Of a stretch of 64,000 bases of DNA, positions 1 to 64,000 are shown piece by piece (the stretch's first letter is position 1; the number at the start of each line of letters is the position of its first letter). Below the pieces are notes generated by a model. It did no database searches. It was not told the origin of the DNA and was given only the letters and a program-made list of their open reading frames with translations. Source of the DNA: an uncultured Scytonema sp. (lineage in GTDB: Bacteria > Cyanobacteriota > Cyanobacteriia > Cyanobacteriales > Nostocaceae); the NCBI GenBank assembly GCA_937873135.1, contig CALMVQ010000140.1:1-64000 (forward strand), written 5' to 3'. A program made the position numbers and the translations under genes.

Positions 1-37
1 TTCTTTTTCTTTATGAGTGCCTTTTAACTTTTAACTT

Positions 38-265
38 TTGCCAAGTTCTGTCATTGTTACCGGGGCTTCTTCGGGTATTGGATTGTCTACCGCTCAGCTT
101 CTGGCTCAGCAGGGTGCCAAACCGGGGGGTATTGTGCTCATGCACGACGGCGGAGGACCTCACTACAAGACAATGGAAGCTTTACCTTACATTATCGACG
201 GTCTGACAAAACGTGGCTACCGATTTGTGACAGTGCCAGAGCTGCTAGAACTACAACAAAAATAA
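38..265 (+). pseudogene. Chimeric gene scar: SDR N-terminus fused in frame to polysaccharide-deacetylase C-terminus
   Basis: A 75-codon frame from a TTG start. Residues 5-27 are the start of a short-chain dehydrogenase Rossmann fold, with the TGASSGIG nucleotide-binding motif. From about residue 28 the sequence switches to the C-terminal end of a NodB-type polysaccharide deacetylase (IVLMHDGGG, then a GYRFVTVPELL ending). Neither half can fold into its parent enzyme: the SDR lacks its YxxxK active site and the deacetylase lacks its metal-binding residues. The junction lies near base 118. I infer a deletion that joined two genes in frame, although a misassembly could look the same. Expression is doubtful. 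Confidence 0.7.
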
Positions 266-329
266 CTTGTGCTGACAATTTAGAAAATGACAAAGCACTC
301 AGACCTCATTATCCTAGAGCAAAAGATTA

Positions 330-722
330 CTAAGTCTTGAATTTGTCGTCAACCGGAATCTGATAGCCATTGGCAAGACGATTGGTCATGTTTGCAGTGG
401 CAACAATCGCCATCAATTCGCCGAACATAGCATCACTCATTCCTTTGGTACGCGCTGCTGCCGTGTGTGAGGCAATACAGTATTCACAATTATTAGTCAC
501 GCTCACTGCAATATAAATCAACTCGCGCATCAATGGATCTATTTCGCCAGAGCTAACCATGACTTCCTTCAGTATTTCCCAGGTTCGCCGCAGGGTAGGA
601 GGATGGTTGGCTAAGGCTTTCCAGAAGTTGTTGATATAATCAGATGAGCGCGTAGTGCGGATATCATCATACACCGCACGCACTTCATCGCTACTGTCTT
701 CGTATTCTATCAGATTTGTCAT
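330..722 (-). CDS. Carboxymuconolactone decarboxylase family (AhpD-like) protein
   Basis: A 130-residue protein, the usual size for single-domain CMD/AhpD-like proteins. The family signature E-x11-C-x2-C-x3-H is visible as Glu67, Cys79, Cys82 and His86 (CEYCIASH), so a thiol-based peroxidase or disulfide reductase activity is plausible, as in AhpD. The substrate cannot be told from the sequence. It stands alone on the minus strand, with the chimeric scar on the other strand beyond its 3' end and a spacer of about 630 bp upstream. Family assignment is firm, physiological role is not. Confidence 0.85.
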   Translation of the reverse strand: MTNLIEYEDSSDEVRAVYDDIRTTRSSDYINNFWKALANHPPTLRRTWEILKEVMVSSGEIDPLMRELIYIAVSVTNNCEYCIASHTAAARTKGMSDAMFGELMAIVATANMTNRLANGYQIPVDDKFKT

Positions 723-1354
723 ATTTTTATTTCATGAGTCAGGTAAGGAATTAGACGGATTTTACAACCTCCTTGTGTAACATCTGAACATTTTAGGCGA
801 TCAGATGTGTATTAATACAGTTCTGAAAGATATTTTACCTAGTAGTAGAGACGCGATCAAACGAAGTCTTTACATCTGACCGGACAAGATAATCGAATAT
901 GTTCTAACATGTTCGGTAAATGAGTTATAAATAAAACATAGGTTCGTAGTTGCGCTTTAGCGCTGTCATTAGATTGAGAGCGCTAAAGCGCAACTACAAA
1001 CAATATTATAAGTGTTCAACAGAACATGAGATGACAACAAAATTCATCGTTGAATAGACAAAACTTGTCGATCAGGGGCAAAATTTACCATCTACTGAAG
1101 ATCTGATACATAATTTTGCCATAGAGATCCATAATGCGATCGCATTTGCAATTGCGTAAATTGATACTTTTCTTAGACGAGCACCTGGTTTTGATTCCGG
1201 GAATAGGTTTGCAATTAATTCCCACTGCTACCATGTCAAATTGTTAGGATATGTTTTAGTCATTGCTCGCTGCGGTGCTGATGTCTTCAAATGAAGCGAT
1301 TAGCTTTGTGAGTTTTATTACAACAACCCCCCACTTTTAAAACATCCTCTTAGT
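723..1354. other. Intergenic region between the CMD gene and bioA
   Basis: About 630 bp between divergently transcribed genes. I see no convincing open frame. It contains the perfect 19-bp palindrome listed separately (946-997). Around that palindrome are looser inverted words (TGTTCT near 900, AGAACA near 1020), so the mobile or structural element may extend over roughly 900-1027. Promoters for both neighbours should lie here, but none is obvious. Confidence 0.5.
946..997. repeat. Perfect palindromic repeat, copy 1
   Basis: Two perfect 19-nt arms (946-964 starting GTAGTTGCGC, and 979-997 ending GCGCAACTAC) flank a 14-nt loop. The same outer word occurs at 31353-31395, so this is a dispersed repeat and not a one-off terminator. 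No T-run follows on either side. It resembles the small palindromic repeats that are frequent in filamentous cyanobacterial genomes. Confidence 0.85.
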
Positions 1355-2677
1355 ATGACTTTGTCATTTCTAGTTGAAAAAGATTGTCGGCATATCTGGA
1401 CCCCCTTTACCCAGGCCCAGACTGCCTCACCACCCCTGCTAATTACCGAAGGCAAGGGCGCTGTCCTTAAGGATGCCAGCGACCGGGAATACCTCGACCT
1501 GATTTCCTCCTGGTGGGTTAATCTGCATGGTCACGCCCATCCGGCGATTGTTCAAGCGATTGCAGGGCAGGCGTCAAAGCTGGAGCAGGTGATCTTTGCT
1601 GGATGCACCCACGAACCGGCGATCAATTTAGCTAACTGCTTAGCTAGTCTTCTACCCGGCGATTTGGGCCGGGTGTTCTTCTCCGACGATGGCTCCACTG
1701 CCGTCGAGGTTGCCCTCAAGATCGCCTTGCAATACCATCGGAACATGGGGGACACCCGGCGCACCCGACTGCTGGCGTTCGAGGGTGGCTATCACGGTGA
1801 TACCTTTGGTGCGATGGCGACGGGGGGGCGGTCGGGTTTTTTCGATGCCTTCGCACCAAAGCTGTTTCCGGTAGACTTTCTGCCCTTTCCTGCCACTTGG
1901 CAGGGTGATTCAGCAGTTGAGGGAAAAGAGCAGGCAAGCTTGGCCCAGCTTGACCTCTTTTTGACAGATCACGGACAGGAAACGGCGGCGATCATCCTGG
2001 AGCCCCTAGTCCAGGGAGCCTCCGGGATGCGCATGAACAGGCCAAGTTTCATCCGGCAGGTGTGTGAACGTGTGAAGGCGGCTGGTGTCCTGGTGATTTT
2101 CGACGAGGTGATGACTGGTTTTGGGAGGACGGGTACAATGTTCGCCTTGGAACAGGTGGGATGGACGCCGGACATGATCTGCTTAGCTAAGGGACTGACC
2201 GGGGGTTTCCTGCCCTTGGCTGTCACCGTTTGTCAGGAATATTTATATGAAGCGTTTCTGGACGACGGCTTCGATAAGGCCCTGGCTCACGGCCATTCCT
2301 TCACGGCGAATCCCTTGGGATGTGCTGCGGCTTTAGCCTCCCTGCGGCTGTTTCGGGAGGAGGACACGTTCAGACAGATTGAAACGATTCACCAGACTCA
2401 CCAGGCGGGACTCATAGCCCTCGAAAACCTGAACCTACCCCACCTTGACCGCTTTCGCCTGTGTGGCACAATCGCCGCTTTCGATATCGACGTAGCGGAT
2501 GCTGGATACAGGGCAGGCATTGGTAAGATCATCCGGGAAAAAGCCCTGGAACATGGTCTCCTGCTGCGTCCCTTAGGGAACACGGTCTATCTGTTGCCGC
2601 CATATTGCCTGACGGCAGAGGTGTTGCGGGATACCTGGAATAGAATCAGCCGGATTATCGAGGAGTTAGACGTTTAG
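1355..2677 (+). CDS. bioA: Adenosylmethionine-8-amino-7-oxononanoate aminotransferase (BioA)
   Basis: A 440-residue class-III PLP aminotransferase of full length. BioA converts 8-amino-7-oxononanoate to 7,8-diaminononanoate in biotin synthesis, using S-adenosylmethionine as amino donor. The N-terminus IWTPFTQ matches the BioA active-site segment. SDDGSTAVEVALK, the Asp250 motif (VIFDEVMTGFGRTG) and the PLP lysine Lys279 in CLAKGLTGG are all visible. Two 60-base rows inside the gene (1801-1860 and 2161-2220) are each 60% GC by hand count, against 37% for a row in the next transporter gene (4201-4260). This suggests lateral acquisition. No other bio gene is in the window. Confidence 0.93.
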   Translation: MTLSFLVEKDCRHIWTPFTQAQTASPPLLITEGKGAVLKDASDREYLDLISSWWVNLHGHAHPAIVQAIAGQASKLEQVIFAGCTHEPAINLANCLASLLPGDLGRVFFSDDGSTAVEVALKIALQYHRNMGDTRRTRLLAFEGGYHGDTFGAMATGGRSGFFDAFAPKLFPVDFLPFPATWQGDSAVEGKEQASLAQLDLFLTDHGQETAAIILEPLVQGASGMRMNRPSFIRQVCERVKAAGVLVIFDEVMTGFGRTGTMFALEQVGWTPDMICLAKGLTGGFLPLAVTVCQEYLYEAFLDDGFDKALAHGHSFTANPLGCAAALASLRLFREEDTFRQIETIHQTHQAGLIALENLNLPHLDRFRLCGTIAAFDIDVADAGYRAGIGKIIREKALEHGLLLRPLGNTVYLLPPYCLTAEVLRDTWNRISRIIEELDV

Positions 2678-2720
2678 GCTGAACTTCCCCCTGTGCAAAT
2701 GTACGAAATACACCCAAGAG

Positions 2721-2753
2721 GCTTGTATTGAAAGCAATACAGGCTTTTGTTTT
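2721..2753 (+). terminator. Rho-independent-type terminator of bioA
   Basis: A 10-bp stem (GCTTGTATTG pairing with CAATACAGGC, one wobble) with an AAAG loop is followed by TTTTGTTTT. It lies 43 bp after the bioA stop codon, in the right orientation. Confidence 0.7.
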
Positions 2754-2782
2754 AGGATATTTGTACCCATTCATAACAAGTT

Positions 2783-2907
2783 ATATCATGTCCGGTAGCA
2801 TAACCATGCGGAAAAGAACCCCTCCCCGCAGGCGGGGAGACAAAGCGCAGCGAGGAGCGCTCTTGGGGTTCTTCCGGTATTTAAGGTTAATTGAACGGAC
2901 ATGATAT
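2783..2907. repeat. MITE-like element with 12-bp terminal inverted repeats
   Basis: ATATCATGTCCG at 2783-2794 is matched by its exact reverse complement CGGACATGATAT at 2896-2907, bounding 125 bp. The interior has a second, GC-rich fold around CCCCGCAGGCGGGG. It has no coding capacity, which fits a non-autonomous element mobilised by a transposase elsewhere. No clear target duplication was seen. Confidence 0.65.
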
Positions 2908-3075
2908 TAAAAATGAGTAAATTTTGTCAATATGTCTAAGTACCGACTTCTTTCGTCCTGAAACCGTTCGGATAATTCTGGATTCCATTTATTTGGCATC
3001 TCTACACCCTATTTTAATGTGTACGACAAAGTATAATCTAAACTGTATTTCCTTAAAAAAGTTTCCTTTTTTCAG

Positions 3076-3450
3076 TTAGCACGATGTACTATTCTTAGGA
3101 CAGTAGTCAGAGCAGTTATTTGCTTCTTCAGTGAGGACAATTGAAGGTTGTACTGCACACTTAAGAAAAGCATTACTTGAAAAGAATTGACAATTGTTAC
3201 ACGGTACTTTCTTTAAAGGATTAGCAGTAATAAGAATTTTATCTATTGTCACCGTTCTCATCTTGGATATCATGAGAAATAAACCTGTCCAAATAATGAC
3301 AAACCCTAGAGGAACAAAAGCAATGACAGCATCTGGTACAGTGCCTAAATCAGGCTTTGGATGATTTACTTGAACTTCAGTTTGATTGAATTGATGAAAA
3401 TTTCTTTTGTCTAGTATATAGTGTTGTTCAAAAGACATATTATTTACCAT
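3076..3450 (-). CDS. Conserved small membrane protein with a Cys-rich tail
   Basis: A 124-residue protein not recognised beyond a type seen in cyanobacteria. One hydrophobic segment spans about residues 40-62. The C-terminal part has six cysteines: C84-x2-C87, C98, C113-x3-C117 and C124. The spacing suggests a metal or disulfide-bonded module after the membrane anchor, but it fits no named zinc-finger family I can assign. It sits alone in a spacer between the bioA terminator and the ABC importer, on the opposite strand from both. Confidence 0.7.
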   Translation of the reverse strand: MVNNMSFEQHYILDKRNFHQFNQTEVQVNHPKPDLGTVPDAVIAFVPLGFVIIWTGLFLMISKMRTVTIDKILITANPLKKVPCNNCQFFSSNAFLKCAVQPSIVLTEEANNCSDYCPKNSTSC

Positions 3451-3728
3451 TAATACTCTGAGAATGAGGACAGATTTTTTTGTTCTTTTTCAGAAGAAAT
3501 AAATTTTCAGGTAGATGAACAATGTAGATTTATTTTGTTGGAATTCCACAGAGAGAATTGTTACAAAAAATACGATAGGAGTAAATTGCTTGACGCCTGC
3601 TCAGATAACTTTAGATTCTGCCAAATTTTCAAGGTGAAAAGATGATAAAATGATCTACTAATTAATAAAAATTTGAGCAATTAGCTGTAGAATTCTACTC
3701 TGGAGCTAAAAATAATACTGATAAAATC

Positions 3729-4643
3729 ATGAAAAAGTTTTTAGTGTCAGGTTTGTTACTGCTTTTGTTACCATTAATGGCTTGTTCACACAAATCCGGG
3801 ACTTCGGAAACGGCAAGCACATCAGATGTAAAGCCTTTGGTAACAGGGGCAATTCCCGATCAAGATCCAGAGAAATTACAGCGCCAGTCTACTAAACTAG
3901 CAGCGTATTTGCAGAAAGAACTAGGCTTTCCCGTGCAATACAAGCCAGTCACCGATTATACAGCAGCGGTGACTGGATTTAAAGTCGGAGATTTAGACCT
4001 AGTCTGGTTCGGGGGATTGACAGGCGTTCAGGCAAGGTTGCAAGTCCCAGGAGCACAAGCGATCGCCCAACGTGACGTAGACGAAAAATTCCACAGCATC
4101 TTCATTGCCAACAAGAAAAGTGGTCTAAAACCGTTAAAAGATATTAACGATCTTAAACAACTTAAAGGGCATACCTTGACATTTGGTAGCGAGTCTTCTA
4201 CCTCAGGACGATTAATGCCTCAATACTTTTTGAAACAAGCTGGCGTAGAATTAACAAATTTTAAAGGTCAAGTTGGCTTTTCCGGCGACCATGATAAAAC
4301 TATTAAACTTGTAGAAGCAGGAACATATGAAGTCGGTGCTTTAAATGAAAAAGTTTGGTTGCAGCGCGTTGATGCTAAAGAAGTCGATTTGAACAAAGTA
4401 GAAGTTATCTGGCGTACCCCTGCCTTCTATGACTACCATTGGGTCATTAACCCTCAAGTTAAACAGCGTTATGGCGAAGATTTTGTCAAAAAAGTCCAAA
4501 ATGCCTTCTTTAAATTAGACCCTAAAGTACCAGAACAAAAAGAAATCCTCGACCTATTTCAAGCAAAGAAATTTATTCCAACTAAGAACGACAACTACGT
4601 TCAAATTGAACAAGTTGGTCGGGAAATCGGGAAAATAAAATAA
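3729..4643 (+). CDS. phnD: PhnD-family ABC transporter substrate-binding lipoprotein (phosphonate/phosphite/selenate type)
   Basis: A 304-residue periplasmic binding protein. A lipoprotein signal ends at the lipobox LMAC (Cys19). The mature part has the PhnD/PtxB-type fold, with the characteristic VWFGGLTGVQARL segment near residue 100 and an AQRDVDEKFHSIF strand. This is the first gene of a phnD-phnC-phnE-type operon. Very similar proteins are named phosphonate, phosphite or selenate binders, and the ligand cannot be decided from sequence alone. No C-P lyase, phosphite dehydrogenase or selenium gene is adjacent. Confidence 0.85.
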   Translation: MKKFLVSGLLLLLLPLMACSHKSGTSETASTSDVKPLVTGAIPDQDPEKLQRQSTKLAAYLQKELGFPVQYKPVTDYTAAVTGFKVGDLDLVWFGGLTGVQARLQVPGAQAIAQRDVDEKFHSIFIANKKSGLKPLKDINDLKQLKGHTLTFGSESSTSGRLMPQYFLKQAGVELTNFKGQVGFSGDHDKTIKLVEAGTYEVGALNEKVWLQRVDAKEVDLNKVEVIWRTPAFYDYHWVINPQVKQRYGEDFVKKVQNAFFKLDPKVPEQKEILDLFQAKKFIPTKNDNYVQIEQVGREIGKIK

Positions 4644-4730
4644 TTCGCTATCAATTGAATACATTTAGCGCATAATCATTCAAGGGTAAAGAAAGTGACT
4701 AACTTAACCGCTAACCGCTAATTGCTCTTT

Positions 4731-5489
4731 ATGACTCCATCCGTACCAATTTTTGAAATTAAAAATGTTACAAAAAAGTTTAGTAATTTACCGTCTCTGA
4801 TCGACATCAACTTGCAAATCTACCCAGGTGAATGCGTAGCTCTTGTCGGTTCAAGCGGTGCTGGGAAAAGTACCTTATTAAGCTTACTCAATGGTACGCT
4901 ACAACCGACACAAGGAGAAGTATGGGTACTAGGTCGCAACTTGGCACGACTGAATTCTCGGCAAGTGCGGCAAGTACAACGGCATATCGGTACAATTTAT
5001 CAGCAATTTCATTTAGTAGACAACCTGCAAGTCATTCATAATGTTAATGCTGGGCATTTAGGACGGTGGTCATTTCTCAAAGCTGTAGTTTCACTACTTT
5101 ATCCAATAGAGGTGGAAACAGCAGCAAAAGCGTTGGTACAAGTGGGAATTCCTGAAAAGCTGTATGAACGTACTGATCGCCTATCTGGGGGACAACAACA
5201 ACGAGTAGCGATCGCTCGTGCGTTAGTACAAAACCCCATCGCCATCCTAGCTGATGAACCTATCTCTAACCTCGATCCCGAACGCAGTCGCGAAATCATG
5301 AATTTATTGCGTCAGCTGAGTCAGGAATCTGGGAAAACATTGGTTACTAGCCTTCATGCTTGGGAATACGCCCGCAGTTACTTCCACCGTATTATTGGTT
5401 TGCGAGATGGACGTGTTTTGTTTGATGCACCTGTTGATGAGGTGTCATCGGTGATGGTGGAGAATTTATATAGAATTGAACCGAGATGA
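4731..5489 (+). CDS. phnC: PhnC-type ABC transporter ATP-binding protein
   Basis: An ATPase of about 252 residues with Walker [11 protein letters not shown], signature [15 protein letters not shown] and Walker B AILADEP. It energises the importer formed with the flanking binding protein and permease. An in-frame TTG lies at 4722, but the ATG at 4731 matches the usual N-terminus better. It is 87 bp downstream of the binding-protein gene and 63 bp upstream of the permease, so the three are probably one transcript. PhnC is the nearest subfamily; the transported ligand stays open. Confidence 0.88.
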
Positions 5490-5552
5490 GAGAGGGGGAG
5501 AGGAGGAGAAGAAATTGCATTACTTATCTTACACTCCTGTTGGGAGTAAAAA

Positions 5553-7244
5553 TTGAAATCTAAAATTACAAATCTAAAATTTCCTCAACGACCTTCACTG
5601 ATAAATTGGCAGACTATATGGGGATTGCTGTTTGTTGTATCTGTTTTTTGGTCGTTGCATGTAGCTGGTATACTTCAAGCGGATTTGGTAAATGTTGGGG
5701 GTTGGACTCTTGTTTTCCGCTTTCTTGGTGCTGTACTTTCACCGGATTTGAGTCCAGAATTTCTCCTGCTGACTCTCGATGCAATGTTGAAAACTCTTGC
5801 CTATGCAGTCTGTGGTACGTTCTTCTGTTTGCTGATCGGGTTGGTGGGTGGTATTCTCTGTAGTGAGGTGTGGTGGAAGGTTTCATACATTCGCTTCCAA
5901 ACTCCTTGGCTGTTGATGCGAGGTATTTTGGCAATTCCAAGAGCAATTCATGAACTGATTTGGGGATTGTTTTTCGTGAATATTTTTGGACTCGATCCAC
6001 TGGTGGCAGTGTTGGCGATCGCAATTCCTTTTGGTGCGGTTGTGGCTAAGGTATTTTCGGAAATTTTGGATGAAATTCCCCGTCAGCCATTACTTGCACT
6101 TATTAATAGTGGTGTTCCTCCTCTCAATGCTTTTACCTACAGTTTAATTCCACAAGCTTTCCCCAATCTGCTTTCCTATAGCTTTTACCGCTTAGAGTGT
6201 TCTATTCGTTCTGCTGCTGTGTTAGGTATTATCGGCGCTGGTGGATTGGGTTATCAGATTTTTCTCAGTCTTCAGTCGCTGCGTTACGAGCAAATGTGGA
6301 CTTTGATGTTTGCTTTGATGTTGTTAAGTGGCGGGACTGATTTCTTAAGTGCGTTTCTAAGGCAGCGTTTGGATATTCCCAGTCGAATGGAATTGAATGT
6401 TCTCAACTTAAAGCAGCGTCACGAAAGAAAGCAACGCGATCCACTGGTGAAGCTCTTGTTGTTGAGTGGAGTTGCTTTATTAATATTTTCCTTCTGGTAC
6501 GTTCAAGCTGATTTTAGCAAACTTTGGTCACCACGCACTGCTCAACTTTTGGCAAGAATCATTCAAGATGCTTTTCCGCCACAGTGGGTAGATCTCAATC
6601 AGTTGTTTGCTCTGTCTACTCAAACTATTGCCATGTCTATCTTGGCAATGACTTTTGCCAGTTTGGGTGGCATTTTGCTTTCTTTTCTGGCTGCAAGGAG
6701 AATCGGGAAGAAACGAGAAGCGGAGAATCCACTTTCTACTCCCGACTCCTGGATGTTATCCGTATTAAAACCGCCCCTACCTACTCGTTTCCTTCTACTT
6801 TTCACTCGTGCTGTTCCAGAACCGATTTGGGCGTTAATCTTTTTATTTGTATTCTTTCCAGGGATTTTGCCAGGTGCGATCGCCCTCGGTTTACATAATA
6901 TGGGCATTATTGGGCGTTTGATGGCAGAGGTCGTAGAAAATTTAGATGATCGACCTTTACGTTCGCTAAAAGCTTTAGGCGCAAGTCATTCTCAAGTTTT
7001 CCTCTATGGCGTTTTACCTCTCACTCTCCCACGTTTCCTTGCTTACGTTCTCTATCGTTGGGAGGATTGCACCCGTGCTACAGTGATTGTCGGTTTGGTC
7101 GGTGCAGGTGGTTTAGGCCGTCTTATTACTGAGCAGTTAAGCAGTTTTGATTACAAAAGTCTACTGACTACTTTGATAGTTTTTATTTGTCTTACTTTTG
7201 CAGTCGATCTCATCAGTGCCTCAGTTCGAGGCACTTTAAGGTGA
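5553..7244 (+). CDS. phnE: Double PhnE-type ABC permease (two permease domains fused)
   Basis: A 563-residue integral membrane protein made of two tandem PhnE-like halves (about 1-270 and 290-563). Each half has its own transmembrane block and an ATPase-contact loop ending in an (I/V)GAGGLG motif: LGIIGAGGLGYQ in the first, VGLVGAGGLGRL in the second. A single polypeptide could therefore supply both halves of the pore that normally come from a dimer or from two genes. It starts at TTG 5553, with a TGGGAG ribosome-binding site at 5540-5545. Last gene of the operon. Confidence 0.88.
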   Translation: MKSKITNLKFPQRPSLINWQTIWGLLFVVSVFWSLHVAGILQADLVNVGGWTLVFRFLGAVLSPDLSPEFLLLTLDAMLKTLAYAVCGTFFCLLIGLVGGILCSEVWWKVSYIRFQTPWLLMRGILAIPRAIHELIWGLFFVNIFGLDPLVAVLAIAIPFGAVVAKVFSEILDEIPRQPLLALINSGVPPLNAFTYSLIPQAFPNLLSYSFYRLECSIRSAAVLGIIGAGGLGYQIFLSLQSLRYEQMWTLMFALMLLSGGTDFLSAFLRQRLDIPSRMELNVLNLKQRHERKQRDPLVKLLLLSGVALLIFSFWYVQADFSKLWSPRTAQLLARIIQDAFPPQWVDLNQLFALSTQTIAMSILAMTFASLGGILLSFLAARRIGKKREAENPLSTPDSWMLSVLKPPLPTRFLLLFTRAVPEPIWALIFLFVFFPGILPGAIALGLHNMGIIGRLMAEVVENLDDRPLRSLKALGASHSQVFLYGVLPLTLPRFLAYVLYRWEDCTRATVIVGLVGAGGLGRLITEQLSSFDYKSLLTTLIVFICLTFAVDLISASVRGTLR

Positions 7245-8349
7245 CTCTGTATCATGGAAACATCCTTCTGTCATACCGCGTTCTTTGTACTTTGAGCTTG
7301 AAGAATAGATGTGCTTGAAGTAAAAGCCTTGATTTTGACTAGCTGGTTGAAACCATAGCATCTATAGATGGGCATTGTTTGCTTCGTAGGCGCGATAAGG
7401 ATGTGGGCCGTTGCAACGCATCGCCGTGCGTTTTTGAGCAAAGCAATAATAAAATTGAAATAAAGATTACATAAAGTCAAGCACAGTGATTGACAATGTG
7501 TACTTAAATATACTATATATAGTTTTAGGGTCAACTTCAAAAGAATAAGTTTTCGATTTTAGTCAGGTCTTACATTGGCTACTGTAAGAGTAGCAAAGAA
7601 TAGTCGTACTTATTAGTTCATCTTCCTCCGTAAATTTCATGTCTAAACAGCGAGAAATGTATCTATGCAATAGGCGCAGCAGTTCTTAAAATTTTAGTGT
7701 GTAAACTCTATTCATCTAGTTTCAGTCCCAAATTGTGCGTGAGTTAAATCTACTTAAAAACTGGCTTTCTACTATTTTTTTTCTCACATACATAATTTTT
7801 TAACTGGAGCAAACTCGTTCATGATAGAAGCTTCACAATTTTTATGAGCTGTGGGGGGTGATATTCGTGTTGATGCTCAATAATTATGCCTAAATGATTA
7901 ATGTAGACAATCACGATTATGACATTAGATTAAGTAGTGTAAACACTTAGCGCTCAGACATGACAAACGTGAAATTCTGTTACAGAGCCTAAGGCTCTTA
8001 CTCTAAAGGCTTTTCAGAAAATGTCTAAATTCTTGAAATAATTTGCGGAATACGGGTAGAAAAACTTGATGTTATATTATGAAATAACTGTGAAGATTAT
8101 GTGTTTTAGTGAGATCTCCAATGTGTAAGAGTTGAAAAGGCTTAGAATAAAAACTAGATATTTTGCTTTCGGAGAAAAATATCTAAGGATACAAGAGCTA
8201 TGCTTTATGTATCCCCTACTAGGGTTGTCTTTTACCACTTAGTTATGGAAAGTTTTTATGTAAAAATTTTGCTCTCCTCTCTGAAAATCAAAACCTAAGG
8301 TGATGTGCCTGATACTTTGTTAAGTCTCCTTCGCTTTTAGGAAACGCCT
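7245..8349. other. Long AT-rich intergenic region
   Basis: About 1.1 kb between the importer and the peptide-secretion island. The frames present have no recognisable family and low-quality composition. A small hairpin (AGAGCCTAAGGCTCT, 7984-7998) is the only clear structure. It may hold the promoter of the downstream island, but no box is distinct. Confidence 0.4.
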
Positions 8350-8613
8350 ATGAACGAAGAAGTAGAAAGCAAAATTTGCACAGAACCAGGTAAGAACCCC
8401 CTAGACTGCCAAATCCGAGGGGGAATTCCTGGTAGTTGCATATCATCTAACAGCCTTGTCAGGATACCAGAACAAGTTGATAGCGCAGTTTTTGAAACCT
8501 TTGCAATTGGGATTTCATTCACATTCTCTGCCTATCACCTTGCTCAAGTTTTACCGTTGAAAGCAACTATTAAAAATTATGTCACAATATTTCCACCAAA
8601 ACAAGGCTTTTGA
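8350..8613 (+). CDS. Possible small protein at the head of the peptide-secretion island
   Basis: An 87-codon ATG frame with an AGGA word about 7 bases upstream. The product has three cysteines and a moderately hydrophobic middle, and no family I recognise. It contains an RGG/PG stretch but lacks the acidic leader ending in double glycine seen in the two peptides at 12665 and 13145. It may be a real island gene of unknown role, or a chance frame. Confidence 0.3.
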   Translation: MNEEVESKICTEPGKNPLDCQIRGGIPGSCISSNSLVRIPEQVDSAVFETFAIGISFTFSAYHLAQVLPLKATIKNYVTIFPPKQGF

Positions 8614-8761
8614 GAGCTACGACATTTTTTGTAGCAATTTTTTAACGCCTATTCAGCAGATGTTTCTGCTCAAGACTTTCTCTGATTACTTTCAGCCACA
8701 GTAGCGTTGGATTGAAATTCGGATTTCGACCAATAACTAACTGTATGTTGGAGGTAAGGCA

Positions 8762-9367
8762 ATGGCATCTATCTTTTCTCAGCAAGATCTGGATCAAAAA
8801 CTCACGATAATTTTATGTGAGAGGCTTTCAGTAAAACACCAGCAAAACTGCTTGGCGGCAGCAGAAGTTGTCTCCCCATCACGAGCAAAGCAGTTCTGGC
8901 AAGCGCTCAAAGCAAACGCCGAAATATATACAATCCTTGTAGGTAAAATCAGACTGCTAGACACGGCAGATAACTTAGTCACAACCCTAAAGAGCGTTTC
9001 AGTTTTTGGGGAGATGACAAGCCCTTCGGGTAAGGCAGAAGGCAGGAGGCAGAGGGCAGAAGGTAATGTAATGGATTATACTTTAAGGATATGCCTTCTG
9101 CCCTACCTTGCCCAAAACGGGTCCATGCGAACGTATTTATTCGGAACAGAAGGAGGAAATCTGTTGGCACCGAGTAGGCGCGCGAAGCGAGCCTACCAGA
9201 ATCTTCTGTCCAGCAGACTTCGCCAGAAACAGGGCGTCCTTGCTCGAATCTCCTGTCTTCAGGCAGGGGTGCCTTCTGCCCTCTGCCTTCTCAATCTGTG
9301 TATGTGTTGCAGACTTCTAACGCTAATACGGCATGTCTGTCTACGCGCGTGCATTAAGTTAGGTTGA
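8762..9367 (+). pseudogene. Truncated peptidase/cNMP-type ABC exporter (N-terminal fragment only)
   Basis: Residues 1 to about 85 resemble the N-terminal cyclic-nucleotide-binding-like domain of the large cyanobacterial bacteriocin ABC exporters (FSQQDL start; later LVGKIRLLD and SVFGEM). At about base 9030 the frame runs into a repeat-rich insertion and ends at 9367 with non-homologous sequence. The peptidase C39, transmembrane and ATPase domains that should follow (several hundred residues) are absent before the HlyD gene. The fragment cannot export anything. A GGAGG ribosome-binding site (8750-8754) precedes the ATG. Confidence 0.65.
9034..9290. repeat. Inverted-repeat insertion that ends the exporter reading frame
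   Basis: GGCAGAGGGCAGAAGG (9048-9063) is the reverse complement of CCTTCTGCCCTCTGCC (9272-9287), and a further GGCAGAAGG-type word precedes it at 9034. Inner arms (GGGTAAGGCAGAAGGC near 9029 and ATGCCTTCTGCCCTACCTTG near 9092) and a GTAGGCGCGCGAAGCGAGCCTAC fold near 9174-9196 give a highly structured block of about 260 bp. GCAGAAGGCAG-type repeats are common in filamentous cyanobacteria. Confidence 0.65.
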
Positions 9368-9525
9368 ACTCATAAAACCTAAATATGTAAACAAATGTTG
9401 AGACGTTGTGAAGCCGAATAGCAACTGTAAGGGCGGGTTTGACAATATTGTTCGTTTTGACTGACAAGTTATGAGATGAAACCCACCTCTACACTTACTG
9501 GGGAATCCCTGCTTCATCATGTTCG

Positions 9526-11124
9526 ATGAGAGTCAGAAGTCAGGAGTTGTTAATTTCTACCATGCCAAACCCATCTCGAAATTCATCATCAGCGCTCACC
9601 AGCCCGGATATGGATGAGTATAAAGCTGATTCTAAGCCAAAGAATGATACGGAATCTACTGAACTCAATTCTCAGATAGACGCAGTAGGTGAGACTAATG
9701 AATGGTTTTTCGGCACTGAGGAACTGTTGGATGCTTTACCCAAAGTTTGGACGCGCTCTTTGCTGTATGTGCTATTGGGCGTGGCAGTGATTGTTTTACC
9801 TTGGACAATGCTCGCGAAAGTGGATGAAGCAGGAAGTGCCAGAGGGCGAATTGAACCACTAGGCGCAACACAAAAATTAGACTCTCAAGCAAGCGGTAGC
9901 GTCACTGCTGTCAAGGTAAAAGAAGGCGACAAAGTCAAAGCTGGACAGGTTTTAGTTGAATTAGAGTCTAATGTCCTACACACTGATCTCAACCAGACGC
10001 AGGCAAAGTTAGAAGGGCAACTTAATCAGCACACACAGCTGAATTTGCTCAAAAATCAAGTGCAGCTGACTATCCATACTCAAGAGCAACAAAACCAAGC
10101 TCAACAATTAGAAAAATTGGCACAACTCAAGCAGGTGCAAGCGCAAATTGATACTCTCAAGAATGCCTACAATATACAAAAGGAGGAAAAAGTTGCCAAG
10201 ATCAACCAGGTACGACAAACGATTGATTCGAGCAAAGCGAACTATGAGTTAGCACTCGTTCGTCTCCAAGGTGCTGAGGAAAAAGTACCACGGTATAAAA
10301 AAGCGTTTAATGATGGAGCAATTCCCCAAGATCGCTTTTTGGAAATCCAACAGTCTGTCAAAGAAGGCTACCAAAGTCTCAAGCAAGCACAATCTGAAGT
10401 CTCTCGATCTGAGTCTTCCTTGCTTGAGGAGCAAAGCAATTATCACCGGACGATTGATCAAGCTTCGTCCGATATCCAGCAAGCCCAGCTCCGCTTGCTT
10501 GAACAGCAACGTAGCTCAGACATCTCCATGCACACAGGTGAGTTGGCTGTACTCAAAACTCAAGAGCAATTGAAAGATTTGCAATCACAATTGACTACAC
10601 TCCAATCCCAAATAGTTCAAACTAGAAGCCAGATTGCATCCTTGAATCTTCAGTTGCAGCAACGAGTCGTGCGATCGCCCATTGATGGAGTCATTTTTGA
10701 GTTGCCGATCCAAAAGCCGGGAGCAGTAGTCCAATCAGGGCAGAGGATTGCCCAAATTGCTCCCGCAAATACTGCTTTCATCCTCAAAGCTCAAATGCCT
10801 AATCAGCACAGCGGCTTCTTGAAAATTGGAATGCCTGTCAAAATTAAGTTTGATGCCTATCCCTTCCAAGATTACGGGATAGTACCAGGACAAGTCAGTT
10901 GGATTTCTCCCGACTCCAAAGTTCAGCAAACTAGTTCTGGTAACATCGAAACTTTTGAGATGAACATTGCCCTCAAGCAACCATACATCGAATCTGGCAA
11001 CAAACGCATCTCCTTAGCACCAGGTCAAACCGCAAGCGCTGAGGTGATTATTCGCCAGCGCCGCATAATTGACTACATGTTAGATCCGTTTAAGAAATTG
11101 CAAAAAGGCGGTCTTCAGCTTTAG
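9526..11124 (+). CDS. HlyD-family secretion adaptor (membrane fusion protein)
   Basis: A 532-residue periplasmic adaptor for a type-I or peptide ABC exporter. Order: cytoplasmic N-tail, one transmembrane helix (about residues 78-96), first lipoyl-like half (SGSVTAVKVKEGDKVKAGQV, 123-142), a long Gln/Glu-rich coiled-coil hairpin (about 150-370), second lipoyl half (SPIDGVIFE onward), then beta-barrel and C-terminal region. It appears complete, yet its exporter partner just upstream is reduced to a fragment. An alternative ATG lies at 9562; no ribosome-binding site decides between them. Family is firm. Confidence 0.9.
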   Translation: MRVRSQELLISTMPNPSRNSSSALTSPDMDEYKADSKPKNDTESTELNSQIDAVGETNEWFFGTEELLDALPKVWTRSLLYVLLGVAVIVLPWTMLAKVDEAGSARGRIEPLGATQKLDSQASGSVTAVKVKEGDKVKAGQVLVELESNVLHTDLNQTQAKLEGQLNQHTQLNLLKNQVQLTIHTQEQQNQAQQLEKLAQLKQVQAQIDTLKNAYNIQKEEKVAKINQVRQTIDSSKANYELALVRLQGAEEKVPRYKKAFNDGAIPQDRFLEIQQSVKEGYQSLKQAQSEVSRSESSLLEEQSNYHRTIDQASSDIQQAQLRLLEQQRSSDISMHTGELAVLKTQEQLKDLQSQLTTLQSQIVQTRSQIASLNLQLQQRVVRSPIDGVIFELPIQKPGAVVQSGQRIAQIAPANTAFILKAQMPNQHSGFLKIGMPVKIKFDAYPFQDYGIVPGQVSWISPDSKVQQTSSGNIETFEMNIALKQPYIESGNKRISLAPGQTASAEVIIRQRRIIDYMLDPFKKLQKGGLQL

Positions 11125-11128
11125 CAGA

Positions 11129-11222
11129 AGCGGGTTTCATTTGTTCATCTCCCGACAAGAGCCAATATGTTATTAAACCCGCTCGTACATTTGTCATTTG
11201 TTTTAGACAAAGGACAAATGAC
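11129..11222. repeat. Two hairpins between hlyD and the PpiC-like gene
   Basis: GCGGGTTT (11129-11136) pairs with AAACCCGC further on, and GTCATTTGT pairs with ACAAATGAC at the right edge. Neither is followed by a T-run. They may stabilise or process the transcript, or be remnants of small repeats. Confidence 0.4.
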
Positions 11223-11252
11223 AAAATCCCAAATAAGCAGATAGATGGCGTC

Positions 11253-12038
11253 ATGTCAAAACGTTTGATCATTTCCTGTGAAGACATTATTCACAACATT
11301 AAACTCTCGTATCAATTTCCTAGCGTAGTGGAGGCGATCGCCACTTCTAAGATTATTAGTGATGCTGCCGTTGAAGCTGGCATTCAAGTTCAGCCAGAAG
11401 AACTTCAACAAGCAGGAGATAGAGTGCGATTTGCCAATAAACTTGTCAAAGCGACAGACACTTGGGCATGGCTGAAAAAACATCATCTTTCTTTAGATGA
11501 GTTTGAACAATTGATCCGCATCAACGTGCTTTCAAGTAAATTGGCACATCATCTATTTAGTAAGCAAGTAGAAACCTTCTTTTTTGCACATCAACTTAAT
11601 TATGTAGCGGCAGTCACATATGAAGTTGTTCTAGATGATAGAGACTTAGCTTTGGAACTATTTTATGCTTTACAAGAAAATGAAATTAGTTTCCCTGAAA
11701 TTGCCCGCCAATACATTCAAGATCCAGAACTTCGCCGCACTTGGGGATATCAGGGAATTCGATACCGTCAAGATTTTCGACCCGAGATTGCCACAGCAGT
11801 TTTTGCGACAACGACTCCAGCACAAATCATCAAACCAATTGTCACGTCCATTGGAGTCCATCTAATTTAGGTTGAAGAAATCATTCAACCTAAATTAGAT
11901 GAGCCTTTGCGCATGAAAATTCAGCAAGATTTATTTTCGTCTTGGTTAAAGCAGCAAATCGAGCAAATAAATATTGACATTCAGCTAGCTTCCAATAATG
12001 ATTTACAACCATCAAAGGAACTATTACCGTCAGCTTAG
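11253..12038 (+). pseudogene. SurA/PpiC-like peptidylprolyl isomerase, interrupted by an in-frame TAG
   Basis: The first 205 codons read as a cyanobacterial SurA-N/parvulin-like protein found with HlyD and bacteriocin exporters. At codon 206 a TAG (11868-11870) interrupts the frame. Reading on without a frame change gives 55 more codons of matching style (VEEIIQPKLDEPLR, then LFSSWLKQQIEQ) to a TAG at 12036-12038. One base change from TTG, TGG or another sense codon would explain the break. The upstream piece could still be made as a shortened protein. Its usual role in such islands is folding or maturation of exported peptides, by inference. Confidence 0.75.
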
Positions 12039-12664
12039 GCAATTCAACATTTTAAATATCTAAGTTGTTGTCAGCATTAAGCTACTTAAAGCACGCTGGA
12101 CCACCTGCATTTCACAAAGCTTTTGTAAGCATTCAATAATCCTTGCAGTTATTATATTCGGTGAAAAAAAAGAATTTTTAAGACATATTCTTACAAGTCA
12201 TGCATGCTGATAGTGATATCAGCGCTATGGACCGCAATACCTGAAGATATGACTGCTGAATTTACAATTTTTCGTGACAGGCAATCCTCCCTTAGCTTCA
12301 ATTTTGGAGGGAGTAACAAAGCTTGTTGTGAATTGAGAATCACGTAGATTTACAAGGAGATTTTATTATGATTAGTTAGAAATCAACAAAAAAAATATTT
12401 ATATTTTTTTGATGCTCTCTTATTAAAGTTACTGGAAATTTTAATTCTTTATGACTTTTAAAAATAGATAAGAGAGTTAAAAATATTGGCATTATAAAGA
12501 ATTTTTGCTCATAAACTAAATCTTTAATATCAGGATAAAAAATGTATTTTTTTTGTAAAGCTTGTTGCAGAGAATTTATTGATAGTGTTACTATTTATTT
12601 GTCACTAAAAAAGTAGTGATGTTGATTTCGCGCAAACACAATTCAGTATTTTTCGGAGAATATC
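12039..12664. other. AT-rich spacer upstream of the first leader peptide
   Basis: About 625 bp with no supported gene. A CCTCCC...GGAGGG hairpin near 12287-12312 could be a terminator of the upstream genes, but it is not followed by a T-run. The last 300 bp are very AT-rich and probably hold the promoter and leader of the precursor gene at 12665. Confidence 0.4.
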
Positions 12665-12913
12665 ATGGTTATTTCTGATCTATCTCATCTAGAAGTTGTA
12701 TCTGAAGAAAACAACATTTTAGGCGGACAAGCATTTGCCGATGCATCTGCAAATGCATATGCATATGGTCCTAACTTCTCTGGTTCTTCTACCAACACTT
12801 ATGCTAGTGCTTCTACATCGAATTACAACAACTATGGTTCCTATCCATATTATGGGTACTACCCAATAAATTCTTCCTCCTCTAACTCTAGCTCTCATTC
12901 AGCTGCTGCTTAG
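12665..12913 (+). CDS. Double-glycine-leader precursor peptide 1 (Tyr/Ser/Asn-rich core)
   Basis: An 82-residue peptide. Residues 1-21 form an acidic leader of the ISDLSHLEVVSEE type ending in LGG, the cleavage motif of C39-peptidase exporters. The predicted 61-residue core holds about 10 Tyr, 16 Ser and 8 Asn and no Cys, in low-complexity order (YPYYGYYP). Lanthionine or disulfide chemistry is therefore excluded; modification at Tyr or Ser, or a structural role, is possible. CGGAG lies 9 bases before the ATG. The adjacent adaptor gene supports a secreted peptide, but the local exporter is broken. Confidence 0.7.
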   Translation: MVISDLSHLEVVSEENNILGGQAFADASANAYAYGPNFSGSSTNTYASASTSNYNNYGSYPYYGYYPINSSSSNSSSHSAAA

Positions 12914-12943
12914 GTAGTAATTTGCCAAAAAGCATATTTAGGG

Positions 12944-13070
12944 GTTATTTGTAAAGTTTTTTATACGAAGGAAAAGTTAAACAAATAACTTAGATTTTAA
13001 GATATCTGTATAGATAATTATCTAAGTTTTACTACTTTTTGAATAGTAAGTTGGAAACTTTACAAATAAC
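12944..13070. repeat. 16-bp inverted repeat enclosing a nested hairpin, between the two precursor genes
   Basis: GTTATTTGTAAAGTTT (12944-12959) is the exact reverse complement of AAACTTTACAAATAAC (13055-13070). Inside, ACTTAGAT and ATCTAAGT form a second stem. The block fills most of the space between the precursors. It could be a transcript-processing or attenuation structure, or a small MITE. Confidence 0.7.
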
Positions 13071-13144
13071 TTTTTCTTGTCAGAAAAATTGCTGATAACT
13101 GCAAAAAAGGTTTTCGCAATATACCTGTTTTAAGAGAGGTACTT

Positions 13145-13444
13145 ATGAGTACATTAACAATTTGTGACCTCAGCTTCTGTGAAACAGAATTTGATAGTAA
13201 TAGTCAAATACAAGGCGGAGAGGGGATTACTGTTTCCGGACCTTACGGTACTTGGTCAAGCAGTAATAACTCTGCTACGTCTAGTGGCTATTATGCAGCC
13301 TATTCTGTCAATCCACAAAATGGTCTGATTACCAGTACAATTGCTAGTAACGTTCAGGGAAGCGTAGCTGGCGCCATCGCTGGTGCTATTTCTGATGGTG
13401 GGATTAAATACGCCTACGCTTCTTCTTCAGCACATACCGTATAG
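13145..13444 (+). CDS. Double-glycine-leader precursor peptide 2 (glycine-zipper core)
   Basis: A 99-residue peptide. The leader (residues 1-25; TICDLSFCETEF, then QIQGG) shares the I-x-DLS pattern and GG end of peptide 1. The 74-residue core begins EGITVSGPYG and carries GSVAGAIAGAISDGG, a glycine-zipper stretch typical of membrane-inserting peptides, followed by Tyr/Ala/Ser. Both Cys lie in the leader. AGAGAGG lies just upstream of the ATG. It is followed by a strong terminator. I infer a secreted peptide of bacteriocin type; no family name can be given safely. Confidence 0.7.
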   Translation: MSTLTICDLSFCETEFDSNSQIQGGEGITVSGPYGTWSSSNNSATSSGYYAAYSVNPQNGLITSTIASNVQGSVAGAIAGAISDGGIKYAYASSSAHTV

Positions 13445-13479
13445 CGGTTTTTAAAGCCTGTTTAAGGAGTATTGAATTG

Positions 13480-13526
13480 AAAAAGCTATTGAGTAGATCC
13501 TTGGTGGTTCTACTCAATAGCTTTTT
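13480..13526. terminator. Strong bidirectional terminator
   Basis: Perfect 18-bp arms (13480-13497, beginning AAAAAGCTATTG, and 13509-13526, ending AATAGCTTTTT) surround an 11-nt loop. A-tract and T-tract edges make it work in both directions. It separates the precursor gene (plus strand) from the peroxiredoxin gene (minus strand). Confidence 0.9.
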
Positions 13527-13631
13527 CTGATTACAGTGGTTATTTAATGTAAATCGACCACACTCTAGATGTTTAAGTGGCTGTCAGCTAAAGACTGATA
13601 GCTGATAGCCCTGTGATCACAAATGTGTTAT

Positions 13632-14363
13632 TTACTTCCCAAGGTAAGTGGCTAATTCTTCAGAACTACCAACATATTTACCATCAATGTACACCTGGGG
13701 AACAGTTGTTGCACCTGTCACAGCCCGTAACGAACGAGTTGTCACATTTTGACCTAAGACAATTTCTTCATACTCATAGCCATCTTCCTTCAGCATTTCT
13801 TTGGCGCGAGCACAAAAGGGACAACCGACTTTTGTAAACAGGGAAACTAGTTTGGGTTTCGCTGCTTCCGGGTTGATGTATCTCAGCATTGTCTCTGCAT
13901 CAGATACCTTAAATGGATCTCCTGGTTCTTCTGGCTCAATAAACATCTTTTCAATCACGCCATCCTTGACTAACATAGAATAGCGCCAAGACCGTTTGCC
14001 AAATCCCAGGTCTGATTTATCCACGAGCATTCCCATGCCTTCGGTGAATTCACCATTACCATCGGGTATAACCGTTATCTTGTCTGCTTCTTGAAATTTT
14101 GCCCATTCATTCATGACAAAGGAATCGTTCACAGACATGCAGATAATGTCATCCACACCGTTCTCTTTAAAAGTTTTTGCCAACTCGTTATATCCGGGAA
14201 GGTGTGTTGATGAACAAGTAGGAGTGTAAGCTCCTGGTAAGGAAAAAACTATGACTGTTTTACCTTTAAATAGGTCATCACTTGTCACATCCACCCAATC
14301 ATTATTCTTACGAGTACGGAAAGTAACGTCGGGAACTTTTTGTCCTTCTTTATTCGGCAACAT
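13632..14363 (-). CDS. Hybrid peroxiredoxin-glutaredoxin (glutathione-dependent peroxidase)
   Basis: A 243-residue two-domain protein. Residues 1 to about 165 are a Prx5-type peroxiredoxin with peroxidatic Cys50 in PGAYTPTC. Residues about 170-243 are a glutaredoxin with active site Cys181-Pro-Phe-Cys184. Such hybrids reduce hydrogen peroxide and alkyl hydroperoxides using glutathione, with the glutaredoxin domain recycling the peroxidatic Cys. Full length; AAGGAG sits before the ATG. It stands alone on the minus strand and is bounded by the bidirectional terminator. Confidence 0.95.
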
Positions 14364-14494
14364 AAATTTGGCTCCTTAATAAAACCTTGTTGAATCTCCT
14401 CTATTAAAGCGTACTCATTCCGGATACGAGTTGTCAAGTAGAAAACAGATTGGTTTCACAACACAGGCGATGCCAAATATAGTGGAATGTCCGA

Positions 14495-15829
14495 TTAGAT
14501 CCAAATATCCGAGGTACAATCTCCTCCAGGATAGCGGATCTCATGAGCGCGGGATGGACCATTTGGTTCTTTACCAAAGTCAACGTAGAAATTCTCGTTT
14601 ATTTTCATGCCACCTTTCTCAGTATCACAGTCAATCTGCAATAGATATGAGCCAGTCTGGGACAAGTTAGGGTAAAATTGATTGTCCCAACTGCTGAACA
14701 GGGAATTGGTGACATAAAGTCGGCTACCGTCAAGACTCAGTTGCAACATTTGTGGGCCGCCTGCCAATTTTGGATTTTTACCCAGCAAGCCACCGCACCA
14801 AACTTGACCTGTGAGTTTGGGATGGGTTGGGTCAGTGATATCATACTGACGGATATCGCCATGCAACCAGTTGGAGAAGTAGATATAGCGATCGTCCATA
14901 GAAATCAGGATATCGGTAATCAACGATGGCACTGGAATCTCCCAACCTTCCACCTCCACTGATGGCACATCAATGACTTTCTCGATGAACCAGCGATCGC
15001 TCTTTTGGTACCAATGCCAGATGTTGCTGCTGAGTGCCGCACCGACAAACCCATGCGTGCTATCCGGGTTATGGAAAAAGCGCACTTCCAGAGGAATTAA
15101 CCCCTCATCACCCAAATCAAAACTTTGGATAATCTCATGTTTCGACCAATCCCAGAAATGCAATTGATGACCATAGTTTCCAGCCGCTACGTCATTGAGA
15201 TCAAAACCAGGAAAATAAGTTTTGGGTGCGCCCCATTCACTACTCACCATCACGTTGTGACGTGGCTGATACCAGAAATCATAGTTAAAGCGCATGGCAT
15301 CGGCTTTGCGTTCCCAACGTCCAACAATGTCAAAATTTTCATCTAGTAACAAAAAGCCACCAGGCCCATTCCCTTCGCTATCGCCTAGCATGGAAATCAT
15401 CACATGACCATCTGCTAGGCAGTGTACTGTGTGTGGAGCGCTTAAGTCAGTCTGTTCTTTAATTTGTTCTGGTTCAATAACTTTATGAATAGCAGCACCC
15501 GCATCTGCTGTATCAACAATATAAATCCGGCTTGAGCGTTGACCGGGAATTACCAAAAACCGTCGGGATTTACTGCTATTATTGTGACAGGAGCTACAGG
15601 CATTCCAGCCAAAGTGATGCAACTCATCACCAACATAGGGCATTGGCAAGCGATGAATCACCTGGGAGTAAGTCGAGGATTGGGGGTCAACATCTATAGT
15701 TGCGAGGTAATCAGGCTCTTCAATACCAGTACCCGTATAAAGTGCGACTGTATAAAGCAACTTTTCGCGCTCCGCCTTAATTGCGGCTTCTGGGGAAGCG
15801 TAGCCGGGACCACAACAAGCATGAGTCAT
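14495..15829 (-). CDS. Selenium-binding protein 56 (SBP56/methanethiol oxidase) family protein
   Basis: A 444-residue protein of full family length. It begins with [14 protein letters not shown], typical of SBP56, and has the conserved CSSCH motif (near residue 80) and a WNACSS context. Family members are beta-propeller proteins. Some bind selenium covalently, and bacterial and human relatives oxidise methanethiol with copper; which activity applies here is not visible. AGAGGT precedes the ATG. Its closeness to the peroxiredoxin gene may reflect a shared redox theme, but the 130-bp gap does not prove an operon. Confidence 0.92.
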
Positions 15830-15983
15830 TTTTTATACCTCTATAAAAATTAGCATAGGAGACAGGAGAATACATACAGATACTACTACAACGGGCGCGG
15901 AAATAGAGTTACTATTCAAAAATGCTAAAAGTTCACAAGTCAAAGCTTTTGAATTTTTAATTTCGCGAACTCTCCTGTCTCCT

Positions 15984-16565
15984 TCACAACCAAATTTGTA
16001 AGCCTAATTCTTTTAAATATCTTAAGCCATTGACAATCTGTTGACGCCTACCCCAAAGTTCTAAATCAAACCAACCGTCTTCAGTCTTGGAATTTAACGA
16101 AGCTCCGGTAATATTAACAGTTAATCCATAACAGGAAACCAATCCTGCTATGATTGGAGAAGAACGATAGATTTTGGGAATGCAGACTTGAAACTTAGCG
16201 CGAGTTGCTTGTCCTTTTTCTAAGCTTGAGTCAACTCTTTCATCGTCTTGAAGGTGACTGGAGTTAACGCTACTTTTCAGGTTTTCCATACTTTCTTTTA
16301 CACAGCTTGTGATCTGTAACTGTAAAATCTCTACTTGCAGTGTTTCAAGATAGGCAAAACCTGCTTCTATTTGTTGAGAACTACCTTGAATTTCAAGATT
16401 AAACCAACCGTCTTTCGCCGTGTGAGGTTCTAAAAAAGCTGCTGTAATATTAATTATTAAGTTGTATCGAGAAATTAATCGTGAGACAACGGGTTGGCGA
16501 AGATATTGCTGGGGAACCCGTATGCGTATGTAGCCTAATGCAGGATTAACAGTTGTAGATATCAT
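15984..16565 (-). CDS. Protein with two NIL domains
   Basis: About 193 residues from the ATG at 16565, which has AAGGAG at ideal spacing; a longer TTG frame from 16583 is less likely. Two ferredoxin-like NIL domains occupy the N- and C-terminal thirds. Each ends in the pattern DGWF(N/D)LE..G..QQI..G..YL, and a polar linker of about 45 residues joins them. NIL domains are known as ligand-sensing tails of methionine ABC ATPases; here there is no ATPase. Only 31 bp downstream of the GGCT-like gene, so probably co-transcribed. Ligand unknown. Confidence 0.8.
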   Translation of the reverse strand: MISTTVNPALGYIRIRVPQQYLRQPVVSRLISRYNLIINITAAFLEPHTAKDGWFNLEIQGSSQQIEAGFAYLETLQVEILQLQITSCVKESMENLKSSVNSSHLQDDERVDSSLEKGQATRAKFQVCIPKIYRSSPIIAGLVSCYGLTVNITGASLNSKTEDGWFDLELWGRRQQIVNGLRYLKELGLQIWL

Positions 16566-16596
16566 CACCCTAACTCCTTGCAAAGCTTATTAACTA

Positions 16597-17181
16597 TTAG
16601 CCAACTGCTAGCTGAATTTGCTGTAATTGATGCATATGATTAAATAAATTCCAGCAATATTCCTCTGGTAATCCACAGGTAACAGCACCCCGCAGCACAA
16701 CATTAAAGTACCAGTCGTTGGGTGCGATTTCCTCAGCGAGCTTGTTGACTACGACGTAAGTACGAACATTGTTGTAAATCTGATTAGAAGAGTGAATATC
16801 CACAAATTCTTGACGATATCCACCATGCGATACCTCTTCGCGTTTGTCTAGGTAATCACTTAATCGCCAAGGGAGTCGATAAAGGACTCCTGTCACTTTT
16901 GCTTGGGGATCTTTCACCACATCTAAAACACCACAGTTGCGACTTGGGGAACGGCGGTAAAACCCAAGTTTATAACCTTTCAGCGTTCCAGTAGCGATGA
17001 CGTAAGGATGAGTGTTCTCACCAAGCGATCGCTTCAAATCTACTGGACACATACAAGAGCCATAGGCAAAATAGTAGAACATTTGCTCTTTTTGTTGCAC
17101 TTGCTGCAGTCTCATATCAGAGTGGGCAGTATTCTGAGATTGCACCCAGCTATGGTGTAAGTGTCCAGCCTGTTTACTCAT
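16597..17181 (-). CDS. Gamma-glutamylcyclotransferase-like family protein
   Basis: About 195 residues from the ATG at 17181. The core begins at a second possible start (17082), MFYYFAYGSCM, the glycine-tyrosine strand of the GGCT fold. The acidic segment LDKREEVSHGGY supplies the glutamate expected at the cyclotransferase active site. It could release 5-oxoproline from gamma-glutamyl compounds or be a diverged relative. The 31-bp gap to the NIL-domain gene suggests a two-gene operon. The N-terminal 33 residues before Met 17082 are polar and may not be translated. Confidence 0.75.
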   Translation of the reverse strand: MSKQAGHLHHSWVQSQNTAHSDMRLQQVQQKEQMFYYFAYGSCMCPVDLKRSLGENTHPYVIATGTLKGYKLGFYRRSPSRNCGVLDVVKDPQAKVTGVLYRLPWRLSDYLDKREEVSHGGYRQEFVDIHSSNQIYNNVRTYVVVNKLAEEIAPNDWYFNVVLRGAVTCGLPEEYCWNLFNHMHQLQQIQLAVG

Positions 17182-17410
17182 CTGTCTAAGTAGGTATTGA
17201 CTTCTGAACAAAATTGTATCACAGTTTATTTTAAATACAACATTATTCCGATATAAAAACCGTACTTTATTCTCAATCGACGCTCATTCACTCCGATAGT
17301 CTAGGACTTACGCATTGACAAAAAACTTCATCCATGTGTACTAGTAAGCACAAGTATTGCTAAGGTTTTCCACAATGTACATACGGTTCTTTACGCAGGC
17401 ATAACTTGAG

Positions 17411-17728
17411 CTAAACCGCTAAACCCCTATTCATTTTATCCTTGGTTGTTTCTGCAAGAGGTGCGATCGCTGCATCCTGGGCTGAGATAAACAAATGGTC
17501 AAAACGTCCAATTTCCGCAAATGCTGCTTCCACAGAAACTTCGTCTTCGACATCGGCTTGGACACCACGCACACCACTGCCAATCTCAGCACCTGCTTGA
17601 TTTAAGCGGTCTTGAGAACGACCCACAATTATCACTGATGCACCCTCAGTATAGGCGGCTTTTGCGGTTGCTAGTCCAATGCCCGAACTGCCACCCACAA
17701 CAACGATTGTTTGATTATTCAGTTTCAT
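17411..17728 (-). pseudogene. SDR oxidoreductase fragment (N-terminal 105 residues)
   Basis: It begins as a normal short-chain dehydrogenase: VVVGGSSGIGLATA for NAD(P) binding, IIVGRSQDRL after strand 2, QADVEDE and a LFISA strand. It stops after about 105 residues where the family runs to about 250, so the catalytic Ser-Tyr-Lys region is missing. It lies wholly inside the inverted-repeat element. Not expected to be active. Confidence 0.8.
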
Positions 17729-17794
17729 TCTGTTTTGGCTCCTTCAGTTCCGATTTGTTGCTTTGGTGCAGTTGCTCTGTTCGCTGAATGTCGG

Positions 17795-17848
17795 CTAAAT
17801 AACTTTCAGCACCAACTTGCCCCACACGCGTCCATTTAATGCTGCTTG
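17795..17848 (-). pseudogene. 3' end of a zinc-type quinone oxidoreductase
   Basis: A 17-codon remnant, QAALNGRVWGKLVLKVI and stop, which is the usual last strand of MDR-family quinone or alcohol oxidoreductases (GKLVLKV ending). It sits upstream of the SDR fragment in the same direction, within the inverted-repeat element. It suggests the element holds the junction of a former two-gene operon. Confidence 0.55.
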
Positions 17849-17945
17849 TGTTAATTAATGAATTTCGATGTTGTGATTAACTCCAGTAACTTGTAATCCT
17901 GTCAATGCGTAAGTCCTATAGTCTTTAATTTTTAATTATTAATTT

Positions 17946-19346
17946 TTAATTATTCTTTACTATTCGATCCCAAGCCTTGACGATTAGCTGTAAATTCTTA
18001 GGTAAACTATCTTGAGAGATATCATTATATTGAACAGTGCCACAAGAGCTGGTCAAAGTGTAGGTGATGTAGTCAGCAGCGCCACTGGGAGCGGAATAAC
18101 TCTGGTTTTGGAATTCAGGCAGTCCTTTTTTTTCTAGTAAATACTGAAACTGTATCAGTTGTCTGCGAGAAATGCGGTGAACCTTTCGTTGAGAATCGTT
18201 GGCGTCGCCAATGCGATATTGCATTAAACGCCCATCATTGAGCAAGACGGTTTCGTCAGTTTGATTTGCAAAGCCACCACTAGAAATTTGCCGAAAAATT
18301 ACACCACTTGACAATGCTGGTGGTAACTCACTTGTGGGAATGGGAACTGGTTTAAGAGTTTTGCTTTCGCCAACTGGAAGAGCGTTTTCATCATAGGCGA
18401 TCGCACCCGATTGACCAACACGATAACAATAGCGTTGTTGCCCATCGCTGACAGTTACCAACCAACCAGGTACAACAACAGTTGCACACAAAACCTCTGG
18501 TTTACTTATACCCAAACAACTATCAGGCCATTGTCGCTGTTCTATCTCAACTATTTGTAACTTTGAAGTTGGTAATCCAAACTGACGAGAGGCTTCTACC
18601 AAAACTTTATCAACAACTTCGGGTAACTGATTCTCACTGATTTCGCTCGCTAATTCATTCAACTTGATTGTGGAACCAGAATCATTGGTGTGATAGACTA
18701 AAGTCTGGTTAATTACGCCGACAGTTATGAGCCAACCCTCTACGAGTGATTGGGTACAGACCTCTTCCGGTTTTGAGAGTTCCAGACAGCCATCTTTCCA
18801 AGTCCGTTGTTGAGTCTGGATAATCCTGATTTGGGAAATTGGCACATTTAACCGTTTAGATGCAGCTTGCAAAACAGCCTTTTTTACAGAGACTGGTAAA
18901 TTTTTTGATAAATGACTAATGATATAGGGTTTCGCTTGACGTAATGAGCGACCATGACTATCAGTGTGATAAATCCAGTTTTGACTTCCATCAGATAACA
19001 CAACCCGCCAACCAGAAACTAATGCTTGGGTACAGAATTCGTTGGGTTTGGGCAGATTCATGCATCCATCACCCCAAGTCTGTGGACTATAATCACTAAT
19101 TTTGAGTTGTTTTACCGGAATGTGTTGTGTACGGGATATCTCTTGCATAACTGCATTGGTAACCTGAAGCGGTAAGCCTCCATCTGAGACTTCATCTAGT
19201 ACTTCTTGCTGGGGGTTTGCCGGATTAGCTACAGCGCTTCTCATGACTGTTAACCCGCTACCAACAGACAAAAAACTAGTTAATATCAAGGCAGTCACGA
19301 ATTGTACTGATTTAGTGCTATAGTATTTTTTTGTTTTAGTTTTCAT
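17946..19346 (-). CDS. Secreted protein with three tandem Cys-containing repeats
   Basis: A 466-residue protein with an N-terminal signal or anchor (about 14-40). Three repeats of about 85-90 residues follow (about 50-135, 145-225, 235-315). Each has a W.D(G/S)C.....P...C motif followed by GW.V.V, for example TWGDGCMNLPKPNEFC, so each repeat may form one disulfide. A separate C-terminal domain of about 130 residues begins near QISSGGF and contains one more Cys. I do not recognise a named family. It is probably periplasmic or exported. AT-rich short repeats flank its 3' end. Confidence 0.75.
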   Translation of the reverse strand: MKTKTKKYYSTKSVQFVTALILTSFLSVGSGLTVMRSAVANPANPQQEVLDEVSDGGLPLQVTNAVMQEISRTQHIPVKQLKISDYSPQTWGDGCMNLPKPNEFCTQALVSGWRVVLSDGSQNWIYHTDSHGRSLRQAKPYIISHLSKNLPVSVKKAVLQAASKRLNVPISQIRIIQTQQRTWKDGCLELSKPEEVCTQSLVEGWLITVGVINQTLVYHTNDSGSTIKLNELASEISENQLPEVVDKVLVEASRQFGLPTSKLQIVEIEQRQWPDSCLGISKPEVLCATVVVPGWLVTVSDGQQRYCYRVGQSGAIAYDENALPVGESKTLKPVPIPTSELPPALSSGVIFRQISSGGFANQTDETVLLNDGRLMQYRIGDANDSQRKVHRISRRQLIQFQYLLEKKGLPEFQNQSYSAPSGAADYITYTLTSSCGTVQYNDISQDSLPKNLQLIVKAWDRIVKNN

Positions 19347-19914
19347 AAAAAATTTCGGGAATATATTGTTAATTTAGTTACAGCAATTGAAAGTCAACAC
19401 TTTAACTACTCCCCTTACACTCTTAGCAAGGCGATCTGCCGAATAACAATAAAATAATAATTAACGACTCAAGACAAACAAGTATATTATCCCACACTTA
19501 TCAGTAGGGATTGGTCATTGGCTATTGCCAAGATCGGGATAAAAATGCATCCGTCAATTTGAAGAATGCCCCTCAGAATAAAGTACGGTTGGCTTGACCG
19601 CAACTTAACGCCTGTGGACAAGAAGTAGCCGTCTACCTTGGGTGAAGCAGGAAAATAACATTAAATATAGCTTTGGCTATGTTTGAGTAAGTTTATTAGA
19701 GCAGAATAGATAATTATCTTCCCCATTACCAGCTATAACTGGTAACTTCCGGTATTTATGTCAATTATTATACAAAAAATTATCAGGCAGATGTGAAGAT
19801 AGACCTGGTGTAACTGTTATTTGTTCCTTCGTCTTAACGATAAATTTTAGTAGGGAGAAAACTTGTTACCGTATTGAGTTGAGTGATTTCACTATCAGTA
19901 ACTTTACTTAATAA
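19347..19914. other. Intergenic region
   Basis: About 570 bp between two minus-strand genes. I see no supported frame. A 7-bp stem hairpin, TTACCAG...CTGGTAA, lies at 19726-19745. The lost C-terminal part of the truncated gene at 19915 is not recognisable here. Confidence 0.4.
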
Positions 19915-20397
19915 TCATGCAGAGATTGGCTGCACTCTTAACTGATTTTGAGGCAGATCGAACCTAATCGTGCTAGCAGCCCAGTTTTTCAGATCAGGTG
20001 CTAGCCAGACGAGTTTTCGCAGAATTTCATCGTTCACCCATAACACAAGAGGAAATTTAAACTGTTTCCTCAACTCGTCACGCATCTGATTGGTAGAGAT
20101 CAGGAGTTGGTTGATTGCCACCACAGACTCTAAACCCGTTACTATCACAGCTTCAGGCTGAGTGGAACCTAATGTGTTTGCGATTGTTGTATATAGTGTT
20201 TCCGCGGAGGATGGAAGCTGAATTTCTTGGTATTTTACCGTTGAAAATTCTTTTAACAAACGCAGTATTTGTTGCTGCTTTACCGTGGAGTTACAACACG
20301 CTAACAGCAGTGAAAACTGTTCTTGGGAAAGTTTAATTGTCCTTGCTAACGTCTGAATGGACGCTGTACTGTCTTGAGAATTCACTAAACTTTTCAT
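19915..20397 (-). pseudogene. Truncated N-terminal fragment of a large cyanobacterial ATPase/TPR-type protein
   Basis: 160 residues resembling the N-terminal part of large cyanobacterial proteins that continue into long helical repeat regions: a LARTIKLSQEQFSLLLACC start, VIVTGLESV, then FKFPLVLWVNDEILRKL and a LAPDLKNWA end. Here translation stops just after that module with no repeat region following. It may be a truncated gene or a genuine stand-alone domain. ATP binding is not demonstrable because no Walker A motif lies in the fragment. Confidence 0.5.
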
Positions 20398-20913
20398 TGA
20401 AAATCCTGAGTTTCATTTTGATTAGTAACATGATACTTACAGCAAATATACTTAATGTACTTTCTACCAAAACTTATATGTAGGTAGTTTAAATCACAAC
20501 AGCAATGAAATTTATCTCACAATCATACTCACACTATTTTTAATGAGGGTGTGGTGCATCACCCCACATTGACGGTGATGAAGTACGGGATCAGGCAATA
20601 CGGTTCAGTTAAGATTCTTTACCTCACACATTCGCTCAAGAAAGCAAGTGGGAGCAATCCGGTGTAGAGACGCCATGATTGAAGTGTCTCTACATCGATT
20701 GGTGATAAATTATCTTACTCCCTTCCCGGTCTAAGATTACCTATTTTCTTTTTAATTTTCTTGGCGCTCTTGGCAACGGAGACGTTGCAAGGGCGGGGGG
20801 AACCCCCGCACGCAAGTGTCCTCGTCTTGGCGGTTCACCATCTTAGGTAATCTTCTGGCAGGAAGGGAGTGACTGAGAACCGTATTCAGTGTGGAAGAAA
20901 GTCTCATGCGGAT
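20398..20913. other. Repeat-containing intergenic region upstream of the truncated gene
   Basis: About 515 bp without a gene. It holds the word CAATACGGTTCAGTTAAG (20596-20613), which recurs in inverted form at 28595 and 42636, a TAGAGACG.../...TGTCTCTACA pair near 20666-20695, and the palindromic element at 20717-20870. Confidence 0.5.
20717..20870. repeat. Imperfect 154-bp palindromic element
   Basis: The outer arms, ACTCCCTTCC then AAGATTACCT (20717-20742), pair with AGGTAATCTT then GGAAGGGAGT (20845-20870) with a few mismatches. The centre has further GC-rich inverted words (GCGGGGGG and CCCCCGC). Probably a MITE-like repeat; no coding capacity. Confidence 0.6.
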
Positions 20914-22863
20914 TTACACCGATACCTGAATCTTCTCACTACCTGCCAAGCCGAAAGCCGCATGTATGAGTTGCAACGCTTTCACACCTTGTTCTTGTGC
21001 GACGACACAGCTAATTTTGATTTCTGATGTGGCAATCATTTGAATATTAATTTGGTGCTGTGCTAATGCCTCAAACATTTTAGCCGCAACACCTGGTTGT
21101 CTCACCATGCCTCCACCAACTATACTTACTTTCGCGATCGCATCATCCAAAACAACCTCACCCCATCCTAACTCTGTTGCTGCTACGTTCAGAATTTCCA
21201 TTGCAGCTTGTGTATCCATCCGTGCAATCGTGAAGGCAATATCGCGTCGGGGAATACCATCAATGATCCGACACCGTTGCGATTGGATGATCGTATCAAC
21301 ACTAATATTATGATGTGCCAGCAATCCAAATATCTTTGCCGCCATACCAGCACGATCTGGTACTTGGCGAATTGCGAGACGTACTTGGTTCATATCTAGG
21401 GCAACACCACGAACGGGGGGAATGGGGAGTAGGTTAACAGAAGAAGACGCTTGGGTACCCTTCGTCTGAGCATCAGCATTTGAGCCAAACTGCGGCACGA
21501 ATCCATTGTAGTGCGTTGGGGGGTCAGCGTATGTATTTGGCGTTAAGGGAAGCTCCGCGTTGAGGGAAGAGAGGGAACATATCGCTGCTCCCTCAGATCC
21601 GCTTTGTTCTATCTCAAAAGCATGACGAAGTGCAGCCACTGCGCGATCGCAATCTGCATTATCAATGACGCAACTCACTTTCACCTCACTGGTGGAAATC
21701 ATCTGGATATTTACACCAACTTCTGCAAGGGTAGCGAACATTTTTGCCGCCACGCCGGGACGCCCAATCATTCCCGCGCCGGCAATGCTAACCTTGGCAA
21801 TCTCTTGCTTTACAATCACTTCAGCTTGTTCATGAGCTTCGCGATCCGAACGCAGAACCGGAGCGATCGCAGATGCTACTGCTTCTGCCCGGTTTAATGT
21901 TGAAGAAATTACAGTAAACGCGATATCGTTTGTATTACCATCGTGAATTGATTGAATGATTAAATCCACGTCTATATTTTGACGGGCAATTTCGCCAAAC
22001 AATTTAGCTGCTACGCCTGGTTTGTCTGGTACGCGCAGTAGTGACACTTTTGCCTGGTTGGTGTCAAATTCTACATGATCTACAGCACGGGCAATTTCTA
22101 GATTAATGAGTGCTCGCGGTATGGGTTGTGGTGAAATCACCCAAGTTCCTTTTTCTTCTGTCCAGCTTGAGCGCACCACTAGGGGAACACCATAATTTCG
22201 GGCAATTTCCACAGCGCGAGGATGCAGAACTTTTGCCCCCAAGCTGGCAAGTTCGAGCATTTCATTGCTGGTAATTTCATCCAAGAGTTGTGCTTCTGCA
22301 ACCAGACGGGGATCGGTGGTGAGAATACCAGGTACGTCTGTATAAATTTCACAGAAATCTGCGCGTAATGCTGCGGCTAAAGCGACTGCTGAAGTATCTG
22401 AACCGCCACGTCCTAAGGTTGTAATTTCCCAATCTTCTGTGCTTACCATACCTTGAAACCCAGCAACGACGACAACCTTACCTTGATTAAGATGTCGTTC
22501 TATGCGAGCAGTTGCTATATGCAAAATACGCGCGCGGGTATGTTCAGCTTCTGTTGTAATTCCTACTTGAGCGCCTGTTAGAGAGATTGCTGGCTGTCCA
22601 ACTTCTTGCAATGCCATACTCACTAAGGCGATGGATACTTGCTCCCCAGTGGAAAGGAGCATATCCATTTCTCGACGGTTGGGACTTAGCGAGATGTCAT
22701 GCGCTAATTTAACTAGTCCGTCAGTAGTTTTACCCATTGCGGAAACAACCACGACGACAGAATTTCCTGCTTGAACAGTTTTGTAAACTCGTCGTGCAAC
22801 AGATTGAATACGCTCTACCGAACCGACAGAGCTTCCACCGTATTTCTGAACTATGAGCGCCAT
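20914..22863 (-). CDS. lysC: Aspartate kinase (long form with duplicated ACT regions)
   Basis: 649 residues. The N-terminal kinase domain (1 to about 240) begins VQKYGGSSVGS, the signature of aspartokinase, and includes TLGRGGSDTSA and a GILTTDPR loop. It phosphorylates aspartate at the entry to Lys, Thr, Met and Ile synthesis. After it come two regulatory blocks, each with a pair of ACT-type segments (RVPDKPGVAAKLFGEIA and its repeat RQVPDRAGMAAKIFG), joined by a low-complexity linker near residues 440-495. The doubled regulatory region is usual in cyanobacteria and binds Lys or Thr for feedback control. No neighbouring amino-acid gene. Confidence 0.95.
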   Translation of the reverse strand: MALIVQKYGGSSVGSVERIQSVARRVYKTVQAGNSVVVVVSAMGKTTDGLVKLAHDISLSPNRREMDMLLSTGEQVSIALVSMALQEVGQPAISLTGAQVGITTEAEHTRARILHIATARIERHLNQGKVVVVAGFQGMVSTEDWEITTLGRGGSDTSAVALAAALRADFCEIYTDVPGILTTDPRLVAEAQLLDEITSNEMLELASLGAKVLHPRAVEIARNYGVPLVVRSSWTEEKGTWVISPQPIPRALINLEIARAVDHVEFDTNQAKVSLLRVPDKPGVAAKLFGEIARQNIDVDLIIQSIHDGNTNDIAFTVISSTLNRAEAVASAIAPVLRSDREAHEQAEVIVKQEIAKVSIAGAGMIGRPGVAAKMFATLAEVGVNIQMISTSEVKVSCVIDNADCDRAVAALRHAFEIEQSGSEGAAICSLSSLNAELPLTPNTYADPPTHYNGFVPQFGSNADAQTKGTQASSSVNLLPIPPVRGVALDMNQVRLAIRQVPDRAGMAAKIFGLLAHHNISVDTIIQSQRCRIIDGIPRRDIAFTIARMDTQAAMEILNVAATELGWGEVVLDDAIAKVSIVGGGMVRQPGVAAKMFEALAQHQINIQMIATSEIKISCVVAQEQGVKALQLIHAAFGLAGSEKIQVSV

Positions 22864-23083
22864 AACCCTTATCTCATGTGATTAATGGTACTTGGATTGA
22901 CACCTGTGCAGGCTAGGCCTGGCTTCTTTTCTATCCCATATAGGGATTAATTTAGAGGCATAGGGAAATCTTATTTCTTTTAGTCCTCGATGCTTTCAAT
23001 CCTTGATCGAGTGTTAGGTATATTATACATTTAATCGGTTAATTGTTAATTGTTAATTGTTAATTGCAATCAACCATTAACCA

Positions 23084-24046
23084 TCAACTGTTACTACCCC
23101 TACCAGAATCATGATTTCCCTTTGAACGGTACCTCATTTCATAGACTCCCAGTATCCCTGCTGCTACTATCAAAGGTAAGAAATAGTAAATTCCGCGATA
23201 TGCTAGCATTGACCCGATAACGGCGGTTTTAGAAACTTTAGGAGAGAGAATCTCTAAAATGACGAATTCAAAAACTCCTAAACCACCAGGGACATTACTG
23301 ACTACACCTGCAAACATAGCCAGTAAGTAAACTCCCAAAAAGTCCACATAGGATAATGTGGTGTTAGCGGGTAAGAGGACATAAAGGGTTGCGGCAGCCA
23401 AAATCCAGTCCAAGCTAGAAATTAAAATCTGTGCTAAGGATATGTTGAAGGAAGGAAACAGAAACTCTTGAGAACGAATCCTTAACGGTTGTTTAACAAA
23501 AATACTTCCTAACAAATAGGCAACAACCAATGATAAAAAAATGACACCGATGGGACGCGCTGTTGCAAAAGGTAAATGGAGTTGCGGGGGAATTGTGAGA
23601 GGGTTGGCAAGAAACATGATCCCAGCAACAGCAAACATTCCCAACCAGAAAGTGAAATTGGCGAAAGCAATGATTTGGGCGATCGCCAGTGCTGAGACTC
23701 CCCAACTCAAGTAATAACGATAGCGGATAGCAGTGCCAGTCAGGAGGGCGAAACCTATAGTATTGCTGAATACACAGCTTAGCAAGCTAGTAAATGCAAT
23801 TCTTTTTAAACTTAAAGAACGACCTATGTAGCGAAAACCTAAACTGTCGTACCCAATCATTATTATATAACCCAAAGCTGTCAACCAAATTGACCAACTT
23901 AAGCGGCTTTTAGGAATTGCCTCTAGGGAGTTGAACACATCACGGTAGCTATACCCTCGCAGTTCTTGAGCGATCGCCCATAGAGAAAGCACTAGGAGCA
24001 GTAAACCGAACAAAGAGCTAAAGTTGTGTTGAAGCTTTTTAAACAT
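23084..24046 (-). CDS. Lysylphosphatidylglycerol synthase TM-region (flippase-like) family protein
   Basis: A 320-residue membrane protein with about eight hydrophobic helices, matching the UPF0104/LPG_synthase_TM family. In MprF this domain flips aminoacylated phosphatidylglycerol across the membrane. Here it lacks the catalytic half, but a DUF2156 synthase-type gene lies 1.8 kb away beyond a lipoprotein esterase. The motif PGGLGVFE near residue 263 is typical of the family. A link to those genes is inference. No sugar-transfer genes that would point to another substrate are adjacent. Confidence 0.85.
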   Translation of the reverse strand: MFKKLQHNFSSLFGLLLLVLSLWAIAQELRGYSYRDVFNSLEAIPKSRLSWSIWLTALGYIIMIGYDSLGFRYIGRSLSLKRIAFTSLLSCVFSNTIGFALLTGTAIRYRYYLSWGVSALAIAQIIAFANFTFWLGMFAVAGIMFLANPLTIPPQLHLPFATARPIGVIFLSLVVAYLLGSIFVKQPLRIRSQEFLFPSFNISLAQILISSLDWILAAATLYVLLPANTTLSYVDFLGVYLLAMFAGVVSNVPGGLGVFEFVILEILSPKVSKTAVIGSMLAYRGIYYFLPLIVAAGILGVYEMRYRSKGNHDSGRGSNS

Positions 24047-24604
24047 AAAGACAGTGTCAATAATTCGTAATTCGTAATTATGGTATGACTCAGTTCATCA
24101 AATCCGGCAATAGAGATGACGAATGAACGGGTAAGCTGAAAGACTATGCGGAGAAACGGCTTTTAATGAGAATAAATGACTATTATTGATAATTTCATGG
24201 GTTATAACCCAACCATACACTCAGTTGCTTTTTGGAGAGTTTCCATAACGACCAAACTAAAAGTTTACCAGCTGACTGGGGAACAAAAAAACTGGCACAT
24301 AGAGACTATTAACTATAACTCGCGATTGATGACAATGACAGCAACGTGCTTTTTCAAGATTAACAATTTATGAGCAACCGGGTATATTGCCAGTTGGATA
24401 ACTGTGCCTACAACAGTACAAAGAGCGATCGCCAATTGGTTAGTTTTATTTCTTCACTAACAACCCACACCACAGGCTACTCTGACTCTCTGCCCTAATT
24501 GCTCAGTTATTGGTATCATAAATTGCTAAAAATTTTTGATTTTTCCGGAAATTACTGTATATACTCTTAGCTAAATTATTGTAAACTAACGACGGAAAAT
24601 ATTT
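24047..24604. other. Intergenic region between the divergent flippase and esterase genes
   Basis: About 560 bp, AT-rich, between divergently transcribed genes, so two promoters are expected. A 65-codon plus-strand frame at 24176 looks like a chance frame. I see no repeat of note. Confidence 0.4.
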
Positions 24605-25564
24605 ATGAACTCCTTTAGACCTAAAATTCTTATGCTGGTTTCTGTACTTACCTTAGCCAGCTGTGATTATTTACCTGGTTTACAAGCACAACCAACACCA
24701 AACATCCTACCGCCACAACCAGCTGCCAACGAGCCTATTGCCCTAACTTATGAAATTGAGTCTTACTATAGCCCGATTATGGGAGAAAATCGGACTTATG
24801 GCGTTTCTTTACCTCCAGGATATGTCGAAAACCCAACTGAGCGCTATCCGGTGATTTTTCTCCTTCATGGCGGACATGGGAATCCCAAAGACTGGTTTGA
24901 ACAGAAGGGGGCTGCACTCAAAACCCTCACAAAACTGTATGCGTCAGGGAAACTTTCACCTAGTATTGTGATTACACCCGATGGTAATGATGATCGTGGT
25001 TCAAGCGCTCGTTGGGACCCTCAATATATTGATGGTCCTCACGGTAAAGTTTCCACAGCAGTTGGGAACGAACTTGTAAAAATCGTCCAAAGCCGCTACC
25101 GTACAATACCCAATCCTGATTTCTGGGCGATGGGAGGACTATCTTCTGGCGGTTGGGGCGCAATGAATGTGGGATTGCATAACTTAAATAACTTCTCTAT
25201 TTTGTTTAGTCACAGCGGTTATTTTAAGGATAAGAGCGGTCCGCAAAATAGTCCGATAAGTTATGTTGACACCATCCCGCCAGAAGCTAAAAAACGGTTG
25301 CGTGTTTACCTGGATTCAGGTACTTCAGATACTGAAGAACTTGAACAAGCTAAAGATTTTACTCAGGTGCTTAAGCAACAAAAAATTTATAATATGTTTC
25401 GTAAGTATCCCGGAAGTCATACTTGGACCTATTGGCGCCAACACCTAGCAGATTCTTTAACATTTGTCGGCGAACAATTTCAACTCTCGCAGATAGCCCA
25501 CGCTACGGACATCAGCTTAGAACAAAAGAACAATAAGAATAAATTATGGTTTTGGATGAAATAA
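24605..25564 (+). CDS. Lipoprotein esterase of the alpha/beta-hydrolase (esterase D/PHB-depolymerase-like) family
   Basis: 319 residues. A short signal ends in the lipobox LASC (Cys20), so it is probably anchored on the periplasmic side. The hydrolase core shows an oxyanion-loop strand VIFLLHGGHG (83-92), the nucleophile elbow GLSSGG with Ser180, and a late His in PGSHTWTYWRQHL. It hydrolyses an ester; the substrate is unknown. It lies between a flippase-like gene (divergent) and an aminoacyl-lipid-synthase-like gene (same strand, 298 bp downstream). Removal of aminoacyl groups from lipids is an attractive, unproved role. Confidence 0.85.
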   Translation: MNSFRPKILMLVSVLTLASCDYLPGLQAQPTPNILPPQPAANEPIALTYEIESYYSPIMGENRTYGVSLPPGYVENPTERYPVIFLLHGGHGNPKDWFEQKGAALKTLTKLYASGKLSPSIVITPDGNDDRGSSARWDPQYIDGPHGKVSTAVGNELVKIVQSRYRTIPNPDFWAMGGLSSGGWGAMNVGLHNLNNFSILFSHSGYFKDKSGPQNSPISYVDTIPPEAKKRLRVYLDSGTSDTEELEQAKDFTQVLKQQKIYNMFRKYPGSHTWTYWRQHLADSLTFVGEQFQLSQIAHATDISLEQKNNKNKLWFWMK

Positions 25565-25862
25565 TCATTTATTTCTAATCCATGAAGTGCCTGTCTTGGC
25601 AATTTTCTTACTCTAATGTTTACTAGTATTTAATTTAGGTGCACTACAACGAAACTAATATAAAGAACAAGTAAAACCCCTCCGGTCTAAGTTATCCCAA
25701 TTTCTGCTCTCCGTGTAAGCATTCAGCTATTAGTTATCAATCATCAGGATGTATTATCTGTAAGGGTTAGGCTGATAGATTGCTATGTTTGTTTACACGA
25801 CAGACTTTTATGCTAATTCCCCTTATGCTTACCCCTGCCTCCTATCTCTTAATTAATGACTA

Positions 25863-27533
25863 ATGACTAATGACTTCAGAAATCGACTCGGACTTTGGAG
25901 TGCAGCACTCCTAACCGGATTAGTTGGGGTTGTGAACTTGCTATCATCAGTGACACCAAACCAACACGGGCGAAATCACTGGTTGAAGCACTTTTTGCCC
26001 TTTGAGATTACTGCCAGTGGTCATATATTCGCAGCACTAACTGGGTTTGTTTTGCTGACACTCGCAACAAATTTGTTGCGCCGGAAACGAGTCGCCTGGT
26101 TGCTTACCATTGGTTTACTCATTATTTCCATCATCAGTAACTTACTTAAGGGATTGGATTTTGAAGAAAGTGTTCTATCAGGAGTTTTGCTAGCGCAATT
26201 ACTTTTGATGCGACATATTTTTACAGCAAAATCAGACCCTCCTTCGATAGCACAGGGAGTCCGGGTATTGATAGGTGCTTTACTCTTTACCTTGGCATAT
26301 GGAACTATTGGATTTTACTTATTAGACGGCAAATTTTCGGAGGATTTTAATTGGAGGGAAGCCGTAGGTCAAACTCTGGCAATGTTCTTTACCGAAGATA
26401 ATCTGGGACTAAAGCCACAAAGTAAGTTTGGCACTTTTTTCGCCAATTCGATCTATGTTATCGCTGCAAGTACGTTTACTTATGCGTTATTAATGCTTTT
26501 AAGGCCCGTATTTGTACGTAATTCTACTGAACCGCGAGAGCGGCAAAGGGCAAGAGAAATTGTAGAACAGTACGGCTGCTCTTCATTAGCCGCATTTACT
26601 TTACTTAGTGACAAAAGTTACTATTTTAGTCCTTCCGGTCGTAGTGTCATCGCTTATGTTCCAAAAGGAAGAGGTGCGATCGCCTTGGGAGATCCCATTG
26701 GTCCTATTGAAGATCGTCAGGAGGTTATTGTTGCTTTCCAGCAATTTTGCCAACGGAATGATTGGTATCCGGCTTTCTACCAAACTTTGCCCGATGAGAT
26801 AGAGATGTACAAGTCTTTAGGGTTTAAAGTTCTGAATATTGGCAAAGAAGGGGTGGTTGATCTGAACGCCTTTTCCTTACAAGGTAAGGCAGGTAAGAAT
26901 CTCAGAACCCCTCTGAATCGCATGACAAAGATGGGGTATAAAGTCAAATTTTACCAACCGCCAATTTCCCATGACTTATTGCGCCAATTGAAACCAGTCA
27001 GCGATGAATGGCTGCAAATGGTGCAAGGTTCAGAAAAACACTTTTCTTTAGGTTGGTTTGATGAAACTTACCTGCGGGAATGTGAAATTGCTGTGGTATA
27101 TTCCCCCAACTCAGAAATTGTCGCTTTTACCAACCTGTTACCGGAGTACCAACTCAACGAAATTACGAACGATCTCATGCGCTATCGTCGTGCCATTGAG
27201 AATGGCATGATGGACTTTTTATTTATTTCTATGTTTCAATACTACAAGGAAAAAGGCTACGACAGCTTTAATATTGGTCTTTCTGTCCTTGCTGGAGTTG
27301 GTGAAACCGCAGAGTCTCGCAGCTTAGAAAAAGTAATGCACTATTTATACAAACATTTGGAACGGTTCTACAACTTCCAAGGTTTGTACGCTTATAAAGA
27401 CAAATTTCACCCTCGCTGGGAGCCGCGTTACCTAGTTTACCCCAGCTTAGGTGCTTTACCTGATGTCGTCGTAGCATTGATTCGGGCAGATTCGGGCGAT
27501 CGCCTCCTCGATTATTTTAAACCTGGTGCTTGA
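25863..27533 (+). CDS. MprF-type phosphatidylglycerol lysyltransferase (DUF2156) membrane protein
   Basis: 556 residues. The first ~220 are membrane helices. The C-terminal ~330 are a DUF2156/GNAT-like synthase domain with features of MprF synthases (AYVPKGRGAIALGDPIGP, later FTNLLPEYQ and DLMRYR, and an ending YAYKDKFHPRWEPRYL). Such enzymes move an amino acid from aminoacyl-tRNA to phosphatidylglycerol or a related lipid, altering surface charge. The N-terminal helices do not form the full flippase, which could be the gene at 23084. The amino acid cannot be told from sequence. Confidence 0.87.
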   Translation: MTNDFRNRLGLWSAALLTGLVGVVNLLSSVTPNQHGRNHWLKHFLPFEITASGHIFAALTGFVLLTLATNLLRRKRVAWLLTIGLLIISIISNLLKGLDFEESVLSGVLLAQLLLMRHIFTAKSDPPSIAQGVRVLIGALLFTLAYGTIGFYLLDGKFSEDFNWREAVGQTLAMFFTEDNLGLKPQSKFGTFFANSIYVIAASTFTYALLMLLRPVFVRNSTEPRERQRAREIVEQYGCSSLAAFTLLSDKSYYFSPSGRSVIAYVPKGRGAIALGDPIGPIEDRQEVIVAFQQFCQRNDWYPAFYQTLPDEIEMYKSLGFKVLNIGKEGVVDLNAFSLQGKAGKNLRTPLNRMTKMGYKVKFYQPPISHDLLRQLKPVSDEWLQMVQGSEKHFSLGWFDETYLRECEIAVVYSPNSEIVAFTNLLPEYQLNEITNDLMRYRRAIENGMMDFLFISMFQYYKEKGYDSFNIGLSVLAGVGETAESRSLEKVMHYLYKHLERFYNFQGLYAYKDKFHPRWEPRYLVYPSLGALPDVVVALIRADSGDRLLDYFKPGA

Positions 27534-27587
27534 TTTTAATGAGGAGGAGAGACGCAAAGGAGTATAGGGTACTGTGTACACAATAGC

Positions 27588-27760
27588 TAACTGGAGTTTA
27601 GACTAGTTAGGAGTGCGAAACTTAGAAGGCTCATTCTATAAAGCATAAAAACCAAGGCGTTGGTTCCTGGAAACATCTTAAATCCGTATCCCTATTTTTT
27701 TGAAAATTTAGTTTCGCACCGCGAACTAGTCTAAACTCCAGTTAGTCTAAACTCCAGTTA
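27588..27760. repeat. Long inverted-repeat element with a duplicated end
   Basis: The left arm (27588-27624, starting TAACTGGAGTTTAGACTAGT) pairs with the right arm (27709-27744, ending ACTAGTCTAAACTCCAGTTA) with few mismatches. A further copy of the terminal word GTCTAAACTCCAGTTA follows at 27745-27760. The interior of about 85 bp has no gene. This looks like a MITE or the scar of partial duplication of one. Confidence 0.75.
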
Positions 27761-27808
27761 CAATGCTGCTGACAAATTATCAGTAATGTAGCTAAATCGT
27801 CCATAGTG

Positions 27809-28087
27809 CTAGGCACTATGACTTAAATGATAGTGGGGGATAGGCTGATTACTGATTACTGCATAGAGAACATCTGGGTCAAGATCGGCTCCAGATCGCC
27901 ATTGGATTGTGCCTACTTCATGGTTTACTTCTACCATCCCAAAGTATTTTTGATCTTGCAACGGCTCAAAAACACCTGTGAATTCGATTAGGTTGCTAAT
28001 ATCAACTACTCCCTCAACACCATCTTCAAAGCGGATATATAGTTGGTAATTTTCTCTTGGTTCTGCCGCAACAATATCTTTTAACAT
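27809..28087 (-). CDS. DUF2442 domain protein
   Basis: 92 residues, typical DUF2442 length, with the family strands YQLYIRFEDGVEGVVDIS and a DP(D)VLY near the end. The next gene upstream, 6 bp away, encodes a DUF4160 protein. DUF4160 and DUF2442 genes recur as adjacent pairs in bacteria and are thought to be toxin-antitoxin-like, with DUF2442 the probable DNA-binding or antitoxin partner. No operator is evident. Function is unproved. Confidence 0.85.
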   Translation of the reverse strand: MLKDIVAAEPRENYQLYIRFEDGVEGVVDISNLIEFTGVFEPLQDQKYFGMVEVNHEVGTIQWRSGADLDPDVLYAVISNQPIPHYHLSHSA

Positions 28088-28093
28088 ATTTCA

Positions 28094-28354
28094 CTACTCC
28101 AGTGGTAAGACTTTGTTTAAGGTTTGATTGTCTCTAGCTAGTTCCCAATTCTCCATCAATTCAGTAGGATGTAATATTGCCCATTCTGATACCAGTTTAA
28201 AAGCTCTAGAGCTAAGTGAACCTTCGAGAATTTCCAACGTTTCAATACTGATTATCGCTTTTTGTTGGTTATATCGTACATGAAAGTGTGGTGGTGGGTG
28301 GTCATTGTAGTACATTGTAATGATGATTCCGCAAAAACGGCTAATTTCTGGCAT
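28094..28354 (-). CDS. DUF4160 domain protein
   Basis: 86 residues with the hallmark MYYNDHPPPHFHVRY near residues 14-28 (HPPPHFHV) and a C-terminal helix rich in Leu, Trp and Glu. It is the upstream partner of the DUF2442 gene in a tight pair (6-bp gap), probably one transcript. A toxin-like role is suggested by the pairing, not shown. The gene lies in a repeat-rich stretch, which fits a mobile addiction-type module. Confidence 0.85.
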   Translation of the reverse strand: MPEISRFCGIIITMYYNDHPPPHFHVRYNQQKAIISIETLEILEGSLSSRAFKLVSEWAILHPTELMENWELARDNQTLNKVLPLE

Positions 28355-28829
28355 TAGTTCTCCAAGTTTTTAGCTTTCCTTTGGTGGAAGACGAACTGAA
28401 GGTGCGGAATTGCCCACAGTTCAGGCAACTTGACATTTTTGCAGTACATGTGTACTATATAAGAAGAACTACAAGTTTTTTGTACGGTGAATTAGCACTC
28501 ACACGCGCTCCGTAATTATTACATCCTGCAATAGATTCAATAATTTTCGGTTAGCCACTTTTTAAGGGGATCAAAGGTTTGGAAGGAAAAAGGTCTTAAC
28601 TGAACCGTATGACCTCGATTTTCTTGGCGTCTTCTGGTGCAAGACGCTACGCGTTGGCTGACGCCACTTCTCTTGACGAACGCGGAGCGTATCCGACAGG
28701 ACAAGGCGGTTCAATAAATTACGTATTTTTCTAGCGGTTCGGGAGTAAATTGGCATAACTTTACTTGAGGTTTTAGATTCTCAGTCTAAAGTCCCAAATT
28801 TGCTGACTTTTAATAGGGTATGCGAAAAT
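28355..28829. other. Repeat-bearing spacer before the vWA gene
   Basis: About 475 bp. It contains CTTAACTGAACCGTAT (28595-28610), the inverted form of the word at 20596, and a GACGC-rich block (28627-28690) with internal inversions. No gene is supported. The vWA promoter must lie near its right end. Confidence 0.45.
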
Positions 28830-31343
28830 ATGACAAACGTTAATAAATCTAGCAATCAGAAAACAAAGTTCACCCTTTACGACTTTACTGGCAAGGAAAA
28901 AGCTTACTACTTAGTAGATAGAGTCAATATAGCAAGAAGCAATAGTGCTCAAGACCAAGCCGTAGCTCATAGTATCATTATTATCGACCGTTCTGGCTCG
29001 ATGTCATATGATATTTCAGCGTTGAAAGACACTCTAATCAAGCTTTTGACACTCGAGGAGTATATCAATTTTAAACTCGTTGTTAGTTTAATCTCCTATT
29101 CTTCCAAAGGAGACGTCACCTGTCATTTCCAAAGAATTTCTATTCAAGAAGTGATGAAACAAAATTCTCCCTACTTGGAAGAAATTAAACAAATTCAGGC
29201 TACCTATTTAACTTGTATCTCTCAAGCAATGGAGATGGCAAAATCTCTGATTAATGCTGAAGAGGTTACAGGCATAACTTTGCACAGTGATGGCTACGCT
29301 AATGATAGCAGTCCCAGTGCAGAAGTCAGAGCGTTAGAGTTGATATGCTCTGAACTACGTGGCATGAATGTTTTTGTCAACACCATTGCTTATTCCAATG
29401 CTTCTGACTTTAAACTACTTGCCAAAATTGCTAACACAGTATCAGGTTTATGTATTAAAGCTGGTAATGTGAAAGAAGTTTATGAGGCTATTTACAGCAC
29501 TGCCAAACTTTTAGGTGGCTCAGTTGCGCCAGTGATAGAAGAAACTCTTGCTGCTGATTACAGCTATCAAATTTTCTTCTCTAGAAGTGAAAAAAAAATT
29601 AATGGCACGCTAGGGACGTTGAAAATTTATGGATTAAAGCCAGAGGATGAGGCTACTGTCTATAAATACAAGCAAATCACCGCATTAGCGTATGAACAGT
29701 TAAATGTTCCTATTGCACAGAATGATGAGTCCGTGTACGCGTTTGCGAAGGCAAATTTAGCTGAGGGGCATTTAAATACGGCTAAATATGCGATCGCCAG
29801 TACTTTTAACGCTACTTTGACGGAAAAACACTTTCGAGCACTAACCAATGAACAAATTGCTGATTTTGCCCAAGATATTGACATTGCACTCTTTTATCCC
29901 AATGTCTTGTGCGAGCATGAAATTAGAGATAGAGTTCAGGTAAATAAGAAAATTTCTCTAATCGAACTGCTGAATATTTTTGAAGAACATCGTCACAGCA
30001 TTATCGTTAACTTCAAGCACTTACAGAAAAATTACCAACGAAAAGGCATTCAAAGAGTTAATGGTTCCAGAGATGAAAATGGCAACCTGATCAAGCCTTG
30101 GCTGACGACAGAATATGTAAATCGAAGTGAGTATGTTGAGATGGGTGTGTTTGAGATTAATCGCAACACTGCGACTATCAATATGCTGATTTCTCGTAAA
30201 GTCAGACTTGTTAAAGCTGAAGACAACACCCCAATTATTGAGGTTGCAGGTTTATTGGTGAACGATCTAGCTACCTTTAATAATTACACCATCGTCAGCG
30301 ATGGTGAAGTTAATGTGAAGTCACTGCAAATAAAAATCAGTAGTAAAAAAGTCTTTGATTTGCTTCAGCAAAAAGGCGTACTCGAAGCACAGGAGTTTAA
30401 CTTCCGCACTGACTATAACATCGAACTAGAAAATTTACCCCTTGTTCCTTTTGACGGACAGTATGATATCATAGATAGTTTGTTCGAGCAAATTGTGGAA
30501 ATCAAAATTCTTTCTAGTATTATTTCTGCTTGCTTGAAAGAAGAATCAGATATCTTTTTACCAGAACAGTTAGAAGAGTTAAAAAAGCATTATCTTTCCA
30601 AAAACCAATACATCAACTTCCCAACAACTAACGAATACAGCGATATCAAGGAAGCTTTAGCCAACGGCACTCTTGATTCGCGAGTCAGTTATAAAATTGA
30701 TATTGGTAGCGCATTGATTCTCAACCTCAGCAAGATTCCATCGGCAAATAAATTTCTAGATAGGATGTATCAAGCTTACGATACAGAGACTGGAGAGAAA
30801 CTCAGTCCTCCTACCTTTGAGATGGCTTTCGTTCCTCAAATTGCTTTTAGACACAAACCACTGTCATCGCGGATAAAAATTACGAAAGTGGATGACTTGA
30901 TGAAACCAATTTTTGATGACTTTCTCGGATTGGAGAAAAACGGCATCATTGAGGGTTTACTGACGAAAGTCGGTGCTGGTTGGAGCTGGCAGGTTTTGCA
31001 GAAGTGGAATGATAAAGCTGTGAGCAAAGAGGAAATGGTTGTAGCTTTGACGACAGCGAGTCATAAGTTAGAGAAATATGTAGAAAGAATTTACCAGGAT
31101 AACATTTGTCCTTTAGTTTTCTACATCGGTTCTACAGGACTTTTACCAGACGAGATGAAAGCAAAAGCTGCAACTTGTGAGGAACTTGCAGCCAAATATC
31201 CGAATTTGCAATTTTCTCGTGATGAACAAGAAGGTACGTTTTTTGAAATCGGTCAAAGCATTCTCAGTGTCTATGCCAAGACCGAGTATTATACTAAGAA
31301 GCAATTAGCACTTAGTACTGTATGCCATGAATCCATATCATAA
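28830..31343 (+). CDS. Large vWA-domain protein of unknown function
   Basis: About 837 residues from the ATG at 28830; a TTG at 28800 would add 10. Residues about 45-225 are a von Willebrand factor A domain with a full MIDAS motif DRSGSMS, a mid-domain Thr, and HSDG in place of the usual late Asp motif. The remaining ~600 residues, mostly alpha/beta in composition, match no family I know. vWA proteins of bacteria usually work with a MoxR ATPase or in tellurite-type systems; neither lies beside this gene. It has no signal peptide, so it is probably cytoplasmic. Confidence 0.8.
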   Translation: MTNVNKSSNQKTKFTLYDFTGKEKAYYLVDRVNIARSNSAQDQAVAHSIIIIDRSGSMSYDISALKDTLIKLLTLEEYINFKLVVSLISYSSKGDVTCHFQRISIQEVMKQNSPYLEEIKQIQATYLTCISQAMEMAKSLINAEEVTGITLHSDGYANDSSPSAEVRALELICSELRGMNVFVNTIAYSNASDFKLLAKIANTVSGLCIKAGNVKEVYEAIYSTAKLLGGSVAPVIEETLAADYSYQIFFSRSEKKINGTLGTLKIYGLKPEDEATVYKYKQITALAYEQLNVPIAQNDESVYAFAKANLAEGHLNTAKYAIASTFNATLTEKHFRALTNEQIADFAQDIDIALFYPNVLCEHEIRDRVQVNKKISLIELLNIFEEHRHSIIVNFKHLQKNYQRKGIQRVNGSRDENGNLIKPWLTTEYVNRSEYVEMGVFEINRNTATINMLISRKVRLVKAEDNTPIIEVAGLLVNDLATFNNYTIVSDGEVNVKSLQIKISSKKVFDLLQQKGVLEAQEFNFRTDYNIELENLPLVPFDGQYDIIDSLFEQIVEIKILSSIISACLKEESDIFLPEQLEELKKHYLSKNQYINFPTTNEYSDIKEALANGTLDSRVSYKIDIGSALILNLSKIPSANKFLDRMYQAYDTETGEKLSPPTFEMAFVPQIAFRHKPLSSRIKITKVDDLMKPIFDDFLGLEKNGIIEGLLTKVGAGWSWQVLQKWNDKAVSKEEMVVALTTASHKLEKYVERIYQDNICPLVFYIGSTGLLPDEMKAKAATCEELAAKYPNLQFSRDEQEGTFFEIGQSILSVYAKTEYYTKKQLALSTVCHESIS

Positions 31344-31352
31344 AAAAAGCTT

Positions 31353-31395
31353 GTAGTTGCGCTTCAACGCTGCTTTAGCGCTAAAGCGCAACTAC
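31353..31395. repeat. Palindromic repeat, copy 2 (between converging vWA and hemH genes)
   Basis: GTAGTTGCGCTTCAACG (31353-31369) pairs, with two mismatches, with CGCTAAAGCGCAACTAC (31379-31395). The outer word is the one found at 946-997. Here it sits just after the vWA stop and before the hemH stop, so it could act as a shared terminator. Confidence 0.75.
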
Positions 31396-31422
31396 GAACA
31401 TAGCGCTTAGCGATGCTAACTG

Positions 31423-32586
31423 CTACAAAAGCCCAATCATATGCAGTAAACCACGACCAGTAATCAACTCGATAATCAAGGCAATAAAGCCAAGCATGGC
31501 AATTCTACCATTCCAAACTTCGGCTGAAGTCGTTATGCCCCACTTCCAACGTTCCGGTGGATAGATTTTCACCTTTTTCTTCATCTGACTGACTTGCGAG
31601 AGTTTCAGATTAGGTGATTTCAACGCCTCAAGAACCATATCGGCGAGCGCGTTAATAAATATTGGATTCGTGTTGAGGGCTGGCACGCGTCGGAAGTGAT
31701 GAATTCCTGATTCTTCAGCCACTTCCCGATACTCCATATCAATTTCTTGTAATGTCTCAATATGTTCTGAGACAAAACTGATAGGCACAACAGCCAAATC
31801 CTTCACGCCTTTGTCGCCGAGATCCTTAATTGCATCCTCTGTGTAAGGTTGAAGCCATTCCACCGGACCGACACGACTCTGATAAGCTAAAGTATGAGAA
31901 TTCGGTCGATTGAGAGTTTTTATAATCTGGTTCGTGCATTCCTCAATCTCTTGCTGGTAAGGATCGCCTGCTTCGTCAACATAACTTTTGGGAACACCGT
32001 GGGCACTGAAGAAGATATGAACTCGATCTGGATCTTCGGATTTGTCCACTTCCTGAGCAATTAATTCAGCCATCGCTTGGAGGTAACCGCTTTGTTTGTA
32101 CCAGGAAGGAATAACCGTGTAATCAATCTGTTGGAGTTTAGAATTTTCTTGCCAAAGTCTTTCTAAAAGCCGGAAGCTAGAACCACTGGTACTGATAGAA
32201 AATTGGGGATAAAGAGGTAAAATTACAAGACGTTCAATCCTGTCTTGAGTAATTAGAGCGATCGCCTCTTCCGTGTAAGGATGCCAGTAACGCATTCCAA
32301 CGTAGATATTCGCCTCTTGTCCCAAAACACGCAACTGTTCCTTCAAGGCTTGTCCTTGGGCTTCAGTGATGCGTCGCAGTGGAGAACCGCCACCAATTTG
32401 CTTGTAGTTTTCCTGCGATTTTTGAACTCGCCTTGAGGCGATCAGCCTTGCCAGGGGTTTTTGCATCCAGGGAAAGGGTAGGCGGATAATCTCTGGATCG
32501 GAAAACAAGTTATACAGGAACGGTCCAACATCCTCTAGTTTATCTGGACCACCGAGATTTAGCAATAAGACGCCTACAAGACCCAT
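31423..32586 (-). CDS. hemH: Ferrochelatase with C-terminal chlorophyll-binding (CAB) tail
   Basis: 387 residues. Ferrochelatase inserts ferrous iron into protoporphyrin IX to make protohaem. The core (1 to about 320) starts [16 protein letters not shown] and includes [11 protein letters not shown] with the catalytic His, and the later [10 protein letters not shown]. The last 45 residues carry a CAB helix with the motif [12 protein letters not shown] and a hydrophobic stretch, found in cyanobacteria and plant type-II enzymes, where it ties the enzyme to the membrane and to chlorophyll or carotenoid control. Full length; strong evidence for a photosynthetic organism. Confidence 0.97.
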
Positions 32587-33624
32587 AGCAGCAAAAGTCC
32601 CTCAATCTTTTCAGCTTTTTTCACTAATGTTAACAATATATCTTTAATTGAAGAGATATTGTTAAGGGTAAGGAAATAACCAGTAGCAACAATTTCAAGA
32701 GATTGGAGTTACTGCTATCAGTTTTTACATGCATGGTTTATCCATCTAGCAGCTAGTGTAGGTGGAGAAGGACGTTCCAGGCAACTGGCTTTACAAGGTT
32801 TAACAATTCACTCAGATAATAAAATTTTTGGCAGTACCGTCACCGATGGCTCTCGTTGGCGGTTACTGTCTTTTGGCTGGCTTGTGATCAGTTAGCAGCG
32901 AAGACGGCAGTTGTCGAACCATCAGGAGTGCGCTCGTGCAATTAATTTTATTTTTTACGAGCGCACTCAGCAACGCCAGTCGCCTCAACGGGAGCCAGTG
33001 CGCCTATACGGGTTTCCCGTCGCACTCCTTCCTATATTGCGTTGGGGAACCCCCGCACGGCGCTGGCTCCTCAGCACTCAGCACTGTTTTGGTGATTGCC
33101 TTAAAGCATTGATTCCTCTTTTCTTCTCAAGGTGGAGAGAACGCAGGGAACTTTATCCGGAAATCTCCAATCAGTCTAGTAATGAATTAGTATGGATATC
33201 AGCAAGAAACTTTACCCTGCTACCCAACGCTCAAGAAGCCGGATTAAATATGACTTGCTAAAATTACTACAAGTTACTGATACATACTACCAGTGTCAGT
33301 TAACAAACTGTCACTCAGGTAATTCCCTCTGAGACACCAGAAAAGATATTTTAGATAAGTGCAAGGAGTGATACCACTTCACCATGTGTTTGCTACAGGT
33401 TTCTTGACAATATCCCTAATTAATAAGATGTTGTGGATTCCAAATGTTGCAGCAAAAAGATGATTTGGTATTGTTTTATACAGAGTAGCGCTTGGGTGAG
33501 CAAAACTCTCAAGCGTCTTTTCGTATGTAAATAAAACCTTTGAATATTTCATCAAGAGTCTATTTAGATACTCTGAATGTTCGCAGTTTCCTTATTAATA
33601 CAAATACACTCAACAAGCAACAAC
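32587..33624. other. Gene-poor stretch with repeats and a possible gene remnant
   Basis: About 1 kb. A plus-strand frame ending at a TAG near 32896 encodes NKIFGSTVTDGSRWRLLSF, which looks like a piece of a real protein but is too short to place. A perfect 12-bp inverted repeat, GAGTGCGCTCGT (32926-32937) and ACGAGCGCACTC (32957-32968), is followed by a GC-rich interspersed block to about 33075. This block shares words such as GGGGAACCCC and GCGCTGGCTCC with the insertion in lnt. From 33262 on I see nothing. Confidence 0.45.
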
Positions 33625-33833
33625 TTATAGAGCGATTGCGTCTGTTGTCAGTTTGATGTCTTGAACTACAACTTCTTCATAGCCTTTAAACTGTGCATCC
33701 ACTGGCAGCAATTCTGAGGGATATTCTAAGATTTGCTGACGGTTTGACGCAATGTACGGGCTGCAATCTCTAATGGCTCGATGGTTTGCAGGATTTTCTC
33801 TACTAATGTCTGTGTCAACTCTTTTTGCGTCAT
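33625..33833 (-). pseudogene. Degraded, frameshifted transposase-like remnant
   Basis: From an ATG at 33833 one frame reads MTQKELTQTLVEKILQTIEP, continuing as EIAARTLRQTVSK, and stops. The frame shifted by one base continues with ELLPVDAQFKGYEEVVVQDI and ends at 33625. The second part resembles the segment before the catalytic domain of a cyanobacterial insertion-sequence transposase. Only this N-terminal piece remains, with no terminal repeats visible. Role: none expected. Confidence 0.5.
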
Positions 33834-33901
33834 ATGCCATATTTTATAACACAAGGTGTACTCATCAAATCGGGCTACCCCTACTTATTGAGCCGATACC
33901 T

Positions 33902-36523
33902 TTAAACCACAATATTAACCAACTTTCCTGGTACGACAATCACTTTTTTGAGCACCTTACCCTCAATGTGACGTTGAGCAACTTCTGACTCAAGCGCATA
34001 CTTCTCCAACTCAGTTTTATCTGCTTGCGCCGGAACTTGAAGCGTACCACGGGTTTTACCATTGACTTGAATCACCAAAGTTATTTCATCAGCGACTAAC
34101 GCTGCCGGATCAAACTTAGGCCAAGCTTGAGTATGGACTGACTCGGTATTACCCAACTGATGCCACAATTCCTCAGAAATATGTGGTGCAAAGGGTGCAA
34201 GCAACAGAACTAAAGTCTGAATACCTTCTGCATAAACTGATGAATCTTTACTAATTGCATCTTCAAGCGAGTTTCTCAACTTCATCAACTCAGAGACAGC
34301 TGTGTTGAATTGATATTCGCCCTCTAAGTCTTCTGTCACTTCTTTAATAGCAGTATGAATTGCCCGTCGCAATTCTTTCTCGGGTTTAGTCAGAGACGCA
34401 ATGTTTTGCACCGCTACATTTGCTCTTGGCTGATTGCTAAAATCAAGCACTGATCGCCAAACTTTGTTTAAGAAGCGAGATTGTCCTTCAACGTCAGCGT
34501 CTTCCCATTCCAAGTCCTTTTCTGGAGGTGCTTTAAACAATATGAACATCCGTGCCGTATCTGCCCCGTACTGCCCCAAGACTTCCTCTGGATAGACGCC
34601 GTTGAATTTGGACTTGGACATCTTTTCTTTAAAGACTTCCAACTGTTCACCAGTTTCAGGATCTACAGGGTTTGCGGGATCGACTTGTGCCGGGGGAATA
34701 TACTTCTTAGTCACGGGGTTTTTGTATGTGACTCCCTGCACCATGCCTTGAGTTAACAAGCGTTGGAAGGGTTCATCAACGTTTAACAAGCCGCGATCGC
34801 GCAGTACCTTAGTAAAGAACCGCGAATACAACAGATGCAAAATCGCGTGTTCAATCCCACCCACATATTGATCCACTGGCATCCAATCATTTGTCTTCAC
34901 TGAGTCGAAAAGCTGTTGCTCATTCTTGGCATCAGGGTAGCGCAAGAAGTACCACGACGAATCAATAAAAGTATCCATCGTGTCTGTTTCCCGCTTCGCT
35001 TGCGTTCCACAAGTTGGACAAGGTACATTCATCCAACTTTCTATCTGAGACAAGGGTGAAGGGCCTCGTCCTGTAAATGCTACATCATCAGGTAACAACA
35101 CTGGCAAGTCTTCTTCCGGGACAGGTACCGTGCCACAGTTCGGACAGTAGATCACGGGTATTGGTGCGCCCCAATACCTCTGCCGCGAAATCAACCAATC
35201 GCGCAAGCGATATTGCACCCGCGCTTTGCCAAAGCCTTGTTTTTCCGCGTACTCTACAATCGCCCTCTTACCTTCAGTTGAAGTGATGCCATCAAAAGAA
35301 GCGGAATTTACCAGAATTCCCGCTTCCGTATATGCCTGTTTTAGAGATGCCTCATAGCGCGTCTCCTCATTATCTGGAGGCACAATGACGACTTTGATAG
35401 GCAAATTCTGTTCCTTGGCAAACTTGAAATCCCGCGCGTCGTGTGCCGGTACACCCATCACCGCACCTGTACCGTATTCATACAGCACATAGTCAGCAAT
35501 CCAGATAGGAATTTCTTCCCCAGTGAACGGGTTAATTGCTATTCCACCAGTAGGAATACCGCGCTTTGGCTTGTCTTCAGCAGTGCGTTCTAACTCACTT
35601 TGGTTGGAGACTTCTTGAATAAACGTTTCCACTGCTGCAAGCCGTTCTGGTGTGGTGACAAGCTTCGTCAAGGGATGTTCTGGCGCTAATACCACGTAAG
35701 TTACCCCATAGACGGTATCCGGTCTAGTAGTGTATACACCAATTTTAGCCACTGAAGGATGATTTGTTGGTCCTACAGACAATTCATCCATTGCCGTCGT
35801 AACTCCGACAATCGGAAATTCCAAGTAGGCACCTGTGGATTTACCGATCCAGTTTGCCTGCATTAACTTGACTCGTTCAGGCCAACCTGTCAACTTGTCA
35901 AGGTCATTTAATAATTCTTCAGCATAATCGGTAATCTTCAAAAACCACTGCCGTAAGAGTTTCCGTTCAACTTTGGCACCACTGCGCCAAGAATGTCCTT
36001 CGCTATCAACTTGTTCGTTTGCCAACACAGTTTGGTCAATCGGATCCCAGTTTACTGCAGCTTCTTTTTGGTAAGCCAACCCGACTTTCAAAAACTGTAA
36101 GAAAATCCATTGCGTCCACTTGTAATAATCTGGCGAACAAGTGGCAAGTTCGCGATCCCAGTCAATAGACAAACCAAGAGGCTTTAACTGTTGCCGCATC
36201 TGGGTGATATTTTGATAAGTCCACTGTGCAGGTGGAACGCCGCGATCAATCGCGGCATTTTCTGCTGGCAAACCAAAGGCATCCCAACCCATTGGATGCA
36301 GTACCCGATACCCTTGCATCCTTTTGAGGCGAGCAATAACGTCAGTAATCGTATAATTACGGACGTGACCCATATGTAGGTTGCCTGATGGATAAGGGAA
36401 CATTGCCAGAACGTAGAATTTAGGCTTGCTATTATCTGTAGAGGTCTGATCTAAGCCTAGTTCAGTCCATGTATGTTGCCATTTTTCCTCAATTTCTGCC
36501 GGGTTATATCGGGACTCCACCAA
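33902..36523 (-). CDS. leuS: Leucyl-tRNA synthetase
   Basis: 873 residues, full length for a bacterial LeuRS. It charges tRNA-Leu. Class-I motifs are present: HIGH variant HMGH at residues 50-53 ([11 protein letters not shown]) and KMSKS in [10 protein letters not shown]. The editing CP1 region (about 220-430, with PAHDARDF) and a zinc-binding cluster (CPNCG and CPTCG) are visible. A C-terminal anticodon-binding helix bundle and small final domain end in VNIVV. A single housekeeping gene with no operon partners. A remnant of a transposase-like gene lies 68 bp downstream. Confidence 0.98.
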
Positions 36524-36787
36524 AAATACTCCTACTTAATTTATAATCGTCTCTGCCTCATTTTAAATGGTAGATAGAGGAATCGGTTGGTTATTGAAGA
36601 AGAATTCAGCAGTTAGTAGTTATAGCAATCCTGTTTGAGTATGATAAAAGCTACCTAAAATTACCTCCTCTACGCTATCGCGTGGAAGAATTGGGCAGGT
36701 AGATCATCGCTTGTGTACAGTAGAAGCGTGGGTGAAGATACATCGAAAGATTTTGGAGTGGCGATCACGGAGACGAAGGAAATAAGA

Positions 36788-37228
36788 ATGGCTGAATTGA
36801 CTGCTTCACCTTTGTGCCTACGAGTATTTGTCTACGGTACTCTCAAACCAGGTGAAGCAAATTATCAAAAATACTGTGCTGGTAAGGTGATAGACTCAAA
36901 GAAAGCTTTCGCACTGGGTAAATTATTTGCTTTACCGATGGGTTATCCAGCAATGATTCCTGGGGATAGTCCGGTACACGGATATTTACTCTCTTTTACC
37001 GACGCGACGGTTTTAAGCGCTTTAGACGAATTGGAAGATTATCAGCCAGCAAATACTGCCTCTGAAAATCTTTACAATAGACAACGTGTAGAAATCTATC
37101 GCCCACAGAGTGGTTCGCTTGGCTTAGGTTGGGTTTATTTAATGACGAGTGAAGCCGTTTGCCAATTAGGGGGTGTATTACTACCTGATGGCTGGTGGAG
37201 TGGGACTACAGATCCGGAAGCTTTATGA
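36788..37228 (+). CDS. Gamma-glutamylcyclotransferase (AIG2-like) family protein
   Basis: About 146 residues from the ATG at 36788, which has AAGGA at good spacing. An upstream in-frame GTG at 36713 is less likely. It begins with LRVFVYGTLKPGEANY, the family's substrate-loop motif, and has the active-site glutamate region LDELEDYQP and a GWVYLM strand. Predicted activity is release of 5-oxoproline from gamma-glutamyl groups or amines; many such proteins have no assigned substrate. It is the second protein of this fold in the window but is not close in sequence to the one at 16597. Confidence 0.85.
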   Translation: MAELTASPLCLRVFVYGTLKPGEANYQKYCAGKVIDSKKAFALGKLFALPMGYPAMIPGDSPVHGYLLSFTDATVLSALDELEDYQPANTASENLYNRQRVEIYRPQSGSLGLGWVYLMTSEAVCQLGGVLLPDGWWSGTTDPEAL

Positions 37229-37400
37229 GTTATGAGTATAGAAAGGCGCTGTGGCGCGTCTTTAATAAGAGTTATAAATTAAGAATTCTCAGTTATAAAT
37301 TTTTCTACTCACTCCTGTCTCCTGTCTCCTGTCTTTATTCCCCTGACTTAACTCATCACTTATTTGCCTCCATGATCGCGTGTTGCTGTAGGGATGTGAA

Positions 37401-38030
37401 TTAATCTAGGTTTTTTTCCATATGCGGTCCGGCTGTTGGCTGCGTCTGATACATTGGGGGTCTACGAGAGGCTTCCGCTGCTTTGGGAATTGGAACCACC
37501 GGGTTATTAATAGCTACCATCAGTGGTGAACCAGTAGCAGGCTGCGATTTCGTTTGTGCCTGTTTTATTGGTTCTGTAGTTGTTTGTTTATAAGCCAGTT
37601 GAGGTGTCCGTCCTTCACCATTTATCAGCAACCCAGACACAGCGCCGAGTGCACAAGCTGCGATCGCCACACCTCCAAACATCCACCCTGTTATAGAACG
37701 GCGGTGCAAACGTTTCATCACCTGCTGGACTGTTTCTTCTACTGGCTGCTGTGGCTGTGGCACTGGAAGAGTCCGCAAGCCTTGCCTGATCTTTACTTGT
37801 CGGGCATACAAGCTTTGAACGGTTGGGTCATTTGCCAACCATTCTTCAACTTGCTTTCGTTCAGCAACCGTTAGCTCACCGTCGAGGTAAGCACTTAATA
37901 ACTCGAAGCCATCACGCTTCATCATACGCATAGCACCCGTTGATTCATTGGTATGCTTATCATTCCTTTCTAGCAAATTTTTATAAAGTTGCAAGTAGGA
38001 ACTGTTATCAAACTGAGAATCAGTGTTCAT
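37401..38030 (-). CDS. Membrane-anchored anti-sigma factor
   Basis: About 209 residues from the ATG at 38030; a GTG at 38066 would extend it. An N-terminal sigma-binding module (LLSAYLDGELTVAERKQVEE, the pattern seen in anti-sigma factors) is followed by one transmembrane helix (WMFGGVAIAACALGAVSGLL) and a Pro/Gln-rich outer part. It lies directly downstream of the ECF sigma gene on the same strand, so it probably holds that sigma factor at the membrane until a signal releases it. No zinc-binding HxxxCxxC motif is present. Confidence 0.85.
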   Translation of the reverse strand: MNTDSQFDNSSYLQLYKNLLERNDKHTNESTGAMRMMKRDGFELLSAYLDGELTVAERKQVEEWLANDPTVQSLYARQVKIRQGLRTLPVPQPQQPVEETVQQVMKRLHRRSITGWMFGGVAIAACALGAVSGLLINGEGRTPQLAYKQTTTEPIKQAQTKSQPATGSPLMVAINNPVVPIPKAAEASRRPPMYQTQPTAGPHMEKNLD

Positions 38031-38182
38031 CTTAACATTATTACCAATTCCTACTTGGGTACACACAGTGGATCAGCCGGAAAAATCAATTTTTCTCCTT
38101 TTGGCACAAGCACTTGGCATTTTCTTTAAAATTTAATGAATTTCTCAATTCTGCCACACATTTAAAGAATTAATACTGTAAT

Positions 38183-38839
38183 TTAGCTATCTAGATAATT
38201 TTGCAGCTGAGCTTGCAATCTGGCTCTAGCTCTGGCTATTCTCGACTTCACTGTTCCCAAGGAAACTCCAGTAATTTCGGCAATTTCTTCATATGCCATA
38301 CCTTCGATTTCTCTGAGGACAATAGTAGTGCGGAAAACCTCTGGCAAATCAGCGATCGCAAGACGCAGTTGCTCGTAAAACTCACGAGTGGTCAGTTCCT
38401 CCTCAGGTCCTGGGGTATCTCCTGCAATCTCCCAATCCATTTCGCCGTCGTCTACTGAACGGGGAGCATCAAGCGACAAGGGACTCACAACCCGCTTGCG
38501 TTTGCGTAACTCATCGTAAAACAAGTTGGTCGCAATACGACTTAACCAGCCCCGGAACTTTGCTGGTTCTTGTAACCGATTGATATTCCGATAAACTCGA
38601 ATCCAAACTTCCTGAGCCAAATCAGCTCGATCAGCCCAATCTGGAGCCAAATGATATAAAACCCTATCAACTTGGGATTGATAGCGTCGCAGTAGTTCCG
38701 CAAAAGCAGCACGGTCTGGTCGCAAGCCAGATTGACAGCGCAAAATCAGGTCGTGATTGGAGAGTTTGTCAACTTGTACCGACGCTTCCGGAAGCCTTGT
38801 TTCAACAGTTGACCAGGATACAGTAATCGATTGACTCAT
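38183..38839 (-). CDS. sigG: ECF-type RNA polymerase sigma factor (SigG-like)
   Basis: About 218 residues from the ATG at 38839 (MSQSITVSW start); an upstream GTG at 38920 is possible. Region 2 (AELLRRYQSQVDRVLYHLAP, and DLAQEVWIRVYRNINR) and region 4 (LPEVFRTTIVLREIEGMAYEEI, then GVSLGTVKSRIARARARL) are complete, with the short linker typical of extracytoplasmic-function sigma factors. It closely resembles the SigG type of Nostocales, hence the symbol, which is a family-level call. It is followed by the anti-sigma gene. The system usually senses envelope stress. Confidence 0.9.
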   Translation of the reverse strand: MSQSITVSWSTVETRLPEASVQVDKLSNHDLILRCQSGLRPDRAAFAELLRRYQSQVDRVLYHLAPDWADRADLAQEVWIRVYRNINRLQEPAKFRGWLSRIATNLFYDELRKRKRVVSPLSLDAPRSVDDGEMDWEIAGDTPGPEEELTTREFYEQLRLAIADLPEVFRTTIVLREIEGMAYEEIAEITGVSLGTVKSRIARARARLQAQLQNYLDS

Positions 38840-39471
38840 AGATCGTACTGGCTTTAAAACATCCCTATCAATTAGACCTGCTAATGGGTGAGATGTTTCT
38901 CTTAAGAGTGCCGGATTCACGACTGGAACACTTCATTAGGTCATGATCGCGTAGTAATCACACGGATTTTGTTATGTACAGTTATGCTACTCTGAACAAC
39001 TGACTACTCATCCTTGCCAAAAGACTATTAATTTGCTATATACATTTTGCCGAATTTTTACAGAGGACGCGCGGAAATGTAGAGACGCTCCGCTTTGTTA
39101 CGTCTATATAAGAGTCACCAGTCAGGAGACAAAAGTTATTATTCTCTCCATTCAAACATATAGCTGGATATTTACGGATGGTAGGTGTCTTAACAACAAT
39201 TTTTCATGATCACCTACAAACATGCCCTTAAGGCTCAGCTCAAATCATATAAAAAAGAATTTTTTTAATTTTTTCATCTTCAGAAAACGTGGCGAAAAAA
39301 AGGCATCCAAATTAAATAGAACGCTCCGGAAATTCCTGGGAGTTCTGAGTTCTGAACTATGTGTTCTTCTTAAATCACAATCGGGTTCAAAATGTTTAGA
39401 TATCTTAATAAAAATCGTCGGTCAATCGCCCAAAATTCTGTTGAATTCTGTCATCTGACTCCTGCTGCTTG
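38840..39471. other. Intergenic region upstream of the sigma gene
   Basis: About 630 bp with the sigma-gene promoter presumably at its left end. A 78-codon plus-strand frame at 39222 has low-complexity Phe/Lys runs and no ribosome-binding site. I treat it as chance. Nothing else is clear. Confidence 0.4.
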
Positions 39472-39624
39472 TTAGTTTTTTTTCAGAGTTACCAGAATTT
39501 TTGTTGTAACTTTCGTCGCCTGCTGATAACTAGCATCATCATGATGTTGATGAGGTCCGCGAACTTGCAAAAATAGACTGAGGGAAAATGTAATCGAGAC
39601 AGCCAACAATAGTTTTTCAATCAT
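39472..39624 (-). CDS. Small secreted or membrane protein of 50 residues
   Basis: An ATG at 39624 preceded by GGGAG at good spacing opens a 50-codon frame, MIEKLLLAVSITFSLSLFLQ and on. The N-terminal 20 residues form a signal or anchor helix. The rest is polar and holds a His/Asp cluster (HQHHDD) that could bind metal. I know no family. Short frames arise by chance, but the clear start site and hydrophobic head support a gene. Confidence 0.5.
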   Translation of the reverse strand: MIEKLLLAVSITFSLSLFLQVRGPHQHHDDASYQQATKVTTKILVTLKKN

Positions 39625-40037
39625 GGTTTTTCTCCCACCTACACCTTCGTATTTGATTGCTACTGCACTTATACAGTTCCAAGAAGTCAGGTTTATTTCT
39701 TAGAGTTTTTCAAGTTTGTGCAGTGACAAAATTGCCATAGCCTTAGTTTGCCCACTACTATGAGCAGATTTATAAGGAAAATACGAAAACTTTGTGAAAT
39801 TTTGAAAAATAGGAGAAAAGAGACAGGAGGCAAGCGAGCCTCAAAGATATAGAGACACTCTATTTGAAACGTCTGTACATTGAGAGCGTGGAGTCAGGAA
39901 TTATTCATCTCCCTGCCCCCAACTCCAAACTCTCGACTCCCCTTGCTCCCCTTGCTCCCTCTTTCCTCTTCGTATGACAGGTGAATTTAGATAAGATAAA
40001 AGCTAACTGGGTATGCTGAAGAGAATAGGCGATAGCA
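39625..40037. other. Intergenic region with a C-rich tract
   Basis: About 410 bp before the L,D-transpeptidase gene. Bases 39908-39970 are a low-complexity C/T-rich run (CTCCCCTTGCTCCCC type) of the kind dispersed in filamentous cyanobacteria. A shorter G/A-rich run, GAGACAGGAGGCAAG, precedes it near 39819. No gene. Confidence 0.45.
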
Positions 40038-40700
40038 ATGGTAAGAAATGAATTTGTAACGCGTGCAGCAATGTTGCTCTGTTTTAGTACAGCAATACTA
40101 TATCTCGCTGTGCATTGGAGATTCACCGCTTCTAAGACACCAACTCATAAGTTGGAGACAGGTGAAAAACTTAGAGCGAACGCAGCAACAACCGTTCAGA
40201 AGCCGTGGGACTTTGTGCTGGGTAACAAACAGAATGCAAATGGATATTATCAGCAAAATGCACTATTTGCTCAAACAGCTACACAACAATTATCTAACAA
40301 CCTTGCATCTCAAGAGACACAAGTCGTTGTACATTTAAGCGATCGCCGCGTTTATGTTTACCGATTTGGTCAGGTGATTGCCAGTTATCCAATTGGTGTC
40401 GGTAAAAAGGGTTGGGAAACGCCTATAGGTTCTTATCAAGTTATAAACAAGCAACCATTACCAATATGGCGTCACCCAATTACGGGTCAAATATTTCCAT
40501 CTGGATCTGATAGTCCTTTAGGGGATCGATGGATTGGTTTTTGGTCAGATGGACGCAATCAAATTGGCTTTCATGGCACACCAGAAGAGAAACTGGTAGG
40601 AACCTCTGTATCCCACGGCTGCTTGAGAATGCGTAATGCTGACGTGCGAATGTTGTATAACCAAGTAAAAATAAGCACAAAAGTACAAGTGCGTCAATAG
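40038..40700 (+). CDS. L,D-transpeptidase (YkuD family)
   Basis: 220 residues. An N-terminal hydrophobic segment (about 9-27) targets it to the periplasm. The YkuD domain (about 95-220) carries the catalytic pattern His179-x13-His193-Gly-Cys195 (IGFHG ... SHGCLRM). Such enzymes form 3-3 peptidoglycan cross-links or attach proteins to the wall by attack of Cys on a D-Ala-bearing stem peptide. A stand-alone gene with no cell-wall neighbours in the same direction; the M23 peptidase gene is nearby on the other strand. Confidence 0.93.
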   Translation: MVRNEFVTRAAMLLCFSTAILYLAVHWRFTASKTPTHKLETGEKLRANAATTVQKPWDFVLGNKQNANGYYQQNALFAQTATQQLSNNLASQETQVVVHLSDRRVYVYRFGQVIASYPIGVGKKGWETPIGSYQVINKQPLPIWRHPITGQIFPSGSDSPLGDRWIGFWSDGRNQIGFHGTPEEKLVGTSVSHGCLRMRNADVRMLYNQVKISTKVQVRQ

Positions 40701-40778
40701 TCATTTCTCCAAAATCCAATATGCTTGGTAAATTGCTTTTTGTCTACTAACAACTCACTCTTGACAAATGACCAATAA

Positions 40779-41333
40779 CTAATGTTGTGATTTTTGCTCA
40801 AAATGTGGAGCATAAGCTTGGAGTAAGGTACTTACTTGACGCAATACCTCATTGCCAGTATTTTTACTGGCAACAGGTGTTCCATCATTCGGTCTGTGGA
40901 GGTTACGAGCGATCGCTGCATTGACTTGCTGGGCAATTAATTCCTGAAGTTCTGTCTTAGCATGTTGGCGCTGATAGTTGGCACCTTCTTCTGTCGTTGC
41001 ATATAGGGGTGGTAGGCGGTTTAGGGCGTAAGCGGCAATGTCTCCGACATCAAGCGAACTTTCACTAGCAGCTTCAATTTCTGCGACGCTGGCGATCGCC
41101 TCCGTCAGCACCAATTCTTCCATAACGTTAATAAACTGTTTGCGTGGTACCGCCACCACTTCCCCAGTTAATAAAGCCCCCATGAGCTGATCGAGCGCCA
41201 TGTACTCTTCAATTGAGAGTTCTGAAGCGTGATCGCAAATTCGTCCGACTTCTGCTTCCATGACTGGTGTCAGATAACCATCCTGGAGAGCTTGTTCTAC
41301 AATTTTTTCAATACTCATAACACTCATTATCAT
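40779..41333 (-). CDS. ComFB-domain protein (late competence / cyclic-di-GMP receptor family)
   Basis: About 184 residues from the ATG at 41333, chosen because GAGG lies 8 bases upstream. The central segment LDVGDIAAYALNRLPPLYATTEEG matches the ComFB domain. Recent work on cyanobacterial ComFB proteins describes them as cyclic-di-GMP receptors affecting motility and surface behaviour. The N-terminal helical part (IVEQALQDGYLTPVMEAEVG) is the cyanobacterial form. A role in cyclic-di-GMP sensing is the best inference. It stands alone. Confidence 0.85.
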   Translation of the reverse strand: MIMSVMSIEKIVEQALQDGYLTPVMEAEVGRICDHASELSIEEYMALDQLMGALLTGEVVAVPRKQFINVMEELVLTEAIASVAEIEAASESSLDVGDIAAYALNRLPPLYATTEEGANYQRQHAKTELQELIAQQVNAAIARNLHRPNDGTPVASKNTGNEVLRQVSTLLQAYAPHFEQKSQH

Positions 41334-41440
41334 ATTAACCACCTCAGCAAGTCAGCGACGGCACGAATCCAATTTACTCTGCACCATGAAAAATTACCAC
41401 CAAACATATTAATTAGTAGAGATAAAATTAATTATTTTTA

Positions 41441-42349
41441 CTAATTAATCAGTTCGGTTCGCCAGGGTACTGGATCGACAGATTGCCCATTGACATATAA
41501 ACCCCAGTGCAAATGTGGACCAGTAGCAGCCCCTGTTGATCCCACCGCACCAATGACTTGACCTGGTTGGACAACATCGCCTTCCTTAACATTAATGCGA
41601 CTCAGGTGCATGAAAATACTTGTCACTCCTTGACCGTGATCGATGCCAACTACGTTACCGTGAACCCGAAACCCTTCAGATACTCTTCCTACTAAAGCGA
41701 CTCTTCCACCTGCTGGTGCAACTACAGGTGAACCCGCAGCCCCAGCATAGTCGATGCCACGATGGTAGTAATCCTTTGCAAATTTACCATTATAGTAGCG
41801 ACGCACACCATAAATTGTTGTGATTGGACCAGTATTTGGTTTTATAAAAACACCACTCCAATATTTTTGCGGTGTTTTGAGTGCCTTGAAAGCTGCTACA
41901 AGCTTTAATTCATGTTCCGTCGCTTCCAATCCCGCTTTTCCAGGGGGTAAATTAATGTGTTGTACGGGGAAAGTGCGATCGCCCACCAGGATCAACAAGT
42001 TCTGTTCTTGATCTGCCCCTAAAACTCGAACTGTGATTTTTCCAGGTTTTTCTAGAGGCGTTGTGGGGATAAAAGCTCGGTATTGATTGGGAGCAATTTC
42101 AAATGCTGGGTAAATATTTTCACCACTTGCCACTTTCAAATTACTGCTATTCGTTGAATTATCGGAGTTAATCACAACCGACAGTGTATCCCCCAAATGA
42201 GGATGAGATGGAGTTACCTGTACCTGTAAAGCCTCTACAGGTAGCGCCATCACAGGGATAGCAGCAAACATGCCCATTACCAAATTGATCACAGGGCGTA
42301 AGAAGAGCAAATTCTTCACTGAATTGCTGGTGAGATCTTCGCAAATCAT
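41441..42349 (-). CDS. M23-family peptidoglycan endopeptidase
   Basis: About 302 residues from the ATG at 42349; an in-frame TTG at 42367 is possible. An N-terminal hydrophobic signal is followed by a beta-rich domain (about 40-130), then the M23 metallopeptidase domain. The zinc ligands His196 and Asp200 (HRGIDYAG) and His281 in HLHWG are intact, with the second catalytic His in FMHLS. It cleaves peptide bonds in peptidoglycan, so it may work in wall turnover or septum splitting. No partner gene is adjacent. Confidence 0.93.
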   Translation of the reverse strand: MICEDLTSNSVKNLLFLRPVINLVMGMFAAIPVMALPVEALQVQVTPSHPHLGDTLSVVINSDNSTNSSNLKVASGENIYPAFEIAPNQYRAFIPTTPLEKPGKITVRVLGADQEQNLLILVGDRTFPVQHINLPPGKAGLEATEHELKLVAAFKALKTPQKYWSGVFIKPNTGPITTIYGVRRYYNGKFAKDYYHRGIDYAGAAGSPVVAPAGGRVALVGRVSEGFRVHGNVVGIDHGQGVTSIFMHLSRINVKEGDVVQPGQVIGAVGSTGAATGPHLHWGLYVNGQSVDPVPWRTELIN

Positions 42350-43063
42350 AATAGCTTTATATAACAAAAGGACTGGCTGCCATCCTCAGTGAGAGGCTTG
42401 GCGATAAGTCAACTCATATCAAGTTTAGTTAAAAAGTGTTCAATCAACCATTATGTACATTTACTATAGTCAAAGCATCTCGCGCCTAAGTATAGGTGAA
42501 TCCTATTATACTTCAATCCAGTTCTGTTAACGCGCTCTTGGTGGGAATTTTCGGCTGTGCACACTGTGAATCTGTTTGAAGTAGAAAGGCTTCATAGCGG
42601 AGCGTCTCTACATAGGTTGACGGTAAATAAATTATCCTAACTGAACCGTATTGGTCCGTAGCAGTCCTAAATCATTCGGCAGAATTTAAGCAAAGCTACA
42701 ACCGCACGACCGTTCCAAGGCATCGGGGGAACGAGCGCAGTACTTCATTTTTCTGTGTTCAAAAACTGACTTGAATCTAAAAAAATGTTGCCATGAAGGG
42801 TAAATTTTCTTATAATTCCTGCACGCATTGCTGTATATTGAACACTTTTTTAATTTTTAATTCCTTAGTACAAGGGGCGCGGAAATCAAGCGATCATAGC
42901 TATTTTCATTTTGCGACCCATTAAGAGCGCCAGCTCGGTTTCCGGAACCAGTTACCACTTAACGAGCCAAGACGAATTTTTCATTATTTAATTCCGTGTT
43001 CGCGGTACCAGGGAGATGGCGGGTGGGGAGGAGGGAATGTGTCGCCATCTCTTATAATCTCCT
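42350..43063. other. Repeat-containing intergenic region
   Basis: About 710 bp with no gene. The word CCTAACTGAACCGTATTG (42636-42653) belongs to the dispersed family also at 20596 and 28595. Just before it, TCTCTACATAGGTTGACGGTAAATAAATTATC resembles a block at 20684-20715, so both places share a larger module. GC-rich interspersed words follow. Confidence 0.5.
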
Positions 43064-43507
43064 CTACCCCCGGTTTTTAATCAACATGACTTGCACAATC
43101 TGTGTAGCGGTATCATCAGGAATTCCCAGAGATTGATACAGATCGTTCAAAAAGCCTTGTTCCTCTTGTGTCAAAATTCCTTCAGTCAATACCAAATCTG
43201 TGGCTACCGCAAAAGCCGCTTCCCGCAATTCATACGGTAAAGATTCTTTAGCTACATTAAATAAAGTATCAAATCCTTGCAGTTTCAGAATACTCAGGAG
43301 TTTGTCAAACATCCTGTTCATAACATCGTTGGAATAACTTCTGAACAGCTTCAGCCGAGACAATGTTGATGAAATACCAAGCGCTTGTTCATTTGAAAGA
43401 CAACCGTCTGAGGTTGTTGCAGCTAAAGTAATGGCGGCGAAAGCTTCAGCAGGACTGAGTGCTTCTTGATTTTGGCTTTGCGTAAATACACTGTCGAAAA
43501 AACCCAT
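43064..43507 (-). CDS. TerB-family (tellurite-resistance-like) protein
   Basis: 147 residues, all-helical in appearance, with the pattern of cyanobacterial TerB-like proteins: AFAAITLAATTSDGCLSNEQ near the N-terminus and AFAVATDLVLTEGILTQEEQ in the second half. Each holds acidic residues that may bind metal. TerB domains occur in phage- and stress-defence systems, but single-domain forms such as this have no shown function. The ATG has AAAGGA upstream. No other ter gene lies near; the large vWA protein is 12 kb away. Confidence 0.8.
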   Translation of the reverse strand: MGFFDSVFTQSQNQEALSPAEAFAAITLAATTSDGCLSNEQALGISSTLSRLKLFRSYSNDVMNRMFDKLLSILKLQGFDTLFNVAKESLPYELREAAFAVATDLVLTEGILTQEEQGFLNDLYQSLGIPDDTATQIVQVMLIKNRG

Positions 43508-43707
43508 TTTTTAGTATGTTCCTTTGTTAATTTCTCAGTAGTTATACAGGTGTCTATAACGAATGTGACTTATAGGTTTTCTGTAATACTGTGAGGCTTC
43601 CATGCTCTAGTGTTCCCAGGTTTTTTTTTATGCGAACACTTGCAAATAATCGTTTTTAACAAGAAATAAACTTTTTGGGTTGAGGTAAGCAAAGCTACAG
43701 GAGGAGA

Positions 43708-43872
43708 CTATCCTCCAGGAAGTCGTTTCGGGTGAACGCGAACGGCTGATTTTTCTATTGTTTCGATTACCGCCAAGCCAATGCCGGAAGTCCCAATCAG
43801 CAGTACTACCGACATCAAGAAGGCTTTGACAAGCATATAGAGGGCTTCATCGAAGAAAATGTAGGTTGTCAT
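43708..43872 (-). CDS. Small membrane protein of 54 residues
   Basis: An ATG at 43872 with GAAGG about 8 bases upstream opens a 54-codon frame. The middle (about 13-37, VKAFLMSVVLLIGTSGIGLAV) is a single membrane helix with a Gly-rich end, followed by a basic tail (VRVHPKRLPGG). I know no family. The helix, charge pattern and ribosome-binding site argue for a real small gene. Confidence 0.5.
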   Translation of the reverse strand: MTTYIFFDEALYMLVKAFLMSVVLLIGTSGIGLAVIETIEKSAVRVHPKRLPGG

Positions 43873-44096
43873 TGCTTTACCTTCTGAACTCTATAATTGT
43901 TAGTAATATTTACTCTTTACACATCCTGATGCTTTAATTTCGCTCTAGAAATTACTAACATTTGCATCTTAACAAAACTTTAGCTCTTTCAAAACTAGGC
44001 TTGAACTTTTTCTTTTGAAGATTGGATAAACTTTTGGCAATATCTGTCAATTAGAAGTTCGCTGAATCACAGAAGTATTTTCTTTTTGACTTACAA

Positions 44097-44339
44097 GAGC
44101 GTCAGGGCTGTTCTCCTACATAGAGATGCGGCGCAAACGAGATTGCAACAAAGGTGAAAGCACGGGTAGTCGTTTCAAGTCCAGCCAGCACTGTGCAACG
44201 CAAAGGAGTCTGCTCGGCAGCTTCTGTGTTGATCAGAACTTCGGTTCGTTCCTCCTCCCGTTAAAAGGCTACTTATACCAATTCCATAAAACTTCGCTAC
44301 ACATCAAATATACTACAAGGGCGAACAGCCCTGACGCTC
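44097..44339. repeat. 243-bp element with perfect 17-bp terminal inverted repeats
   Basis: GAGCGTCAGGGCTGTTC (44097-44113) is exactly matched by its reverse complement GAACAGCCCTGACGCTC (44323-44339). A 77-codon frame inside has no known relatives and probably arises by chance. It looks like a MITE. No firm target duplication was seen. Confidence 0.75.
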
Positions 44340-44476
44340 GTTCGCATGATTGCGTCTAGAAAGAGTGAGAAGACAAGGAAGATCGCTGCTTTAGATTTAC
44401 ATTTTGTCCCAACTGGAGAAGTATTAGGAAGTGTTAGCCGTAGTTAGTCTCAGTGGTCTATTCACCCAAGTGTGCC

Positions 44477-44515
44477 AAGTTTATTCTTGGCAATCCCCTA
44501 GCTTATAGCTAGGGG
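44477..44515 (-). terminator. Double hairpin just downstream of the HDAC-like gene
   Basis: A perfect 9-bp stem (CCCCTAGCT and AGCTAGGGG, 3-nt loop, 44495-44515) lies 11 bp after the stop codon, and a second 6-bp stem (GCCAAG and CTTGGC) lies beyond it. No U-run follows, so termination is likely but not certain. Confidence 0.5.
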
Positions 44516-44525
44516 TCGGTGAACC

Positions 44526-45443
44526 TTAAGCCAGACATCGTTCAATTGTTGCTAAAACTGACTGAGAGAGTGTGGATAAATCGTAGCCGCCTTCTAAGCC
44601 AAAAACAATTTTCCGAGTTATTCGCAAACAATAATCTGTAAACAAACCATAATCTTGTGGTTGAAGATTGATACTTGCTAGGGGATCATCAGCGTTGGCG
44701 TCGTAACCAGCACTGACAATCAGTAAATCGGGTTGAAACTCAGAGAAAAAAGGAACTACCTTTTTTTCAAAAACTGGCTGATATATGCCAATATCGCTAC
44801 CTGGAGGAAAAGGTAAATTGAGGACATTATTGTGAAAGCCACGTTCTTTTGCTTTCCCAGTCCCAGGATAGCAGGGGTATTGATGTAGGGAACAGTAGGC
44901 AATTTGCGGGTTGGTTTCTATGATCGCCTGCGTACCATTACCGTGATGCACATCCCAATCAAGGATACCGACGCGGTTGATTCCTGGTTGTTTCAATGCG
45001 TAGAGAGCTGCGATCGCCGCATTGGAAAACAGACAAAACCCCATTCCTCCATCATTTTCAGCGTGGTGCCCTGGTGGACGGGCAAGCACAAAAGCCGGAT
45101 TTTGATTTGCTAGAGAGGCATCAACTCCATCCATCCAAGCACTCACCGCCAATAAGGCAACATCATAGCTGCGAGAGGAAATTGGCGTATCTCCATCTAA
45201 ATAACCTCCACCAGCATGAGCAATTTCTTGGAGTTTGTATATGTATCGCTGAGTATGTACCTTTTCTAACAGCGACATCAACGAACGGGCTTCTGGGGAG
45301 GTTGGCGATCGCCATTCAATTTGGTCGATAAATGCAGCTTCGTTGAGGGCTGTAGTGATCGCCTGCAAGCGTTCTGGCTTTTCTGGATGGTAAGATCCTG
45401 TCTTGTGTTCCAGAAACTCGTCTGAATAGATGACTGGCAACAT
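44526..45443 (-). CDS. Histone-deacetylase-family (acetoin utilisation-like) amidohydrolase
   Basis: 305 residues, full length. Zinc amidohydrolase of the HDAC/AcuC/APAH class. Motifs: SYHPEKPERL at the start, ARPPGHHAE (catalytic His pair), ILDWDVHHGNGTQ (zinc ligands), SAGYDAN (third ligand Asp) and GLEGGYDL. Bacterial members deacetylate acetyl-lysine, acetylated polyamines or other amides. The substrate here is unknown. It stands alone with a likely terminator. Confidence 0.93.
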   Translation of the reverse strand: MLPVIYSDEFLEHKTGSYHPEKPERLQAITTALNEAAFIDQIEWRSPTSPEARSLMSLLEKVHTQRYIYKLQEIAHAGGGYLDGDTPISSRSYDVALLAVSAWMDGVDASLANQNPAFVLARPPGHHAENDGGMGFCLFSNAAIAALYALKQPGINRVGILDWDVHHGNGTQAIIETNPQIAYCSLHQYPCYPGTGKAKERGFHNNVLNLPFPPGSDIGIYQPVFEKKVVPFFSEFQPDLLIVSAGYDANADDPLASINLQPQDYGLFTDYCLRITRKIVFGLEGGYDLSTLSQSVLATIERCLA

Positions 45444-45576
45444 AGGTTAACTAGGAGTATAAGGAGATCTGGGTGTAAAAGTGCAAGGGAGAACCACCGA
45501 ATAAGTTTGTGCTGATGGAAGCATAAACTACATAACCACTTCATCTGTAAATTACCATTCCCCTTACACCATCTAA

Positions 45577-45777
45577 TTATTCATCGCTTCGATCATCCAG
45601 CCTTTCGGGTGCTACAGCCGGATTACTCCTAAGTTCTTCAGGCGGTAACTCCCGCATGACATCGTCTATTCTCGCAGGGTGTTTAATTTTGTCAAGAATT
45701 TCTGGACTTAATTGCGATGCATCCTCTTCTGGATTTATTTTTTCTGGTGGATTGGGAACTGTTTGTTGATCAGACAT
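45577..45777 (-). CDS. Small conserved acidic protein
   Basis: 66 residues, rich in Pro, Glu and Asp, with LSPEILDKIKHPARIDDVMRE in the middle and no membrane helix. It is likely disordered at both ends. I do not know its family or role. It lies 133 bp upstream of the HDAC-like gene on the same strand. Confidence 0.5.
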   Translation of the reverse strand: MSDQQTVPNPPEKINPEEDASQLSPEILDKIKHPARIDDVMRELPPEELRSNPAVAPERLDDRSDE

Positions 45778-45955
45778 AGTTATTTTTACTATCTATTATA
45801 CAAACAAGAATTTTAGACTCTGGTAAGGTCAACAGCACACTATCCACGGACTTAAATCGAGCCGGAAATCAACTGACAGAGGTATTGAGTATGACATGTA
45901 GTATGAAAAAAGGAAACATTTTGTATCTTTCTTTCATTTAATTAAAAAATAAGTC

Positions 45956-47279
45956 ATGCTACCAAAGAAGGGTAACAGCGGTAAGCGCTCTCAACAATGG
46001 ACGGTTTCTCAGCTTTTTGGATTAGCAAAGCGTAATCCTTTCATGATTTCGCACTCTTGTTTATTGTGGGCTGTTGTGGGGACGGTGAGTGGTCTATTTG
46101 CGGCGTTGTACTGGAATATTTTAGAAGTGTTCACTAACAAACTTCAACAATTTCAGGGTCCCAGTCTTTTAATAGTGATGCCTTGTTCAGGTTTAGCTAT
46201 CGGTTTGATAATTCATTTTCTTGGCAATCCGGGCGAAATTGCCGTGATTGTCGATAACATCCATTTTCGTGGTGGACGCTTAGATACAAAGCAAAATCCT
46301 TCAATGATTCTTGCTTCCCTAATTAGTATATCGGCAGGTGGTAGCGCTGGTCCAGAAGCACCATTGGTTCAGGTAACAGGTTCTTTTGGTACTTGGTTTG
46401 CCGATCGCCTAAAACTTGAAGGTGAAGATCTTAGATCCATAAGTTTGGCGGGAATAGGCTGGGGGCTTTACTGCTTTATTTGGCGCACCACTTGGTGGTG
46501 CAATGTTTGCTCTGGAGATTTTGCACCACCAGCACATTGTGGAGTACTACGAAGCTTTGATGCCTGCCATTGTTTCGAGTTGTGCTAGTTATCTAGTATT
46601 TGCAACAATTACACACTTGGGAATCGCACCCACGTGGCATTTTCCTCAGTATCACTTAGAAAACATTGATGATTTTGCCCTAGCCATCGTTTTTGGTATT
46701 GTTGGGGCGGCGGCAGGATGGGTTTTCATAGGCATTTTCCGTGGTTGTCATTACCTTTTCAACCGGATTCCTGGACCGATTTATCTACACACAACATTAG
46801 CAGGACTGGGACTCGGTATTTTAGTAACTCTCTTACCACTGACTCGTTACTTTGGAGATGAACAGTTAGATGTCGTCGTCAATCACAGTTTTCCTGCTGT
46901 TTTCTTACTCGCACTTGCTTTCGGTAAGATGGCTGCCATTAGCGTTACAGTCACAGGTGGGTGGCGTGGTGGATTTATTATCCCTTTATTTTTTATTGGT
47001 GCTTGTCTGGGTAAAGCAACCGCTGCTTTAATTCCTGGACTCAATCCTACCCTTGTCATGATTTGTACAATGGCAGCTATTAATGCTGCGGTAACGCGTA
47101 CACCTATCAGTACAACCTTACTGCTGTCGAAGTTGACTAACTTCAGTCCCTTAACTCCAATCCTGTTCGCCAGTTTAATGGGATTTTTTCTGGCTCCCAA
47201 AGTTCCTCTCATTACATCTCAACTTAAGTTGCAGCAAGAAGAGACTAGTCATCTCCCCAATGAAGTTTGCGATCCTTGA
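45956..47279 (+). pseudogene. CLC-family chloride channel/transporter with a frameshift
   Basis: The first frame (45956-46588) encodes the N-terminal half of a CLC protein, including GGSAGPEAPLVQVTGSFG near residue 125. Around base 46455-46465, in AATAGGCTGGGGGC, an extra base seems to move the reading frame. The frame shifted by one then gives FTALFGAPLGGAMFALE and the rest of the channel to 47279. Joining both gives one protein of about 440 residues. A true +1 mutation and a sequencing error in the G-run are equally possible. If real, the channel is inactive. Confidence 0.8.
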
Positions 47280-47499
47280 AGGCGGGGAAAAGGAAATCGA
47301 TCAATAGTGAACTATGTTTTTCTTTGCTGTTAGCTACGACCCATTCTCCTATCTATCCACATCCCCTCCCAGGCAGAAAAAGGCATGATGTGCTAGAATT
47401 GTATCAAAATATGGCAATTATTCAATGGAAATTCGGAATAATTTTGCTCTTTTTTCAGTATCTAGGCTAAAATCTGCAATTTTTGGAGCTATTTAGGTT

Positions 47500-50094
47500 A
47501 TGGCAACCTATCAGGAGAGGGTTATCCCGACAGATCTGAGGAACGAAATGTCGCGATCATATCTGGAATACGCGATGAGCGTAATTGTGGGTAGGGCGCT
47601 GCCAGATGCCAGGGATGGTCTGAAACCTGTGCATCGTCGAATACTCTACGCCATGCATGAGCTAGGGCTGATGCATGATCGCCCGTTTCGGAAATGCGCT
47701 CGTGTGGTAGGGGAAGTGCTGGGTAAATATCATCCCCACGGCGATACAGCAGTGTATGACGCTTTGGTGCGGATGGCACAGGATTTTTCCATGAGATCGC
47801 CGCTGATCGCAGGGCATGGGAACTTTGGTTCGGTAGATAACGACCCACCCGCAGCAATGCGATACACGGAATGTCGCTTGCAAGCTTTAACGAGTGTCGC
47901 CCTACTGCAAGATATCGAATCAGAAACTGTAGATTTTGCGAACAACTTTGACGGTTCGCAGCAAGAACCAACGGTTCTTCCGTCACGTATCCCGCAGTTA
48001 CTTCTCAATGGTTCCTCTGGGATTGCTGTAGGGATGGCAACCAACATTCCTCCCCATAACTTGGGTGAATTGATTGATGGTTTGGTAGCATTAATTCACA
48101 ACTCGGAAATCACTGATATCCAGTTGATGCAGTACATCCACGGGCCAGACTTTCCAACTGGGGGTCAAATTCTGGGGACTGCAGCAATAAAAGAAGCTTA
48201 CACTCTCGGGCGTGGTTCTATCACCATGCGGGGTGTAGCAAGCGTTGAAACTATTGAACAACGCGGGCGACCAGATAGGGAAGCCATCATTGTCACCGAA
48301 TTACCCTACCAAACCAATAAAGCGGCCCTGATTGAAAAAATTGCCGAGTTGGTGAACGACAAGCGCATTGAGGGAATTGCAGATATTCGGGATGAAAGCG
48401 ATCGCGACGGGATGCGAATTGTCATCGAACTCAAACGGGACGCCTATCCCCGCGTAGTGCTGAACAACCTCTACAAGCAAACGCCCATACAAGCCAACTT
48501 TGGGGCAAATATGCTGGCCCTGGTAAATGGTGAACCGCAAGTCCTCACCCTCAAGCAGTTCTTAAACGTCTTTTTGGACTTCCGCTTTGAATCAATTACC
48601 AGACGCACCCGCTACGAACTGCGGAAAGCCGAGGAACGCGACCACATATTACAAGGGTTATTGATTGCCCTGTCGCATTTAGATGAAATTATTAACTTAA
48701 TTCGTCACGCACCTGATGCGCCGACAGCTAAAGGTGAATTAATGACCAGTTACGGACTGTCAGAACACCAAGCAGACGCTATTTTGCAGATGCAATTGCG
48801 GCGTTTGACAGCCTTAGAAGCAGATAAAATTCGCTCCGAACACGAAGAACTACAAGCACTCATTACTGACTTACAAGATATTTTGGCACGGCGGGAGCGA
48901 GTGCTAGAAATCATTGAGACCGAAGTTACACAAGTCAGAGAAGCCCATGCGACACCACGCCGCACGGTCATTACACATGGTGAAGGAGATTTAGAAGACC
49001 GTGATCTCATTGCCAATGAAAAAGTTGTCATCTTGCTGACAGAACAAGGTTACATCAAACGCATGGCGGTGAATACCTTTGAGGCACAAAGTCGGGCAAC
49101 GCGAGGCAAAGCAGCTGCCAAGATGAAAGAAGATGATGGGGTTGAGCATTTCTTGACTTGCTGCGACCATGATAGTGTCTTGTTCTTCAGCCAACGCGGA
49201 GTTGTCTACTGTCTGAGAGCATATCAGATCCCCATTTGTTCTCGTACCAGTCGTGGGACACCCATTGTGCAAATGCTGCCAATTCCTAAAGAGGAAAAAA
49301 TCACTTCGATTGTCCCTGTTGATGAGTTTACCGATAATGAATTTCTGGTCATGCTCACTAAAGGTGGCAATATTAAGAAAACTGAAGTATCAGCATTTAG
49401 CCACATCCGTGCTAATGGCTTGATTGCCATTTCCCTAGAAGAAGGCGACCAACTCCGGTGGGTACGACGTGCGAAAGTCGAAGACAGCGTGATTATTGGT
49501 TCCCGTCAAGGCATGGCAATTCACTTTAGATGCAGCCATGAACAACTGCGTCCTCTAGGAAGAGCCACTCGAGGAGTAAAATCCATGAAACTGCGTAAAG
49601 GCGATGAACTGGTGGGTATGGATATTCTCCCGGCAGCCATTCTTGAGACTTTAAATATCGAAGATACCGAGACAGAAGAAATTGAGAATGAAGAGTCTAC
49701 CGAAGTCGTCAGCAACGGCAGTTCCGGTCCTTGGGCATTAGTGATTACAATGTCCGGATATGGCAAGCGCGTTCCAGTTTCTCAATTCCGCTTGCAGAAT
49801 CGTGCAGGTCAAGGTTTAACAGCAACTAAATTCAAAAACCGGAAAATCAAAGACCAACTGGCAACACTGCACGTTGTCAACAACGACGAAGAAATTATGA
49901 TGGTGACAAGTCGCGGTATAATTATTCGTCAGGCAGTAAATGCGATTTCCATACAATCGCGATCAGCAACTGGAGTCCGAGTTCAACGCTTGGACGAAGA
50001 TGATGTCATTACTGGAGTCGCAATCGTTCCCGCCGATAGTGGTGAAGTTGCAGAAGAAGTTGTAGAAGAAGTTGCAGAAGAAGTCACAGAATAA
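47500..50094 (+). CDS. gyrA: DNA gyrase subunit A
   Basis: 864 residues. GyrA cuts and rejoins DNA with GyrB to introduce negative supercoils. Catalytic Tyr122 (AMRYTECRL) is intact, and the quinolone-region residues at E. coli-equivalent positions are Thr83 and Asp87 ([10 protein letters not shown]). The six-bladed C-terminal wrapping domain is present, followed by an acidic, Val/Glu-rich tail. The start is [17 protein letters not shown]. The gene overlaps the 5' end of the lnt frame by 23 bases. Confidence 0.98.
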
Positions 50095-51913
50095 GAAGCA
50101 GGGGAAGCAGGGGGAATTTACCCTCCTAATTCCTTACCTAATTTCTCTATCTAGCGGCATCTTGATGGGGCTAACCGTCGCCCCTATCGGTGCTTGGTTT
50201 TTCGCTTGGTTTTCCTTAGTACCATTTTGGGTATTCATTGTTACTCCATCCTCCCCACCTCTCCTCCTCTCCCTCGCATGGGGTATAGGTTATTACGGCA
50301 CCGCCCTCTCCTGGATTACTGGGATTCATCCCATGACTTGGATGGGAGTTCCTTGGTTAGCAAGTCTGTTGATCGCCCTCTTTTGTTGGGTATTCATCGC
50401 CCTCTGGGGAACTGCATTAGTCGCTACCTGGGCGATCGCGATGCGAATGATTTTAGATTTTAGAATGACGATTTTAGATTGGGTTTGGCGTGCTTTTCAA
50501 CAAAAGTCTTGGAAACCCACGAAAAATATCATCACCCAAAATCAAAAATCAGTCTTGGAAAGTTTGCCACAGAGGGAAACTTTCCAAGCACGCCAGTTCG
50601 CACAACGAGGGGAACCCCAATGCCAGTCGCCAACTTCGGGAAAACCGCCTGCAGCGCTGGCTCCGCCAGCGACTGGCTCAACTTTCCGCAAAATCCAAAA
50701 TGGGTTGATCCGCGTTCTCATTGGCACAGCCTTATGGTGTGGTTTGGAAGCACTTTGGAGTGCTGGTCCTTTGTGGTGGAGTTCTCTTGCTTATACTCAA
50801 AGTCCGCATAACCTGGCAATTTTACACCTCGGTCAGTTTTCCGGACCTAGTACCGTGACAGCAGCGATTGTTGCAGTTAATGGCTTGCTGGCTGAAGCTT
50901 GGATAAACCACAGAGGCACGTTCGCCAAGTCGGATAAAGGGATGGAGACGAAGATAACCTCTGTATCTCTACTTAAGAGTAATAAATATTTACCTCTTGC
51001 CATAACACTACTCATCACTCTCCACCTAATTGGGTTTGGCTTGTACGCTCGTCCTCTTGCCCAACCGGTAGGAGCAGCACTAAAAGTTGGGATCATTCAA
51101 GGTAATGTTCCTAACCAAATCAAACTTTATCCAGAAGGTTTTCGTCGCGCTCTTGAAGGGTATACGACTGGATACTTAAGTTTGGCAAATCAAGGCGTGA
51201 AGGCTGTTTTAACTCCAGAAGGAGCCTTGCCTTTTTCTCAGAGTGATATTATGCATAGCTCCTTCGTCGATGCAGTTCGGGAACTCGGCGTGGTAGCTTG
51301 GGTTGGAGGTTTTTACAAAGAGGGAAACAGCTATACGAATAGCTTATTTACTTTTTTGGGGAATGGTAAGATAATGAACCATTACGGAAAAGCAAAGTTA
51401 GTCCCGATTGGGGAGTATATTCCCTTTGAGCAAATTCTCGGTGCGATCGTCAAACGGCTATCACCTTTGGACGAACACCAAGTTCCTGGTTTACCGAATC
51501 AAGTATTTGACACACCTTTTGGTCGTGCTATTGTTGGTATCTGCTACGAATCGGCTTTTTCCGAACACTTTCGCTATCAGGCAGCGGCAGGAGGGCAATT
51601 TATCCTCAGCCCTTCCAACGATGCCCATTTCAGTGCAGCTATGCCCGCACAGCACCACGCTCAAGATACGATGCGAGCAATTGAAACTGATCGCTGGGCA
51701 GTACGGGCAACAAATACCGGCTATTCGGCTTTTGTCGATCCTCATGGCAAAACATTATGGATTTCTGGACATGATACTTATGCAGTTCATGCAGAAACTA
51801 TTTATCGCCGACAAACGCAGACTTTATATGTGCGTTGGGGTGATTGGTTGACACCGTTGTTGTTAATATTAAGCGCGTTAGCATGGTACTTGAGTATCTT
51901 CAAAGCAGAATGA
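50072..51913 (+). CDS. lnt: Apolipoprotein N-acyltransferase with an in-frame insertion
   Basis: 613 residues from a TTG that overlaps gyrA; a later ATG at 50165 is possible, but the upstream residues look like normal Lnt. Lnt adds the third acyl chain to lipoproteins at the inner membrane. Eight or so helices surround a nitrilase-type domain with the catalytic triad Glu383 (TPEGALP), Lys440 (YGKAKLVP) and Cys491 (GICYES). Residues about 161-206 are a Pro/Gln/Ser-rich insertion between two helices, coded by a repeat element. The frame stays open, so the enzyme may still work. Confidence 0.92.
50554..50690. repeat. Interspersed repeat inserted in frame into lnt
   Basis: The segment contains two inverted repeats: CTTGGAAAGTTT (50554-50565) with AAACTTTCCAAG (50577-50588), and GCCAGTCGC (50622-50630) with GCGACTGGC (50669-50677). 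It shares words with the intergenic block at 32960-33075. It is GC-rich compared with flanking lnt sequence and codes for about 46 residues of low-complexity polar sequence. Its exact ends are approximate. Confidence 0.7.
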
Positions 51914-51982
51914 TGACAAACTCAAGTTTCGAGAATAAGATAGAGGATGCTAATCACCCTCGGATAGCATGGAGGCTGCAGT

Positions 51983-52318
51983 ATGGAAGATATTGCTCAA
52001 CGAAAGCTATTGTCAGCGCTATCTGATGGAGCGATATTTTTTAGCTCCACGATAATATCTATCGGCATACCCATTGCCGTTTTGCTTATTAGCAACGATC
52101 CAGTTGTGAAAGAAAATGCTAAAGAATCACTTAACTTTCACATCAACCTTTACATCTATGGGATTATCTTTGGATTGCTGATTTTGGTTGGCATAGGTAT
52201 TCCATTGCTGATTTTGTTGTGGATTGTGAGCCTAATAATGCCAATTATTGCGGTTATTAAAGTCCTTAGTAACCCTAATCTGTCCTACCGCTATTCATTT
52301 ATTTTTCGGTTGGTATAG
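51983..52318 (+). CDS. DUF4870 small membrane protein
   Basis: 111 residues with three hydrophobic segments and the DUF4870 pattern KENAKESLNFHINL in the middle. GGAGG precedes the ATG. DUF4870 proteins are small membrane proteins of unknown function, widespread in bacteria. It lies 69 bp after lnt on the same strand and may be co-transcribed, which does not assign a role. Confidence 0.85.
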   Translation: MEDIAQRKLLSALSDGAIFFSSTIISIGIPIAVLLISNDPVVKENAKESLNFHINLYIYGIIFGLLILVGIGIPLLILLWIVSLIMPIIAVIKVLSNPNLSYRYSFIFRLV

Positions 52319-52426
52319 CAGAAAAAACTTGTTTTTGCTTCAATTAAAACTATGTAATTAATGATACTGTGAGCTTAATTTCCTTGTCAGTTTGATTGAG
52401 CGTAGCACTCCGAATCTAGGTGCGGT

Positions 52427-52732
52427 TTACGTGTTCGGTACCTTTGCCCCTATGATTGTCGTTTGAACAATCTCTGGTGCCTGAGTAAACAGTTCATCTA
52501 CCCTTGCGAGCAGTGCCTTTGCAACGGGTCCCTTCACATGGGCATCGCGAGCCTCTTCGTCGGCGAAGGTATCGAAGGTGCTGTATGTATTCGGTCCGAT
52601 TTTTAAGGCGTAAAAGGTGGTCGTCCCCGGCTCCTGCTCAATCAGGGATTGTGCATATTTTAGGAACTCTTCCAATTCCTGTTCCTTGCCCGGTTTGACT
52701 TCCATGCGTGACCAGATGGCAAACCTATCCAT
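52427..52732 (-). CDS. Antibiotic-biosynthesis-monooxygenase (ABM) domain protein
   Basis: 101 residues, single ABM ferredoxin-like domain, starting FAIWSRMEVKPGKEQELEEF and containing GTTTFYALKIGPNTYSTFDT. AAGGAG sits right before the ATG. ABM proteins include quinone-forming monooxygenases and small oxygenases; the substrate here is unknown. A decayed region with an FAD-monooxygenase remnant lies upstream on the same strand, so this may be the surviving member of an oxygenase operon. Confidence 0.85.
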   Translation of the reverse strand: MDRFAIWSRMEVKPGKEQELEEFLKYAQSLIEQEPGTTTFYALKIGPNTYSTFDTFADEEARDAHVKGPVAKALLARVDELFTQAPEIVQTTIIGAKVPNT

Positions 52733-53302
52733 TCATTCTCCTTACATATCTACGTTGTGGCGGGGCAATCTTGCTCAAGGCTTAAGCTGTCGTACTCTTG
52801 CTGGCGGTGCGTGTATAGTTCTGATTGTTTGATAGCCATTCGGAAAATGGCAGATGACCACCGAAAACATGTTTGAGTGTGCCCTCTGCGGTGGGTCGTC
52901 GCCAGTCCCGTTGCAGCATAGCGGCAATCACTGTCTAGTTACAAATGATCGCGCCTGCTTGTTGCAGCCGCATACAGGAGTTGAGGTAGCGTTGTTCGGT
53001 CATAGTTACTCTCCTGAAGTTATTTATACTGATTCAATCAACTGGCAGTTGGTGGGAACCATCGACCGAGCCATTCTGTCAGTGCAGGTATTGCATTCTG
53101 ATTGCCAACAAAGCCGAGATACGAGTCGGGTCTCACGAGGAAAAGGCTCTGACTACTAGTCCACCCCGTAGAAAGCCGACAATACGCACAAGCATTGCTT
53201 TACGCACTTAATGCCATAGTTCTTATCTATTTTTCATATTAGTTTAAGGAATGCCTTTTATTGTGAACGTATGACTCAATAACCGGAGGACTTCACGACC
53301 TG
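52733..53302. other. Decayed coding region upstream of the ABM gene
   Basis: About 570 bp. On the minus strand, after the monooxygenase remnant (listed separately), an ATG near 53001 with AGGAG upstream opens a 22-codon frame, MTEQRYLNSCMRLQQAGAII and stop. A different frame beyond it reads MLQRDWRRPTAEGTLKHVFG and stops near 52780. These look like pieces of one broken gene. The 101-codon plus-strand frame at 52854 is probably a shadow of this. Confidence 0.45.
53038..53160 (-). pseudogene. C-terminal remnant of an FAD-dependent monooxygenase
   Basis: A minus-strand frame encodes LFLVRPDSYLGFVGNQNAIP, then LTEWLGRWFPP and stop. LVRPD-G/S-Y-x-GF is the hallmark end of PheA/TfdB-type FAD monooxygenases. 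The rest of the gene is absent. Its left end is the natural stop; its right end is a deletion point I cannot define. Confidence 0.5.
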
Positions 53303-53980
53303 ATGTTAACTCGTAATTTTATCCTTAAAAGCCTATTATGCAGCTTGTCAATCATTTCACTAACTGTTGCTGCACTCACATACAATAAATCCGGTGCGGT
53401 ACCTTCCCATGCCGCCACCGAGATCTCGACTTCTGAGACTGTGGGAAAACAGACGGCGGTTCTCTCTGGAGGGTGCTTCTGGGGAATGGAAGCTGTTTTT
53501 GAGCATCTCAAAGGTGTATCTAATGTCGTCTCTGGCTTTTCCGGTGGTAGTGCAGCAACTGCAAACTACGAGACTGTCAGTTCTGGAACGACAGGGCACG
53601 CAGAGTCAGTGAAAATTACCTACGATCCATCGCAGATCTCATATAGCCAGCTTCTGAAAGTTTACTTCATGGTGGCGCATAATCCTACAGAGTTAAATGA
53701 GCAAGGTCCTGACACGGGCACGCAATATCGTTCAGCTATATTTTTTGTCAATGACGAACAGAAGCAAGTTGCACAAACTTATATCGATCAACTTAACACT
53801 GAGCACGTCTTCCACAAGCCGATCGTGACTCAACTGGTTCCTTTGAAAGGTTTTTACAAGGCTGAAGAATACCATCAGCACTTCATAGATCGTAATCCGA
53901 TGTATCCATACGTGGTGGTGAATGACTTGCCGAAGCTAGCTCAACTTCAGGCACAGTTCCCGAAGATGTACAAGAAATAA
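53303..53980 (+). CDS. msrA: Peptide-methionine (S)-S-oxide reductase, exported form
   Basis: 225 residues. An N-terminal signal or anchor (about 8-26) is followed by the MsrA domain with catalytic Cys58 in GCFWGME. The rest of the domain (EHLKGVSNVVSGFSGG, GTQYRSAIFF, AEEYHQHF) is complete. It reduces methionine-S-sulfoxide in proteins; the signal suggests a periplasmic role. Resolving Cys residues are not obvious after residue 58, so it may depend on an outside reductant. Confidence 0.95.
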   Translation: MLTRNFILKSLLCSLSIISLTVAALTYNKSGAVPSHAATEISTSETVGKQTAVLSGGCFWGMEAVFEHLKGVSNVVSGFSGGSAATANYETVSSGTTGHAESVKITYDPSQISYSQLLKVYFMVAHNPTELNEQGPDTGTQYRSAIFFVNDEQKQVAQTYIDQLNTEHVFHKPIVTQLVPLKGFYKAEEYHQHFIDRNPMYPYVVVNDLPKLAQLQAQFPKMYKK

Positions 53981-54049
53981 CTAGCTTCCGACTTATCAAG
54001 GCGATCGCGCGATACCACGAAGTAGTTGCCAAGAGCATCACACTTGGAA

Positions 54050-54754
54050 TTATGACTCAGGCAATTCCCCAAATCTTTCTCGGTAGCGAGTTAGCAGAAA
54101 TTCGAGTTCGGCTACACGTTGACGTTCTTGTTCCGCTTGTCTTTCTGCCTCCAAGCGTTTAAGAGTTTCTTCTCTGAGTGCCTCAACTAACTCATCATTC
54201 ACCAATAATTTCTGTCCGTTATCCAAGCGATAAAAGCCAATCAGTTTTCCTTCTACAGCTAAACGGAGTTGTAATGGTTCGCTTTGACTGTCAGTAATTA
54301 GTTGATAAGCATCTTCTCGTAGTCTATACCCGCACAATTTTTCTTTAATCCACTCTCCCTTAGGATCAAATAACCAATATTCTTGTACTTCTAATGCTTC
54401 ATACAGGTTTCGCTTGGTTTTTTTCTCCTCTTCTTGAGTACCTTTTGATATAATTTCAAAAATGACTTTTGGGACTTGCTTCTCCGACCAAATTTTGTAG
54501 TTGTCTCGTCCCCCTGATTCTACGTCATAGATGACCATGACATCAGGAGCAACGCGCAATTTCGGAAAATTTTCAGCATAATACAGGAATTGGTTTGCAA
54601 GAACTGTGGCTCGACGATCAAGTAAGTATTGTCTGAGGACTTCTAAGATAGTTAAAATAGCGTAGAGATGATCGTCTGTTTCCGCCACAGGTTCTCCATC
54701 GCTACTCGGATAAAAGATTTCAGATTTAGGTGAGTTAGCGACAATGGCAGTCAT
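54050..54754 (-). CDS. Uma2-family protein (PD-(D/E)XK-type)
   Basis: About 234 residues from the ATG at 54754; a start at 54790 would add 12. The family motifs are present: FLYYAENFPKLRVAPDVMVIYD, then PKVIFEIISKGTQ, with the Asp and Glu-x-x-Ser elements of a PD-(D/E)XK nuclease-like fold, and a Glu/Arg-rich coiled C-terminal end (EAERQAEQERQRVAELE). Uma2 proteins are very numerous in cyanobacteria and their function is unproved. It lies at the edge of the T4SS block without evident relation to it. Confidence 0.9.
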   Translation of the reverse strand: MTAIVANSPKSEIFYPSSDGEPVAETDDHLYAILTILEVLRQYLLDRRATVLANQFLYYAENFPKLRVAPDVMVIYDVESGGRDNYKIWSEKQVPKVIFEIISKGTQEEEKKTKRNLYEALEVQEYWLFDPKGEWIKEKLCGYRLREDAYQLITDSQSEPLQLRLAVEGKLIGFYRLDNGQKLLVNDELVEALREETLKRLEAERQAEQERQRVAELEFLLTRYRERFGELPES

Positions 54755-55014
54755 TCGATTTTGGATACGCGGATTTAAGATTGACTTCACTGCTAAAGGA
54801 GGGGAAGTAAGACTGAAGTCCGAACTTTGGCATTCGTACGTATGCGAATCTAGAAGCTGTCCGGTAATCCGGACAGCTTGGTAGGTTGTTGACGATTGTT
54901 CTCGCTCTCGTCCATAAATTGCGATAGATACACTTTATCAGTACTTTACTCTACAATAAAGCATCTGTGACTTGACAAATATCTTCTTTAATGTATGTTG
55001 ATACAAATAGCTGA

Positions 55015-55611
55015 CTATCGCGCACTCCTGGACTGAGCCGCTCTAGCATTTGGAAGTACACAAGGCGTTTCACTAACAGAAGGAACGTCAGCAAAAACAG
55101 CCAAAGTATTATATTCAGGAGTATCTCGGCTATAAGTAACTTGGAATGTGTATAATTTTCTTTTACCTTGCCCTTCAGTAACAACTGTTAGAAGCGTAGA
55201 GTCAGTGTCAGGAAGTCCGGGAATTGGAAGTTTTTTAATTCGTCTCAAGTGAATGACATTTGCTGCTGAGTTTTCACAATCTCCAGAATTGGCAGCTTGT
55301 TGACCGAACTGCGTGCAGACAGGACCATCAAAATCCAATGTCACCTGCGATGGATCATCCAACCAAACTTTTTTAATTGTTTCCCCAGTCTGAATAAAGC
55401 TTAAGTTTGTCCCTTGCTGGTACCAAACTGTGAGGTTTGGTATCGCTCCTCCCAAACCCTGCGCTTGGCAGGAGAATATAGAACGCAACACAGCGTTATT
55501 AGCCAAAGCTTTATCTGCTAGCAATAACATTGCAGCTGAGAAAAGTAAGGAGCCTAAAAAGAGGAAATAGGGATTTTGTGGAGTTTTTTCTTGAGAGGGA
55601 ATGTTGTTCAT
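55015..55611 (-). CDS. Exported protein of the T4SS cluster, possibly VirB9/TrbG-like
   Basis: 198 residues. An N-terminal membrane or signal segment (about 15-38) is followed by a beta-rich part with the pattern GETIKKVWLDDPSQ and LRRIKKLPIPG, then LTVVTEG and YTFQVTY. This order resembles the N-terminal domain of VirB9/TrbG outer-complex proteins. It is shorter than classical VirB9, and the call is inference. It lies downstream of the VirB10-like gene on the same strand, a 267-bp gap away. Four Cys in the mature part are a feature not usual in VirB9. Confidence 0.5.
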   Translation of the reverse strand: MNNIPSQEKTPQNPYFLFLGSLLFSAAMLLLADKALANNAVLRSIFSCQAQGLGGAIPNLTVWYQQGTNLSFIQTGETIKKVWLDDPSQVTLDFDGPVCTQFGQQAANSGDCENSAANVIHLRRIKKLPIPGLPDTDSTLLTVVTEGQGKRKLYTFQVTYSRDTPEYNTLAVFADVPSVSETPCVLPNARAAQSRSAR

Positions 55612-55878
55612 TAATGATTACTGAAATTCAATATTTCGCCAAACTCAAATATTTTATCAAGCTATATACTAAAGTTTGAGAATAGGGATAGAACAACGTA
55701 TCTTTTTAAGAGTGGTTGGGAAATCTGACTTATGGCAACTTCACATAGAACTGATATAACAATGTGATGCACTTCAAAATCGCTCAAAAAAACATGAATA
55801 TTTACGATCTGCATTTATCAACGATGCTGTATGGCAACAGAGCTATACACTTCTATTACCACACACAAAGTGCCTCGA

Positions 55879-57609
55879 TCACAAACTTGTAGTTTGATTG
55901 ACGAACACTACAACTTCTTTACCTTTTGAGAGCGTCCAAAGGCTAGTTGAATTTATTGAGCGCCGAGAGTTGTCTTGTGTCTCACGCCGCGTAAGTTCGG
56001 GAACGAGAGATCTGCCAGCGCCATCCAAAAGTCCATTTAGGACTGATGGGTCGGTTCTGTCTTCGCAGTAACCACCAACCAAGCTACTGCCGCTAGAGGT
56101 ACCAGTAATAACAGTACCACCGCTATTATAGCACCTTTGCCTAGGACGGTTCAGTACTTCTCCTACTTTACTCACACCACCTAAGAGACCCAGTTTCAAA
56201 TCGCTTCCGAGCCGCGATCCCCCACCACTACCTTTGTATTCAGTTGCAATTAAAGGTTTACTTTGAGGACCACGAATTGTTAACACATTTTCTGGTATAT
56301 TCTTTTCTCTGCGTTGACCATTTTCTTGCCAAACTGCTTTCATGACTTCAAACTGTGCCAAGCCTTTGTCAGAAAAACTAGCTTTGGTTAATAACTGTGT
56401 TTGTGCAGGCAAAGCAACACTACCATCTGCAGCTTTTAATGGCTGTTTTAATTGCACTATAAATATGTTATTGTCTTTATCATCATTATCACTATTATCG
56501 TTACTTTTATTCCTATTAAAATTCCCACCATTCGTATTCCTGTTATTGTTGTTGTACCTACCAGGAATAGTTCTAGTGCTTTCTCCAAAGGCAGCAGTTG
56601 CCAACACAGCTTTAGCAGTAGTACCTACGACTAATGATTTAGGACTAGAAGTCTGTGTGGCTTGGCTCACTACACTTGGCTGGGTTGGCTGCACGACGGG
56701 AGTAGTAGTTTGAGCGGTGATTAAAGGTTTCCGTGGTTCAGCACCGACATTTACTTTAGGAGTAGTAGCAGAAGATACCTGACCGTAACTCCCCAACTTC
56801 GATAACCTTGCCCACTCTTGCAAAGCATCTGGTGTTGGTGTTGGTGTTGGTGTTACTTGCGCTACTGGTGTAGGAACGGTGCTTTGCAGTGGTGGTGGGA
56901 CATATGCGGAACGAATTTGAGGCCTTGTTGCTATAGGTTGGGGGACTCTTACAGGTCGTATAACTGTGATCACCCTTGGTGGTACACTCTGAGCGATCGC
57001 CGATCTATCTCTGAAAGTCGGTGGCGGCAGTATCCGTTGTACTATCACAGTTGGTCTAGTTCTGGCGGCGTAAGGAGGTTCCGTTCGGGAAGTGGATCTA
57101 GGTACCGTCCGAATCGGTGTCGGTTTTTCGGTTTTCAGTGCAAGTTGGGCGTCTTTCACCGCCTGTGCTTGTTCGGAAAGGGCAAGTTTGGTTTTCAGGG
57201 CCTCTATTTCTTCTTGTTGCAGTTCTTGAGGTGGTTTTAGTTTAACCTGCGCTTGCGTGTCCGGTAGCAGACTAGTACGATTTGGAGTGTTGGACTTTCT
57301 ACTACTACCACCACTCATCAGCTGCGTCAAAAACAAACCAGCAACCACAACCACAGCCAAGGTTCCACCTCCCACCAAGGCTAACTTAGCAAAGGGGTTT
57401 GATGATAGAGCTTGTGTAGTAGCGACTTCTCGTGGTTCTAATGGTTCAGCTTGTGGTTGTCTCAATTCGGCTGAATCCTCTTCAAAAGAAGACGCAGGAG
57501 ACTGAGATTCTTCTTCCAAACCAACCAATCTGGCCATACGTGCTTCCCAATCGGAAGAATCTACTTCAGGGGGCAAATTTTTTGCAGGAGGAATTTGATA
57601 TTTAGTCAT
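55879..57609 (-). CDS. VirB10/TrbI-family conjugation or secretion protein
   Basis: 576 residues. Order: cytoplasmic acidic region (1-70), one transmembrane helix (73-97), long Pro/Thr/Gln-rich periplasmic stretch (about 100-340), a low-complexity Asn/Asp/Arg segment (about 352-380), then the C-terminal TrbI-type beta-barrel domain (about 380-576). VirB10 bridges both membranes in type IV secretion systems and passes the ATPase signal to the outer pore. It is 18 bp downstream of a VirB8-like gene on the same strand, in a clear operon arrangement. Confidence 0.85.
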   Translation of the reverse strand: MTKYQIPPAKNLPPEVDSSDWEARMARLVGLEEESQSPASSFEEDSAELRQPQAEPLEPREVATTQALSSNPFAKLALVGGGTLAVVVVAGLFLTQLMSGGSSRKSNTPNRTSLLPDTQAQVKLKPPQELQQEEIEALKTKLALSEQAQAVKDAQLALKTEKPTPIRTVPRSTSRTEPPYAARTRPTVIVQRILPPPTFRDRSAIAQSVPPRVITVIRPVRVPQPIATRPQIRSAYVPPPLQSTVPTPVAQVTPTPTPTPDALQEWARLSKLGSYGQVSSATTPKVNVGAEPRKPLITAQTTTPVVQPTQPSVVSQATQTSSPKSLVVGTTAKAVLATAAFGESTRTIPGRYNNNNRNTNGGNFNRNKSNDNSDNDDKDNNIFIVQLKQPLKAADGSVALPAQTQLLTKASFSDKGLAQFEVMKAVWQENGQRREKNIPENVLTIRGPQSKPLIATEYKGSGGGSRLGSDLKLGLLGGVSKVGEVLNRPRQRCYNSGGTVITGTSSGSSLVGGYCEDRTDPSVLNGLLDGAGRSLVPELTRRETQDNSRRSINSTSLWTLSKGKEVVVFVNQTTSL

Positions 57610-57627
57610 AATAAGTAAACCTTTATT

Positions 57628-58296
57628 TCAGGAACAGTTTTTATCTTTAATATCGCAAATATTGTAAATTTCCAGCCTTGCTTCACCAACGCGATGCACT
57701 GCTAAATTCAAAGGAAGTGCTGTATTTGGTAGTGGAGTTTCTTGGTCGTTTCTGACCCGGACTAAGATTTGTTTGTTAAAAGGGGTTGAATTTCCTAATG
57801 GATCGAAACTTGTCAAGCTTAATTGATTAGCTAACATCTCCACTCTCCATTTGCCATCCTCTATTTTTGTTGGTTGAGAAACTCTTTGTAAAACCAATAC
57901 AGACTCAGTTCCTGTAGATTGATTATCTGGAGTTAAATTACTGATTTCTTTCTCAAATTTTTGCCGAAAACCATTAGCGAGTAAATCGGAACTTATTTGC
58001 TGGACTATTCTTTGCGGCTGTTTCGGCGACCAAGTCATCATTAAAGTCATGGTTTCACCCACAAAACGCCGAATTGTTTCGGGATTTCGCTCTAAATTCG
58101 GTTGAGACTCTACTGTGATGGCGCTTCCATCAACAAGTTGTACCAAACTAGGCATTGCATTTTTTCGATTCAACTGCTGCAATAGAGAGCCGTGAAACGT
58201 CAGTACCAACAAGGCAAATAAATTCAGACCGAATGTTCCTACCGCTAAGAACGGTAGTATATTGGTCTTCTTACTTTCTTGATTAAGTAATTGCAT
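57628..58296 (-). CDS. VirB8/TraE-like inner-membrane protein, paralogue B
   Basis: 222 residues: a short cytoplasmic head, one transmembrane helix (about 15-37), then a periplasmic domain. It shares the pattern PSLVQLVDGSAITVE, then R.FV..TMT.M..WS, with the neighbouring 274-residue protein. The layout and operon position fit VirB8/TraE, the assembly-scaffold of type IV secretion, though the sequence is far from classical VirB8. The 19-bp gap to its paralogue and 18-bp gap to the VirB10 gene indicate one transcript. Confidence 0.6.
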   Translation of the reverse strand: MQLLNQESKKTNILPFLAVGTFGLNLFALLVLTFHGSLLQQLNRKNAMPSLVQLVDGSAITVESQPNLERNPETIRRFVGETMTLMMTWSPKQPQRIVQQISSDLLANGFRQKFEKEISNLTPDNQSTGTESVLVLQRVSQPTKIEDGKWRVEMLANQLSLTSFDPLGNSTPFNKQILVRVRNDQETPLPNTALPLNLAVHRVGEARLEIYNICDIKDKNCS

Positions 58297-58315
58297 TAAT
58301 TATAGATAATAAAAA

Positions 58316-59140
58316 CTACTTGATAAAGCTGCCAGAACTTCCTGGACTACAGGAACGACCACGGCCTCCATTAGATGCGCTATCTTCATCCAGCAAACAC
58401 AAATTCCGAATTTCGTAAATTTCCATTTTTGCACTGCGGACGCTATAAACTGCTCTTTGCAAGTCTGTAGCCGTGTTAGTAAGCGGATACACGTATGTAT
58501 CTACTGCCCTCACTAGCAAATCTTTATTAAAAGGAACTATAACTTTCTTATTTTCTTCAGAACGTTTTTTTTGAATCAGGTCGGCGACCATCCCAATTCG
58601 CCACTTTCCTGGGCCAATTTTTTCGGGCGGATAAACTCGTTTGATTATTAACTGTGACGACAAAGCTTGACTGGAGTTGTTAGAGAAGACTTCTGGCGGT
58701 GTAATTTCTGCAATTGTGCTTAAAAAACCCTTACGAAAATCTTCTGATAAGGCAAAACTCGCAATCCAACTGCTTGTAGCAACCTTTCGGCTGAAACCTT
58801 GCGGAGTTCTAATAGACACTCCTGGATCTGAGAGAGGTCTTGCAGCTTGTTCTATACTTTGTGCAGGTAACGTTCCTGACCAGTTAAACATTGATGTCAT
58901 CGTTTGACTGACAAATTGACGAATAGCTTCTGGTTCTCGTGCCAAATCATCAGTCACAGTAACTGGTTTATCATCAATCAGCTGCACAAAAGTAGGAGAT
59001 TTCTCAAGACTGAGTTTGCGAATCGTCAATCCTTGAAATATCAACAAAAATAAAACAAACAGATGCAGCCCAAAAGTAGCCAGCGCAAAAGCTAGTAAAA
59101 AGCCCCCCGTTCGTTTTTTCCTTTTCTCTAGTAATACCAT
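58316..59140 (-). CDS. VirB8/TraE-like inner-membrane protein, paralogue A
   Basis: 274 residues with a helix at about 12-36 and a periplasmic domain beginning TFVQLIDDKPVTVTD, then RQFVSQTMTSMFNWSG. The same motifs occur in the next gene. A C-terminal Ser/Gly-rich tail (SNGGRGRSCSPGSSGS) is extra. It is the first of the pair and is followed 19 bp later by paralogue B. Two adjacent VirB8-like copies could form a hetero-oligomer. The gap of 303 bp upstream separates it from the VirB6-like gene. Confidence 0.6.
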   Translation of the reverse strand: MVLLEKRKKRTGGFLLAFALATFGLHLFVLFLLIFQGLTIRKLSLEKSPTFVQLIDDKPVTVTDDLAREPEAIRQFVSQTMTSMFNWSGTLPAQSIEQAARPLSDPGVSIRTPQGFSRKVATSSWIASFALSEDFRKGFLSTIAEITPPEVFSNNSSQALSSQLIIKRVYPPEKIGPGKWRIGMVADLIQKKRSEENKKVIVPFNKDLLVRAVDTYVYPLTNTATDLQRAVYSVRSAKMEIYEIRNLCLLDEDSASNGGRGRSCSPGSSGSFIK

Positions 59141-59443
59141 TTACCCATTCCCTCTCCCTCTCTCCCCTAAGGTCCTAATCGTTCAAACTAGCGCTGTCAA
59201 AACTTCTCTACCTCAGATGCACACTTTTTATGCCGTATTTCCCATTAGTCCTTATTATAACTATAAGTATTTAACAGGGCACGATATTATACTACACCGT
59301 CTTGTACATCATCTGCATGTAGGGAGAGAAGAGGCAAGGCAGAGGTAGATATGTAACATGTCGCGTCTTGACTGTATTCTAGGAAGCACAGAGTGATTAT
59401 TCTGTAGATCCTAAGAGCGCATCACTCCCCACTGCCTCCTCTT
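59141..59443. other. Spacer inside the T4SS block
   Basis: About 300 bp between the VirB6-like and VirB8-like genes. It contains a GAGAGAAGAGGCAAGGCAGAGG run (near 59324-59345), the G/A-rich repeat type common in filamentous cyanobacteria. A separate promoter for the downstream genes may lie here. No gene. Confidence 0.45.
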
Positions 59444-60490
59444 TTACACCCTCTCCCTTACCCAAGAAGCAGTGTTACTAATAGAATTGAAGACTGCAAA
59501 TCCTCCCCCTGCAGCCAAAGCCAGGGATAAAATTGGTGCAAGAACTCCTAGAAAAATAATGAACCACATCAAGTCAGGATCGGCATTGGCATCTTGTGCT
59601 GGTCCATTTATAATCACTCCTGCCGTTAATATGGCAATAATGTTGAAGGAAATTTTGGCAATTCCAAGCGATACAAAACCCGTAAGCCATGCAAAAATTG
59701 GTTTACCAGCTACAGGCAACAAAGAACCACCTACAGCTAGAGGTCCTAAAGTTGCTATCAGTAGCATAGTAGATTCGAGTAAATTCTGGAAAGCAAACTG
59801 TAAGGAAATTAAAAAGGTTTTAATACTTGTCTGTACTGTCGAACCAATAAAAGAGTTAAAAGCAACTTCAGACAAGTTCCCTCTATTATCTGTAATTAAA
59901 TTCACCTTATTTTCTAATCGAGTGATCCAAATTTGATTACCATACAAAGTTCTGTATTGCTGCCAAAGATCGCTAATTTTTTCCTGAGCTTTAATAAAGC
60001 ACTGAGTTTGTAGGCCGCCAGTCAGGGCTTGACAAGGACGCAAGAAAGAACCAGCAACTTCTTCTGCAACGCTAAGATTGAGGGCTTGCTGATATGTTTG
60101 ATTGATATCACCTGCTTGCACTACTTGTTGGTTCGCGTTATTAAGAACATTCCGTACTCCCAGAGTTAGGTTAGACAGTACAGTTCCATTTCCAGGATTT
60201 GCTAACAGGAGTACAACAATAAATGGCCAAATTAACCCTGAGATTGGACGGGAATATTCATTGTCTAAAACATCTCTAAGCCATTGAACCATAAAAAATA
60301 ATAGGGTGCCAACAGCAAAAAAAACACCCAAATTTGTCAGTGCGCCGTACAAATTATTGTTAGTATTTTTTTGTAATAAATCAACCCATTGATTATTCCA
60401 ACCATCAGCAATACTTTTTGCCGTTATTGCCCCATCATTGAAAATGTCATTAACACCAATTTGTGCAAAATGCAAGTTATCAAGCCACAT
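59444..60490 (-). CDS. VirB6/TrbL-like polytopic membrane protein
   Basis: About 348 residues from the ATG at 60490, which has AGGAG 5 bases upstream; an earlier in-frame start at 60517 overlaps the gene before it. It has about six hydrophobic segments, two near residues 50-105 and four in the C-terminal half (from about residue 215). Between them is a long loop with Gln- and Asn-rich sequence and two Cys. This layout matches VirB6/TrbL proteins that form the inner-membrane channel of type IV secretion. Operon position supports the call; sequence identity to known VirB6 is low. Confidence 0.65.
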   Translation of the reverse strand: MWLDNLHFAQIGVNDIFNDGAITAKSIADGWNNQWVDLLQKNTNNNLYGALTNLGVFFAVGTLLFFMVQWLRDVLDNEYSRPISGLIWPFIVVLLLANPGNGTVLSNLTLGVRNVLNNANQQVVQAGDINQTYQQALNLSVAEEVAGSFLRPCQALTGGLQTQCFIKAQEKISDLWQQYRTLYGNQIWITRLENKVNLITDNRGNLSEVAFNSFIGSTVQTSIKTFLISLQFAFQNLLESTMLLIATLGPLAVGGSLLPVAGKPIFAWLTGFVSLGIAKISFNIIAILTAGVIINGPAQDANADPDLMWFIIFLGVLAPILSLALAAGGGFAVFNSISNTASWVRERV

Positions 60491-60513
60491 CTTTACTCCT
60501 GTCTCCTCCCTCC

Positions 60514-61359
60514 TCACTGCTGATTTCCAACTGCTGTGTCCTGATTTTTCCCGACTAACAGATCTGCTTGAGAAGCGGTTCTCAAAAGTCGCGCAGCTTC
60601 TGTAGATGCATCGACTCTTCTAGCACGATTTTCCTCTTCCATCTGCTGGGAAATATTTGCTAAATTCAAGTTAGAATATTGCAGTGATCGGTTGACATGC
60701 TCTGTACTCGCAAGGGTTTCGGCTATCATCTTTGCTTGTTCGCTTTGAATGATGATGCTGCGAAACTGCAAACATTGTGGAGATTGGCCTGTACCGATAG
60801 TTGGTGTTGATGAACCCTGCGAACTGGCCCCATATGTTGATGCTGCAGCCACTGTATTCTCGATATTTGTCACTAATTGTGTTAAAATATCCTCGCAATT
60901 TGCTTCGGCATCATTTGCAGATTGCTCGAATTTCTTAATATGATCCAGCCCCTCTTGAGCATCTTGTAACTTTAATCTTGCCCGAAGTTGTCCATTGGCT
61001 CCCAGAACACCTTCTGCAGCACCAAGGGTAACTTGGCGATCAAGTTCATTTCTGGATATTGTTCCTTGGATCGCCGGATTATTCTCAAAAGTACTTGATA
61101 TAGATTTGGCGATCGCATCTTCACTCACATTTTTTCCAGCAACGACTGGATCGGGTATGCTGAGATCGCCTAAAGAACTATCGAGTTCAGCGACAGACTC
61201 GTAGTCTAGAGGCGCTAAGGCGTTGGGAACACTACTACTTAGATAGTCTTTTAAATCTTGTGCGTAAGATTGAAAATCTGTCCAAACTTCCCCTATTGCC
61301 ATAGCTGGTAATATTCCCAGGAATACGAGAAAAATAGTCAAAATAGTTGTTTTTCGCAT
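60514..61359 (-). CDS. VirB5/TrbJ-like exported helical protein
   Basis: 281 residues. A signal peptide (about 1-21, ending PAMA) precedes a helical protein with an Ala/Asn/Gln-rich middle and a coiled C-terminal part (NLANISQQMEEENRARRVDA). This is the architecture of TrbJ/VirB5, the minor pilus or adhesin component of conjugation systems. It lies between the VirB4 gene (114 bp upstream) and the VirB6-like gene (23 bp downstream), the usual order. Confidence 0.65.
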   Translation of the reverse strand: MRKTTILTIFLVFLGILPAMAIGEVWTDFQSYAQDLKDYLSSSVPNALAPLDYESVAELDSSLGDLSIPDPVVAGKNVSEDAIAKSISSTFENNPAIQGTISRNELDRQVTLGAAEGVLGANGQLRARLKLQDAQEGLDHIKKFEQSANDAEANCEDILTQLVTNIENTVAAASTYGASSQGSSTPTIGTGQSPQCLQFRSIIIQSEQAKMIAETLASTEHVNRSLQYSNLNLANISQQMEEENRARRVDASTEAARLLRTASQADLLVGKNQDTAVGNQQ

Positions 61360-61473
61360 ACATTAAGCTATTTGAAAATCCGTAAACAATCGTCAAGGCT
61401 GGGAGTAGGAAATTGAATTAAAAATTAGATATTTTACATTTTTAATTATTAATTTTTAATTCTTTCTCCCCAT

Positions 61474-64000
61474 TCAAGTTCCCCGTATTGTCGCGACTAA
61501 TCGGCGTGCAAAGACAGAAATAGCCTCATACTTATCGTTGTATTCCTGCATAGTTTGTGTCCGTGCCGCTTGTTCGTTCGGGTTGTTAGCAACGACTGCC
61601 AGTTGTTCATAGCCAGGATAATAGCGACAGAAAGTGTAAACACCATTGTCATCTAGCAGCCATTGGCTATAAACACCTTCTTTGCGGGGGAAAAAGCTTT
61701 CTGACGCATTGCGAGCAATAATTTCCCGAGGATATTTTAAGATGTTCTCGAAACTATCCACGGCCACAGGCTGAATACGACCAATCAATCGCGTTGACAG
61801 GTTTTGCAAAACTTTAGATGCAGCTTTAGACTTGGCAATGGTGTCCGGGTCTTGTGCTGATAGAATAACTCTGATCCCAGCCTTAGCACCGTTAGCACAG
61901 ATTCTTCCAACCAAACTAGCAATTTGCTCGAATTCAAATAGAATTGGTGCCTCATCGATAAAGAAGATGGAAGATGGACTGCTTAATGCGCGTCGCAAAG
62001 CAGCTGAATAAGCACTTAAAGATAGGATGGCGGCATCTTCACTATCAGATAAGTTTCTCAGAGCAAAAACCAAAAGTGGAGCATCGGTGGGGAAACTGGA
62101 TGGTGCAGAAATAGCTTGTCCGACGCGACTGGAAAGCCAAAACCGCAAGCGCAGGTGAATTTGACTAAGTGCATCCTCGACTCTGCCACCTACAGTATCT
62201 AGTTGTAAGTGATCTGGAGAGCAGAATAAGAGAAAATCATTTAAGGTAGGTGTTTTCTGCCAAGCCTCAGTGCCAAATCCCCCTTCAATCGCCTGACGAT
62301 ATCGTTCTTTGATTCCATCATCAGTAAAAAAGGCTCCTAAAGCCAAGTTGATGATCGAACGTACCGTTTGTGTCAGCAACTGACTTTCACCAGACGATCC
62401 CAAAATCATTGTCATTAACGCAGATTCCAGGAAGGAAACATAATCCAGCATCCGATCGCGTTGTTCTTCTATACTCAGCGATCGCAAGTCTGGCTGTTCA
62501 AACAAGTTATTCGATTGTTTGGAGATATCGAAATATGCTCCATTCCTGCCCATAAATTCTGTATAGTCGGTGAAGGTAGATGTCCCATCAGGTTTGGGGT
62601 AGTCCAACGCTACCACTGGAATGCCATATGCTAAAGCCTGAGTTAAGATCCCTGACACCAACACCGATTTACCCGCACGAGTTGTCGCAAACAGCGCTAA
62701 ATTTTTATGCTGGTTAAACAAATCTAGATGAATGGGTGTTCCCCCTTCTTCGGCGATTAACTCAAAGCCTTGGCTATCACCAGCCCTGGTAATTGTTAAT
62801 GGTATTAATCCTGGAACTTCATTGGTTAAGTAAAGCTGACGACGGTTAAAGGGTTTGACTAACAATCCCTCCCAAACTATGGGTAGTGTTTGCAGCCAAA
62901 TTTTCCAAGTATACTCTGTTTCCCTCACGACTTGTGCCGGACGTTGAAAACAGCTTTCAATATATTTTGTTGCCTCATCTAACTTCTCAATAGTTGGGCG
63001 ATGGACAACAATAGCTATTGATGTATAAATCGGTATTGCACCCTCATACAATTGTTCTTGTGCCGCTACCGATTTTTTCAGCTTCATTTGAGCGCTGACA
63101 TCGATAGTTTTACTTTTTTCTTGTGCCATCGTTGCTGTCAAATTTGACTGCTTCAGCACTCGTTGCAAAGTCGTTTTCACCATGGCAGGATTAGCCGCCG
63201 TTAACTCGCAAAAAATCTCTGTATCAACAACAACTTCTCTCCCCAACAATTCCCATAAATAGCGCAGTTGAGCAGATTTACTTACCCAACCTCCTGGTTT
63301 TTCTAAAAATGTCATCACGCCAGCATAGCGATTGTTCACATGAATCCAACGGCGATCGGCGCAAGGGACACCTGTATCCATCAGGAATGTTGTGCTGTGG
63401 AGATTGTCAATCAGTAATTTAGTGCTTGCTAAGTCTGAATAGACTTTTTCTTGCAGTCCATTTTCATCCAGAATAATTAATTGGGGTATGTCTATCGGCT
63501 GCGTATCATTAAATCGTCGCCAGAGATCCTGCCAGAGTTCCACCGCAGTCAAAGGCTTGATAGTCAATCCCATTTGGTTGGATAAAAGCTGTTCCCAACG
63601 GCGAAAACCTTCTTTGTAAGCATTGTTGACAACAGTTTCGATGCGCTCGTTTTTCACATCGGCAAAATCACCTTTGAATTTCAGCCACCATAATTCACCT
63701 TTTGCCAACAGTCTTTCGATCCAATCAGTAGTATCTGTAGAATTGGGTTCAATAGTATACGTCACATAAGCCCGGAGAAACTTCGGTTTGCGGATACCAG
63801 CACGAGTGAGTTCTTTAATTCTTGCTCGCTCCGACATCAGCAAATATTGTATATCTGGTGATGGTGCCCGTTTTCCCAGGGCTACAAGTTCTGCTTGTCG
63901 TTTAGTATCCGAACTAAACGACCCCATATGGAATGTAATTTTTTCTCCAGTCGGTATATCTTTTAAACCGACTTCAATATTGTTACAAACTGTATCAATT
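61474..64000 (-). CDS. VirB4-family secretion ATPase (5' end beyond the window)
   Basis: At least 841 codons are in the window. The first in-window Met is at 63927, but the frame stays open to base 64000, so the true start is outside. VirB4 proteins energise pilus assembly and substrate transfer in type IV systems. The ATPase domain shows Walker A ATTRAGKS (Lys at about codon 420 from the Met; the first Gly of the usual motif is Ala) and Walker B IFFIDEA. The N-terminal region matches the VirB4 family layout. It heads the cluster in the visible part. Confidence 0.9.
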   Translation of the reverse strand, partial: IDTVCNNIEVGLKDIPTGEKITFHMGSFSSDTKRQAELVALGKRAPSPDIQYLLMSERARIKELTRAGIRKPKFLRAYVTYTIEPNSTDTTDWIERLLAKGELWWLKFKGDFADVKNERIETVVNNAYKEGFRRWEQLLSNQMGLTIKPLTAVELWQDLWRRFNDTQPIDIPQLIILDENGLQEKVYSDLASTKLLIDNLHSTTFLMDTGVPCADRRWIHVNNRYAGVMTFLEKPGGWVSKSAQLRYLWELLGREVVVDTEIFCELTAANPAMVKTTLQRVLKQSNLTATMAQEKSKTIDVSAQMKLKKSVAAQEQLYEGAIPIYTSIAIVVHRPTIEKLDEATKYIESCFQRPAQVVRETEYTWKIWLQTLPIVWEGLLVKPFNRRQLYLTNEVPGLIPLTITRAGDSQGFELIAEEGGTPIHLDLFNQHKNLALFATTRAGKSVLVSGILTQALAYGIPVVALDYPKPDGTSTFTDYTEFMGRNGAYFDISKQSNNLFEQPDLRSLSIEEQRDRMLDYVSFLESALMTMILGSSGESQLLTQTVRSIINLALGAFFTDDGIKERYRQAIEGGFGTEAWQKTPTLNDFLLFCSPDHLQLDTVGGRVEDALSQIHLRLRFWLSSRVGQAISAPSSFPTDAPLLVFALRNLSDSEDAAILSLSAYSAALRRALSSPSSIFFIDEAPILFEFEQIASLVGRICANGAKAGIRVILSAQDPDTIAKSKAASKVLQNLSTRLIGRIQPVAVDSFENILKYPREIIARNASESFFPRKEGVYSQWLLDDNGVYTFCRYYPGYEQLAVVANNPNEQAARTQTMQEYNDKYEAISVFARRLVATIRGT

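What the first reader, a model, noticed from the sequence alone, without database searches (positions are those of the whole stretch)
55015..64000. Type IV secretion cluster on what appears to be the chromosome
VirB4-, VirB5-, VirB6-, two VirB8-, VirB10- and VirB9-like genes run in one direction within 9 kb, near gyrA, leuS and hemH. It could be part of an integrated conjugative element or a resident transfer system of cyanobacterial type, distant from the classical ones.
Basis: partly seen in the sequence, partly recalled or inferred. Interest (0 to 1): 0.6.

Follow-up and report, generated by a model that had tools for sequence, protein, structure and literature searches.

The report
Resident phosphate-linked type IV secretion system
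Most examined genomes of the Nostoc family of cyanobacteria carry in the chromosome an old, inherited secretion machine derived from DNA-transfer systems that lacks parts needed for conjugation and, in many genera, seems to sit behind a phosphate-starvation switch, so it probably does something other than spread plasmids.

Summary
The cluster is a nine-gene operon, virB2-B3-B4-B5-B6-B8a-B8b-B10-B9 (virB2/B3 lie just past base 64000), on an 80.9-kb Rhizonema (lichen cyanobiont) contig. It is not an ICE and not a misjoin. 88 of 118 family genomes carry this VirB4 lineage (73% identity or more), separate from plasmid/ICE-type VirB4s (at most 62%). All nine genes are found in 70 of 81 loci. In 10 of 28 one-per-genus genomes virB4 lies 7-21 kb from gyrA in the same convergent orientation; in four named genomes lnt-gyrA abuts the operon. 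VirB4 and GyrA trees share far more splits than chance (11 of 25), and dN/dS is below 0.45 for every gene. No VirD4 was found near it. Of 29 genomes whose only VirB4 is this one, 26 have no VirD4 hit anywhere. Upstream of virB2 lies a PHO-box-like (SphR) element: 57 of 77 loci versus 25 of 377 neighbouring promoters and 4 of 37 plasmid-type operons; 12 of 29 with one genome per genus. Best reading: a domesticated, VirD4-less, pilus-bearing T4SS, phosphate-responsive in many genera. Cargo and direction are unknown.

The parts
61474..64000 (-). virB4-like ATPase; the gene runs on to contig position 64233 (919 aa). Beyond the window on the same contig: virB3-like 64154-64549, virB2/pilin-like 64605-65243, PHO-box-like element 65593-65622.
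   Evidence: P-loop and IDE Walker B invariant in 14 aligned sequences; dN/dS 0.03-0.06; element position
60514..61359 (-). virB5-like (281 aa)
   Evidence: named by order relative to the C260 cluster; no Pfam hit
59444..60517 (-). virB6-like polytopic membrane protein (357 aa)
   Evidence: no Pfam family above cut-off
58316..59140 (-). virB8a (274 aa): TM helix plus NTF2-like periplasmic domain
57628..58296 (-). virB8b (222 aa): paralogue of virB8a
55879..57609 (-). virB10/TrbI-like (576 aa)
55015..55611 (-). virB9/TraK-like short secreted protein (198 aa); last gene of the operon
   Evidence: 33% identical to the C260 VirB9-like protein
47500..50094 (+). gyrA: shared chromosomal neighbour, convergent with the operon (context, not part of the system)

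Best explanation
A conjugation-type T4SS of the cyanobacterial lineage was captured early in this family's chromosome beside lnt-gyrA, duplicated its VirB8, lost VirD4 and other transfer genes, and has since been inherited mainly vertically under purifying selection (the present state is shown; the order of events is inferred). It still encodes a pilin-like VirB2, the VirB3/B4/B6/B8/B10 inner-membrane machine and a VirB9-like part, so it should build an envelope-spanning channel with a surface pilus (inferred from homology). Without VirD4 it cannot take cargo from the cytoplasm in the canonical way. It most likely moves material between periplasm and outside: either exporting Sec-delivered proteins (as recalled for the VirD4-less Ptl and Brucella VirB systems) or importing DNA (as recalled for H. 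pylori ComB). In many genera, Rhizonema included, a PHO-box-like element predicts activation by SphR in phosphate starvation, which fits a phosphate-scavenging role (predicted, untested).
For: Two separate VirB4 populations, 88 of 118 genomes with the resident one. All nine genes in 70 of 81 loci. gyrA synteny in 10 of 28 genera, and lnt-gyrA abutting the operon in L047, L053, L057, L098. VirB4/GyrA trees share 11 of 25 bipartitions (shuffled mean 0.24, max 4), Mantel r 0.56. dN/dS below 0.45 for all nine genes in eight pairs. No match to the C260 VirD4 in 31 of 88 resident-system genomes; of 29 with this VirB4 alone, 27 lack it, 26 of those 27 also lack PF02534 and 27 of 27 lack the 608-aa protein. 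PHO box: 57/77 vs 25/377 neighbours vs 15/385 shuffles, strongest at period 11; plasmid-type 4/37; one per genus 12/29 vs 24/580 shuffles; window genome 18.5, 1 of 3000 shuffles as high.
Against: 17 of 29 one-per-genus genomes do not reach the PHO threshold within 460 bp, so phosphate control is not universal. The Rhizonema element lies 350-379 bp upstream of virB2, farther than in most others. The plasmid-type operon of the same genome (C260) also just passes, 11.1. 5 of 18 strong VirB4 splits conflict with strong GyrA splits. The system has moved at least rarely: a rearranged copy in G233 (another family) and one on a Gloeothece plasmid nest inside the resident clade. No VirB9-like gene was detected in those two or in the two G022 copies. 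Rhizonema has VirD4 genes elsewhere, and G057, G071 and G075 have VirD4-type hits though this is their only VirB4. No cargo gene is linked. VirB7, VirB1 and VirB11 were not sought genome-wide.
Confidence: 0.6

Rival explanations
1. Remnant of an integrated conjugative element that is decaying.
For: VirD4 and the 608-aa protein are missing near it. One locus is broken (L061, Nostoc sp. T09), one has VirB10 split (L098), and G043 has four internal stops in VirB4.
Against: All nine genes in 70 of 81 loci; 10 of the other 11 are cut by contig ends. dN/dS 0.03-0.06 for VirB4; the same chromosomal place across genera.
Confidence: 0.05
2. Resident mating channel that serves plasmids bringing their own relaxase and coupling protein.
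For: 57 of 88 genomes with the resident system also have a VirD4 match somewhere; the window genome has VirD4 genes on C260 and C251.
Against: 26 of 29 genomes with this VirB4 alone have no VirD4 hit by either search, including seven single-contig assemblies (G020, G026, G033, G060, G081, G103, G117), yet keep it.
Confidence: 0.12
3. DNA-uptake machine (ComB-like) used to take up DNA, as a phosphate source or for transformation.
For: Subunit set resembles what I recall of ComB (VirB2-4, 6-10; no VirD4, no VirB11); PHO-box-like element; the extracellular nuclease NucH is in the predicted Pho regulon (PMC1906773, passages).
Against: Cyanobacterial DNA uptake is assigned to type IV pili (PMC11424642, passage); a VirB5-like subunit is present, which I recall ComB lacks; no uptake data.
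Confidence: 0.25
4. Two-step protein secretion: Sec-exported enzymes or toxins leave the periplasm through the VirD4-less channel.
For: VirD4 absent in most genomes with this system alone; MOBless T4SSs in cyanobacteria were suggested to secrete proteins (PMC3158045, passages).
Against: No linked cargo gene, no VirB11 in the operon, no exoproteome comparison.
Confidence: 0.35
5. The PHO-box-like element is not an SphR site but another TTAA-rich periodic element.
For: Outside TTAA the repeat units are weakly conserved: C at position 6 in 39%, T in 31%. A few other upstream stretches also pass the TTAA test: 10 of 393 neighbouring genes, 6 of 75 upstream of virB6, 3 of 78 upstream of virB3.
Against: A matrix taken from published sites discriminates it from neighbours and plasmid-type operons and is strongest at period 11; the same matrix passes 17 of 30 genes of the PstS/SphX superfamily.
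Confidence: 0.25

Closest known systems
Cyanobacterial conjugative T4SS: plasmid-type cluster on C260 and its kin (class MPF_C; reference pCC7120alpha alr7199-alr7213 per PMC8600333, passages)
   Same: C260 has the same B2-B3-B4-B5-B6-B8-B10-B9 kit; VirB4 60% identical to it and at most 62% to plasmid/ICE-type copies in the family.
   Different: No VirD4 or 608-aa protein nearby; two VirB8s instead of one; chromosomal and mainly vertical; PHO-box-like promoter. The pCC7120alpha record itself was not held.
MOBless chromosomal T4SSs of cyanobacteria noted by Guglielmini et al. 2011 (PMC3158045)
   Same: Relaxase-free chromosomal T4SS; protein transport was suggested there.
   Different: The passages I read give no family-wide orthology, synteny, VirD4 absence, VirB8 duplication or regulation.
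H. pylori ComB DNA-uptake T4SS (recalled)
   Same: Similar subset without VirD4 and VirB11.
   Different: VirB5-like present, VirB8 doubled, VirB7 not found; no uptake evidence.
Ptl (Bordetella) and VirB (Brucella) T4SSs (recalled)
   Same: VirD4-less; periplasmic route.
   Different: No VirB11 in this operon; no known cargo.

Membership tests
Type IV secretion system (VirB family machine) | VirB4-type ATPase | tested here: met
   TIGR02746 3.8e-14, TIGR00929 1.8e-13, both below the curated cut-off; 919 aa with P-loop and Walker B invariant
Type IV secretion system (VirB family machine) | VirB8 with NTF2-like periplasmic domain | tested here: met
   first 24 of 50 listed structural matches are VirB8-type, Z 13.1 to 11.6
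Type IV secretion system (VirB family machine) | VirB10/TrbI | tested here: met
   21 of 23 orthologues hit PF03743 at E<=1, best 1.6e-14; the window's own copy only 0.029
Type IV secretion system (VirB family machine) | VirB9 and VirB6 | tested here: inconclusive
   homologous by sequence or order to C260 counterparts, but no curated family or fold match; VirB9-like not detected in G233, Gloeothece and both G022 copies
Conjugative element (ICE or plasmid) | coupling protein VirD4 | tested here: not met
   no match near virB4 in 80 named loci; of 29 genomes with this VirB4 alone, 26 have no VirD4 hit
Conjugative element (ICE or plasmid) | relaxase and integrase nearby | tested here: inconclusive
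   flanks of this contig read as ordinary genes, but no relaxase or integrase profile was run
MPF_C (cyanobacterial T4SS class) | VirB4 in the cyanobacterial clade of conjugative VirB4s | tested here: inconclusive
   the plasmid relatives listed are all from cyanobacteria; the reference plasmid was not held and no MPF_C profile was available
SphR (Pho) regulon | at least three 8-bp repeats like CTTAACCT at 11-bp spacing upstream | tested here: met
   window genome score 18.5, 1 of 3000 shuffles; 57 of 77 loci, 12 of 29 genera
SphR (Pho) regulon | induction by phosphate starvation | not testable with these tools
   no expression data at hand
ComB-type DNA uptake system | operon needed for DNA uptake | not testable with these tools
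   needs a mutant

The most novel reading that the evidence does not exclude
A whole family of multicellular cyanobacteria has turned a conjugation apparatus into a chromosomally fixed nutrient organelle: a VirD4-less, double-VirB8, pilus-bearing T4SS switched on by phosphate starvation that imports DNA (or exports scavenging enzymes) to obtain phosphorus.
Probability: 0.25. Interest if true: 0.9.

Novelty: new variant of a known kind. Interest (0 to 1): 0.7.

Why it matters
The T4SSs without VirD4 that I recall come from a few animal-associated bacteria. Here one is kept by three quarters of the examined genomes (88 of 118) of a large, experimentally tractable group of free-living and symbiotic phototrophs, often in the same chromosomal place and with a predicted regulator, so its function can be tested directly in Nostoc/Anabaena. 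Surveys that count VirB4 to call cyanobacterial replicons conjugative may count this resident system unless they separate the two lineages.

Tried and rejected
Other promoter motifs: NtcA GTAN8TAC in 11 of 76 upstreams versus 10.4 in shuffles; a hormogonium 'J-box'-like motif (recalled, not from a paper read) in 0 of 76. VirB9 structure: AlphaFold2 pLDDT 51, not used. Solved-structure profile searches for VirB4, VirB10, VirB9, VirB8a and VirB8b gave nothing convincing (best E 0.084 and 0.024, unrelated names). Pfam for 23 VirB8a orthologues gave no T4SS family. The G269 hit (63%) first looked like an outlying resident system but is a plasmid-type cluster with one VirB8, the 608-aa protein and VirD4.

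Linked cargo: clustering of flanking genes within 7 kb found none shared by more than 24 of the loci. Scytonemin export by a T4SS is mentioned as unpublished data in PMC2726228 (passages); no cluster is named there, so I could not connect it.

Literature: ten searches. In those listings and the passages read I found no description of a family-wide, VirD4-less or phosphate-linked T4SS in this group. Russo and Zedler 2021 on cyanobacterial translocation systems is cited in PMC11424642 but was not read. PMC8147232 (passages) lists all3984 'Conjugal transfer protein TrbI' with the value 2.08 in a table of BMAA-changed proteins of Nostoc sp. PCC 7120; I suspect it is the VirB10 of this system but did not verify that.

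The 27 had been chosen for lacking a VirD4 match; the full set is 29 (G057 and G075 have one), so 26 of 29 is right.

Rows dropped or capped: the 80 named loci are the best 80 of 144 confirmed, and L003 was added to make 81. L118/L119 are one genome. Upstream scans used 77 loci (virB2 found and more than 460 bp upstream). Plasmid-type controls: 40 regions fetched, 37 scored; L170, L179 and L204 fell out because no virB2-like ORF or under 300 bp was left (reason for each not printed). Tree test: 28 of 30 genomes (no full-length GyrA match in G001 and G071). PHO per genus: 29 of 30 (no virB2 in G071). In the phylum search at most two candidates per genome were scored.
Full report
What is there. 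The window is contig C140:1-64000 of a 9.6-Mb, 383-contig genome; the contig is 80,885 bp. Its nearest named relatives are Rhizonema MAGs (98-99% VirB4 identity), so the host is most likely a Rhizonema, a lichen cyanobiont. The VirB2-like protein carries a conserved AQAQFF stretch followed by two hydrophobic segments, as expected of a processed pilin (interpretation mine). No VirB11-like gene was recognised in the operon.

Identity of parts. VirB4 and VirB10 are supported by families, VirB8a by fold, and VirB8b by profile comparison with VirB8a. The rest are named by homology and order relative to the plasmid-type cluster on contig C260 of the same genome, which has VirD4, a 608-aa protein, one VirB8 and a shortened VirB10.

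Two lineages. In 118 family genomes (own genome included) the query finds VirB4 in 102. Identities fall into two sets with nothing listed between: 73% or more, at least one copy in 88 genomes (G022, G076, G086 and G101 list two); and at most 62%. In 386 genomes drawn from the phylum, listed matches of 73% or more occur only in this family apart from G233, 77%. Of 114 plasmid records with a VirB4 relative, one (a Gloeothece plasmid) exceeds 60%.

Old and fixed. Among 28 one-per-genus genomes with both genes found, 10 have virB4 7-21 kb from gyrA in convergent orientation; one (G015) has it 20 kb away in another orientation; 7 have it far away on the same contig; 10 have the genes on different contigs (my count). 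In Westiellopsis, Pelatocladus, PCC 7702 and a Richelia MAG the operon directly abuts lnt-gyrA. VirB4 and GyrA trees share 11 of 25 bipartitions (shuffled mean 0.24, maximum 4), with 5 of 18 strong VirB4 splits in conflict with strong GyrA splits. dN/dS is 0.03-0.06 for VirB4 and below 0.45 for every gene in eight pairs. G233 and the Gloeothece plasmid carry the same double-VirB8 kit in rearranged order, without a detected VirB9, and nest within the resident clade, so the system has moved on occasion.

No coupling protein. A search with the C260 VirD4 found a match in 72 of 118 genomes; 31 of the 88 resident-system genomes have none. In 29 genomes the resident VirB4 is the only VirB4 (E<=1e-20). 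Of these, G075 has a full and G057 a partial VirD4 match. The other 27 were searched with the Pfam family T4SS-DNA_transf: 26 have none and G071 has a partial hit; three genomes added as positives all hit. So 26 of 29 have none by either search. The 608-aa protein is absent from all 27 tested. Seven of the 26 are single-contig assemblies, so the absence there is not an assembly gap.

Regulation. Published cyanobacterial SphR sites are at least three 8-bp repeats (CTTAACCT) with 3-bp linkers (PMC1906773, passages and Table 1). A matrix from 28 of its 30 listed sites, applied to 460 bp upstream of virB2, gives a score of 11 or more in 57 of 77 loci, 25 of 377 other flanking genes of the same loci and 15 of 385 dinucleotide shuffles; mean scores peak at period 11. 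The simpler count of four TTAA at period 11 gives 42 of 77 versus 1 of 231 shuffles and 10 of 393 neighbouring genes. Relatedness inflates these numbers: with one genome per genus it is 12 of 29 versus 24 of 580 mononucleotide shuffles. Plasmid-type operons give 4 of 37, and the C260 operon of this genome just passes at 11.1. Of 30 genes of the PstS/SphX superfamily from ten genomes, 17 reach the threshold; the rest score 10.7 to -0.9. In the window genome the T4SS operon scores 18.5 (1 of 3000 shuffles as high, 188 of 3000 reach 11), above the highest of its three PstS/SphX-superfamily genes tested (L219, 16.2; L231 and L239, 4.5). The most divergent resident system in the family, G020, scores 22.5. 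Several genera (for example G003, G011, G115, G066) have no such element within 460 bp.

Mechanism. Shown: a conserved, constrained VirB2-B10 machine, mostly without any VirD4, with a PHO-box-like promoter in part of the family. Inferred: it assembles an envelope-spanning channel and pilus powered by VirB4; without VirD4 its substrate is periplasmic or external; phosphate starvation turns it on where the element exists. I rate protein export somewhat likelier than DNA import, and a helper role for plasmids least likely of the three.

Known or new. It works like VirD4-less T4SSs but does not meet the definition of a conjugative element. It is nearest to the cyanobacterial conjugative class (MPF_C), formal membership of which I could not test because the reference plasmid and profiles were not available. 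MOBless T4SSs in cyanobacteria were noted in 2011 (PMC3158045, passages). The family-wide retention, VirB8 duplication, VirD4 absence and PHO-box-like element were not found in the papers listed or the passages read here.

Noticed in passing
L005 (contig C260:30000-49999), positions 9878-10555 and 12523-14329: The plasmid-type T4SS of the same genome has a VirB10-like ORF of only 225 aa and an IS607-like insertion (resolvase plus TnpB-like ORFs, read by eye) between virB6 and virB5; it may be non-functional.
   Followed up: no
contig C145:1528-4212 (L010): A third, distant VirB4 (36% identity) in the same genome; its system was not examined.
   Followed up: no
L120 14161-22745 (Gloeothece verrucosa PCC 7822 plasmid Cy782201): The same double-VirB8 kit on an 879-kb plasmid of a unicellular cyanobacterium, order B5-B6-B8a-B8b-B10-B2-B3-B4, with no VirD4 match within 20 kb; PLSDB types it non-mobilizable.
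   Followed up: partly
L205 (G233:C237:1-15000): Resident-type kit split into two convergent blocks (B2-B3-B4 on one strand, B5-B6-B8a-B8b-B10 on the other) in another family; no PHO-box-like element upstream of either block.
   Followed up: partly
L061 (Nostoc sp. T09): A broken copy of the operon: virB2 split, virB6, virB8a and virB9 not detected.
   Followed up: no
window 55879-57609: VirB10 has the highest dN/dS of the nine genes within Rhizonema (0.41-0.43) while VirB4 stays at 0.04; its middle is repetitive and proline/threonine-rich.
   Followed up: no
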